Assembly: GCA_002698985.1 (NCBI GenBank)
Contig: PAAY01000058.1
Span: 1 to 39,560 of the forward strand
From: Saprospirales bacterium
Lineage (GTDB): Bacteria; Bacteroidota; Bacteroidia; Chitinophagales; Saprospiraceae
Reading direction: 5' to 3'
Length of the DNA: 39,560 nt
This document shows, piece by piece, positions 1 to 39,560 of this stretch. The translations under genes were made by a program, and so were the position numbers. The notes under the pieces were generated by a model. It was given only the letters and a program-made list of their open reading frames with translations. It did not search any database and was not told the DNA's origin. Position 1 is the stretch's first letter, and every line of letters starts with the position of its first letter.

Positions 1-340
1 CTGGCTGATGAAGTTGGACTCCTTCGGCTGCCTGGTGCCCGGCTGCCAGCTCATAGATGCCACCGAAGAGGCCCAGGAGCAAGGCACTCTGCTGCTCTAT
101 CCCAATCCCGCCCGTGACTACCTCAACTTCTTCTACCGCCCGGCGCCGGGGCAAAACTCCCGTCAGCTCAGCTTCCGCATCTTCGACGCCTCTGGCCGGG
201 AGCTGCAACGCTTCGAAGCGCAGTCCGGCGAGACTACCTACATCGTACCCCTGTGGCACTGGCCCCCGGGCGTGTACTTCCTCCAACTGCTCCACGACGG
301 TGTGCCGGTGAGGACGGCGAGGTTCGTGGTGGGGAGGTGA
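1..340 (+). CDS. C-terminal fragment of a T9SS-secreted protein (type A sorting domain)
   Basis: Only the last ~110 residues are present, because the reading frame is open to the left edge of the window. About 25 residues into the visible part there is a YPNPARDYLNF segment, followed by a compact beta-rich domain with RIFDASGREL and ending in GVYFLQLLHDG and a basic terminus. This is the usual form of the type IX secretion C-terminal sorting domain (PNP box, 'DxxGR' strand, 'GxYfl' strand). In that family the domain is read by the outer-membrane T9SS machine and then removed. The cargo function cannot be told from this fragment. The stop TGA is at 338-340. A short purine-rich repeat follows directly. 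Confidence 0.85.
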   Translation, partial: WLMKLDSFGCLVPGCQLIDATEEAQEQGTLLLYPNPARDYLNFFYRPAPGQNSRQLSFRIFDASGRELQRFEAQSGETTYIVPLWHWPPGVYFLQLLHDGVPVRTARFVVGR

Positions 341-389
341 GGGGGAGACTTTGTGACTTTGAGAGGGGGAGACTTTGAGAGGGGGAGAC
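339..389 (+). repeat. Short purine-rich direct repeat (GAGGGGGAGACTTTG)
   Basis: Three imperfect copies of a ~15-nt unit containing GAGGGGGAGAC follow the stop codon of the first gene. The rest of the gap to 527 is A/C-rich with no gene. Confidence 0.6.
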
Positions 390-527
390 GAGGTGAGCTT
401 GCAAGTTCCAGTTGCAGCCTCGGTTGCAAGACGCTGGCAGCCGTTCGGAACCCAGCCAGCGTTGGGCCCCAAAAAAAACATCAAAAACCCTCTAAAAAAA
501 CCAATTAAAAACCTCCACCAAAACCCT

Positions 528-1766
528 CTACTTCATCAATTTTCGCAGGGCTATTTCCAGGGCGGTGGAGGAGATGTTCAGCCCGGAGGGGTTCACTTTG
601 TGGACTTCTTCCAGGGCATTGCCGATGGTGCGGGATACATCGTGGAAGATGGCCCAGTCGGTCATCTCGGCATCGGGCTGCATGAGGTAGGCGAAGACCC
701 GGGCCATGCCGCAGTTGGCGATGAAATCCGGGATGAGGCTGAATTTGGAATCGGCGTATTTGGCCGTTGGGCCGAAGAAAACACCGTCATCAACGAAAGG
801 CACATTGGCGCCGCAGGCGATGACCTCGATGCCCCCGGCTATGAGGGCGTCCACCTGCTGGCGGGTCACCAGTTTGGAGGCGGCGCCGGGAATGAAAATA
901 TCTGCGCCCAGCTCCCAGATGCGGCGGTTGGTTTCTTCGAAGGAAAGCATGTCCGGGGCATCGAGTTTGTTGCCCTTTTTGGTGAGGAAGAGTTTTTTGA
1001 CCGCTTCCAGGTCCAGGCCCTCTGGCTCGATGATACCGCCGTCCCTGTCGATGATGCCGAGGATTTTGGCACCGTCGAGGGCCAGGTAACCGGCGGCGGC
1101 GGAGGCCACATTGCCCCAACCCTGGATGATGGCGGTTTTACCCTCGAGGCCGCTGTTTCTGAACAGCTTGTAATAGTGCCGCACCGACTCTGCCACGCCA
1201 TAACCTGTGATCATATCCGCCACGGCGTATTTGATGGGGCCGTCGGGAATGTAGCGTGAGTCCTCCACGATTTTGGAACAGCCGTAGCGCAGCTGGCCGA
1301 GGATGCGCACTTTGTCACCGGAGTTGGCTTTGTGACCGAAGTGACCGTTGACGATGCCCTCCTGCGGGTGCCAGAGCCCCAGTTTTTCGGTGATGGGGAT
1401 GACGTCCTTGAGCTCGTCCACGTTGAGGTCGCCGCCGGTGCCGTAGTAGTGCTTCAGCAATGGAAAAACGGCTTTGTACCAGCGTTGCAGCACTTCGTTG
1501 CGGCGGGGGTCAGCGGGGTCGAAGTCGATGCCCGATTTGGCGCCGCCGATGTCGGGGCCGGCAACGGAAAATTTGATCTCCATGGTTTTGGCCAGGGCCA
1601 CCACTTCGTCCTTTGTGAGGCCTTTGCGCATGCGGGTGCCACCGCCGGCAGCGCCATTGCGCAGCGAGTTGATGACCACCCAGCCGCGGGCCGGGGTCTG
1701 GTCATCGTTCCATTCGAAAATGATTTCCGGTCTTTTGTCTTTGTATTGCTGAAGGAGGCTTTCCAT
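528..1766 (-). CDS. Glu/Leu/Phe/Val dehydrogenase family protein
   Basis: 412 aa, a complete NAD(P)-dependent amino acid dehydrogenase that would oxidatively deaminate an amino acid to its 2-oxo acid, or run in reverse. The N-terminal dimerisation/substrate domain carries GPDIGGAKSGIDFDP (about 70-84); its Lys77 matches the catalytic lysine of the family. GTGGDLNVDE (109-118) matches the acidic catalytic loop. The Rossmann domain starts around 188 and has a GWGNVA dinucleotide-binding turn at 216-221 followed by an acidic IIDRDGG. GANVPF near the C-terminus also fits the family. The substrate (glutamate, leucine or another) cannot be set from the sequence. A TACATTTG box lies 43 bp upstream of the ATG. 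It is divergent from the arginase-fold gene at 1963. Confidence 0.9.
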   Translation of the reverse strand: MESLLQQYKDKRPEIIFEWNDDQTPARGWVVINSLRNGAAGGGTRMRKGLTKDEVVALAKTMEIKFSVAGPDIGGAKSGIDFDPADPRRNEVLQRWYKAVFPLLKHYYGTGGDLNVDELKDVIPITEKLGLWHPQEGIVNGHFGHKANSGDKVRILGQLRYGCSKIVEDSRYIPDGPIKYAVADMITGYGVAESVRHYYKLFRNSGLEGKTAIIQGWGNVASAAAGYLALDGAKILGIIDRDGGIIEPEGLDLEAVKKLFLTKKGNKLDAPDMLSFEETNRRIWELGADIFIPGAASKLVTRQQVDALIAGGIEVIACGANVPFVDDGVFFGPTAKYADSKFSLIPDFIANCGMARVFAYLMQPDAEMTDWAIFHDVSRTIGNALEEVHKVNPSGLNISSTALEIALRKLMK

Positions 1767-1809
1767 GGAGATTGGTTTTGGTTAGGGCCGGTGGGCCGGT
1801 AAGCGGCCG

Positions 1810-1817
1810 CAAATGTA
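1810..1817 (-). promoter_or_regulatory. Candidate Bacteroidota -7 box (TACATTTG) for the amino acid dehydrogenase
   Basis: The minus strand reads TACATTTG, matching the Bacteroidota TAnnTTTG consensus, about 43 bp before the ATG at 1766. No TTG lies at the 17-23 nt spacing expected for a -33 box, so support is the -7 box and position only. Confidence 0.4.
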
Positions 1818-1885
1818 AGTGTCCGCATTTTTTCATGCTTGATCGGCAAAGGCATTTTTTTCCTTCGCCTGCCGGCAACAGGGGG

Positions 1886-1913
1886 TTGGGCAATTTGGGA
1901 GTCATTACTTTTG
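1886..1913 (+). promoter_or_regulatory. Candidate promoter TTG-N17-TACTTTTG
   Basis: TTG at 1886-1888 and TACTTTTG at 1906-1913 are separated by 17 bp, matching the Bacteroidota sigma-A promoter pattern (TTG, 17-23 nt, TAnnTTTG). The -7 box is about 50 bp before the ATG at 1963. One copy of the recurring TTGCCGGCAGGCGA 14-mer (reverse orientation, 1865-1878) lies just upstream, and TTGCGAAGCGAA lies in the presumed leader at 1938-1949. Confidence 0.5.
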
Positions 1914-1962
1914 GGCCCGTTCGACGAATGTCCGTTTTTGCGAAGCGAAGAAAAGCAAGACA

Positions 1963-3066
1963 ATGTTAGAAAACTGGTTGACTCCTGTAAGTGAAGCACT
2001 CTGCACCCTTGCCGAAGAAAATGAGGCCCGGATGGGCGCCCATCTGCACATCCACGCCGATGGAATTCCCGATCTGAAAAAGGTCAAACTTGCCGTACTC
2101 GGAATTGGCGCCGAAGAAGCCGATGCCGTGCGGGAGCGGCTTTACCGCCTGAGCTGGCCGCACAAACACCTGGAGGTTGCCGATCTGGGCAACGCACGCC
2201 GACAGGAACCGGATTTCATTGCCCCGCTGATCATGGAGCTGTTGCAGAGCAACATCTGCCCCCTTATCATCGGCCGGGAGGAGCGACTGCTGCAGGGGCA
2301 GTTTGCCGCCCACCACGGCTGGCAAAAGAGCGTCAGCCTGGCCCTGGTGGATGAAAAGCTGGCCCTCAACCCGCAAAATCCTGCCGACAGCAGCAGCTAC
2401 CTGAACGAGTTGCTGATGAGCAAGAAAAAGCTGTTTCACTTCACGGCCGTCGGACTTCAGGCGCATTTTCTGGATGAAAGTGTGGAGCGCTATGCCAACG
2501 AGCGCCACTTCGACCGGCTGCACCTCGGCCCCCTGCGTGAGGACATCCACGTTTCGGAACCTTACATCCGGGATGCCGACCTGGTGGCCTTCAACCTTTC
2601 GGCCCTCAAGCGCATCGAGGCACCGGGTGTGCTGCAAGCCTCACCGGCCGGATTGTTCTCCGAAGAGGCCTGCCAAATAGCCCGCTACGCCGGGGTGAGT
2701 GACAAGCTGCAATCCATCGGCTTTTACGGCTATCGAAATGAAGCGGACCCAGCGGGGCACACGGCCGCCGTCATCGCTCAACTGATCTGGTACTTCATCG
2801 GCGGTTTTGCCGACCGCAAGAACGACTTCCCGGTGTCCATGGACGGACTGATGGAGTACATCATTCCCATCAAGAAATACGATTACCAGCTCACCTTCTG
2901 GAAGAGCAGCAAAAGCGGGCGCTGGTGGCTCCAGGTGCCCGTCAACATCGGCAAGGGCCAGAAGCGCCACCGCCTCATCCCCTGCGACTACAAGGACTAC
3001 CTCAGCGCCAGCAAAGGCGAACTGCCCGACCGCTTTTTAAAGGCTTTCCGCCGCTTCGATCCCTGA
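1963..3066 (+). CDS. Ureohydrolase (arginase/formimidoylglutamase)-like protein with a degraded metal site
   Basis: 367 aa. The order of segments follows the arginase/formimidoylglutamase fold, and the C-terminal half (SPAGLFSEEACQIARYAG, GHTAAVIAQLIWYFIGG, KSGRWWLQVP) resembles Bacteroidota proteins annotated as formimidoylglutamase. The manganese ligands of the family are mostly gone. The GGDH position reads IIGREE (102-107). The DAHxD position reads LVDEKLAL (128-135), keeping only the first Asp. The SxDxDxxDP position reads AFNLSALK (209-216), with both Asp lost. I infer a non-catalytic or repurposed paralogue; binding or scaffold roles are possible. It stands alone on the plus strand with its own promoter. 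A conserved 77-bp repeat lies downstream. Confidence 0.75.
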   Translation: MLENWLTPVSEALCTLAEENEARMGAHLHIHADGIPDLKKVKLAVLGIGAEEADAVRERLYRLSWPHKHLEVADLGNARRQEPDFIAPLIMELLQSNICPLIIGREERLLQGQFAAHHGWQKSVSLALVDEKLALNPQNPADSSSYLNELLMSKKKLFHFTAVGLQAHFLDESVERYANERHFDRLHLGPLREDIHVSEPYIRDADLVAFNLSALKRIEAPGVLQASPAGLFSEEACQIARYAGVSDKLQSIGFYGYRNEADPAGHTAAVIAQLIWYFIGGFADRKNDFPVSMDGLMEYIIPIKKYDYQLTFWKSSKSGRWWLQVPVNIGKGQKRHRLIPCDYKDYLSASKGELPDRFLKAFRRFDP

Positions 3067-3209
3067 TGCTAAGATGAACTTCTCTCGACCCCTCCAAACC
3101 TTATCGATTACCCTCAATTCCGCCTTTCTGATTTTGAGGGTACTGCGTAAGCTACTGATTTTGAAATTGCCGTTGGCTAAAAGTCAATTCACTCCATCAA
3201 ACATCTTGA

Positions 3210-3233
3210 AACCCCTTGCTTCAGCGAGGGGTT
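3210..3233. terminator. GC-rich hairpin downstream of the ureohydrolase-like gene
   Basis: A perfect 10-bp stem (AACCCCTTGC, with one T-G wobble) closes a TTCA loop. It lies 144 bp past the stop codon and has no T-run on either side, so it could be a 3'-end stabiliser or part of a dispersed palindromic element and not a classical terminator. Confidence 0.45.
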
Positions 3234-3329
3234 GCCGGACAACCCCCCTCTGCATCAAACATCTTTACAAAGCATCAGCATCAACATTTCCAGCTACATG
3301 GTGATTGGTCAATCCTGATGTGATGTTCT

Positions 3330-3406
3330 GAATAGAAGTTTGATGTGGATAGGGGACCTGGCAAAATTCCCGCCGTTGAAACAGCGGGTTACAAGATGGC
3401 TGATGT
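3330..3406 (+). repeat. 77-bp dispersed repeat, copy 1 (inverted copy at 39484-39560)
   Basis: Its reverse complement matches the last 77 bases of the window with about 74 of 77 identities (differences at 3349, 3357 and 3358). It contains the imperfect palindrome CCCGCCGTTGAAACAGCGGG followed by TTACAAGATGGCTGATGT. The GC-rich palindrome plus conserved flank resembles REP-like or miniature mobile elements, but no transposase is present here. See the matching finding. Confidence 0.85.
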
Positions 3407-3645
3407 TATCCTCTAAACCTCTCTAAACCTCCCGGCGAATGTCGGGATCAACCCCTCTCAACAATTAGCATCCCAGCCCTCTCCAAAGTAAAAAGGCCTT
3501 TTGCAAAGGACTCATTAACAACCTTCACCTTCTTTTACCACATCGCTAACGCCTTCGGCTGTAGCCTTAACATTTCACCTTCGTTCGGGAGTCTGTGGTC
3601 TTCATCCGGCACTCCGGTGCCATCACTTTTAAAAAACTTCCGATC

Positions 3646-4353
3646 ATGAAAACATTTCAGAAAACCATCGTCCTTGCCTTTCTTTTTTTCTTCGCAATGC
3701 TGCAACACAGCCAGGCGCAGGAGTTCTCCGTCGGGTTGAAAACGGGCGTTCAGTCGGCCAACGTTAAAGTACCGGGATTCATACAAGACGCCTCTTTTCT
3801 GCCTGATTTCAAAAGCGTGGCCACCTACAATGTTGGTGCGGTTGGTGAGCTTTCCTTCGGTAAAAACTTCGCCGTGCAAACGGAACTGAATTACACCCAA
3901 AAGGGCTTTCAGGTGAACGAGGATTTCGACCTCAGCCTCTTCAACGTTCCGCTTCCGGTGGGCGCTACGGCCATCAGCAAGTTCCACTACCTCGAAATGC
4001 CGCTGCTGGCAAAAGCAAAATTCGGAACCGGCAACACCCAGCTCTACCTGCTGGCAGGCCCCACCTTTGGCTATGCCCTGTCCGGCAACCTGAAAACCAG
4101 GGCACGCTTCATCATCGAATTGGATGTCTCCAACACCGACATCAACCTGGATGCCGTCAACTACGAGCGCTTCGAAGTGGGAGGCATGGCAGGAATCGGC
4201 TTCAACGTGGACACCGGTTTCGGCCGCTTCTTCATGGATGCCCGCTATAGCCACGGCTTTACCCAGCCTTACGACATCCCGCTGGCCCATGAGCGTGTAC
4301 AGCACTACAACATTGGATTGAATGCGGGTTTTGTGATTCCGCTGGGAGGATGA
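3646..4353 (+). CDS. Outer membrane beta-barrel protein (PorT/OMP_b-brl-like)
   Basis: 235 aa from the ATG at 3646. I prefer this start because it gives a clean signal peptide (MKTFQKTIVLAFLFFFAML, then HSQAQ) directly followed by mature EFSVGLKTGVQ; a longer frame from 3595 would bury it. The rest consists of alternating amphipathic strands: GELSFGKNFAVQTELNYTQK, FHYLEMPLLAKAKFG, YLLAGPTFGYALSG, FMDARYSHGF, and a final YNIGLNAGFVIPL ending near an aromatic/hydrophobic terminus. This matches the small 8-stranded outer-membrane barrel family common in Bacteroidota. Function is unknown; many members are structural or adhesion-related envelope proteins. It appears monocistronic. Confidence 0.85.
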   Translation: MKTFQKTIVLAFLFFFAMLQHSQAQEFSVGLKTGVQSANVKVPGFIQDASFLPDFKSVATYNVGAVGELSFGKNFAVQTELNYTQKGFQVNEDFDLSLFNVPLPVGATAISKFHYLEMPLLAKAKFGTGNTQLYLLAGPTFGYALSGNLKTRARFIIELDVSNTDINLDAVNYERFEVGGMAGIGFNVDTGFGRFFMDARYSHGFTQPYDIPLAHERVQHYNIGLNAGFVIPLGG

Positions 4354-4424
4354 GGAATCGAAGAATCGAGGATTTGAGGATACTTCGGCGATGGTTTTAA
4401 ACCTCGCCGACGTTTTTTTTCCTC

Positions 4425-5588
4425 TCAACTCCGCTCGTAATAAATCCTATAAATAGCCCCTGCGTAATCATCAGACACCAGCATGGAACCATCGGGGAGC
4501 AGCTCCACATCCACGGGGCGGCCCCAGATTTCATCGGTTTCTTCATTGAGCCAGCCGGAGGCAAAAGGCTCGTAGCTGACGGCCCTGTTGCCGTCCAGGC
4601 GGACGAGGCTCACCCGGTAACCGGACTTCTTGCTGCGGTTCCAGCTGCCGTGCTCGGCGATGAAAATTTGCTTTTTGTATTCATCGGGAAACATGCTGCC
4701 GGTGTAGAACTCCAGTCCCAGCGGAGCCACATGGGCACCCAGCTTTTGTGCCGGAGGCACGAACTCATCACAACTGCGTTTGCCGCCGAAGCGGGGGTCT
4801 GGCAGGTCGCCCTGGTGGCAGTAGGGGTAGCCGAAGTGCAGGCCGTCCTTTTCGGCGTGGTTGAGTTCGCAGGCGGGCAGGTCGTCGCCCATCCAGTCGC
4901 GGCCGTTGTCGGTAAACCACAGCTCTTTGGTGTCGGGGTGCCAGGTGAAGCCCACCGTGTTGCGGATGCCGTGCTGGACGATCTCAAAACCGCTGCCATC
5001 AGGGTTCATCCGGGTGATGCTGGCAAAGATGGGGTCTTCTTCTTCGCAAATGTTGCAGGGGGCACCGACGGGCACATACAGCTTGCCGTCGGGTCCGAAG
5101 GCGATGAACTTCCAGCCGTGGTGGCTTTTGTCGGGAAACTTGTCGTAAACCACCACCGGCTCCGGCGGATCGGCCAGGTGGTTCTCTATGTCTTCCAGCT
5201 TGACGATTTTGCTGAGGGCGGAAACATATAGGTCGCCGTCGTGGAAGGCCACACCCACCGGCATGTTCAGCCCTTCGGCAATGGTGTAAACCTTATCGGC
5301 TTTTTTGTCGCCGTCTTCATCCCGAACGGCATAGACTTTTCCTTCGCCCATGCTTCCGACGAAAAGGGTGCCGGAGGGAGACAAAGACATGGCCCGTGCA
5401 TTGGGCACATTGGCTGCGTAGATGTCTATTTTGAAGCCATCGGGCAGCTCGATGTCTTTCAGATGTTCCTGCAGTGCTTCCGGATTGGCGGCTATTTCCT
5501 TTGCCTCTTTCTTGTCGGGGAAGTTGACAGAATTGCAATTTGCGAAGACAAACAAAACGAGTGAGATGTAAGTGATGCTGAGCTTCAT
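4425..5588 (-). CDS. PQQ-dependent sugar (sorbosone/glucose) dehydrogenase-like exported protein
   Basis: 387 aa. The N-terminus (MKLSITYISLVLFVFANC) is a signal sequence. Cys18 could be lipidated, although the box (FANC) is not ideal. The body is a six-bladed propeller of the soluble glucose/sorbosone dehydrogenase family: LPDGFKIDIYAANVPNARAM (propeller start), SHHGWKFIAFGPDGKLYVPVG (155-175, with the His/Gly-Trp active-site region), HGIRNTVGF (206-214), TDNGRDWMGDD (226-236) and a late FIAEHGSWNR. Extra cysteines (CNICEEED, CELN, YCHQG) are probably structural. The family oxidises sugars or related polyols in the periplasm using PQQ; the substrate here is unknown. The start is 23 bp downstream of the DUF2721-like gene on the same strand, so the two are probably cotranscribed. 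Confidence 0.85.
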   Translation of the reverse strand: MKLSITYISLVLFVFANCNSVNFPDKKEAKEIAANPEALQEHLKDIELPDGFKIDIYAANVPNARAMSLSPSGTLFVGSMGEGKVYAVRDEDGDKKADKVYTIAEGLNMPVGVAFHDGDLYVSALSKIVKLEDIENHLADPPEPVVVYDKFPDKSHHGWKFIAFGPDGKLYVPVGAPCNICEEEDPIFASITRMNPDGSGFEIVQHGIRNTVGFTWHPDTKELWFTDNGRDWMGDDLPACELNHAEKDGLHFGYPYCHQGDLPDPRFGGKRSCDEFVPPAQKLGAHVAPLGLEFYTGSMFPDEYKKQIFIAEHGSWNRSKKSGYRVSLVRLDGNRAVSYEPFASGWLNEETDEIWGRPVDVELLPDGSMLVSDDYAGAIYRIYYERS

Positions 5589-5611
5589 GGTGGAATGATT
5601 GAGATGAATCT

Positions 5612-6025
5612 TTATTTGTTGGCTTTGGCTTTGAGGTCTTCTTCGATTCCTTTGAGCAAAAGGTTGAGCGCACCTGATGATACGGCAATTTCGACCAGGG
5701 AAATGCCAAGGGAGATGATCATCATCAGCAGGCTCAGGGCAAAGGTGGTGGTTGCTAAATGCTGCAACTCAAAATAGAGCATGAACATACAAACAAAACA
5801 CATCAAAAAACTGAGGATGGCAAAAAGCTGCATCATGCGGATGTAAAACACCCGGCGCTGGAGTGTGGCAATTTGTTGCAGCAGCACCTCTTCGTGCTGT
5901 TTTTGGTACTGTGAGTGCAGGTTACGGATCAGGCTGGCGATGGCCAGGAATTTATTGGTGTAGGCCAGTATGAGCAGGGAGATGGCCGGGAACAACAGTG
6001 CCGGGGTGGTGAAGTTGATTTGCAT
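5612..6025 (-). CDS. DUF2721-like membrane protein
   Basis: 137 aa. The N-terminal TPALLFPAISLLILAYTNKF is the characteristic opening of DUF2721 proteins, followed by FLAIASLIRNLHSQYQ, a charged cytosolic helix (40-60) and two more strongly hydrophobic segments (about 65-85 and 90-115). Three membrane helices are therefore likely, with a lysine-rich C-terminal tail. The biochemical role of the family is unknown. It is the first gene of a probable two-gene unit with the PQQ-type dehydrogenase, and it has a TACCTTTG box about 20 bp before its ATG. Confidence 0.75.
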   Translation of the reverse strand: MQINFTTPALLFPAISLLILAYTNKFLAIASLIRNLHSQYQKQHEEVLLQQIATLQRRVFYIRMMQLFAILSFLMCFVCMFMLYFELQHLATTTFALSLLMMIISLGISLVEIAVSSGALNLLLKGIEEDLKAKANK

Positions 6026-6045
6026 GGTAATGGTTTTGATGTTTG

Positions 6046-6053
6046 CAAAGGTA
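6046..6053 (-). promoter_or_regulatory. Candidate -7 box (TACCTTTG) for the DUF2721-like gene
   Basis: The minus strand reads TACCTTTG (TAnnTTTG), ending about 20 bp before the ATG at 6025. No well-spaced TTG -33 element is visible. Confidence 0.4.
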
Positions 6054-6100
6054 GCTGCTGCGCAGCAACAAAAACCACCGGAACAAAGCCTCAGTGTGGT

Positions 6101-6108
6101 TACCTTTG
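6101..6108 (+). promoter_or_regulatory. Candidate -7 box (TACCTTTG) for the porin gene
   Basis: The plus strand reads TACCTTTG 91 bp before the porin ATG at 6200, in the divergent gap shared with the DUF2721-like gene. No clear -33 element is seen. Confidence 0.3.
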
Positions 6109-6199
6109 CCGGCCCTGCCTTGCTGTGTTACCTTCGGGTAAATGAAAGGCCATGACAAACTTCGATTCGTTCAGACGAAAAATCTTCTGATTGCACCAC

Positions 6200-8377
6200 A
6201 TGAGCCTCCGCACCATTCTGAAATTTTCTTTCCTGATTTTGTTTGCGTCGCAAACCCTGCTTGCCTTTTCGCAGGGCAGGGGAGGGGGCTTTGGCAGCAA
6301 CTTCGGCAGTGCGCTTTCCGGTGGAAGTGGCGGTGGCAGCCGGCTGGGACTGGTCACTTATGACACTTCCGAAATTCACTATTTCTACGCCAACGATCCC
6401 AACCTGATCTATCCCTTCAGCGACAGCCTGCTGGATGATTTCGAGGTGTACGACCCCGCACAGCAGCAGGAATTTCACCATGCCCACCTGGGCAACCTGG
6501 GCTCGGCGCACCGCCCACTGTTTTTCGGGCCGGCGCTGCGGCGGGGCTTCGACGTGGGGCTGCACCAGTTCGATCTTTACGAAGTGAATACCGCCGACAT
6601 CCGCTACTACCGAATCACCCAGGCTTATACCCAGGCGGCCTACTCCCAGGGCCCCCTTCAGACGGATGCCCAGATGCTTGTGCGCTTCAGCCGGAATTTT
6701 TCCCGCACCATGAACTTCAGCATCGAGCACCGCCGCATCAACAACGGCGGCTCTTACGATTACCAGCGGGCTACCAACTCCTCGGTGGCTGCCGGGCTGT
6801 GGTACCACGAACCCTACGGCCGCTACGACAGCTTTCTCAGTCTGACCACCAACTCCCATTTTCAGGAGGAAAACGGCGGCGCCGCCGAAAGCCTCACCGA
6901 TACCATCATAGAGCCTTTCAAGGTCAAAATCAACCGGCAGACGCCCTTCACCCGGCATGCACATACGGAGCTGGCTTACACACAGTATTTCTACCTGAAC
7001 CGCCTGACGCCGGAGCAGAAAGCGCTGATCAAAAAACAAAAGGAACAGGAAAAGCGCCTCCGGCAGGAACAACTCCGCAATCCGCAGCCCGACAGCCTGC
7101 GGCAGCAAAACCGCCCGGCCCGGCCCCAGAGTGGAAGGCCACCGCTGCAGCAGGGGCGCCCCCTGCAACAAAAGCCGCCCGGTGTGCAAAACCAGCCCAA
7201 TGCCCCCGGCAGGGATTCCGGGCAGGTGCAGCAGCCGCTGCCCGTCATCGTCAAACCACCCGTTGCGAAGCGAGTGTTCAATTTTTACCACCAATTAAGC
7301 TGGAAGAGCAGTACGTACAAGTTTGCGGAAACGGATGCCGACAGCACCTTCTACGGCGACCTGGCCGTGGATGACCGGGGCCTCAGGCACTACCTGGAAG
7401 TGCGGCGCCTGCAAAACGATTTCTCTCTGCAAACTTTCAAACTGCGGGAGTCCAAAGGCCAAATCGTGCCGGCTGACCGCCTGGAAGTGGGGCTGCTGCA
7501 TGCGCTCTACCTCATCGACCAGGAACCCCTCAGTCGCACAATTCGCAACGACCTGTTCCTGACGGGCAAGCTGCAACTTTCCCCCAGCGACCGCATGGAG
7601 CTCCAGGCTTACGGGCACCTGGGTATCGGCGCCGATGCGGGCGACTACCGCCTGTCCGGCAACCTGCTCATCAACCTCAACAAATTGGGGCAACTGCAAC
7701 TGGAGGTCGTCAATCAGTTGTATTCTCCTTCGCTGCTGGCGCAGCAATACTTTCTTTCCAATCAGCAAATCTGGAAAAACGATTTCGGGCGCACTTTTGA
7801 AACCTCATTTTCCGGGACCTACGCAGTGCCTGTTCTGAAGGCTTCGGCCACCCTGCGTTACCACCTGGCCGATGGCTACATTTATTACGACGAAAACGCA
7901 AGACCTGCCCAGTCGGGCACCTTCAGCGTCTGGCAACTGGTGTTCAGAAAGGACTTCTCGCTCGGTCCACTGCACAACGAAAACTGGGTCGGTTTGCAAC
8001 GAACGGCGACGGAAGCTTTTGCCGGGCCGGAGTTGTACAGTCATCACAGCCTGTTTCTGGAAGGCAAAATCTTCAAAAAAGTAATGCTGGCCCGCTTCGG
8101 CCTCAGGGGGCGCTTCATCTCCTCTTACAACGCTCCGGCCTGGTCGCCTGCCATCGGCCAGTTTTTGGTGCAGCAAGCGCGCTCGTTGCCTTTCACTCCC
8201 CTGGTGGATGTATTTGCCAGTTTCAAAGTGAAAACCTTCCGCTTCTTCCTCAGAATCGACAACGTGCTCAGCCGGCCGCTCAACACCCACTTTTTCCAAA
8301 CGCTGGATTACCCCCTGCCCTATGGCTACAACAACGGCGGGGTGCGCTTCGGAATCAACTGGCGCCTGGTCGATTGA
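6200..8377 (+). CDS. Putative outer-membrane porin (Porin_10-like) with a Gln/Pro/Arg-rich insert
   Basis: 725 aa from the ATG at 6200. An in-frame TTG three codons earlier is less likely. The signal peptide MSLRTILKFSFLILFASQTL is followed by a Gly/Ser-rich stretch (27-50). Then DTSEIHYFYANDP and LGNLGSAHRPLFF match the start of the Bacteroidota 'putative porin' family (Porin_10), and long runs of beta strands continue to the C-terminus (final GGVRFGINWRLVD). Between about 269 and 357 lies a low-complexity segment (KKQKEQEKRLRQEQ, then many Q/P/R residues), which is unusual inside a barrel and probably forms a long loop or plug-like excursion. The substrate is unknown. It is convergent with the large surface-protein gene at 9842, and repeats fill the gap between them. 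Confidence 0.8.
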   Translation: MSLRTILKFSFLILFASQTLLAFSQGRGGGFGSNFGSALSGGSGGGSRLGLVTYDTSEIHYFYANDPNLIYPFSDSLLDDFEVYDPAQQQEFHHAHLGNLGSAHRPLFFGPALRRGFDVGLHQFDLYEVNTADIRYYRITQAYTQAAYSQGPLQTDAQMLVRFSRNFSRTMNFSIEHRRINNGGSYDYQRATNSSVAAGLWYHEPYGRYDSFLSLTTNSHFQEENGGAAESLTDTIIEPFKVKINRQTPFTRHAHTELAYTQYFYLNRLTPEQKALIKKQKEQEKRLRQEQLRNPQPDSLRQQNRPARPQSGRPPLQQGRPLQQKPPGVQNQPNAPGRDSGQVQQPLPVIVKPPVAKRVFNFYHQLSWKSSTYKFAETDADSTFYGDLAVDDRGLRHYLEVRRLQNDFSLQTFKLRESKGQIVPADRLEVGLLHALYLIDQEPLSRTIRNDLFLTGKLQLSPSDRMELQAYGHLGIGADAGDYRLSGNLLINLNKLGQLQLEVVNQLYSPSLLAQQYFLSNQQIWKNDFGRTFETSFSGTYAVPVLKASATLRYHLADGYIYYDENARPAQSGTFSVWQLVFRKDFSLGPLHNENWVGLQRTATEAFAGPELYSHHSLFLEGKIFKKVMLARFGLRGRFISSYNAPAWSPAIGQFLVQQARSLPFTPLVDVFASFKVKTFRFFLRIDNVLSRPLNTHFFQTLDYPLPYGYNNGGVRFGINWRLVD

Positions 8378-8477
8378 AAGCCCCCATGGCACTGCCCGCA
8401 TCCCGGCAATAACCTTGCGGCACCAGCCCCATCAAATGCGGGGGCACGGGAAAAGTGTTTATGAGGGTTTGAGGGTT

Positions 8478-8667
8478 TAGAGTTTGAGCGTGTTGTAGGG
8501 GTTTGGCTTGTCCAAACCCTACCCGCCCGGAAAGTGCTGCGGTAATTTGGAAGTTGCTGCCTCGCTTTGACAGGAAGTGTAGAGTTTGAGCGTGTTGTAG
8601 GGGTTTGGCTTGTCCAAACCCTACCCGTCCGGAAAGTGCTGCGGTAAACTGGAAGTTGCTGCCTCGC
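8478..8667. repeat. 102-bp tandem duplication with internal palindrome
   Basis: Copy 1 (8478-8565) and copy 2 (8580-8667) are nearly identical over 88 bp. Each contains AGGGTTTGG-CTTGT-CCAAACCCT, a perfect 9-bp stem. A 14-bp linker that is not repeated separates them. Confidence 0.85.
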
Positions 8668-9703
8668 ATCTGCGCCAGTTTTCGGTGGTGGCTGGTTGCT
8701 TCACATGCTCTCCGTGTTCACCCCGTGTCCTCCGTGTCCTCCGTGGTTATTTTGTTCCTCCCTTCGGTAAATAGAAGCACTGCCGGTGGCGATTGGAAAC
8801 GGAATTGGCCAGATGCTCCAAGGCGCAGAGCGCCGTTCCCCTTGGTAGCTCAGTAGCCAAACAGGAATTTGCGGCGCATAGCAAGGTTAACAACAACCTA
8901 AAGGTCGTTGTTACTGCACAGCCTAAAGGCTATGCTACAGTAGCGCAGCCTTCAGGCTGCGACAGTGGGGACGACCTTCAGGTTGTCCTCCAAAAACCGC
9001 AGAGGGCGACAGCCCGACAAAAACCCAAAGCGGCGACAGCCGCAAAAACCGGGAAGGCCGAAGGCCGACAAAAACCGGGGCCGAAGGCCCAAAAACCTTG
9101 CGGCGACAGCCGCATCAACCGGCCGAAGGCCATTTCACCACGGGGGACACGGAGGGCACGGAGATGACACGGAGAACATTTCTGCTAAACCCTGAAAATC
9201 AGGTTGCCCGAAGGGCGACCAAAACTGACCAAAGGCCCAAAAACAGCGGAGGCCGAAGGCCGACAAAAACCCAAGCGGCGACAGCCGCAAAAACCGGGAA
9301 GGGCGACAGCCCGACAAAAACCTTGCGGCGACAACCGCATCAACCCCGTGGATATTTTTTCTTATTCCCTTCGGTAAACGGCACCACTGCCTGTGGCGAT
9401 TGGAAACAGCTTTGGCCAGATGCTCCAAGGCGCAGAGCGCCGCACCCCTTGGTAGCTCAGTGGCCAAATTGGAATTTGCTGCCTCGCATCTGAGCCAGTT
9501 TTCGGCAGTGGCCAATTGCTTCACATGCTCTCTGTGTTCACCCCGTGTCCTCCGTGTTCCCCGTGGTTATTTTTTTTTATTCCCTTCTGTAAATGCTACC
9601 ACTGCCTGTGGCGATTGGAAACGGAATTGGCCAGATGCTCCAAGGCGCAGAGCGCCGTTCCTCTTGGTAGCTCAGTGGCCAAACAGAAAGTTGCGGCGCA
9701 TAG
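8652..9703 (+). repeat. Long repeat unit (~220 bp) in three diverged copies
   Basis: The unit runs from GCCTCGCATCTG through GTGTTCACCCCGTGTCCTCC, CCCTTCGGTAAA and GGCGATTGGAAAC to CCAAGGCGCAGAGCGCC and GCTCAGTGGCCAAA. Copies are at about 8652-8880, 9341-9480 (5' truncated) and 9470-9703. The GGCGC-AGA-GCGCC core is a perfect hairpin in all three. The copies differ by point changes and short indels, so this looks like an old multiplied element. Confidence 0.8.
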
Positions 9704-9841
9704 CGACGCCCCTCTTGAATAAAGCGCCTGACCAAAGGCCGACCAAAAACCGCGGAGGCCGAAGGCCGACAAAAACCCAAAGCGGCGCAGCCGCAAAAAC
9801 CGGGAAGGCCGAAGGCCGACAAAAACCGGCCGCAGGCCATG
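8889..9841 (-). repeat. Hairpin / T5 module array downstream of surface protein 1
   Basis: Read on the minus strand from the stop codon of the 9842 gene, the DNA is a run of GC-rich palindromes (GGCCTGCGGCC, GGCCTTCGGCC, GCGGCTGCGCCGC, GGGCTGTCGCCC). Most are followed within 2-8 nt by GGTTTTTG. I count roughly 14 modules by eye, in two blocks (9722-9841 and 8990-9340) separated by the long repeat. Module length is about 24-28 bp but variable, which excludes a CRISPR array. Confidence 0.8.
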
Positions 9842-12800
9842 TCACCAGCGGCTCCATTTCAGGCCTTGCAGCACTTCTCCTGTTTCGCTGCGCAATACCA
9901 GCCAGTAGGTGCCGGGGGGCAGGCTTTCCTTCGGCAAATCGATTTCTTCGCTGCGCAATACCTCTTGCTGCCACAGGAGGCGGCCGGCACCGTCGTGCAG
10001 GCTGAGGCGCAGACGCAGGGGCCAGGGGCCTCGCAGGTGCAGCACCGCGCCGGCACTGCCCGAGGGATTCGGCACGATCAGCGCTTGCAAACTGGCAGCG
10101 GCCGGATTCCGCGTGGCCGTCAGCAACACTTCGAAGGTGAAGGTGTCGGTGCAGCCCAGGGCGTCGGTCACCGTCAGGGTGTACTCGCCGGCGGACAGGC
10201 TGTCAACGCTGGCGGTGGTGGGGCCGTGGCTCCACTGGTAGCTGTACGGCGGCGTGCCGCCGAAGGTCAGTTGCACCTCCACGGCGCCGTTGGGCTGGTT
10301 GGGATGGGTGACCGGTTTTACTTCGTATAGCAACTCAATGGGCGGGTCTTCGCTCACCACCTGGCTGGCCGTCTGGCTGCAGCCGTTGGCGTCGGTCAGC
10401 GTCACTTTGTAGCTGCCCTTGCCGGCCATGATGCTGCTGTCCTGGCTGCCGGTGTTCCACTGGTAAGTGTACGGTGGCGTGCCGCCCCCGGCTTGCGCAG
10501 CAAGGGCCGTGGAATCGCCCGGGCACACCACTGTTGCGCCAGCGATGGAAAGACTGAGCGCCGGCGCCGTGTCCACGTACACGCTGGCCGTGTCCTGGCA
10601 GCCTTTGATGTCGGTTACCGTCACGCTGTACCAGCCGGGGGCCAGGTTGCTGATGGTCTGGAAGCTGCTGCTGTTGCTCCAAAAGTAGCTGTACGGCTTG
10701 GTGCCGCCCGTGGCCGTGGCCGTGGCGCTGCCGGTGTTGCTGCCGGCACAGCTCGTGCCCGTGGCCGTGGCGCTGGCCACCAGGCTGTCGGGGGCCGGCA
10801 GGAAGAAGCTCAGCTCGTCGGTGCAGCCCAGGGCGTCGGTCACCGTCACGCTGTACTGACCGCCGGCCAGGTCGGTGCGCAGGCTGTCGGTGCGGCCGTC
10901 GTTCCAGAGCCAGGTGTAGGGCCCGGTGCCGTCTTGCGGGCTGATGGCTGCCACGCCGTCGCCGCTGTCGTGGCAACTGATGGGCTGGATGCTGATGCCG
11001 AGCGTCAGGTGGCCGGAGCTGCCGATTTCCACGCTGTCGGTGAGGGTGCAGCCCTGGGCGTCGGTCAGGGTGACGCTGTACACGCCGGCGGCCAGGCCGG
11101 TGGCCGTGGCGCTGGTGTCGCCGCTGCTCCACAGGTAGGTGTAGGGGCCGGTGTTGCCCAGCGCACTGATGGTGGCTGTGCCGCCGCTGCCGGGGCAGAG
11201 CACGTCGGTGCTGCTCAGGGTGGCCTCCAGTGGAGGGGCATCGGGCAGGGTGATTTGCAGGGTGTCGCTGTCCATGCGCCCGTCGGTGATGACGAGGGTG
11301 TGCGTGCCGGCCGGCAGCGGCAGTTGGATGCGACTGGTATCGCTTATTGTGGTGTCGGTGCCGTTGGCGATGAAGAAGGGCGGGCAGCCCGTGTCGAGCT
11401 CCAGCCAAACCTTGCCGGGACTGCCCTGGCAGGGCACCGCTTCGATGCTGTCGGTGTGGATGCTGAAGGCGGGGCTTTCGTAGGCGCCCATGTCCACCAC
11501 CCCGCCCCGAATGCGGGGCATGCCGGCAAGGTCGGTCATAAGCCCCAGCGAGTCGATGATGCTGTTGTCCCCGGCATCACGGGCCGGAGAGCAGGTGTGC
11601 AGCCGGAAATCACCGCCAGCGGTGTCGAGGAACATGGGATCGACATTGAAGAGGGTGTTGGGACCGCAGGTGATGGGGCCACTGGCAATGGAAGCGCAGT
11701 CGGAGACGTCTATTAATGAGTTGGAAAAAGCAACACCGATACTATCCGCCAGATTTAATATGATTTGATTGGTATCGGAACCAAAATTGTTCCCCCACAA
11801 TATGCAATTGATAAAATAAATTTCATCCTCCAGAAAGTTGCTATTTTCACTGTATAAAATACTACCCAAAGGGCTTTCATTCTTTGTGAAAGTACAATTT
11901 GTGATACGCCACGTGTTCTGTGGGAAATCCGAATAAAACACCCCCCCTCTACCATCGGAATAATTGCCGTCGAACAAACAATTGTTTACTAGTACACCCT
12001 TTCCATCCTTATCATAAAATACTCCTCCTTCTCCTTCTGTATAATTACCAACAAATGAACAATCACTTATCTTTAAAACACCTCTATTATAAAAACAACC
12101 TCCTCTATTACTAGATGAGTTCGAAATAAATTTGCATTTCGTAAATTCTCCATAAAAATTAGTCTCAGCAAATAGTACTCCACCTCCTATCAAATTATTG
12201 CTTAAAGACTCATCAATGTTGTTTTCAAAATAGCAATTTTCCACTTTTAAAGTTCTCATCCCATTAAAACACGCCCCTCCTTCAAACTGAGCAGTATTGG
12301 CAATGAACTGGCAATTGGTCACCACTACATCCTCATCAGTAAACCCATTTAGACATCCATCGTTAATTTGAAAAACACAGCTATCAACTGTAAGTTTACT
12401 ACCCGCAACAATCGCAACACATAAGCCGTTTAAGAAAAAACTTGAATTTGATATTTGTACTGAATCTCCCGCTACAACAATCGCTATTTTGCTGTTAGAT
12501 TCAAAATGACAACTATCAATAGTCAGGCTGAATTTAGATGGCGGAAACCAAAAATTATAAACACCAATCGCACCTATATCAAGTTCTACTTCATTATTTT
12601 TAAAATTACATCTTTTTACATATATCTGTGAAACAGGATCATTTCTCTCGTGAAAAATTCCTCCACCTTCATCCAAACTATAATTAGATATAAATTGGCA
12701 GTCACGAAAAAAAAGGTTCCGGGAACCATAATCACTGATATAACAAAAACCGCCACCCCGAATTGATGTATTGTTTTTTAAAAATGAGCAGTTTACAATA

Positions 12801-13525
12801 AGCATATCGTGATTCATACTGCTGCCGGATTTATAAACCCCGCCCCCCGATCTTGCGTAATTTTCTTCGAAAATACAGCCCATCAATAGTGGAGTGGCAG
12901 CTCCGCTGGAGGTGCTTTGCATAAACAATCCACCCCCATTGCTTATGGCGTTATTCCTGATAAACTTACAATTGATAATAACGGGCCGGGCATCTTCCAT
13001 CTGGGAAGAACCCTTCAGATACAACCCTCCCCCGCTCTTGGTCCTGTCGGTGGACGGAATAAATGTCGAAGGATTATCCGCATTGCCTCCGGTGATGATG
13101 AACCCATCCAACACGGTGGTTGAATCCACATATTCGCAATAAACCACTGTGTAGCTGTTGTCCGTGCTGTCGTCCGGCACCCCAATGTCGCCGCTCAGAA
13201 TGGTTGCATTCAGCTCCCAATCCCTTTGATCCAAAGCGGTTTCCGTACCCGCAAATCCACCGTACAGCTTCACCCCGTTCTTTAAAATAAACGACACATA
13301 CCGGCTGGTGCCGGTCGTGGGATGATACGTGCCCGACGCCACCCATATACTGTCGCCATATTCCGACAACAACAATGCACTTTGCAACAGGGGGTACGCA
13401 TCCTGCCACGAACTGCCATCCTGTGCTCCACCTGCAACATTGGCATTGACGTAAATGATTTTGGCCTCCAGGTTTTTTGAAGCCCAAAAAAAGAATATCA
13501 TTAAAAAAGGAAAAAATGTCTTCAT
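9842..13525 (-). CDS. Giant T9SS surface protein 1: Pmp-like beta-helix, SprB repeats, sorting domain
   Basis: 1227 aa. A signal peptide (MKTFFPFLMIFFFWASKNLEA) is followed by IYVNANVAGGAQDGSSW and VASGTYHPT, the typical opening of Bacteroidota parallel beta-helix proteins. About eight repeats of the form FxxN...GG(G/V/A/C)(F/V/I)Y lie between about 190 and 580, resembling chlamydial polymorphic membrane protein repeats. A DxGAYE ending (about 645-682) matches the choice-of-anchor Q motif. Five SprB-like repeats follow (about 690-1145; GGTPPYTYQWNTG, GxYxVTVTDAxGC). The last 80 residues (IVPNPSGSAG, HDGAGRLLWQ, PGTYWLVL) are a T9SS sorting domain. It is predicted to be secreted and attached to the cell surface, probably as an adhesin. 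The beta-helix DNA is AT-rich while the SprB/sorting DNA is very GC-rich. The stop codon abuts the hairpin array. Confidence 0.9.
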   Translation of the reverse strand: MKTFFPFLMIFFFWASKNLEAKIIYVNANVAGGAQDGSSWQDAYPLLQSALLLSEYGDSIWVASGTYHPTTGTSRYVSFILKNGVKLYGGFAGTETALDQRDWELNATILSGDIGVPDDSTDNSYTVVYCEYVDSTTVLDGFIITGGNADNPSTFIPSTDRTKSGGGLYLKGSSQMEDARPVIINCKFIRNNAISNGGGLFMQSTSSGAATPLLMGCIFEENYARSGGGVYKSGSSMNHDMLIVNCSFLKNNTSIRGGGFCYISDYGSRNLFFRDCQFISNYSLDEGGGIFHERNDPVSQIYVKRCNFKNNEVELDIGAIGVYNFWFPPSKFSLTIDSCHFESNSKIAIVVAGDSVQISNSSFFLNGLCVAIVAGSKLTVDSCVFQINDGCLNGFTDEDVVVTNCQFIANTAQFEGGACFNGMRTLKVENCYFENNIDESLSNNLIGGGVLFAETNFYGEFTKCKFISNSSSNRGGCFYNRGVLKISDCSFVGNYTEGEGGVFYDKDGKGVLVNNCLFDGNYSDGRGGVFYSDFPQNTWRITNCTFTKNESPLGSILYSENSNFLEDEIYFINCILWGNNFGSDTNQIILNLADSIGVAFSNSLIDVSDCASIASGPITCGPNTLFNVDPMFLDTAGGDFRLHTCSPARDAGDNSIIDSLGLMTDLAGMPRIRGGVVDMGAYESPAFSIHTDSIEAVPCQGSPGKVWLELDTGCPPFFIANGTDTTISDTSRIQLPLPAGTHTLVITDGRMDSDTLQITLPDAPPLEATLSSTDVLCPGSGGTATISALGNTGPYTYLWSSGDTSATATGLAAGVYSVTLTDAQGCTLTDSVEIGSSGHLTLGISIQPISCHDSGDGVAAISPQDGTGPYTWLWNDGRTDSLRTDLAGGQYSVTVTDALGCTDELSFFLPAPDSLVASATATGTSCAGSNTGSATATATGGTKPYSYFWSNSSSFQTISNLAPGWYSVTVTDIKGCQDTASVYVDTAPALSLSIAGATVVCPGDSTALAAQAGGGTPPYTYQWNTGSQDSSIMAGKGSYKVTLTDANGCSQTASQVVSEDPPIELLYEVKPVTHPNQPNGAVEVQLTFGGTPPYSYQWSHGPTTASVDSLSAGEYTLTVTDALGCTDTFTFEVLLTATRNPAAASLQALIVPNPSGSAGAVLHLRGPWPLRLRLSLHDGAGRLLWQQEVLRSEEIDLPKESLPPGTYWLVLRSETGEVLQGLKWSRW

Positions 13526-13601
13526 GGGATGCGGGTTTTAACCGAAAATTGTAGAAATGTTTTTTTTGGAGTAATTGGAATATACTCAAAACGAATTGAT
13601 A

Positions 13602-13635
13602 CAATTGCCAGACAGGGTTTCCTGTCCGGCAATTG
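13602..13635 (-). terminator. Hairpin downstream of surface protein 2
   Basis: CAATTGCC-A-GACAGG, loop GTTT, CCTGTC-C-GGCAATTG: a 14-bp stem with one A/C mismatch, beginning 13 bp past the stop of the 13648 gene. The minus strand then reads TATCAATTCGTTTTG, a weak T-tract. It lies between the two surface-protein genes and probably ends or stabilises the upstream transcript. Confidence 0.6.
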
Positions 13636-13647
13636 CTTTTCAACCAA

Positions 13648-16600
13648 TTATTGTCGTTGCACGGTGCCTGAAAGCACTTTGTAGGCTGTGAACACGCGGT
13701 AGGTGTAAACACCCCGCCCCCAGCCGGCGGTGTCAAAAATTGCCGCTGCTTTGCGGTTGGTGGTTTCGCCTTGCCAGTTGTCAACGTGGCGTCCGGTGGC
13801 GTCGAATATGTCCACCCGTATCCATTCATCTGCCGGCAGCGTTACGCTCACGGTAAGTTTTTCTGAAAACGGATTGGGAATGGCCGTGGCTTGCGGCTCC
13901 ACCTGTGCGGCCTGCTCCGTTGCGATGGGTTCACTGCGGAAAGACATGCTGAGTGCATGTATCCGGCCGTCGTCTTCCCAGGCTGCATTGCCCAGCACGT
14001 CGTCGTTCAGCCGCAGCACCGCTGACCAATCATCAAACGCTCGCTTGATGCGAAAATGCAGCTTGAAGGCCTCCCGAGGCCGGCTGTACGGCAGCGGCCT
14101 GGCGTCTTGGGCATACCAAAGCACCCGCAATTTGCCGGCTTCTTTTTCCGTCGTTCCGAAATTGGCCGGGGTCATATAATCCAATGCGCCAGCCGCCACC
14201 GACTCCAGTTCAAGGTAGCCGGTGTCAAACCACAAACCGGCTTGCCAGGCCACCAGATCCGCCGGGCTCTCTACCCAAACCTGCACTTCGGCCTTTTCAC
14301 CTTCGGCAACAGGCCCGGCCACACCCTGCAACTGCACGGCGTCGGCAGCACGGCCCGCTGCTGCTCCGGCCAGCGGAGGCGCATTGCCGCAACCCGTGGT
14401 GGCCGACAGGTTCACATCGCCTACCTTGATGGCTATGAAATCCTGGTCCTGTGCCTCCGTCTGGTTGGTCATATCCACAGCAATGCACTCGGGAAAGTCT
14501 TCTGCCCAGGGATTCGCCGGATCGGGAAAAACATAGCTCGCAGGAATGAAGCGCCAGGAGGTTCTTCCTGGAATTTCTTGAATAATATTAAGTATTAATT
14601 GTTTAAAAAATATTAAGTCATAATTCGAAATTACTGGGGGACCAGGAAAATTTGCAGCATCCGCTGCGATGATTTTGTAGGGAGAGTCCAGGGGCTGTAT
14701 AGCAAGGATGTGTTTGTTAATCAGCACTAAGTCAAAAGTCGTCACTCCATTTATTGCATTAACATTTTTATGCGGGGCTATGCTGTAGGTGTTCTGACCG
14801 CAATTAAACACCTGTGAATAAAAACCACAGGGATTTATCGAAGTGCCAGTCAATTCTTCCGGACATCCCTGGGGTGTACAAATACAACCACTACTTCCAG
14901 ATTCCTGACCCGCCCTTATGGTGATCCCTTCAATTGGGTTAGTCGCACAACTATCATGCAGATCAAAATTGGCGTTAATGGCAATGAGAACGGGATCTCC
15001 ATTTTCTTTATAAATGCTTCCGCTGATGGTATTTACATCAGGGTCGCACGAAGAGCACAACGGGAAGGGATCGTTGCTCATGTCATAATACGGTACGCAG
15101 CTACCTTGTAATTCTATGTTGATATTGGTATTTTCTGTAAAGAAAATGCCATTTACACAGGATTCGTTTTGCCCCGCACCTGAATGTGAAAACTTCACAT
15201 CCAAAATATTAAATTGCCCGCCAATGGAATTGGTAGAACATATCCGGTACGTTATTATGTTGTTGTTCACACTAACGCACTCAGTCTGTCCTGGCGGCAA
15301 ACAGTTGTTACTGCCGTTAAAATTGCACAAAGAAAGTGGAAACGCTTCTAAGTTGATAGGACCATCCGCCATCACTTTAAATTCAATCACCATTTCATCC
15401 AACGAAACCGCATTCCCTGAAATATCCAACTTTAGAGAAAACCCTTGTTCGCACAGCTCTAATGGCTCATTTGTCCCCTGAAAGTCGTCAACTACTAAAC
15501 TTATGTTGTTGCAAAAATTGCATCCATTGCTAATAGGCAAGCTGGCGCTTAAAGCGGGGTCAATGTCAATTTTTGGAATACACAACCCTGAACTACCCTC
15601 AACATAAATAGCAGCCTGAAGCAATTCCACCACATCCAACTGACCATTAAGTCCGTCGAAAATAATCTGGAACGCATCTCCACTATTTAAAGTAATTCCG
15701 GTTCCATTGTATTCAAATTGGGTGGTGCAACCATAGCAAATTGGATAATTTCCACCCTGTTGACAAGGTATGATACCACAACTATAGTTTGATGAAAATC
15801 CGGGTGGGGTGTTAGTTGTACCTATCTGCAAATTGCCCGAAGTCTCTGTCAACAACTCAAACAGTAGGTTTTTAATCGTTACAGGAGCCCCTGTAGCCGT
15901 AGTTGCAAATATCTCAACTCCCGTCTGACAATCTGACAACTGGAGAGGGTTGATTTGACGAATGAGAAAAGTAACGTCATTTGTAGTACAAGGCAGCTCT
16001 CCCGGAAAGGTTACTGTCCCTTTGGCTGACGACACATCCAACAAACAACAACTACCACCGGCAATATTCATTCTGGCATATTCGACTGTTATATTGGATT
16101 CACCCAATAGATTTTCAAGACCATCCGGCTCATTGATTGAAAAGGCAAGTATCGTCAGTTCACCACCCGCCGGAATGGTATTTCCTCCCATAAAGGAATT
16201 TAACAAATAATAGTAGTCATCATCAGACTGAAATTCTATGGCAGGAGGATCATTGTTGTTTGTGTTCGGATCAAGGTAAATTCCACCGAGTGTACCATAT
16301 TCATCGGTTATTTTAATTTTGAAATCTACCTCATTCAAAGTAAGTTCAGTAGCGCTGTTGTTTTCTATCACCAAAAACAATTGCACTTCATCTCCCGGAT
16401 CCCCTGTTGGAATGCTATCTAAACGAACGCTGTAATCGGTAGAACAATCCTGCGCCACTTGTTTTGTTTCAGTGGTTACAAAAGAATTAATTACACATCG
16501 ATCCTCCCAATCACATCCGGCTATGCTGTTCATGTACCACAATGATGACTCTGGTGTTACTGTAATCTGTGCACCAGGTTCGCCAACTACTGCCAAAGAC

Positions 16601-17001
16601 AACAACAGGTTTTGACAATCTCCATAAGGTAAATTGTGACCGGGGGGAGTATCCTCACAGGAAGTAAACCAGATTATTTCTTTCGGACTTGTCAAAGTGA
16701 AATTTCCATATTGATAATTTGAGATGCATTTATCAATGTCAAAATAACCATCCCCGGAAATAGTAAATCGTATATTTGCTTGCTTTACCTCAAAAGAAGT
16801 GGGAGCGGGTTGCTGCTGGCCAACATACTCAAAATAGTAAGGAAATGTCATTCGAAGGCATTCATCATCATTATTCGGATCAGAAACTGTACATGCTATC
16901 AGCCATTGGTCAACAGAAGATGGGCACTGACTAAAAAGCTGTGAATCATCAAACGAAATCAATCCGATTAGTACAATAAAAAAGCGCATAAAGCTCCACA
17001 T
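13648..17001 (-). CDS. Giant T9SS surface protein 2: Cys-rich beta domains, dockerin-like and cohesin-like modules, sorting domain
   Basis: 1117 aa from the ATG at 17001. A second ATG at 16989 gives the neater signal peptide (MRFFIVLIGLISF...FSQC) and is equally possible. Residues 25-740 are Cys- and Asn-rich beta-type sequence that I do not recognise. At about 744-859 comes the Bacteroidota dockerin-like module: NGVTTFDLVLINKHILAIQ, then YKIIAADAANFPGPPVISN (the usual acidic calcium loop is lost in this second half), then SWRFIPASYVFPDP and DFIAIKVGDVN. A cohesin-like beta sandwich follows (about 904-1000), then a T9SS sorting domain (about 1040-1117; IPNPFSEKLTVSV, DATGRHVDNW, GVYTYRVFT). 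It is predicted to be exported and surface-bound. The first 2.4 kb of the gene are AT-rich and the rest GC-rich, with the change near 14560. An 8-bp tandem repeat lies 27 bp upstream. Confidence 0.85.
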   Translation of the reverse strand: MWSFMRFFIVLIGLISFDDSQLFSQCPSSVDQWLIACTVSDPNNDDECLRMTFPYYFEYVGQQQPAPTSFEVKQANIRFTISGDGYFDIDKCISNYQYGNFTLTSPKEIIWFTSCEDTPPGHNLPYGDCQNLLLSLAVVGEPGAQITVTPESSLWYMNSIAGCDWEDRCVINSFVTTETKQVAQDCSTDYSVRLDSIPTGDPGDEVQLFLVIENNSATELTLNEVDFKIKITDEYGTLGGIYLDPNTNNNDPPAIEFQSDDDYYYLLNSFMGGNTIPAGGELTILAFSINEPDGLENLLGESNITVEYARMNIAGGSCCLLDVSSAKGTVTFPGELPCTTNDVTFLIRQINPLQLSDCQTGVEIFATTATGAPVTIKNLLFELLTETSGNLQIGTTNTPPGFSSNYSCGIIPCQQGGNYPICYGCTTQFEYNGTGITLNSGDAFQIIFDGLNGQLDVVELLQAAIYVEGSSGLCIPKIDIDPALSASLPISNGCNFCNNISLVVDDFQGTNEPLELCEQGFSLKLDISGNAVSLDEMVIEFKVMADGPINLEAFPLSLCNFNGSNNCLPPGQTECVSVNNNIITYRICSTNSIGGQFNILDVKFSHSGAGQNESCVNGIFFTENTNINIELQGSCVPYYDMSNDPFPLCSSCDPDVNTISGSIYKENGDPVLIAINANFDLHDSCATNPIEGITIRAGQESGSSGCICTPQGCPEELTGTSINPCGFYSQVFNCGQNTYSIAPHKNVNAINGVTTFDLVLINKHILAIQPLDSPYKIIAADAANFPGPPVISNYDLIFFKQLILNIIQEIPGRTSWRFIPASYVFPDPANPWAEDFPECIAVDMTNQTEAQDQDFIAIKVGDVNLSATTGCGNAPPLAGAAAGRAADAVQLQGVAGPVAEGEKAEVQVWVESPADLVAWQAGLWFDTGYLELESVAAGALDYMTPANFGTTEKEAGKLRVLWYAQDARPLPYSRPREAFKLHFRIKRAFDDWSAVLRLNDDVLGNAAWEDDGRIHALSMSFRSEPIATEQAAQVEPQATAIPNPFSEKLTVSVTLPADEWIRVDIFDATGRHVDNWQGETTNRKAAAIFDTAGWGRGVYTYRVFTAYKVLSGTVQRQ

Positions 17002-17027
17002 CGGTATAACTTTACAAGCATTTTTTT

Positions 17028-17081
17028 GTGAGGTCGTGAGGTCGTGAGGTCGTGAGGTCGTGAGGTCGTGAGGTCGTGAGG
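17028..17081. repeat. Perfect octanucleotide tandem repeat (GTGAGGTC x 6.75)
   Basis: Six full copies of GTGAGGTC plus GTGAGG run without a mismatch, 27 bp upstream of the ATG of surface protein 2, followed by a run of seven T (17021-17027) on the plus strand. The unit length is not a multiple of three and the tract lies in the presumed promoter or leader. Such a tract can change length by slippage. Confidence 0.95.
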
Positions 17082-17324
17082 AAAATCGGTTTGAGAATAC
17101 ATAACAAAAAGTTTTAAAGGTTGAAAAATGTGTTTACATAATGCTCACAGGATATTTTCTGCATGCAGCAAAGAATTTTACTAAAGGGATAGATGCTAAA
17201 AAATCAAATAGTGTTTCAGGCGGGTGGAACGTTTGCAGGCTAAGGTAATTTGAAAGTTTCATACTTGCAAGGAAGGAGGGTAATTTTTTTGCCGAAGGAT
17301 GAGGAGGGTGTTTGATATGTCTTG

Positions 17325-18304
17325 GTAGCACAACGGGGGCACGGAGAATTCCTGTGAACCCCTAAGACCAGGTTGCCCGAAGGGCGAAACATGAGCGTTG
17401 TGGATTGTGAGTTATGAGTTGTGAGTTGCCCGAAGGCCGACCCATGTAAGTTGTGGGTTGTGAGTTATGAGTTGTGAGTTGGCCGAAGGCCGAACGAAAA
17501 CCCAAAAGGCCGAAGGCCATTCCACCACGGAGGACACGGGGGACACGGAGATGACACGGTGAAGAAGCCTGCAAAACCCCAACAACCTCGTTGGCCGAAG
17601 GCCCAAAAACTGCGGAGGCCGAAGCCCGACAAAAACCCAAAGCGGCGACAGCCGCAAAAACCGGAAAGGGCGAAGCCCGACAAAAACCCAAAGCGGCGCA
17701 GCCGCAAAAACCGGGAAGGGCGACAGCCCGACAAAAACCGGCCGAAGGCCATTTCACCACGGAGGGCACGGGGGACACGGAGATGACACGGAGAAGAAGC
17801 CTGCTAAACCCTGAAAATCAGGTTGCCCGAAGGGCGACCAAAAACCAAAGGCCGAAGGCCCAAAAACCGCGGAGGGCGACAGCCCGACAAAAACCTTGCG
17901 GCGCCAACCGCAAAAACCGGGAAGGGCGAAGCCCGACAAAAACCGCGGAGGGCGACAGCCCGACAAAAACCTTGCGGCGCCAGCCGCATCAACCGGCCGA
18001 AGGCCATTCCACCACGGAGGGCACGGGGCTACGGAGATGACACGGAGAACATTCCTGCTAAACCCTGAAAATCAGGTTGCCCGAAGGCCGACCCATGAGC
18101 GTTGTGGGTTGTGAGTTATGAGTTGTGAGTTGGCCGAAGGCCGAACGAAAACCCAAAAGGCCGAAGGCCGCAAAAACCGTGGAGGCCGAAGGCCGACAAA
18201 AACCCAAAGCGGCGACAGCCGCAAAAACCGGGAAGGGCGACAGCCCGGCAAAAACCGGCCGAAGGCCCAAAAACCCTTGCGGCGCCAGCCGCAACAAATG
18301 CGGC
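17325..18304 (-). repeat. Repeat cassette B: hairpin / T5 module array downstream of the aminotransferase
   Basis: Starting at the aminotransferase stop codon, the minus strand reads GCCGC-ATTTGTT-GCGGC and then about 17 GC hairpins, most followed by GGTTTTTG. These are the same modules as array A. Blocks of GGCCGAAGGCCATTYCACCAC plus an ACACGGAGATGACACGGAGA segment occur at 17508, 17740 and 17995 and also at 9121 in array A. A 69-bp block (17450-17518) is repeated identically at 18101-18169. No gene is supported. Between 17082 and 17324 there is plain AT-rich sequence with nothing recognisable. Confidence 0.85.
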
Positions 18305-19528
18305 TCAGGCCAAATCTTGCAAAGCCGCTACCAAGGCCTCAATCTCTTCTTCGGTGTTGTAATAATGCGGAGAAACCCGCAAGGCCCACTCCACGCCCTT
18401 TTCGTCGAAATCAATCAGGGCATTGTGGCGGCCCTGGGTGCTGAAGTTGATGTTGGCCTTCTTCAGATGGCCGATGAGGGTTTCCTTTTTCCAATTGGGG
18501 TTTGCTGCGGTGACGATGCCGCACAGTTCTGCGCCTTTGTCAAGCACGCGTACGCCGGGCAGGGCTGAGAGTTTTTGCCGGGTGAGGTCCGCCAGGGCTT
18601 TTACCCGGCGTTCGATGTTTGCCAGCCCCAGGTTCAGCGCATAGCGCATGGCGGCGGCGCTGCCCACCATCAGTTCATACGGCCTTTCAAAGTACTCAAA
18701 GCGGATGGCTGAGGGCGCCAGGCGGTATGCTTCAACGTCGGTCCACTGTGCGCCGTGCAGGTCGGGGAAGAAAGGTTCCAGGCCTTCCTTTAAAACCCGG
18801 TTGCTGGCGTACAGCAAGCCGGCGCCCCTTGGCCCCCGCATGAATTTGCGCATGGTGGCACTGAGGAAGTCGCATTTTATTTTGCTCACATCCAGCGGCA
18901 GTTGCCCTGCCGACTGGCAGGCATCCACGATGTACCAGATTTCTTTGGCCTGGCACAGCTCACCGATGGCCTCCACGGGCTGCACCAATCCGGAATTGGT
19001 AGGAACATGGGTGACGGACACCAGCTTTGGGTGGTGGCGGTCGATCAGCGTTTTCATGGACTGCACGTCCACGCCACCTTCCGGTGCTTTGGCGGCCCGC
19101 AAGACCTTGATGCCCATGCGCTTTTGCAAGGACAAAAAGGCGATGTGGTTGGAGACGTAGTCGTCGTCGGTGGTGAGCAGCACATCACCGGCTTTGAAAG
19201 GGATGGAAGACAGCGCCTTGTTGAAGGCGTTGGTGGCACTGCCGGCAAAAGCCATGTTGCGCTTGTGGCCGTTTACCAATTGCGCAGCGAGGAGGTAAAA
19301 CTCCCGCAACTCCTCCGCCCGGGCTTGCATGGTTTCATACCCACCCATCAGGTGCTCTTCCGCCAGGTAATTGGCCAAGGCTTCGCTCACGGGTTTCGGT
19401 GGCAGGCTGGCGCCAGCGTTGTTGAGGTGGATGACTTTCGAGGTTCCCGGGGTATCGGCCCGCAGGCCGGCAATGTCGTTGATGTCAGGCATGAGGCTGT
19501 GGTTTTGTTGGCACGCAAGGTCTGACAT
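18305..19528 (-). CDS. Class V aminotransferase-fold PLP enzyme (NifS/isopenicillin-epimerase-like)
   Basis: 407 aa from the ATG at 19528; the ATG at 19492 (MPDIND) is an alternative start. The features of the fold-type I class V family appear in order: HLNNAGASLPP near the N-terminus, NMAFAGSATNAFNKAL (PLP phosphate region), VSVTHVPTNSGLVQPV, WYIVDACQSAGQLPLDV (Asp that binds the pyridine nitrogen) and LSATMRKFMRGPRGAGLLY (Lys that forms the Schiff base). A cysteine desulfurase would normally have a conserved Cys in a C-terminal loop. The C-terminal region has LDKGAELCGIVTAA instead, so the reaction is uncertain: desulfurase, epimerase or lyase activity could all fit. It stands alone. The hairpin array begins at the stop codon, and a minus-strand terminator-like hairpin lies about 100 bp before the start. 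Confidence 0.85.
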   Translation of the reverse strand: MSDLACQQNHSLMPDINDIAGLRADTPGTSKVIHLNNAGASLPPKPVSEALANYLAEEHLMGGYETMQARAEELREFYLLAAQLVNGHKRNMAFAGSATNAFNKALSSIPFKAGDVLLTTDDDYVSNHIAFLSLQKRMGIKVLRAAKAPEGGVDVQSMKTLIDRHHPKLVSVTHVPTNSGLVQPVEAIGELCQAKEIWYIVDACQSAGQLPLDVSKIKCDFLSATMRKFMRGPRGAGLLYASNRVLKEGLEPFFPDLHGAQWTDVEAYRLAPSAIRFEYFERPYELMVGSAAAMRYALNLGLANIERRVKALADLTRQKLSALPGVRVLDKGAELCGIVTAANPNWKKETLIGHLKKANINFSTQGRHNALIDFDEKGVEWALRVSPHYYNTEEEIEALVAALQDLA

Positions 19529-19620
19529 CTGTTGGTTTTTTACCAGCTATACAGACAAATTTTCAACCGGCAATCGGGGGGCGGCCTGTGAGTTTCAGCA
19601 AGTCCCCTTTTGCAAAGGCC

Positions 19621-19659
19621 CAAAAAAAGTCAAGCCCAACACCGGGCGGCATGGGCTTG
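19621..19659 (-). terminator. Intrinsic-terminator-like hairpin upstream of the aminotransferase
   Basis: On the minus strand CAAGCCCA pairs with TGGGCTTG (8 bp, 13-nt loop), followed by AC and seven T. No minus-strand protein gene lies directly upstream, because the lpx/ABC operon already ends at the terminator at 20091-20130. It could be a backup terminator, the end of a small RNA, or an attenuator in the leader of the aminotransferase gene. Confidence 0.6.
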
Positions 19660-19875
19660 CATCAGTAAGCGACATTAGGTAGTAAGGTGGGAATAAAGAA
19701 CGCAGCGATTAATTTTTACTCTCGGTGGCAAAGGTGCTGACCGGGTGTAAACAGCGGTTCAATAGCAGGTTACCATTGTTTTAATTCCAAACGTGTTCCG
19801 TGCGGGTGGAAGGAAACGGCCCAAACCTACTTTTGCCCGCCTGATTGGCAGGTGGGCGAACAGTTTCAACAATCT

Positions 19876-19906
19876 TTGGAATTGCCGGCAGGCGAGCTTA
19901 CTTTTG
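19876..19906 (+). promoter_or_regulatory. Promoter TTG-N20-TACTTTTG for the small membrane protein
   Basis: TTG (19876-19878) and TACTTTTG (19899-19906) have a 20-bp spacer, a very good match to the Bacteroidota pattern, 40 bp before the ATG at 19946. The spacer contains the recurring 14-mer TTGCCGGCAGGCGA (19882-19895). The promoter supports starting the gene at 19946; the longer frame from 19793 would begin upstream of it. Confidence 0.65.
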
Positions 19907-19945
19907 CGCCGTCATTTACAAAACCTAACACCAAAACGACTCGTC

Positions 19946-20074
19946 ATGGCCGATCATATTGAAAATGCAGGTAAGAAGGGGAGATTTGTGATGTGGCTCA
20001 TCATTTACTTCCTGCTGTTCATCATGCTGCTGGTTTACCTGTATCGCTACAATTTCAAATTCCTTCCTTCCTAA
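19946..20074 (+). CDS. Small single-pass membrane protein (42 aa)
   Basis: The protein has a short polar, lysine-containing N-terminus (MADHIENAGKKGRFV), one long hydrophobic helix (about 16-33, WLIIYFLLFIMLLVYLY) and a short basic tail (RYNFKFLPS). The positive charges on both sides leave topology open. A strong promoter lies 40 bp upstream and a strong hairpin terminator 17 bp downstream, so it is a self-contained transcription unit, which argues that the short frame is real. I do not recognise a family. Small envelope helices of this type often join larger membrane complexes or respond to stress, but nothing here identifies a partner. Confidence 0.7.
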   Translation: MADHIENAGKKGRFVMWLIIYFLLFIMLLVYLYRYNFKFLPS

Positions 20075-20090
20075 GGGATTTTGAGTCCAT

Positions 20091-20130
20091 AAAAAAGCCT
20101 TGCAAACTACCAGCGTTGCAAGGCTTTTTT
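20091..20130. terminator. Bidirectional intrinsic terminator
   Basis: AAAAAAGCCTTGCAA pairs with TTGCAAGGCTTTTTT over 15 bp with a 10-nt loop. It has an A/T-run on each side and works for both the 42-aa gene (plus) and the lpx/ABC operon (minus). Its last bases overlap the TAA stop of the ABC gene (20129-20131). Confidence 0.9.
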
Positions 20131-20785
20131 AGTTGCCGGCAGGCGAAGCGGGGTGGGGCCGTTTGGAATGTTTGTAATCCGTAATCAGAATTTTTTCTTC
20201 GCAAAAATCGAAGTCCACGGCGGCGTTGCTGGCCACCACGAGGGTTCTTTCTCCGGCAAACCGCTCAACCATGGAGCGGTACCAATTGATGGCCTGGTCG
20301 TCGAGGTTGGAGGTGGGTTCATCCAGCAGCAGCAGGGGTGTTTCGGAACAAAAGGCCAGAGCGAGCTTCAGCCGTTGTTTCATGCCCGAGGAAAAATGCC
20401 GGATCTCTTTTTTGGCAGCCTTTTCCAGTTCCGCAATCTCGATGAGCTCTCCGGATGAAATTCCCGGCATCAATGGTTTGAGCCTGGTGTGGAATTGCAC
20501 CATTTCCCGTAGGGTAAACTCTTCGATGAGATCGATGTAGGGAGCGGCCAGGCTGATGTGGCGGTAAACCTCGTCGGCGCCCAGTTTTTTTCCTTCGGCA
20601 AAAAAGGCGATGCTGCCGGCGCTGGGGCTGAGGTGTCCGGTAAGCACTTTGATGAGGGTGGATTTTCCGCTGCCATTAGGCCCGCCGATGGCGTATTGGC
20701 CGCCTGTTGCGAAGCGAAAAGAAAGCCCGCGGAAGATCCATTCGTAGTTGTAGCGCTTACCGGCCTTGTGTAGTTGAATCTCCAT
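20129..20785 (-). CDS. ABC transporter ATP-binding protein
   Basis: 218 aa from the ATG at 20785. An in-frame TTG at 20806 would touch the lpxA stop codon and is less likely. Walker A is GGPNGSGKST (34-43), the signature is SSGMKQR (132-138), and Walker B is LLLLDEPTSNLD (151-162). The switch-loop histidine usual after Walker B is not seen: the segment reads TLVVASNAAVDFDFCEE, with Ser-Asn in its place. No permease gene is adjacent, so its partner must be encoded elsewhere. It is the last gene of the lpxD / lpxC-fabZ / lpxA unit, 21 bp after the lpxA stop, suggesting an envelope-related role. The C-terminal SPAGN plus stop is encoded within the recurring 14-mer TTGCCGGCAGGCGA (reverse strand). 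Confidence 0.9.
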   Translation of the reverse strand: MEIQLHKAGKRYNYEWIFRGLSFRFATGGQYAIGGPNGSGKSTLIKVLTGHLSPSAGSIAFFAEGKKLGADEVYRHISLAAPYIDLIEEFTLREMVQFHTRLKPLMPGISSGELIEIAELEKAAKKEIRHFSSGMKQRLKLALAFCSETPLLLLDEPTSNLDDQAINWYRSMVERFAGERTLVVASNAAVDFDFCEEKILITDYKHSKRPHPASPAGN

Positions 20786-20806
20786 GCGCTCGAGGCGTTG
20801 GGCCAA

Positions 20807-21649
20807 TCAACGGCGGGTGTTGGTTTGCTGAAACCCGCGCATCAGGCCCCGATCTGCTTTACGGATAAAATCGAGGATGTAATCGCGTTCAGGCGTTGCG
20901 TCAATGTCGGTTTCAATGATTTCCACCGCCTGCGAAGTGTTGTAGCCTTTTACGAAGAGGATGCGGTAAATATCCTGAATCTGGTGAATCTGGGCCGGAG
21001 CAAAGCCCCTGCGGCGCAGCCCCACGGAATTGATGCCGGCATAAGACAGCGGCTCGCGGGCAGCTTTTACGAAAGGAGGCACGTCTTTGCGCACCAATGA
21101 GCCGCCACCGATGAAAGCGTGCGCTCCGATTTTGACAAATTGGTGTACGGCGGTGAGCCCTCCCAGAATGGCAAAATCCTCCACTTCGATGTGGCCGGCC
21201 AGGGTGACACCGTTGGCCAGGACGCAGTGTTTGCGGATGTGGCAATCGTGGGCCACGTGCACGTAGGCCATCAGCAGGCTGCCCTTACCGATGGTGGTGC
21301 GGTGGCTGGCTTTGGTGCCGCGGTTCAGCGTGCAGTATTCCCTGACGATGACTTCATCGCCGAGCTCTACGGTGCTGTATTCCCCACTGAACTTCAAATC
21401 CTGCGGTACGGCACCAATGACGGCGCCCGGAAATATCTTGCAGTTCTTGCCGATGCGGGAGCCATTCATGATGGTGACGTGCGGGCCAACCCAGGTGCCA
21501 TCGCCGATGACCACATCAGCTTCAATGGTCGTAAATGGCTCTATGGTCACGTTTTCTCCGATTTTGGCTTCGGGGTGGATAAAGGAGAAGGGGTGCCTGT
21601 TTCCATTGGCAGAAGGCCTTTGAGCCTGGTGCTCTGCGGTAAATTTCAT
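20807..21649 (-). CDS. lpxA: UDP-N-acetylglucosamine O-acyltransferase (LpxA)
   Basis: 280 aa. It catalyses the first step of lipid A synthesis, moving a 3-hydroxyacyl chain from ACP to UDP-GlcNAc in the cytosol. After a polar extension of about 20 residues not usual for the family, a left-handed beta-helix of hexapeptide repeats runs from IHPEAKIGENVTI. YVHVAHDCHI (129-138) contains His134, matching the catalytic His125 of E. coli LpxA, and His131, matching His122. GTKASHRTTIG and NSVGLRRRGF (207-216) are further LpxA signatures. The last ~60 residues form the usual alpha-helical tail. It follows lpxC-fabZ with a 245-bp gap, longer than within a tight operon, so an internal promoter is possible, though none was seen. 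Confidence 0.95.
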   Translation of the reverse strand: MKFTAEHQAQRPSANGNRHPFSFIHPEAKIGENVTIEPFTTIEADVVIGDGTWVGPHVTIMNGSRIGKNCKIFPGAVIGAVPQDLKFSGEYSTVELGDEVIVREYCTLNRGTKASHRTTIGKGSLLMAYVHVAHDCHIRKHCVLANGVTLAGHIEVEDFAILGGLTAVHQFVKIGAHAFIGGGSLVRKDVPPFVKAAREPLSYAGINSVGLRRRGFAPAQIHQIQDIYRILFVKGYNTSQAVEIIETDIDATPERDYILDFIRKADRGLMRGFQQTNTRR

Positions 21650-21894
21650 CTCGATGGTTTAATGTGTTTTACGGTGATTTTTAATTCTGCTGCCGGCTTT
21701 TCCGGCGAGCGTGGTTTACCCAGGCGCTATTGTTGCTTTCAGACGGCTACAGTACGATTGAAGGCCAGGCCGCCCGAAGAACTTAACGACCCATTAACTT
21801 TTCGGGTTGCCTTTTATTGCCCGGCAAAAATGAAAAAACAGAATCGTGCAATCCATTGGCATATGGAAAGGATAAGGTGTTGAAAGACAGTGTA

Positions 21895-23322
21895 TCAGGA
21901 GTTTCCTGCAATGGCCTTTTCTTCCGCTGGTTCGGTTTTGCGTTTGACGATTTGTGCCGTCAGAATGCCTTCGGAAACAACTTTGTTGCCAACGTAAGCG
22001 GTGCCCTTCATTTGCACGATGCCCCTGCGGATGGGTTCTATCAACTCCATCTTCAGCAGCAGCGTGTCGCCGGGCACCACTTTCTGTTTGAATTTGGCGC
22101 CGTCAATTTTGAGGAAATAGGTGTCCCAGTTACCCGGATCACCAACCTGTGAGAGGGCGAGGATGCCCCCGGTTTGCGCCAGGGCTTCCAGTTGCAGCAC
22201 CCCTGGAAAGATGGGGTTGCCGGGGAAGTGCCCCTGGAAGAAGCTTTCATTGAAAGTGATGTTCTTGACCCCAACCACGTGGTTGTCACCCAGCTCGATG
22301 ATCTTGTCAACCAGCAGGAATGGGTAGCGGTGCGGCAAAAAACCGGCTATATCGGTGGAGGTGTAGATGGGCTCGGCATTCGGATCGTAAACGGGCACGT
22401 CCTTGTTTCTTTTCTGTTCCATAAACGCTTTTTTGAGCATTCTAGCAAATTGAATGTTGGCGGTGTGGCCGGGCTTGGTGGAAACGATTTTTCCTTTCAG
22501 ATAACAGCCTGTAAGGGCAAGGTCTCCCAGTACATCCAGCAGTTTGTGCCTTGCCGGCTCGTTGTTGAACAACAGTTCGGTGGTATTGAGTATTCCTTCC
22601 TTGTCAATTTTGACGCTGGGCCTGTTGAGTTTGGCAGCCAGCTTTTCCAGTTCTTCTTCGCTCATCAGGCGGTCCATGATGACAATGGCGTTGCTGAGGT
22701 CGCCGCCTTTGATGAGGTTGTTGTCAACGAGGTATTCCAGTTCGTGCAAAAACACAAAAGTGCGGCAAGGGGCGATTTGCGAGCTGAAGTCCTCCAGGTT
22801 GTCGAGGCAGGCATACTGCTGCCCCAACACTTTTGAGTTGAAATCAATCAGGGTGGTCAGCTCCATTTTTTCGCAGGGCAGCGCCACCAGTTCTGCGCCG
22901 GTTTTTTCGTCCTTGTAGCGCAGCGGTTCTTTTATTTCAAAAACTTCTTTTTCATCCTCCAGTTCCACAATGCCGGCATTGCCGACCATTTTCACAAATT
23001 CTATGGCGCTGCCGTCAAGGATGGGCACTTCCGGCCCGTTGATATCCACCAGTACATTGTCCACGCCGAGGCCAAAGAGGGCAGCCATGAGGTGCTCCAC
23101 GGTGCTTACATGGGCATCGCCCTGACGAATGGTTGTGCCCCGCAGGGTGGTGGTCACGTTGCTGACATCGGCTTTGATGACCGGCGTGCCGGGCAGGTCG
23201 AGCCTGCGAAAGCGAATGCCGTAATTGGCTTCGGCGGGACACAACGTCAAACTGACCTCACATCCCGTGTGGAGCCCTACCCCACTTAGGCTTACCTGTT
23301 TTTGTATGGTACGTTGTTTCAT
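21895..23322 (-). CDS. lpxC-fabZ: Bifunctional LpxC deacetylase / FabZ dehydratase
   Basis: 475 aa from the ATG at 23322; an upstream in-frame TTG is less likely. Residues 1-305 are LpxC, the zinc-dependent UDP-3-O-acyl-GlcNAc deacetylase that commits the cell to lipid A. Zinc ligands fit His77 (STVEHLMAAL), His259 and Asp263 (RHKLLDVLGDL), and His286 (KPGHTANIQFAR) is the catalytic base. Residues 318-475 are FabZ, the 3-hydroxyacyl-ACP dehydratase: LPHRYPFLLVDK (329-340) and QGHFPGNPIFPG (363-374) with the active-site His365 and Glu379. This fusion is typical of Bacteroidota and links lipid A and fatty acid synthesis in one chain. It lies 73 bp downstream of lpxD. Confidence 0.95.
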   Translation of the reverse strand: MKQRTIQKQVSLSGVGLHTGCEVSLTLCPAEANYGIRFRRLDLPGTPVIKADVSNVTTTLRGTTIRQGDAHVSTVEHLMAALFGLGVDNVLVDINGPEVPILDGSAIEFVKMVGNAGIVELEDEKEVFEIKEPLRYKDEKTGAELVALPCEKMELTTLIDFNSKVLGQQYACLDNLEDFSSQIAPCRTFVFLHELEYLVDNNLIKGGDLSNAIVIMDRLMSEEELEKLAAKLNRPSVKIDKEGILNTTELLFNNEPARHKLLDVLGDLALTGCYLKGKIVSTKPGHTANIQFARMLKKAFMEQKRNKDVPVYDPNAEPIYTSTDIAGFLPHRYPFLLVDKIIELGDNHVVGVKNITFNESFFQGHFPGNPIFPGVLQLEALAQTGGILALSQVGDPGNWDTYFLKIDGAKFKQKVVPGDTLLLKMELIEPIRRGIVQMKGTAYVGNKVVSEGILTAQIVKRKTEPAEEKAIAGNS

Positions 23323-23395
23323 CTGTTTACAAGTCGCTGATTTCAATGGTACAAATGGAACTCACCACGATTGAATAATCACGGCCGTTTCTCCA

Positions 23396-24439
23396 TCACT
23401 TTGTACCCTTATCAGCATTTAGCTTTTTCTCCAGTTGGGTCAGTTTGCGCAACAACTCAGGCAGCCGTTTGAACACGGCGTAGGCGCGAAGATACTGCGA
23501 ATAAGGCAAGGCCGGAGAACCATACACGGCACTTCCCTCCTTTTCGATGTTGGCAGCCACGCCGCTCTGGGCCTGCACCTGGATGCCGTCGGCTACGCGG
23601 ATGTGGCCTACGAAACCGCTTTGGCCGCCAATTCTGCAGCCTTTACCGATGCGGGCACTGCCGGCAAAACCAGCCTGGGCAGCCACCACCGTATTGGCTC
23701 CGATTTCCACGTTGTGGGCCACCATCACCAGGTTGTCGAGTTTTACCCCCCTTCGGATAAACGTAGAGCCGAGGGTGGCCCTGTCAACAGTGGTATTGGC
23801 GCCGATCTCCACATCATCCTCGATGACCACATTTCCGATCTGGTTGATCTTGCGGTAGCTGCCGTCGGGTTGCGGAGCGAAGCCAAAACCATCACTGCCG
23901 ATGACGACGTTGGCGTGCAAGGTGCAGTTGTTGCCGATGACGCAGTCGTGGTAGATGCGAACACCCGGGTACAGCACACAGTTTTCGCCGATGCGCACAT
24001 TGCGGCCTATGTACACCTGGGGGTAAACCACCGTTCCTTTGCCGATGCTGGCACCGGCTTCCACCACGGCATAGGCTCCCAGGCTGACCTCTGCTGCCAG
24101 TTTTGCGGTGGGATGCACGGAAGCAGAGCGGTCAACGCCGTTTTCATGGTGCTGCTTCCGGTCGAACCTGGCGAGGAGGAAACGGACAGCTTCGTAAACA
24201 TCCGGAACCCGTATGAGTGCTTTGGCGGCAATCGGTTTGCTCGGCACAAAGTCCTCGGCGGCCAGCAGAACGGCTGCGGGCACTTCGTAGGCAAATTGTT
24301 CGTATTTGGGATTTGCGAGAAAAGTCAATGCATCAGTCCCCCCTTCTTCGATCTTTCCCGGGCGGCTCACCAGGGCAGCAGGGTCGCCTTCCAGCTTGCC
24401 GCCCAACAACTGTGCTATTTCACTCGCTGCGATTTGCAT
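23396..24439 (-). CDS. lpxD: UDP-3-O-acylglucosamine N-acyltransferase (LpxD)
   Basis: 347 aa from the ATG at 24439 (MQIAASEIAQLLGG), the normal LpxD N-terminus; the frame extends 20 codons further upstream without family similarity. Residues 1-100 form the uridine-binding domain (GDPAALVSRPGKIEEG, LTFLANPKY). Residues 108-320 form the left-handed beta-helix, with NVVIGSDGFGFAP (177-189) and NLVMVAHNVEIG containing the catalytic His242. A C-terminal helix with KRLPELLRKLTQLEKKL ends the protein. It N-acylates the LpxC product. It is the first gene of the lipid A unit and is divergent from hemC. A TATCTTTG box sits only 4 bp before the ATG. Confidence 0.95.
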   Translation of the reverse strand: MQIAASEIAQLLGGKLEGDPAALVSRPGKIEEGGTDALTFLANPKYEQFAYEVPAAVLLAAEDFVPSKPIAAKALIRVPDVYEAVRFLLARFDRKQHHENGVDRSASVHPTAKLAAEVSLGAYAVVEAGASIGKGTVVYPQVYIGRNVRIGENCVLYPGVRIYHDCVIGNNCTLHANVVIGSDGFGFAPQPDGSYRKINQIGNVVIEDDVEIGANTTVDRATLGSTFIRRGVKLDNLVMVAHNVEIGANTVVAAQAGFAGSARIGKGCRIGGQSGFVGHIRVADGIQVQAQSGVAANIEKEGSAVYGSPALPYSQYLRAYAVFKRLPELLRKLTQLEKKLNADKGTK

Positions 24440-24443
24440 GCGG

Positions 24444-24451
24444 CAAAGATA
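24444..24451 (-). promoter_or_regulatory. Candidate -7 box (TATCTTTG) immediately upstream of lpxD
   Basis: The minus strand reads TATCTTTG, ending 4 bp before the lpxD ATG. If used, transcription would begin at or just inside the start codon (a leaderless mRNA). The alternative is chance occurrence, with the real promoter further upstream. No -33 TTG at proper spacing was found. Confidence 0.35.
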
Positions 24452-24562
24452 GGCAGGCCCCGCCAGTTGGGAATTCGGCCCGGGAGGCTTTTTTGGCAAA
24501 GTGCCTGTCCTTTTGAGGACGCCTCATAATGGTTGTGGTATTCCTGTTTTGGCTCACCCACC

Positions 24563-24570
24563 TACATTTG
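24563..24570 (+). promoter_or_regulatory. Candidate -7 box (TACATTTG) for hemC
   Basis: TACATTTG lies 23 bp before the hemC ATG at 24594 and matches TAnnTTTG. Nearby TTG triplets are at 11 and 27 bp spacing, outside the usual 17-23. The box supports starting hemC at 24594 and not at the frame opening at 24501. Confidence 0.4.
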
Positions 24571-24593
24571 CCCAAATTTTGAATTCAACAAAC

Positions 24594-25478
24594 ATGATCA
24601 AGATAGGCACCCGTGGCAGCAAACTGGCCCTCTGGCAGGCTGAATACACCCAAAAACAGTTGAAAGACCTAGGCGTGGATTCAGAACTGGTCATCATCAA
24701 AACCAAAGGCGACAACATCCAGCACCTCAGCTTCGACAAAATCGAAGGCAAAGGTTTTTTTACGAAGGAACTGGAAGAATCCCTGCTGAGTGGCGAGGTG
24801 GACATGGCTGTCCACAGCATGAAGGACCTGCCCACCGAACAGCCTGCAGGACTGGTGCTGGCCGCAGTTTCGTACCGTGAAAACCCGGCTGACTGGCTCA
24901 TCATCCGGCAGGGTGCCGAAGCCGACGGGAAACTGTTGCGACTGCCGGAGGAAGCCATCGTCGGCACTTCTTCTGCCCGCCGCAAGGCGCAGATGCTGGC
25001 ACTTCGGCCCGATGTGCAATTGAAAGACATTAGAGGCAATGTGCCCACCCGCCTGGAAAAACTCCGCTCCGGAGATTTCGACGCCATCCTGCTGGCGGCT
25101 GCCGGTCTGCAGCGCCTGGATATTCCCCTCGACGATTTCACCGTCGTGCGCTTCAATCCGGTAGAGTTTGTGCCGGCACCAGCACAGGGCGTATTGGCAT
25201 TCCAATGCCGGGAGGCGGACAAGGAGACCCGCCGCATTCTGGCCAAATTGCACCACCCGGAGGTGGCGGCCTGCACCAACGTGGAGCGCAAGGTGCTGCA
25301 ACTGATTGGCGGTGGATGCCATGCCCCGCTGGGGGCCTATTGCAAGCGCGACAATGCGGGCAACTACCACGCCTGGGTTGCCTACGCCAAAGCATGGGAC
25401 CAGCCGCTGCGGCGTGCTCAGCTGTCGCAGGCTACCCATTTCAGGCTGGCCGAGCAGTTGTTGGAGCAGTTGAGCTGA
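24594..25478 (+). CDS. hemC: Hydroxymethylbilane synthase (porphobilinogen deaminase)
   Basis: 294 aa. It joins four porphobilinogen units into hydroxymethylbilane in haem synthesis, in the cytosol. The start MIKIGTRGSKLALWQA is the classic HemC N-terminus. HSMKDLP (74-80) contains the catalytic Asp78, VGTSSARRKAQ (123-133) and RGNVPTRLEKL (147-157) carry the substrate-binding arginines, and GGGCHAPLGAY (239-249) holds Cys242, which anchors the dipyrromethane cofactor. Length is normal to slightly short. No other haem genes are adjacent. It is divergent from lpxD, and the OmpA-family gene follows 75 bp downstream. Confidence 0.95.
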   Translation: MIKIGTRGSKLALWQAEYTQKQLKDLGVDSELVIIKTKGDNIQHLSFDKIEGKGFFTKELEESLLSGEVDMAVHSMKDLPTEQPAGLVLAAVSYRENPADWLIIRQGAEADGKLLRLPEEAIVGTSSARRKAQMLALRPDVQLKDIRGNVPTRLEKLRSGDFDAILLAAAGLQRLDIPLDDFTVVRFNPVEFVPAPAQGVLAFQCREADKETRRILAKLHHPEVAACTNVERKVLQLIGGGCHAPLGAYCKRDNAGNYHAWVAYAKAWDQPLRRAQLSQATHFRLAEQLLEQLS

Positions 25479-25553
25479 TTTTTTCGCTTCGCAATCGGCC
25501 GTTCCTCGATTCTGCGATAACTTCACCGCCAATTCAGGGACAAATCCTTGCCG

Positions 25554-26915
25554 ATGTCTGCCAGAATAACCTTTCTGTCCATCTTGTTTCTCTTCGGCTT
25601 TTCAAGCCAAACAGCGCTCCATGCACAGCTCTGGACCATGAGGAACAAACCCGCTTCCAACCCAAACCCGGTGATGTGGGAACTTGGCCTGCACACCGGC
25701 AGCGCCGTTCTCCTCGCCGACATCGACGCCCAGCCCGGCCTGGCCTCCGGCTTTCACCTTCGAAAATCACTGGATTACCTCTTCTCACTCCGTGCCGAGG
25801 CCCGGTACCTTCGCTTTCGCAACAGCGACCAACAGGACGGCACCACCCGCACGAACTTCTTTTCCGGCGAACTGCAACTGCTGGTTACGCTCAACAATTT
25901 CAACTGGAGCAGCAAAGGCCCCCGCCGATTCAACCTGTACACCTGGCTGGGCGGCGGTGTAAATCATTACGCAGTGAAGGTCAAGGAAAAGATCAGTGCC
26001 GATCTGAGACCTGTTTCTTCCTCGCAAACCCATGCCGGAACCGGAATGGGCTTGGCCTGGAAAATCAATGACCGGTTCAACATCGGCCTGGAAGCCGGCG
26101 CCATGATCCTCTTCGGCAACAATGCCGACAGGCTGGATGGCATTTCACGCCGGGGAAATGATGTGGCCGCCTTTTCGAGCCTCCGGCTCAACTACAACAT
26201 CGGCGATACCCGCCGGCGCAGCCAGCCCCTGTACTGGGCCAGCCCCATCGATGCCATTCTGGAACAGGTGACCGAGGTGAAGACGCCCGCCCCGGTCAAC
26301 TTCTCCGACCAGGACCACGACGGCGTGCTGGATGAACTCGACCTGGACCCTCACACTCCTCCCGATGTGCCCGTTGACACCCGCGGCCGCCCCCTCGACA
26401 GCGACGGCGATGGCCTGCCGGATTACGAAGACCCCGACCCCTACATTCCTTTTTACGACAAAAACAAAACCCTGACAGAAGAGGAAATCAGGCAAATCGT
26501 TCGGGACGAACTAAACAAAACCAAACCCGAAGCCGACATCGATCCGGAAGTGATCAACGCCTTCCTGCCCCTGATCCATTTTGACGAAGACAGCGACAAC
26601 ATCCGCTATGCCGATCACGCCCACCTGGCCACGGTGGCCCGGCTGATGAAACGCTATCCCAATATCCGGCTGGTGGTCAAAGGCTTTACCGACCGAACTG
26701 CTTCCAGAACCTACAACCTGGATCTTTCTTACCGTCGTGCCAAAGCGGTTATCGACTACCTCGTTCACGTCCACGGCATCGAACGCCACCGTTTAATCTT
26801 GCAGTACAGCGGCGAGGACGATCCTCTGGTGCCCAGCCGCAGCAGTGAAATCATCAATCGCAGGGTGGAATTCAGAATCGCAACGAGCGGCGATAGGGAA
26901 ATGGAGAGAAATTGA
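25554..26915 (+). CDS. OmpA-family outer membrane protein with Asp-rich (TSP3-like) linker
   Basis: 453 aa from the ATG at 25554; the frame opening at 25548 uses TTG and is less likely. A signal peptide (MSARITFLSILFLFGFSSQT, then ALHAQ) precedes an N-terminal beta-barrel-like region of about 210 residues (WELGLHTGSAVLLADI, GELQLLVTLNNFNW, FNLYTWLGGGVNHY). An Asp-rich calcium-binding-type linker with DQDHDGVLDELDLDP and DSDGDGLPDYEDPDP lies at about 249-302. The C-terminal OmpA peptidoglycan-binding domain follows at about 339-442 (FDEDSDNIRYADH, VVKGFTDRTASRTYNLDLS, NRRVEFRI). It would tie the outer membrane to the cell wall. A strong hairpin follows the stop codon. Confidence 0.9.
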   Translation: MSARITFLSILFLFGFSSQTALHAQLWTMRNKPASNPNPVMWELGLHTGSAVLLADIDAQPGLASGFHLRKSLDYLFSLRAEARYLRFRNSDQQDGTTRTNFFSGELQLLVTLNNFNWSSKGPRRFNLYTWLGGGVNHYAVKVKEKISADLRPVSSSQTHAGTGMGLAWKINDRFNIGLEAGAMILFGNNADRLDGISRRGNDVAAFSSLRLNYNIGDTRRRSQPLYWASPIDAILEQVTEVKTPAPVNFSDQDHDGVLDELDLDPHTPPDVPVDTRGRPLDSDGDGLPDYEDPDPYIPFYDKNKTLTEEEIRQIVRDELNKTKPEADIDPEVINAFLPLIHFDEDSDNIRYADHAHLATVARLMKRYPNIRLVVKGFTDRTASRTYNLDLSYRRAKAVIDYLVHVHGIERHRLILQYSGEDDPLVPSRSSEIINRRVEFRIATSGDREMERN

Positions 26916-26916
26916 G

Positions 26917-26947
26917 CCCCGAATCCCGAAATCCTTCGGGATCGGGG
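26917..26947 (+). terminator. Hairpin directly after the OmpA-family gene
   Basis: CCCCG-A-ATCCCGAA, loop ATCC, TTCGGGAT-CGGGG: 13 bp paired with one bulged A, starting two bases past the stop codon. No T-run follows, so it may protect the 3' end or act as a factor-dependent terminator. Confidence 0.55.
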
Positions 26948-27244
26948 GAAGAACTGAGGAATCGAGGGAGCTAGCACCCCCAAACTCTACACTCTACACC
27001 CTAAACCCTAAACTAATTAAACCGCAGAGTTGAACGGAGTTATTACACGGAGTTCCACAGAGTTTTGGCACGGAGTTTCACTGAGCTAGCACCCCCAAAC
27101 TCTACACTCTACACCCTAAACCCTAAACTAATTAAACCGCAGAGTTATCAGAGTTGAAAACAGAGTTGAACAGAGTATTCCCGCCCAACATACAACCTAC
27201 AACCTACAACCTCCATAATCCCCATAATCCTCATAATCCTCCCC
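26948..27244. repeat. Repeat cassette C: AGAGTT / CTACACCCTAAAC text
   Basis: A 64-bp block starting GAGCTAGCACCCCCAAACTC occurs twice, identically, at 26968-27031 and 27083-27146 (115-bp period). Between and after are CAGAGTT and ACGGAGTT words, then ACAACCT triplication and CCATAATCC repeats up to the stop codon of the CoA-binding protein gene. No gene is present. Confidence 0.85.
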
Positions 27245-27607
27245 TCAATACTGCCCGGTAGCCAGCAAGACCAGGGTACAGGCTTCCAGGACTTCAAAGC
27301 CTTCAATCTTGGCCCGCCACATAAAATGCGGTTCTTCGGCGCCGGGATTGAAGATCAGCCTTTTGGGTTTGATCACATCCAGCATCCAGTCGTAGTATTC
27401 TTCCAAGCGTTGAGGATTCAGGTAGATGGTTATGGTGTGGACGTCCTCTATTTCAGGTTTTCCTATCACAATGGGGATGCCGTCGATTTCACCTTCCCGA
27501 ATGCCAATGGGGATTACTTCATGACCGGCCGCTTTAAGCCGCATCACGGCTGTGTAGGCATACCGGGCAGGATTTGGTGAAGCGCCTAATACGATGGTCT
27601 TTTTCAT
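27245..27607 (-). CDS. CoA-binding domain protein (Rossmann fold)
   Basis: 120 aa. MKKTIVLGASPNPARYAYTA is the nucleotide-binding first turn of the CoA-binding family (CoA_binding_2). It is followed by LKAAGHEVIPIGIREGEIDG, a conserved VHTITIYLNPQ strand, and PKRLIFNPGAEE at the end of the fold. Members of this family bind CoA or acyl-CoA and are usually single-domain cytosolic proteins without a known reaction. It lies downstream of the E2 gene on the same strand, but a hairpin terminator separates them, so it is probably transcribed on its own. The stop codon is followed at once by repeat cassette C. Confidence 0.85.
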   Translation of the reverse strand: MKKTIVLGASPNPARYAYTAVMRLKAAGHEVIPIGIREGEIDGIPIVIGKPEIEDVHTITIYLNPQRLEEYYDWMLDVIKPKRLIFNPGAEEPHFMWRAKIEGFEVLEACTLVLLATGQY

Positions 27608-27710
27608 GCGGGCGAGGTGAAGTTTTCGGCTGCCAAACTAGGTTATGAAAATGGATTATTGAAAATGGATGGGGTTGATATTTGTTTTCCGAAGGGAGGT
27701 AAAACACACA

Positions 27711-27738
27711 GGCCGGATGGAACTGTGTCCATCCGGCC
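27711..27738 (-). terminator. Hairpin terminator of the E2 gene
   Basis: GGCCGGATGGA pairs perfectly with TCCATCCGGCC (11 bp, 6-nt loop), 27 bp past the E2 stop. On the minus strand it is followed by TGTGTGTTTT. Confidence 0.8.
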
Positions 27739-27764
27739 CGGCTTTGTGCTTGTGATTCAATTGA

Positions 27765-29033
27765 TCAAACCAACAGGCGCATCGGCTCTTCCAGAATTCC
27801 TTTGAGGGTCTGGAGGAATTCGGCGCCGGTGGCTCCGTCCACCACGCGGTGGTCGCAGGACATGGTGACCTTCATCATGTGGCCGATGGTGATCTCACCG
27901 TTTTTCACAACGGGTTTTTGAATGATGGCACCCACGGCCAGGATGCAGGAATCCGGCGGGTTGATGATGCCGGTGAACTCTTCGATGCCAAACATGCCGA
28001 GGTTGGAGATGGTAAAGGTGTTGCCGCTCATTTCTTCCGGTTGCAGTTTGCGCTGGCGGGCTTTTTCGGCGTAGGCCTTCACTTCCTGGTTGATTTGCGA
28101 CAGCGACTTCATGTCTGCATGGCGGATGACGGGTACCAGCAAACCTTCATCCACGGCCACGGCCACTCCGATGTTTACATGGTGGTTGTAGCGGATCCTG
28201 TCATTGAGCCAGGAGGCGTTGATGGCCGGGTGCTGGCGAAGGGCCACTGCCGTTGCTTTTACGACGATGTCGTTGAAAGATATTTTGACCGGTGAAAGTT
28301 CGTTGAGGCGGGGGCGCATTTCCACCACATTGCCCATGTCGATTTCCATGGTGAGGTAGAAGTGCGGCGCAGTGAACTTGCTCTCACTGAGGCGGCGGGC
28401 AATGGTTTTTCGCATCTGGCTCAGTGGCTTGTCCTCGAAGGACTCCACGCCGGGAACGGCAAAGGCCGGTGCGGCGGGGGCGCTGGCTGCTGCGGGTTCT
28501 GCGCCTCTGGTTTCGAGGTAGGCCTCTACGTCGCGTTTAACGATGCGGCCGTTGTCGCCGGTGCCCTGAATGGCCGAAAGGTCTATGCCAGCTTCTTTTG
28601 CGATGGATTTGGCCAGCGGGGAAGCTTTGATGCGTCCTTCCGAAGGCGTGGCAGCCGGTGCTTCGGCAACGGAGGCCGGTGCAGCGGGTGCGGTGGTGGT
28701 GGCCGCTGGCTCGGCGGTCTGGGCGGCCGGGGCCGGTTGCTCGGCCTGGGCATTGGAAGCGCCCTGCTCGGCAGCCAGTGCGGCTTTCCAGTCTTCATCC
28801 TTGTCGCCAATAACAGCGATGACGCTCTCAACGGGCACGGCGCCTTCTTTCACAGCGATGTGAAGCAGGTAGCCCTCCCAGAGGCTTTCAAAATCCATGG
28901 TGGCTTTGTCGGTTTCTATTTCTGCCAGCAGTTCCCCCGGCTCCACTTTATCACCTTCCTTTTTGTGCCAGGCAATGATGTTGCCCTCTTCCATGGTGTC
29001 GCTGAGGCGGGGCATTTTGATGATTTCGGCCAT
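27765..29033 (-). CDS. pdhC: Dihydrolipoamide acyltransferase (E2) of a 2-oxoacid dehydrogenase, probably pyruvate
   Basis: 422 aa from the ATG at 29033 (MAEIIKMPRLSDTMEEG). An upstream extension in frame lacks family similarity. The lipoyl domain (1-80) has ETDKATMDFES with the lipoylated Lys43. An Ala/Pro-rich hinge follows (about 90-140). The E1/E3-binding domain has ASPLAKSIAKEAGIDLSAIQ and GRIVKRDVEAYL. The catalytic domain ends in DHRVVDG (394-400) with the active-site His395 and Asp399. The MPRLSDTMEEG start and single lipoyl domain fit the pyruvate complex; other 2-oxoacid complexes cannot be fully excluded. No E1 or E3 gene is adjacent. It is divergent from recR. Confidence 0.92.
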   Translation of the reverse strand: MAEIIKMPRLSDTMEEGNIIAWHKKEGDKVEPGELLAEIETDKATMDFESLWEGYLLHIAVKEGAVPVESVIAVIGDKDEDWKAALAAEQGASNAQAEQPAPAAQTAEPAATTTAPAAPASVAEAPAATPSEGRIKASPLAKSIAKEAGIDLSAIQGTGDNGRIVKRDVEAYLETRGAEPAAASAPAAPAFAVPGVESFEDKPLSQMRKTIARRLSESKFTAPHFYLTMEIDMGNVVEMRPRLNELSPVKISFNDIVVKATAVALRQHPAINASWLNDRIRYNHHVNIGVAVAVDEGLLVPVIRHADMKSLSQINQEVKAYAEKARQRKLQPEEMSGNTFTISNLGMFGIEEFTGIINPPDSCILAVGAIIQKPVVKNGEITIGHMMKVTMSCDHRVVDGATGAEFLQTLKGILEEPMRLLV

Positions 29034-29194
29034 TTCGTTTTTCTTTAAATTGGTACTTGTTTTAAGTGGGTGTTGGTCCTGAAAGGACGCTGATTTGGCA
29101 GGGCGTTGATTCACCGTGCAGCGGTGACATGAGCTTCTTCGCAAAAATGCAATAATTTCGCCTTTCGCTTTTACCCCCTTTTTGCGAAGAGGCG

Positions 29195-29202
29195 CAAAAA
29201 TA
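29195..29202 (-). promoter_or_regulatory. Candidate -7 box (TATTTTTG) upstream of the E2 gene
   Basis: The minus strand reads TATTTTTG about 160 bp before the E2 ATG, which would leave a long leader. Support is the consensus match only. Confidence 0.25.
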
Positions 29203-29263
29203 TGTTTCTGATTGAAAACAGGGAACCAACATCCACAATCCTAAAGAGTTCCAACAGCAATTG

Positions 29264-29878
29264 ATGAACTATTCTTCCAAACTGATAGAAGAAGCCGTTG
29301 AGGCATTTGCAGGTTTGCCGGGCATTGGCCGCAAGACGGCCCTGCGGCTGACCCTTCACCTGGTGAACCAACCGCCGGAAAAGACCGTGGAGTTTGCTGA
29401 GGCCATCCGCAAGATGCGGCAAAACATCAAGCACTGCTCGGTGTGCCACAACCTCTCAGATGAACCCATCTGCCAGGTTTGCGCCGACAAACGGCGCGAC
29501 AGCTCGCTGATCTGCGTGGTGGAGAGTATCCGCGACGTGATGGCCATCGAGGATACCGGACAGTACCGGGGCCTGTACCACGTGTTGGGCGGGCTCATCA
29601 ACCCGCTGGAGGGCATTGGCCCCGATGCGCTGACCATTGACTCGCTTTTGCAGCGCGTTGCCGCAGGCGAAGTAAAGGAAGTCATCATGGCCATTTCTCC
29701 CACCATCGAAGGCGATACCACCATGTTTTACATTTCGAAAAAGCTGCAAGGTGGCGGTGTCAATGTCAGCAGCATTGCCCGTGGCGTGGCTTTTGGCGGG
29801 GAATTGGAATACGCCGATGAAGTGACCCTGGGCCGCAGCATTGTGGGCAGGGTGCCTTACCAACTCAACAACGAGTAG
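29264..29878 (+). CDS. recR: Recombination protein RecR
   Basis: 204 aa from the ATG at 29264. RecR works with RecO (and RecF) to load RecA at single-stranded gaps. It shows the full domain order: a helix-hairpin-helix (FAGLPGIGRKTALRL, 15-29), a four-cysteine zinc finger (C58, C61, C70, C73; HCSVCHNLSDEPICQVC), a Toprim domain beginning ICVVESIRDVMAIE and containing YRGLYHVLGGLINPLEGIGP, and the C-terminal Walker-B-like region with ARGVAFGGELEYADEVTLG. Length is normal for the family. The glycosyltransferase gene starts 7 bp after its stop, so the two are probably cotranscribed. Confidence 0.96.
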   Translation: MNYSSKLIEEAVEAFAGLPGIGRKTALRLTLHLVNQPPEKTVEFAEAIRKMRQNIKHCSVCHNLSDEPICQVCADKRRDSSLICVVESIRDVMAIEDTGQYRGLYHVLGGLINPLEGIGPDALTIDSLLQRVAAGEVKEVIMAISPTIEGDTTMFYISKKLQGGGVNVSSIARGVAFGGELEYADEVTLGRSIVGRVPYQLNNE

Positions 29879-29885
29879 CCCGCCC

Positions 29886-31838
29886 ATGGAGCTCTCCGTC
29901 ATAATTGTCAATTACAACGTCCGCTACTTTTTGGAGCAGGCCCTGCAATCTGTGCAGCGGGCTGCCGCCGCATTGCCGGCAGGCGAGGTGGAAGTGTTCG
30001 TGGTTGACAACAACTCGGTTGACAACTCGGTGGCCATGGTGCGGGAGAAATTTCCGGAGGTGAAGCTCATCGAGAACCAGCAAAACACCGGCTTTTCCAC
30101 CGCCAACAACCAGGCGATCCGGCAGGCCGCCGGTCGTTATGTGCTGCTGCTGAATCCGGATACCGTGGTGCGGGAGGATACCTTTGTAAAGTGCATCCAG
30201 TTCATGGATGCCCACCCCGATGCCGGGGCGCTGGGGGTGCGGATGATCGATGGCAGCGGCAAGTTTTTGCCGGAGAGCAAGCGGGGCTTCCCGGCTCCTT
30301 TCGTGGCTTTCTGCAAAACTTTCGGCCTGTCGAGGCTCTTCCCAAAATCAAAGCTTTTCAACCGCTACCACCTGGGATTCCTGGATGAGCACGAAACCAA
30401 TGAAGTGGATGTACTGGCGGGGGCCTTTATGTTTATCCGGAAGGCCGTTTTGGACGAGATCGGACTGCTGGACGAAGCCTTCTTCATGTACGGTGAGGAC
30501 ATAGACCTGAGCTACCGCATCGTGCAGGCAGGGTACAAAAACTACTACTTTCCGGAGACTACCATCATCCACTACAAAGGCGAGAGCACCAAAAAAGGCA
30601 GCCTGAATTATGTGCGTACCTTTTACAATGCCATGCTCATCTTTGCCCGTAAGCATTTCAGCGGGCGGCAGGCCCGGCTGTTCATCGCCATGATCTATGC
30701 AGCGGTGTATTTCCGGGCGGCGCTGGCGCTGGTTTCGGGCTTTTTCCGGCGCTGGAGCTTCTTTCTGGCGGATGCTGCCCTGATCAGCGGCGGACTGGTC
30801 TTGCTGAAAAACTTCTGGGCCAACTACTACTACCACGATCCCAACTATTACCCCGACAGTTTCCTGTACATCAATGTGCCGGTCTATACGCTGTTTTGGC
30901 TGGGGGCGGTCTTTTTCAACGGCGGTTACGACGAGCCTTTCAACCTGCGGCGCCTCATCCGGGGGCTGCTTACGGGCACGGTGCTACTGCTCGCCGTTTA
31001 CGGCCTCTTGCCTTTGGAGCTAAGGCCTTCCCGGGCCATCCTGCTGATGGGGGCCATCTGGGCTGTGGCTGCCACCACTGCATTGCGCACTTTTCTGCAC
31101 TTCGCCCGTTCGGGCAATTTCAGGGTGGGCAGAACCCGTCCGTCCAATCTCATCATCGTCGGTTCGGAAAAAGAAAGCGAGCGTGTGCGGCAACTTCTGG
31201 CACTGGCCCAGGTTCCAAAAAACTACATCGGAACGGTGGCCCCCGGCAAGGACTATGACCCCGCCAAAAGCCTGGCAGGCATCGAACGCCTCAACGAAGT
31301 GGTGAACATCTTCAAAGTGGATGAGGTCATTTTTTGTGCCGCCGATATCAGCTCGGACAGCATCATGCAGTGGATGACCCGGCTGGGTCCCTCGGTCCAC
31401 TACAAAATCGTTCCGAAGGAAAGCCTGAGCATCATTGGCAGCCACTCCAAAGACAGCGCCGGTGAGCTGTACACCATCGAGATCAGCTACCGCATTGCCT
31501 CGCCCGTTTCCCGAAGGAACAAGCGCATGCTGGACCTGCTCCTGCTGCCCCTGGTGCCTTTCTTTTTTCTCTTCGCAAAACGGAAAGGAGCATTGCTGCG
31601 CAACAGCCTGCAAATTTTGACTGGAAAAAAATCATGGGTAGGATACGCCACCGGCAACCCCGCTCAGTCTGCCAACCGCTTTCCCTCCATCAAACCCGGC
31701 CTGCTCAGCCCCGCCGATGCACTGACCCTGCCCGTAAAGGATGAACACACCCTGCGCCACCTGGATTTTCTCTACGCCAAAGACTACGACGTATGGCAAG
31801 ACCTTGAAATCGTCTGGAAAGGGTGGCGGAAGTTGTAA
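29886..31838 (+). CDS. GT2 glycosyltransferase fused to a truncated phosphoglycosyltransferase-like C-terminus
   Basis: 650 aa. Residues 1-270 are a family 2 glycosyltransferase: ELSVIIVNYNVRYFLEQALQ, VDNNSVDNSV, LLLNPDTVV (metal/nucleotide region) and YGEDIDLSYRIVQAGY. Four or more hydrophobic helices follow (about 275-410). Then RPSNLIIVGSEKESERVR begins a Rossmann-like nucleotide-sensor domain of the type found N-terminal to WcaJ/WbaP-type initiating sugar transferases. The end resembles those enzymes too (NKRMLDLLLLPLVPFFFLF, NSLQILTGKKSWVGY, FPSIKPGLLSP, DYDVWQDLEIVWKGWRKL) but is much shorter: the catalytic RQ...F.YKFR and Asp-Glu segments are not there. It is probably an inner-membrane enzyme of envelope glycan synthesis; the acceptor is unknown. 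Confidence 0.8.
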   Translation: MELSVIIVNYNVRYFLEQALQSVQRAAAALPAGEVEVFVVDNNSVDNSVAMVREKFPEVKLIENQQNTGFSTANNQAIRQAAGRYVLLLNPDTVVREDTFVKCIQFMDAHPDAGALGVRMIDGSGKFLPESKRGFPAPFVAFCKTFGLSRLFPKSKLFNRYHLGFLDEHETNEVDVLAGAFMFIRKAVLDEIGLLDEAFFMYGEDIDLSYRIVQAGYKNYYFPETTIIHYKGESTKKGSLNYVRTFYNAMLIFARKHFSGRQARLFIAMIYAAVYFRAALALVSGFFRRWSFFLADAALISGGLVLLKNFWANYYYHDPNYYPDSFLYINVPVYTLFWLGAVFFNGGYDEPFNLRRLIRGLLTGTVLLLAVYGLLPLELRPSRAILLMGAIWAVAATTALRTFLHFARSGNFRVGRTRPSNLIIVGSEKESERVRQLLALAQVPKNYIGTVAPGKDYDPAKSLAGIERLNEVVNIFKVDEVIFCAADISSDSIMQWMTRLGPSVHYKIVPKESLSIIGSHSKDSAGELYTIEISYRIASPVSRRNKRMLDLLLLPLVPFFFLFAKRKGALLRNSLQILTGKKSWVGYATGNPAQSANRFPSIKPGLLSPADALTLPVKDEHTLRHLDFLYAKDYDVWQDLEIVWKGWRKL

Positions 31839-31883
31839 ACCGGTGCCCAAAAAACCTCAAAAACCCTCAAAAACCTCAAGTCC

Positions 31884-32633
31884 TCACCCCTTCCTTTTCT
31901 CCAGCGCCTCCAGCAATTCTTTTGCTTTCTTGCCGTAGTCGCTGTTGGTCTTTTTGGACATGGCGGAGAGGATCTTCTTCATCTTTTCATCGTCCATTTT
32001 TCCGGTGGCGAAATCGCATAGCAGCACGGTCCATTGAGCGCTTTCGAGGTAGAATTGGCGGCTGAGGGGGTCAAAGGCCTCTTTGTTGTTTTGCACGGAA
32101 GTGATGAAATCCCGCAGCGCAGAGGCGGCCTCCTCGTATTTGCCTTCCTGAAACAGGCTGTGGCCCTTTTCAAACTGTTCCACCAGCACCTGGCCGGAAT
32201 CGTCCTGAGCGCCCATGGTGTTAGAGCTCATGGGGGCTACGTAGGCATTCTTTGCCAGTTGCAAGTTGCTTTGGTTGGCACCCTGAAAGTACATCCAGGC
32301 GGCAAAGACAATGACGACGATGCTGGCTGCTACGGCAATTCTGCGCCACATGGGATTGAGTTGGCGGGTTTTGGCTTGTCTGCGTTTTTTCTGTTTCATG
32401 GAACCAGTTTTTGAACGTTTTGATTGGGAACTTTTTGCCCATTGCTTCACTTCGGCTGCAAAGTTAGCATCCTGAAGTGCATCTAATCCAGTCAGCAGTT
32501 GCCGGTAGGTTTCCACTTCCTTTTGGAGTGCCTCATCAGCAGCCATCCGGGCTTCAAAATTGCGGCGGCTCTCCCCGTCCATCTGGTTTCGGAGGTAGGC
32601 TTCGATTTCTGATATGTCGAATGAATTGGGCAT
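31884..32633 (-). CDS. Probable membrane anti-sigma factor with C-terminal helical repeat domain
   Basis: 249 aa from the ATG at 32633; the frame opens at a TTG at 32654. The N-terminal ISEIEAYLRNQMDGESRRNFEARM (8-30) is the typical helix pattern of Bacteroidota anti-sigma/zf-HC2-like proteins, without a zinc motif. A basic stretch (71-98, KRSKTGSMKQKKRRQAK) precedes one membrane helix (about 99-116, IAVAASIVVIVFAAWMYF). The C-terminal part (about 150-245) is helical with LFQEGKYEEAASALRDFI, resembling a TPR, facing the periplasm. It lies downstream of the sigma-factor gene on the same strand, with a 400-bp repeat cassette between them. I infer that it holds the sigma factor. Confidence 0.7.
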   Translation of the reverse strand: MPNSFDISEIEAYLRNQMDGESRRNFEARMAADEALQKEVETYRQLLTGLDALQDANFAAEVKQWAKSSQSKRSKTGSMKQKKRRQAKTRQLNPMWRRIAVAASIVVIVFAAWMYFQGANQSNLQLAKNAYVAPMSSNTMGAQDDSGQVLVEQFEKGHSLFQEGKYEEAASALRDFITSVQNNKEAFDPLSRQFYLESAQWTVLLCDFATGKMDDEKMKKILSAMSKKTNSDYGKKAKELLEALEKRKG

Positions 32634-33033
32634 TTTTTCAGTTGGCAGTTTCAAAAAAACTTGTAATCCTCATAATCCTTCTAACCACAGAGTTATCAGA
32701 GTTTGAGACAGAGTTATTACACGGAGTTTCACGGAGGGTAGCTCGTAGCTCGTAGCTCGTAGCTCGTGGCTGATTCTGCTAAACCCTATAATCTTCTATA
32801 ATCCATAATAAACCACAGAGTTCCACAGAGTTTTAACACGGAGTTTCATAGAGCCAGCTCCCCCAAACTATACACCCTACACCCTAAACTCTACACTTTC
32901 TAACCACAGAGTTATCAGAGTTTGAAACAGAGTTGAACAGCGTATTCCTGCTAAACTCTCATAACCCTCCATAACCCTCCATAATCCTCCATAATCCTCC
33001 ATAATCCTCATAATCCCCATAATCCCAACAACA
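32634..33033. repeat. Repeat cassette D between sigma and anti-sigma genes
   Basis: It contains CAGAGTTATCAGAGTT words, four perfect copies of the 7-mer TAGCTCG (32739-32766), CTACACCCTAAAC text, and a decamer ATAATCCTCC / ATAACCCTCC repeated about five times (32961-33009), degenerating up to the sigma-factor stop codon. No gene is present. Confidence 0.85.
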
Positions 33034-33573
33034 TCACTCCACCAGCTTTCTCATTTTCCGAAGGCAATCGAACTTGCGTTTTCTGAAAGCCTCAGGAGAG
33101 GGGATTTTCATGAGATCGCAAACTTCTTTGGGTTCCTTTTCTTCGATAAACACCAGTGTGAGGAACTGCTGGCACTTGCCGCCGAGTTTGTTCAGCAGGC
33201 GGCTGACCAGTTCGGCACAGTGGTGCCTGTCGTGTTCTTCTTCAATCGGGTTTTCGGGGAGGTCCGGCACTTCATCGGGGAAGGTCAGTTTTGAGCGGCC
33301 CCGTTTCCTGCACAGGTTTTTGCCGATGGCAAAAAGATAGGTGCGCAGGCTGCTTCGCAGGGGAGTTTCCAGTTTCCCTTCCCGGATGTTCCGGTGCAAC
33401 AAGACGATGGCTTCCTGGTACATCTGGTCGGCCTCATCGCTGTCCACGTTGCCGTATTTGATGAGGAAGGCCGCAAACGGCTGACGGTTGTCGTCAAAAA
33501 AGCTGTGCCACCGCTGCCGGTCGCCGCTTTTCAGTTGAATCAACAGTTTTTCGTCTTGCCGGTATTTGCTCAT
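33034..33573 (-). CDS. RNA polymerase sigma factor, sigma-70 family (ECF-like)
   Basis: 179 aa from the ATG at 33573 (MSKYRQDEKLLIQLKSGDRQ). The longer upstream frame overlaps the divergent gene's promoter and lacks similarity. Region 2 includes FFDDNRQPFAAFLIKYG and SDEADQMYQEAIVLLHRNI, with RSSLRTYLFAIGKNLCRKR covering 2.3-2.4. A short acidic linker (DEVPDLPENPIEEE) precedes region 4 (LGGKCQQFLTLVFIEEKEPKEVCDLM, EAFRKRKFDCLRKMRKLV). The overall form matches the Bacteroidota ECF sigma factors that pair with single-pass anti-sigma proteins. The regulon is unknown. The likely partner is encoded downstream at 31884. Confidence 0.88.
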   Translation of the reverse strand: MSKYRQDEKLLIQLKSGDRQRWHSFFDDNRQPFAAFLIKYGNVDSDEADQMYQEAIVLLHRNIREGKLETPLRSSLRTYLFAIGKNLCRKRGRSKLTFPDEVPDLPENPIEEEHDRHHCAELVSRLLNKLGGKCQQFLTLVFIEEKEPKEVCDLMKIPSPEAFRKRKFDCLRKMRKLVE

Positions 33574-33689
33574 TGATGTTTGGGAATGGAAGTTCGTTAC
33601 CAGTTGGCCGGGTAAAGTTGCATTTTTTTTCACCTCCGGCAATGCGGCATTGCGCCAGCGAAGATGAAACCGGGGATGCTGCCAAATCG

Positions 33690-33697
33690 TACTTTTG
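33690..33697 (+). promoter_or_regulatory. Candidate -7 box (TACTTTTG) for the 33713 gene
   Basis: TACTTTTG ends 15 bp before the ATG at 33713 and overlaps the TTG at 33695 that opens the frame. It therefore argues for the ATG at 33713 as the true start. No -33 TTG is seen at 17-23 bp. Confidence 0.45.
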
Positions 33698-33712
33698 CGG
33701 CAAAATGAGTTT

Positions 33713-35449
33713 ATGACGAAAGAAATCCACCGTTCAAGAGCGCAAGAATCGAGAGCTGCCATTCAGCAATTGTACATCTCCATGCGCCACCTGTTCATCA
33801 GGGGCAGCTACAAACCACTGGGTGTCAGTGGGGAGGCCATGATCGAAGCTTTGCAAAATCTCTCTCCGGAAATTTATGGCGACATCAACGACCCGGAAAA
33901 AGTGGAACTGGACGGCCTGCTGTACATTTTTCAGCGGCTGCCGCAGGGCATAGAGGAATGTCGCTATGTGCGCCTCATTACCAAAGAAGGGTTCGAAAAT
34001 TCAGAGTTCGACCCCATCGTGCCGGCCAAACGCCGGCGCAACTGCTACCGCATCGACGAAGAGCAGATGTTCGTGGAAATGACCAACGGCAGGGGAGATA
34101 TCTACGACATTCTAACGCATCTCACATTCATGTACATAGAGTCGGAAAAAATCCGGCGCAATGCCCTGGACCAGAAAAACCGCAAACGCCGCGACTGGCT
34201 CAACCTCGAAAAGATCATCCAGTTGGAAGATGCCGGCCGGGAGTTTGACAAGGAAGTGGCAGCCACCTACCTGAGTACCATCCTCGGCCGCACCTTTGCC
34301 GAGACGCTGGAGGCAGTTAACCGCTTTGAGGAAACGCCCAAAGTGAACAGCCTTTTTCACATTGCTTACTGGCTGGGCAAGCTCAGCATTGAGGAGGAGG
34401 TGGAGAAGAACGACCGTGAAATCAGCTTCTCGGCAGCCCTGCGTGAGCGCATCGGGCACCACGTTTACGGGGAGCTTTGGGCCAACCAGATCAAACAACT
34501 GTTGCACCGCAAAAACTGGCTGCACCGCCCGCTGCACATCATCAGCTCCAACCCGCACAGCGTGATGAACTCACTCTTTGCTCAGGCGGCCCTGCGTGAA
34601 ACGCATGAATTTGAATCGGTGGAGGCTGCGGCCCGTGAGCTGAGCCATCCGGAAAACGAGGAGCTCAGGCACCTGGTGGAAGCTTTTGCCACTGAGCACG
34701 GCATGTACCAGCTAACCGATACCAGCGGCACCAACCTCCTGGTGCAGATTTTTGATACCACGCGGCTCAGTGAAAAGATTTTGCCGAAGGAAATAAGCTG
34801 GGATTTTGACTATATCCGGTCGGAAAAACCCATCCTCCTGGTCATGGATTACGCCTTCGGTGAACAGGCCTTCGAGGTTATGGACGAGCTGCTGAAACCC
34901 CATGTGAACGGTGAGGAGCGCATCCCGCTCAATGTGGCGTCCATTTCCATCATGGGCAAGGCCGGCATCCTCTGCGGTGAAAAGGGCGACATCATGGTGC
35001 CCACGGCCCATGTGTTTGAGGGCACCGCCGACAACTATCCAATCGACAACGATTTTAAGAAGGAAGATTTCGAAGGGCATGGACTGAAAGTGTTTCAGGG
35101 TACCATGATCACCGTTTTGGGTACCTCTTTGCAGAACAAGGACATCCTGCGCTACTTCCTGAAATCATCCTGGCGGGCCATAGGGCTGGAAATGGAGGGC
35201 GCTCATTACCAGAAAGCCATTCAGGCAGCCTCCCGCATCCGCAACAGTGTAAATCCAAACCTGGTGCTTCGTTACGCCTACTACGCTTCTGACAATCCGC
35301 TGCTGACCGGCCACACCCTGGCCTCCGGCAGCCTGGGCGAAGAAGGTGTGAAACCCACCTACCTGATCACCCTGAAAATTCTGAACAGGGTAGGGCAGCA
35401 GCCGGCCCGGCCGGTTTCTGACGAAAAGGTGGTTCTGAGAGCAGACTGA
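33713..35449 (+). CDS. Bacteroidota conserved protein (DUF6909-like) with phosphorylase-like C-terminal domain
   Basis: 578 aa from the ATG at 33713. I associate this protein with a Bacteroidota-specific uncharacterised family (DUF6909), but not with certainty. The N-terminal ~300 residues are helical and basic (MRHLFIRGSYKPLGVSGEAM, KNRKRRDWLNLEKIIQLEDA). The C-terminal ~200 residues resemble the nucleoside phosphorylase / AMP nucleosidase superfamily: KAGILCGEKGDIMVPTAHVF, GTMITVLGTSLQNKD, WRAIGLEMEGAHYQKAI and YYASDNPLLTG. The GLEMEGAHY segment corresponds to the ribose-binding 'EMEGA' motif of nucleosidases. A role in nucleotide or nucleoside metabolism is therefore plausible but unproven. 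No signal peptide or membrane segment is present. The DUF2752 gene follows 17 bp downstream. Confidence 0.7.
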   Translation: MTKEIHRSRAQESRAAIQQLYISMRHLFIRGSYKPLGVSGEAMIEALQNLSPEIYGDINDPEKVELDGLLYIFQRLPQGIEECRYVRLITKEGFENSEFDPIVPAKRRRNCYRIDEEQMFVEMTNGRGDIYDILTHLTFMYIESEKIRRNALDQKNRKRRDWLNLEKIIQLEDAGREFDKEVAATYLSTILGRTFAETLEAVNRFEETPKVNSLFHIAYWLGKLSIEEEVEKNDREISFSAALRERIGHHVYGELWANQIKQLLHRKNWLHRPLHIISSNPHSVMNSLFAQAALRETHEFESVEAAARELSHPENEELRHLVEAFATEHGMYQLTDTSGTNLLVQIFDTTRLSEKILPKEISWDFDYIRSEKPILLVMDYAFGEQAFEVMDELLKPHVNGEERIPLNVASISIMGKAGILCGEKGDIMVPTAHVFEGTADNYPIDNDFKKEDFEGHGLKVFQGTMITVLGTSLQNKDILRYFLKSSWRAIGLEMEGAHYQKAIQAASRIRNSVNPNLVLRYAYYASDNPLLTGHTLASGSLGEEGVKPTYLITLKILNRVGQQPARPVSDEKVVLRAD

Positions 35450-35466
35450 AATTTGCCGAAGGAAAA

Positions 35467-35757
35467 ATGGATCAAAAAGCCAGCAGCATTCTCGAACTGG
35501 GTTTGTACCTCTTCATTGGTATCACCCTGTTGGTTTTACCCGCCGATTTTTTCGATACGGGACCTGCCGTTTGCTTCTCCCAGACATTTTTTGATCGCCC
35601 CTGCCTGGGCTGTGGCATGACACGCGCCTGCATGCACCTCATCCACCTCGATTTTGCCACCGCCATCGATTACCACCCTTTTTGTGTGGTGGTGGCCCCT
35701 TTGCTGGCCGGTCTCATCGCCTTGCGCAGTTGGAAACTGATAAGGAGGATTATTTAG
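35467..35757 (+). CDS. DUF2752 family small membrane protein
   Basis: 96 aa. The family signature is clear: PCLGCGMTRACMHLIHLDFATAIDYHPF (about 44-71), corresponding to CPxCGxTRA...GdfxxAxxxNP. A hydrophobic helix precedes it (about 13-28, YLFIGITLLVLPA) and another follows (about 72-88, VVVAPLLAGLIALRSW). Function is unknown. It lies 17 bp after the 33713 gene and is likely cotranscribed. Confidence 0.85.
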   Translation: MDQKASSILELGLYLFIGITLLVLPADFFDTGPAVCFSQTFFDRPCLGCGMTRACMHLIHLDFATAIDYHPFCVVVAPLLAGLIALRSWKLIRRII

Positions 35758-36173
35758 GGATGAGGGATGAAAGTGCTAGCGCCTCCAAACTCTACACTCT
35801 ACACCCTAAACTCTACACTATTTTAACCGCAGAGTTGAACAGAGTTATTAAACAGAGTTCCACAGAGGATGGCGTGTGGCTCGTGGCTCGTAGCTCGTAG
35901 TAAGTGCTAGCGCCTCCAAAACCCTACACCCTAAACTCTTTCAACCGCACAGTTGAACAGAGTTATTACACAGAGTTGCACAGAGTTTTAGCACGGAGCT
36001 CCTCGGAGATGAAGGAGCTAGCGCTCCCAAACTCTACTCTCTACTCCCTACTCCATTTACCAACCGCAGAGTTCCACAGAGTTTTAGCACGGAGTTCCAC
36101 GGAGATGAAGGAGCTAGCGCTCCCAAACCCTACACCCTAAACTCTACACTCTAAACCCTAAACCCTAAACCAC
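35758..36173. repeat. Repeat cassette E between convergent genes
   Basis: Four variants of a block beginning (G)AGTGCTAGCGCCTCCAAA or GGAGCTAGCGCTCCCAAA, followed by CTCTACACCCTAAACTC, start near 35769, 35901, 36011 and 36106. Between them are GCAGAGTTGAACAGAGTTAT and CACGGAGTTCCACGGAGA words. GGAGC-TAGC-GCTCC is a small hairpin. The cassette ends at the korB stop codon. No gene is present. Confidence 0.85.
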
Positions 36174-37226
36174 TTACTTAATCTCCCAGGTATTGTTCCC
36201 GGCCAGCAGGGCATCGAGGTCGCCTTCACCCAGCTTTTTGGTGGCGGTATCCAGTTGATCGAAGAGCAGTTCTTCGTAACAGGGGCGCTGCGTCTGGTAG
36301 AATACGCCAAATGGGCGTGGCAGCCCTTCCGGGTTTTTCACCCTGTCGTCAAAAAAGCGGGAGAGGATCTGGGCCTTGATGAGGTCGTGCTCATCGTGCA
36401 CCCAGAGGTCGTCGATGCTCCACTTGCCGTCAGTCATGCTGACTACCCTGGGTGTGAAACCGTCGAGGCGGACACCCCACTGGTGTTCATTGCCGAAGAG
36501 CAAAGGCTTACCGTGCTCCAGGAAGATGGTGGTTTCCGGTTTGGTGGATTTTTCTGTGAAAGAAAAGAAGGCACCGTCGTTGAAAATGTTGCAGTTCTGG
36601 TAGATCTCAACGAAGGCCGTGCCCTTGTGGGCCTCGGCTCGGGCCAGCATTTCCTTCAGGTGTTTCGGATCGCGGTCCATGGAGCGGGCCACGAAGGTAG
36701 CCTCGGCACCCAGCGCCACGGCGATGGGGTTCACCGGGTGATCGATGGAGCCAAAAGGCGAAGAAGAAGTGCGTTTGTTCTCTTCCGAGGTTGGCGAGTA
36801 CTGTCCTTTAGTAAGGCCGTAAATCTGGTTGTTGAACAGCAGCACATTGACGCTGAAATTTCTGCGGAAGATGTGCAGCAGGTGGTTGCCGCCGATGGAC
36901 AGGCCGTCGCCGTCGCCAGTGATGATCCACACGTTCAGGTTGGGGTTGGCCACCCGCAGGCCCGAAGCGATGGCCGGTGCACGGCCGTGGATGGAGTGCA
37001 TACCGTAGGTTTCCATGTAGTACGGGAAGCGGGAAGAGCATCCGATACCGGAGATGAACACGGTGTTGTGCTGTGTTCTGCCGAGGTCGGCCAGGGTTGA
37101 TTGGACTTGTTTCAGAATGGAATAATCACCGCAGCCCGGGCACCAGCGCACGTCCTGATCGGTGGCGAAATCCTTGGCTTTGAGCGGTTGTCCGTTTTCC
37201 TGATTGATATTCTGATTTACAGCCAT
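36174..37226 (-). CDS. korB: 2-oxoacid:ferredoxin oxidoreductase, beta (TPP-binding) subunit
   Basis: 350 aa. It carries thiamine diphosphate and, with KorA, oxidatively decarboxylates 2-oxoglutarate (or another 2-oxoacid) to its CoA ester using ferredoxin. VRWCPGCGDYSILKQVQ (26-42) is the conserved N-terminal cysteine-containing motif, GIGCSSRFPYY (60-70) contributes to the cluster region, and GDGDGLSIGGNHLLHIFRRN (104-123) with NNQIYGLTKGQ (132-142) is the TPP/Mg site. TSSSPFGSIDHPVNPIAVALG is typical of the KorB type. Substrate preference cannot be proved from sequence. The gene follows korA by 53 bp on the same strand. Confidence 0.92.
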   Translation of the reverse strand: MAVNQNINQENGQPLKAKDFATDQDVRWCPGCGDYSILKQVQSTLADLGRTQHNTVFISGIGCSSRFPYYMETYGMHSIHGRAPAIASGLRVANPNLNVWIITGDGDGLSIGGNHLLHIFRRNFSVNVLLFNNQIYGLTKGQYSPTSEENKRTSSSPFGSIDHPVNPIAVALGAEATFVARSMDRDPKHLKEMLARAEAHKGTAFVEIYQNCNIFNDGAFFSFTEKSTKPETTIFLEHGKPLLFGNEHQWGVRLDGFTPRVVSMTDGKWSIDDLWVHDEHDLIKAQILSRFFDDRVKNPEGLPRPFGVFYQTQRPCYEELLFDQLDTATKKLGEGDLDALLAGNNTWEIK

Positions 37227-37279
37227 GACACTTATGTTTTATTGGCCCGCCGGGCCAATGATTTGTTCAGAAATGGTGG

Positions 37280-39124
37280 TTACTTCAGTTGTTGCAGGGC
37301 AAACTCATAGAGTTCTTCCGTTGAAATGGGAACACCCTGGATCTTGTTGTACTGGATCAGCGGCACCAGGAACTTGTCGCGCAGCACCCTTGCCAGTTGC
37401 CCATTGTTGATCTCGGGTACGATGATCTTGTCGAATTTGCCGAGCAGATCGCCGAGGTTGCGCGGGAAAGGCTTGAGGTAGCGCAGGTGGGCGTGCCCCA
37501 CTTTGTAACCCACTTCCCGCAGTCTTTCGGCCGTCGCTTCGCAAACGCCATAGGTGGAGCCCCATCCGAGCAGCAGCAGGTCGCCTTCTTCATGACCAGA
37601 CTCCAGCTTTTGTTCCGGAATGTAGTCGGCTATCTTTTCCACCTTGGCCTCGCGGGTTTTCACCATGTGTTCGTGGTTGGCCGGGTCGTAAGACACATTG
37701 CCCGTCACGTCTTCTTTTTCGAGTCCGCCCACGCGGTGCACCAGGCCCGGGGTGCCCGGGATGGCCCATTTGCGCACCAGCCTTTCATCCCTTTGGTAAG
37801 GCATGAATGGTTCGCCGTTTTCAGAGGGTTTGGCGAATTCGACTTTTATTTCCGGAATGTCTTGGGCCTTCGGAAAACGCCAGGGTTCGGCACCGTTGGC
37901 GATGTAGCCGTCGCTGAGCAGGATGACCGGGGTCATGTGTTGCAAGGCGATGCGGCAAGCCTCGAAAGCAGCGTCGAAACAATCGGCTGGCGTAGAGGCC
38001 GAAATAACCGGCATGGGGCTTTCGCCGTTGCGGCCGTAGAGGGCCTGAAGCAGGTCGGCCTGCTCGGTTTTCGTCGGAAGGCCGGTGGAAGGCCCTCCCC
38101 GCTGCACGTTGACGATGACCATCGGCAATTCCAGCATCACGGCCAGGCCGAGGGCTTCACCTTTCAGTGCAAGGCCCGGGCCGGAGGTTCCGGTTACGGC
38201 CAGGTTACCCCCGTAGGCAGCTCCGATGGCCGAAGCCGCAGCGGCAATCTCATCTTCTGCCTGGAAGGTTCTGACGCCAAAGTTTTTATGCTTCGCAAGG
38301 CCGTGCAGGATGTTGGATGCAGGGGTGATGGGGTATGACCCGTAAAACAGCGGCAAGCCCGATTTTTTCGAAGCGGCAATCAACCCGAGGATGAGGGCAT
38401 CGTTGCCCATGATGCTGCGGTAGGTGCCAGGTTCCAGCGTTGCAGGACGGACAGTATAGCGGGTTGTGAAAGTTTCTGTGGTGTCGCCAAAGTGATAGCC
38501 GGCCATCAGCACCTTCTTGTTGGCGTCGAGAATGTCCGGTTTCTTCGCAAATTTCGTTTCCAGAAACTTAATGGTGGAGTCCAGCGTCCGGTTGTAGCGC
38601 CAGAGGAGGAAGCCGAGCACGAACATGTTTTTGCAGCGATCTTTCTCTTTCATGCTCAAGGGAGAGTCAGCCAGGGCCTCCCGGGTCATCTTCGTCACCT
38701 GGATTTTGATGACTTCGTAGCCGTCCAGCGTTCCGTCTTCCAGCGGGTTGGCTCCGTCGGGGTATTTGGCAAGTCGCAGGTTTTTGCTGTCGAAGCCGTC
38801 CTCGTTCACGATGATGGCGCCGTCTTTTCGCACCCGGTTCAGGTTGGTTTTCAAGGCGGCGGCATTCATGGCCACCAGCACGTCAAAGCGGTCGCCAGGG
38901 GTGTACACCTTGCGGCTGCCAAAGTGAAGCTGAAAGCCCGAGACGCCAGCCAGGGTGCCAGCCGGGGCACGGATTTCGGCGGGGTAATCCGGGAAAGTTG
39001 CCAGGTCGTTTCCGGCAATAGCGGCCTCATCGGTGAACAAGCCGCCGGTCAGTTGCATACCATCGCCGGAGTCGCCGGCAAATTTGATGATGACATCATC
39101 CTTTTCGAGAATTGCACTTTTCAT
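37280..39124 (-). CDS. korA: 2-oxoacid:ferredoxin oxidoreductase, fused gamma-alpha subunit
   Basis: 614 aa from the ATG at 39124 (MKSAILEKDDVIIKFAGDSGDGMQL). An 86-codon extension upstream runs through repeats and has no similarity. The N-terminal gamma domain (GDSGDGMQLTGGLFTDEAA, FPDYPAEIRAPAGTL) is followed by the alpha domain with GSYPITPASNILHGLAKH, QAEDEIAAAASAIGAAYGG and VTGTSGPGLALKGEA, then GGPSTGLPTKTEQADLLQAL. This gamma-alpha fusion plus a separate beta subunit is the usual two-subunit KorAB form. No ferredoxin domain is fused. It is probably an operon with korB. Confidence 0.92.
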   Translation of the reverse strand: MKSAILEKDDVIIKFAGDSGDGMQLTGGLFTDEAAIAGNDLATFPDYPAEIRAPAGTLAGVSGFQLHFGSRKVYTPGDRFDVLVAMNAAALKTNLNRVRKDGAIIVNEDGFDSKNLRLAKYPDGANPLEDGTLDGYEVIKIQVTKMTREALADSPLSMKEKDRCKNMFVLGFLLWRYNRTLDSTIKFLETKFAKKPDILDANKKVLMAGYHFGDTTETFTTRYTVRPATLEPGTYRSIMGNDALILGLIAASKKSGLPLFYGSYPITPASNILHGLAKHKNFGVRTFQAEDEIAAAASAIGAAYGGNLAVTGTSGPGLALKGEALGLAVMLELPMVIVNVQRGGPSTGLPTKTEQADLLQALYGRNGESPMPVISASTPADCFDAAFEACRIALQHMTPVILLSDGYIANGAEPWRFPKAQDIPEIKVEFAKPSENGEPFMPYQRDERLVRKWAIPGTPGLVHRVGGLEKEDVTGNVSYDPANHEHMVKTREAKVEKIADYIPEQKLESGHEEGDLLLLGWGSTYGVCEATAERLREVGYKVGHAHLRYLKPFPRNLGDLLGKFDKIIVPEINNGQLARVLRDKFLVPLIQYNKIQGVPISTEELYEFALQQLK

Positions 39125-39483
39125 ATCGTACGCTGTTTTATCGCTGTAGCCCTGCGGGCAATGAAAAAATTCGAAGCAATGTAGCAAATTTCGCTTCCTG
39201 TCTGGTAATCCGTCTATGCCATGAATAAAAGTCACCGGAATTCGGGGGTTAGAATTGTTGAATTGTTGAAATTGTTGATTTGTTGAATTGTTGAAGTGTT
39301 GAAATGTGAGCTCAATGCAATAGGCCATTTTGCATTGGAGGTGTCTGTTAATATGGTTTAGAGAGCTCTCGATTTCCCACAATTCTCAATCTCATCGAAA
39401 AGTGTCTCTGCAACACGGCTTAATAGAATGTGAAAAAATCATTTTTCAATCGCTGTTCCTGGCAGTGACCAAAAGCCCCGATT
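39125..39483. other. Region upstream of korA with TTGTTGAA tandem repeat, no gene
   Basis: At 39252-39306 the word GAATTGTT(GA) is repeated about six to seven times with small changes in unit length (8-9 bp). The rest is unremarkable. No TAnnTTTG box was found close to the korA ATG on the minus strand. Confidence 0.6.
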
Positions 39484-39560
39484 ACATCAGCCATCTTGTA
39501 ACCCGCTGTTTCAACGGCGGGAATTTTGCCAGTCCCCCTACCCACATCAAACTTCTATTC
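39484..39560 (-). repeat. 77-bp dispersed repeat, copy 2 (inverted relative to 3330-3406)
   Basis: The reverse complement matches 3330-3406 with about three differences, and the match reaches the window edge, so the element may be longer. The same imperfect palindrome and the flank CATCAGCCATCTTGTAA are present. Confidence 0.85.

Follow-up and report, generated by a model that had tools for sequence, protein, structure and literature searches.

Three unrelated genes of a Saprospirales bacterium (genome G000) are each followed by an array of short GC hairpins that alternate with a T5 element, and the arrays are probably a composite satellite of intergenic DNA, specific to this lineage, that slippage and template switching have enlarged and homogenised. 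Two of the arrays lie in the stretch analysed here, the 39,560 nucleotides of contig PAAY01000058.1 (assembly GCA_002698985.1; "the window"), and the third lies on another contig (C47). The arrays are more likely such a composite satellite than a device.

Hairpin and T5 modules are concentrated in three arrays

A module was counted where a perfect stem of 4-5 GC pairs with a loop of 3-4 nt was followed by GTTTTTG starting 0-8 nt after the hairpin. On the minus strand of array 1 (8889-9841), 12 of the 13 GTTTTTG stand right after a perfect GC hairpin; the plus strand has 0 GTTTTTG and 0 hairpin modules, and dinucleotide shuffles of the array (n = 300) gave a mean of 0.02 modules and a maximum of 1. 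A preliminary description of this locus had claimed GC hairpins each with T5 on the sense strand of a giant surface-protein gene, in a string beginning at its stop codon, and both points hold: the stop codon of the 9842 gene, which encodes a large protein with SprB repeats, ends 3 nt ahead of the first GGCC hairpin. The same description counted about 14 modules, which become 12 by the strict rule, and saw one continuous chain, which resolves into three hairpin groups split by a P-block and a CTCCGTG block and ending in a different palindrome (Table 1).

Group 1 runs GGCC-TGC-GGCC, GGCC-TTC-GGCC, CGGC-TGC-GCCG, GGCC-TTC-GGCC, with GTTTTTG after each. Long copies of the P-block occur in this genome only among the 60 searched, two others having a 37-39 nt match, and the CTCCGTG block is an inverted copy of a CACGGAG stretch within the P-block. 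The palindrome that closes the array has GCTACTGTAGC at its centre and partial copies on 10 other contigs of the genome, and it is outside the hairpin/T5 family. Its REP label refers to the dispersed copies only, because GTAG palindromes are not above control genome-wide; as a genome-wide class, GTAG-tagged palindromes were rejected with 20 in a 400-kb sample vs 25 for a GATG control. On the far side of array 1, positions 8478-8667 hold a 102-bp tandem repeat (1.9 copies, 96% matches).

Table 1 Features of the window that bear on the hairpin/T5 arrays
Feature	Position	Strand	Evidence
Third P-block copy, past the end of array 1	8640..8885	-	89% to 9466-9704, 87% to C47:3962-4202
Long palindromic REP-like repeat closing array 1	8890..8986	-	own-genome search; fold
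Array 1 hairpin group 3	8991..9114	-	module parse, terminator scan, Tandem Repeats Finder
CTCCGTG-type block between groups 2 and 3	9137..9179	-	inverted repeats
Array 1 hairpin group 2	9238..9339	-	module parse, Tandem Repeats Finder
P-block repeat, ~240 bp, between groups 1 and 2	9346..9704	-	full copy 9466-9704, partial copy 9346-9482
Array 1 hairpin group 1	9744..9839	-	sequence parse, strict module rule
Large protein with SprB repeats, gene upstream of array 1	9842..13525	-	ORF; PF13573 SprB E 5.4e-32
Array 2, same hairpin/T5 modules in three blocks	17481..18297	-	own-genome search; strict module rule
Class-V aminotransferase family gene, upstream of array 2	18305..19528	-	PF00266 E 9.8e-54
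Plain GAGGTTTTTG cluster without hairpins, convergent spacer, 8 nt after stop codon	31848..31879	-	linker search, Tandem Repeats Finder

Searching the genome with array 1 returned two more arrays, array 2 of the window and C47:3458-4196, giving three in total. Array 2 holds 15 of the window's 27 modules, all of which are on the minus strand. The first hairpin lies 3, 10 and 17 nt behind a stop codon in arrays 1, 2 and C47, respectively, with T5 on the sense strand in 3/3 cases, and the genes ahead show no relationship to one another, one encoding a SprB-repeat protein, one a class-V aminotransferase family protein and the third, on C47, being an ORF that we tentatively take to be glycerate kinase-like. 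Tandem Repeats Finder reports a period of 232 with 2.0 copies and 80% matches at 17508-17971 in array 2, and a macro-unit of ~230-250 bp, made up of hairpins, linkers and a CTCCGTG block, is repeated 2-3 times at each of the three spacers. Modules are concentrated in these three arrays of the genome: an unbiased 400-kb sample contains 0 modules at 177 GTTTTTG, and 25 of the 80 genomic matches to GGTTTTTGNSGS fall in the three arrays and 55 elsewhere (reversed control, 47).

Between array 2 and the start of the 13648-17001 ORF, positions 17028-17081 hold 6.8 copies of GTGAGGTC with 100% matches. Within 11500-17500, parts of the two large ORFs (9842-13525 and 13648-17001) have 36-45% GC, the rest of the window being mostly 50-60%, and these low-GC parts are perhaps of different origin.

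Stems stay complementary while loops vary

Parsing of the three arrays yielded 43 hairpins, of which 21 end 6 nt before GTTTTTG and 15 end 0-2 nt before GTTTTTG or a T-run. A recurrent order of slots leads from a GGCC hairpin and T5 through a TCGGSC hairpin with TTCCCGG, T5, a CGGC hairpin with CTTTGGG and T5 to a TCGGSC hairpin with TCCGCGG, T5, a GGCC hairpin and the CTCCGTG block; this order is roughly constant across blocks, with deviations in single blocks. Twenty-nine of 31 modules parse, and 28 of these 29 are complementary in their stems, which fall into three states (GGC/GCC 9, GGG/CCC 11, CGG/CCG 8).

The third stem pair of the TCGGSC slots switches between C-G and G-C together with its partner, and among 13 distinct rows this variable pair is GC in 8, CG in 4 and other in 1. 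Across 16 aligned TCGGSC modules (the same 13 distinct rows), 98.1% of cells pair. The preliminary description had suggested a search for stem-preserving changes; covariation is indeed present, with 3/500 shuffles reaching the score, but it is informative at one of four stem pairs, in an alignment built from related copies, and a slid control with partners moved by 3 columns scores 0.199 vs 0.205 for the real pairing (67.3% vs 98.1% paired cells).

The TCGGSC loops are variable (TTC, TGC, TGTC, TGGC, TGCC). A TTC or TGTC loop occurs in 21/23 parsed modules of arrays 1 and 2 and in 0/6 of C47, although the C47 array does hold GGCC-TTC-GGCC hairpins outside the parsed module list; local homogenisation would give such array-specific loops. 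GTAG or CGTC directly 5' of hairpins, and CTAC or GACG directly 3', were each found at 0/46.

The linker is a spacer repeat next to gene ends

The T5 element is part of a wider spacer repeat, GAGGTTTTTG, that is present in G000 and in its closest sampled relative, G003. The linker of the arrays is a short G/T-rich spacer repeat, (GA)GGTTTTTG, next to gene ends in both species. GAGGTTTTTG followed by GGTTTTTG within 30 nt occurs 22 times in G000 and 72 times in G003 (controls 1 and 6), with one match each in six other genomes of 60. Of the GGTTTTTG copies in the unbiased 400-kb sample, 24/51 are intergenic, intergenic sequence making up 20% of the sample; four unrelated control motifs range from 4/25 to 13/57. 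We rejected an enrichment specific to the linker, the reversed overlapping motif GTTTTTGG behaving alike (18/37 intergenic).

Orientation was counted with one row per spacer and strand in cluster regions picked from motif matches, 20 in G000 (from GGTTTTTGNSGS and linker searches) and those from all 43 hairpin-site matches in G003. Gene ends came from a simple ORF caller that did not report the ORF at 13648-17001 or the one upstream of the C47 array, and the count left out clusters at contig edges (3 in G000, 14 in G003) as well as a single cluster within a predicted gene (G003). Counted in this way, the T strand points outward from the nearer gene end in 28/32 spacers (G000 15/18, G003 13/14), at starts and stops alike. 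The outward orientation is clear for clusters of two or more only: unbiased samples that include single GGTTTTTG copies have no clear outward bias (10 vs 8 and 9 vs 4). In tandem spacers, T5 clusters are sense or antisense in 3 and 6 cases in G000 and in 3 and 9 in G003 (6 and 15 over both species).

Strand and position bias had been put forward in the preliminary description as checks. Position bias is borne out, in that clusters lie near gene ends and 3/3 G000 arrays start behind a stop codon. As for strand, 3/3 G000 arrays are sense, but neither the T5 clusters of either species nor the hairpin modules of G003 have a sense bias. With clusters pointing outward and lacking a sense preference, the T5 polarity therefore seems to belong to the geometry of the spacer and not to transcription.

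A related genome carries another hairpin on the same linker

G003 is the closest of 10 same-genus genomes compared by the C47 protein (77% vs <=50%), a comparison that three further same-genus genomes stand outside. Its genome has the same architecture with another hairpin, to which the strict rule (loop 3-4) is blind: GGTTTTTG with a CCCGAG hairpin occurs at 43 sites vs 0 for the control. In 13 tandem spacers these CCCGAG modules are sense in 5 and antisense in 8; another 13 places lie at the edges of contigs. The CCCGAG hairpin (19 nt) or a close variant of it, facing either way, stands beside GGTTTTTG and also within G/T-rich repeats such as CGGTTGTCGGTTGT and GTAGGTTGTAGGTTGG. Many hairpin/T5 repeats lie near the ends of G003 contigs L361, L362, L364, L365, L368, L370, L374, L377 and L378; the assembly therefore seems to be interrupted at such repeats, so that G003 may have more of them than were counted.

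The C47-gene locus is the one comparable orthologous spot between the two genomes. Behind the G003 orthologue lies a GTTGTTGAGATT-type tandem repeat instead, with no hairpin array in the ~500 nt up to the contig end. For the aminotransferase, G003 has no close orthologue (best 25%); seven other same-genus genomes have orthologues at 57-64%, and 0 GTTTTTG were found within 400 nt behind the four of these seven that are readable.

Further afield, array 2 matched 9 other genomes among 100, in two kinds of stretch only (at most five candidates per genome scored): a CTCACAACTCATAAC stretch in G002, G012, G044, G071, G080 and G086 and a CTCCGTG stretch in G009, G013 and G037. A search of a plasmid collection with array 2 gave no match. 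Scans for three spaced GGTTTTTG returned at least 118 stretches in the genome collection and 71 stretches in viruses. Among the matches listed, eight loci have inverted repeats in both gaps (L090, L119, L131, L139, L176, L213, L231, L245), and L090, L119 and L139 have GC-rich hairpins on inspection. L139 carries the hairpin of G003 and is probably the same genome. At L119:5737-5850 (JAITNO010000127.1, a Spirochaetaceae MAG), GC palindromes are each followed by GGTTTTTG right behind the stop codon of an ORF (5731-5733) on the same strand; that genome has 6 GCGGTTTTTGCGG vs 0 reversed, of which 3 are in the array, 1 is in a spacer and 2 are within ORFs. On the minus strand of L090 (~2337-2410, NZ_JAAHHT010000417.1, Okeania), two hairpins of the GCGAGCA-AGA-TGCTCGC type stand between spaced GGTTTTTG, a possible further case of such architecture in a cyanobacterium.

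Transcription, mobility and protein binding as alternatives

The arrays might instead be stacked weak intrinsic terminators or an mRNA 3'-end element, with hairpins that pause RNA polymerase, T5 that weakens the hybrid, a series that adds up and a protected 3' end. We regard this as unlikely, though it is the strongest of the alternatives. The placement of 3/3 G000 arrays behind a stop codon and on the sense strand would suit it, as would an excess of terminator-like matches over shuffles (11 vs 3.0 in array 1 and 9 vs 4.0 in array 2), 17/20 of them on the sense strand of the two window arrays under a scan rule looser than 0-2 nt. Array 2 opens with a hairpin whose 7-bp stem is followed by GGG and T5, and the similar spirochaete array behind a stop codon favours this explanation a little. 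Against it stand the 21/43 stems that end 6 nt ahead of GTTTTTG and the missing sense bias of linker clusters and G003 hairpin modules; moreover, the genome already has conventional hairpin and T-tract sites in 16/172 3' spacers vs 1 in shuffled spacers. Sense RNA of two hairpin groups does not exceed shuffles in stability (z -0.88 and 0.05), its predicted fold pairing modules with each other, whereas the opposite, A-rich strand of the array 2 group reaches z -3.01 as RNA (z -2.15 as DNA; sense DNA, z -0.95); A-rich DNA of the array 1 group has z -1.27. Local hairpins may form during transcription despite these unremarkable group folds. The whole 957 nt of the array 1 region give z -8.59 as sense RNA (20 shuffles), a value that is not informative on the modules because, on our reading of the fold, its long helices are formed by the P-block and the end palindrome. 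An Rfam search of the window gave 0 matches at gathering score, and a known RNA family was rejected, as 3 relaxed-threshold matches in 8370-9850 are far below gathering scores and at chance level.

Mobile palindromic mini-elements would explain the arrays through insertion at G/T-rich linkers by a transposase acting in trans, followed by tandem amplification. The CCCGAG hairpin of G003, found in both orientations in several G/T-rich repeats (GGTTTTTG, CGGTTGTCGGTTGT, GTAGGTTGTAGGTTGG), would fit such a history, and the cited part of PMC4478555 describes the GC clusters of yeast mitochondria as palindromes that are mobile and undergo merging and shuffling. We nevertheless hold it to be improbable, given that none of 46 hairpins bears a GTAG/CGTC tag, that the G000 400-kb sample has no singly dispersed modules and that the genome has one Y1_Tnp match (C58:22503-22703); four REP-core palindromes were absent from the 2.5-kb Y1_Tnp locus, in a search that left the array hairpins outside. 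Least probable, in our estimate, is that a protein or a translational regulator recognises the array as a row of binding sites, by analogy with what has been proposed for Beggiatoaceae TAACTGA direct repeats. Consistent cluster geometry, with the T strand outward at both starts and stops, might be read in this way, and the excerpted text of PMC4679880 describes 12/14 TAACTGA sets of the Bacteroidete F. litoralis as forward before starts and one as reverse behind a stop. Hairpins would be poor binding sites because their sequence varies; in addition, the unbiased GGTTTTTG samples are without clear bias, and strong linker enrichment is seen in 2/60 genomes only.

A composite satellite as the preferred explanation

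The preliminary description had offered three roles. Of these a fast-evolving repeat zone fits best, ahead of the stacked terminators and the mRNA protector, given a tandem macro-unit, array-specific loops and another repeat at the G003 site. What the data show directly is the anatomy of the arrays, their distribution among the genomes searched, their orientation and the differing repeat at one orthologous site; how the composite satellite that we prefer is copied and repaired is inferred. It would grow through slippage during replication and through unequal exchange between its numerous short stretches of homology, possibly assisted by fork stalling at the hairpins, and intrastrand template switching could rewrite one stem arm from the other, so that stems would be perfect and loops free. 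If the arrays affect transcription of the upstream gene at all, through weak, leaky attenuation, this would be incidental. In the portion of PMC8794818 cited here, template switching is described as able to make compensatory stem changes and to create and maintain stems.

Several observations weigh against the satellite. Each of the three arrays follows a stop codon and carries T5 on the sense strand, and the spirochaete MAG array is likewise placed, neither of which is required of a neutral satellite. Terminator-like matches exceed shuffles and are mostly sense, and the covariation comes from one of four pairs and related copies, with nearly the same score in the slid control. More tentatively, and with less than even confidence, we suggest a bacterial hairpin-linker satellite, in which palindromes would form or settle next to G/T-rich linkers at gene ends, while template switching during replication would spread them, swap them and keep them perfect, each species having its own hairpin on a common linker.

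Compensatory stem changes are commonly taken as a sign of selected RNA. Here, stems covary in DNA with unremarkable sense-RNA folds (two groups), in full arrays that were found in one species and are replaced at one orthologous site. If such stems are kept perfect by mutation alone, covariation says less about function than has been assumed, and the arrays are a place to measure this. Should the satellite reading be true, they would offer a natural setting for watching the birth and upkeep of hairpins without selection on RNA. Strings of hairpins plus T behind genes can also mimic terminator arrays.

Relation to known repeat systems

Among the papers listed on Saprospir intergenic repeats and palindromes and on Bacteroidetes palindromic repeats, none gave an account of such arrays; the combination of hairpin and T5 linker was not found among them, and its elements resemble known repeats. 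CRISPR was rejected, since three hairpins in variant forms fill the intervals between T5, where a CRISPR would have unique spacers. So was protein coding: in the last block of array 2, successive T5 are spaced by 27, 24, 26, 25 and 26, which leaves no constant reading frame. The ORF at 17362-17778 has no Pfam match.

In the three arrays, as in intrinsic (Rho-independent) terminators, a GC hairpin precedes a T-run when the sense strand of the gene ahead is read, but half of the stems stop 6 nt short of GTTTTTG, the T-run is mostly five and many modules stand in series. REP/BIME elements (GTAG and CGTC super-families) share with the arrays short spacer palindromes often near 3' ends, alternative complementary stem residues and, in some families, tandem reiteration, as far as the cited sections of PMC3733652 describe them. 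The arrays differ in that they have no GTAG/CGTC tag, occupy few loci and keep the T5 linker always on the same side; REP elements are also expected in high copy and dispersed, and we found three arrays by similarity and no modules in the 400-kb sample. TAACTGA sets, in the part of PMC4679880 that treats them, are likewise short direct repeats beside starts, a single set being reversed behind a stop, and they occur in scattered lineages, some Bacteroidetes among them; the arrays have a different unit, interleaved GC hairpins and a higher-order macro-unit. Palindromes that proliferate in spacers are known from yeast mitochondrial GC clusters, which diversify, merge and shuffle (PMC4478555, in part), and from the palindromic repeats of Volvox organelle DNA (PMC2670323, in part). 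Those palindromes, as these partial sources present them, are dispersed and organellar, whereas the repeats described here form tandem arrays with a fixed linker in a bacterium.
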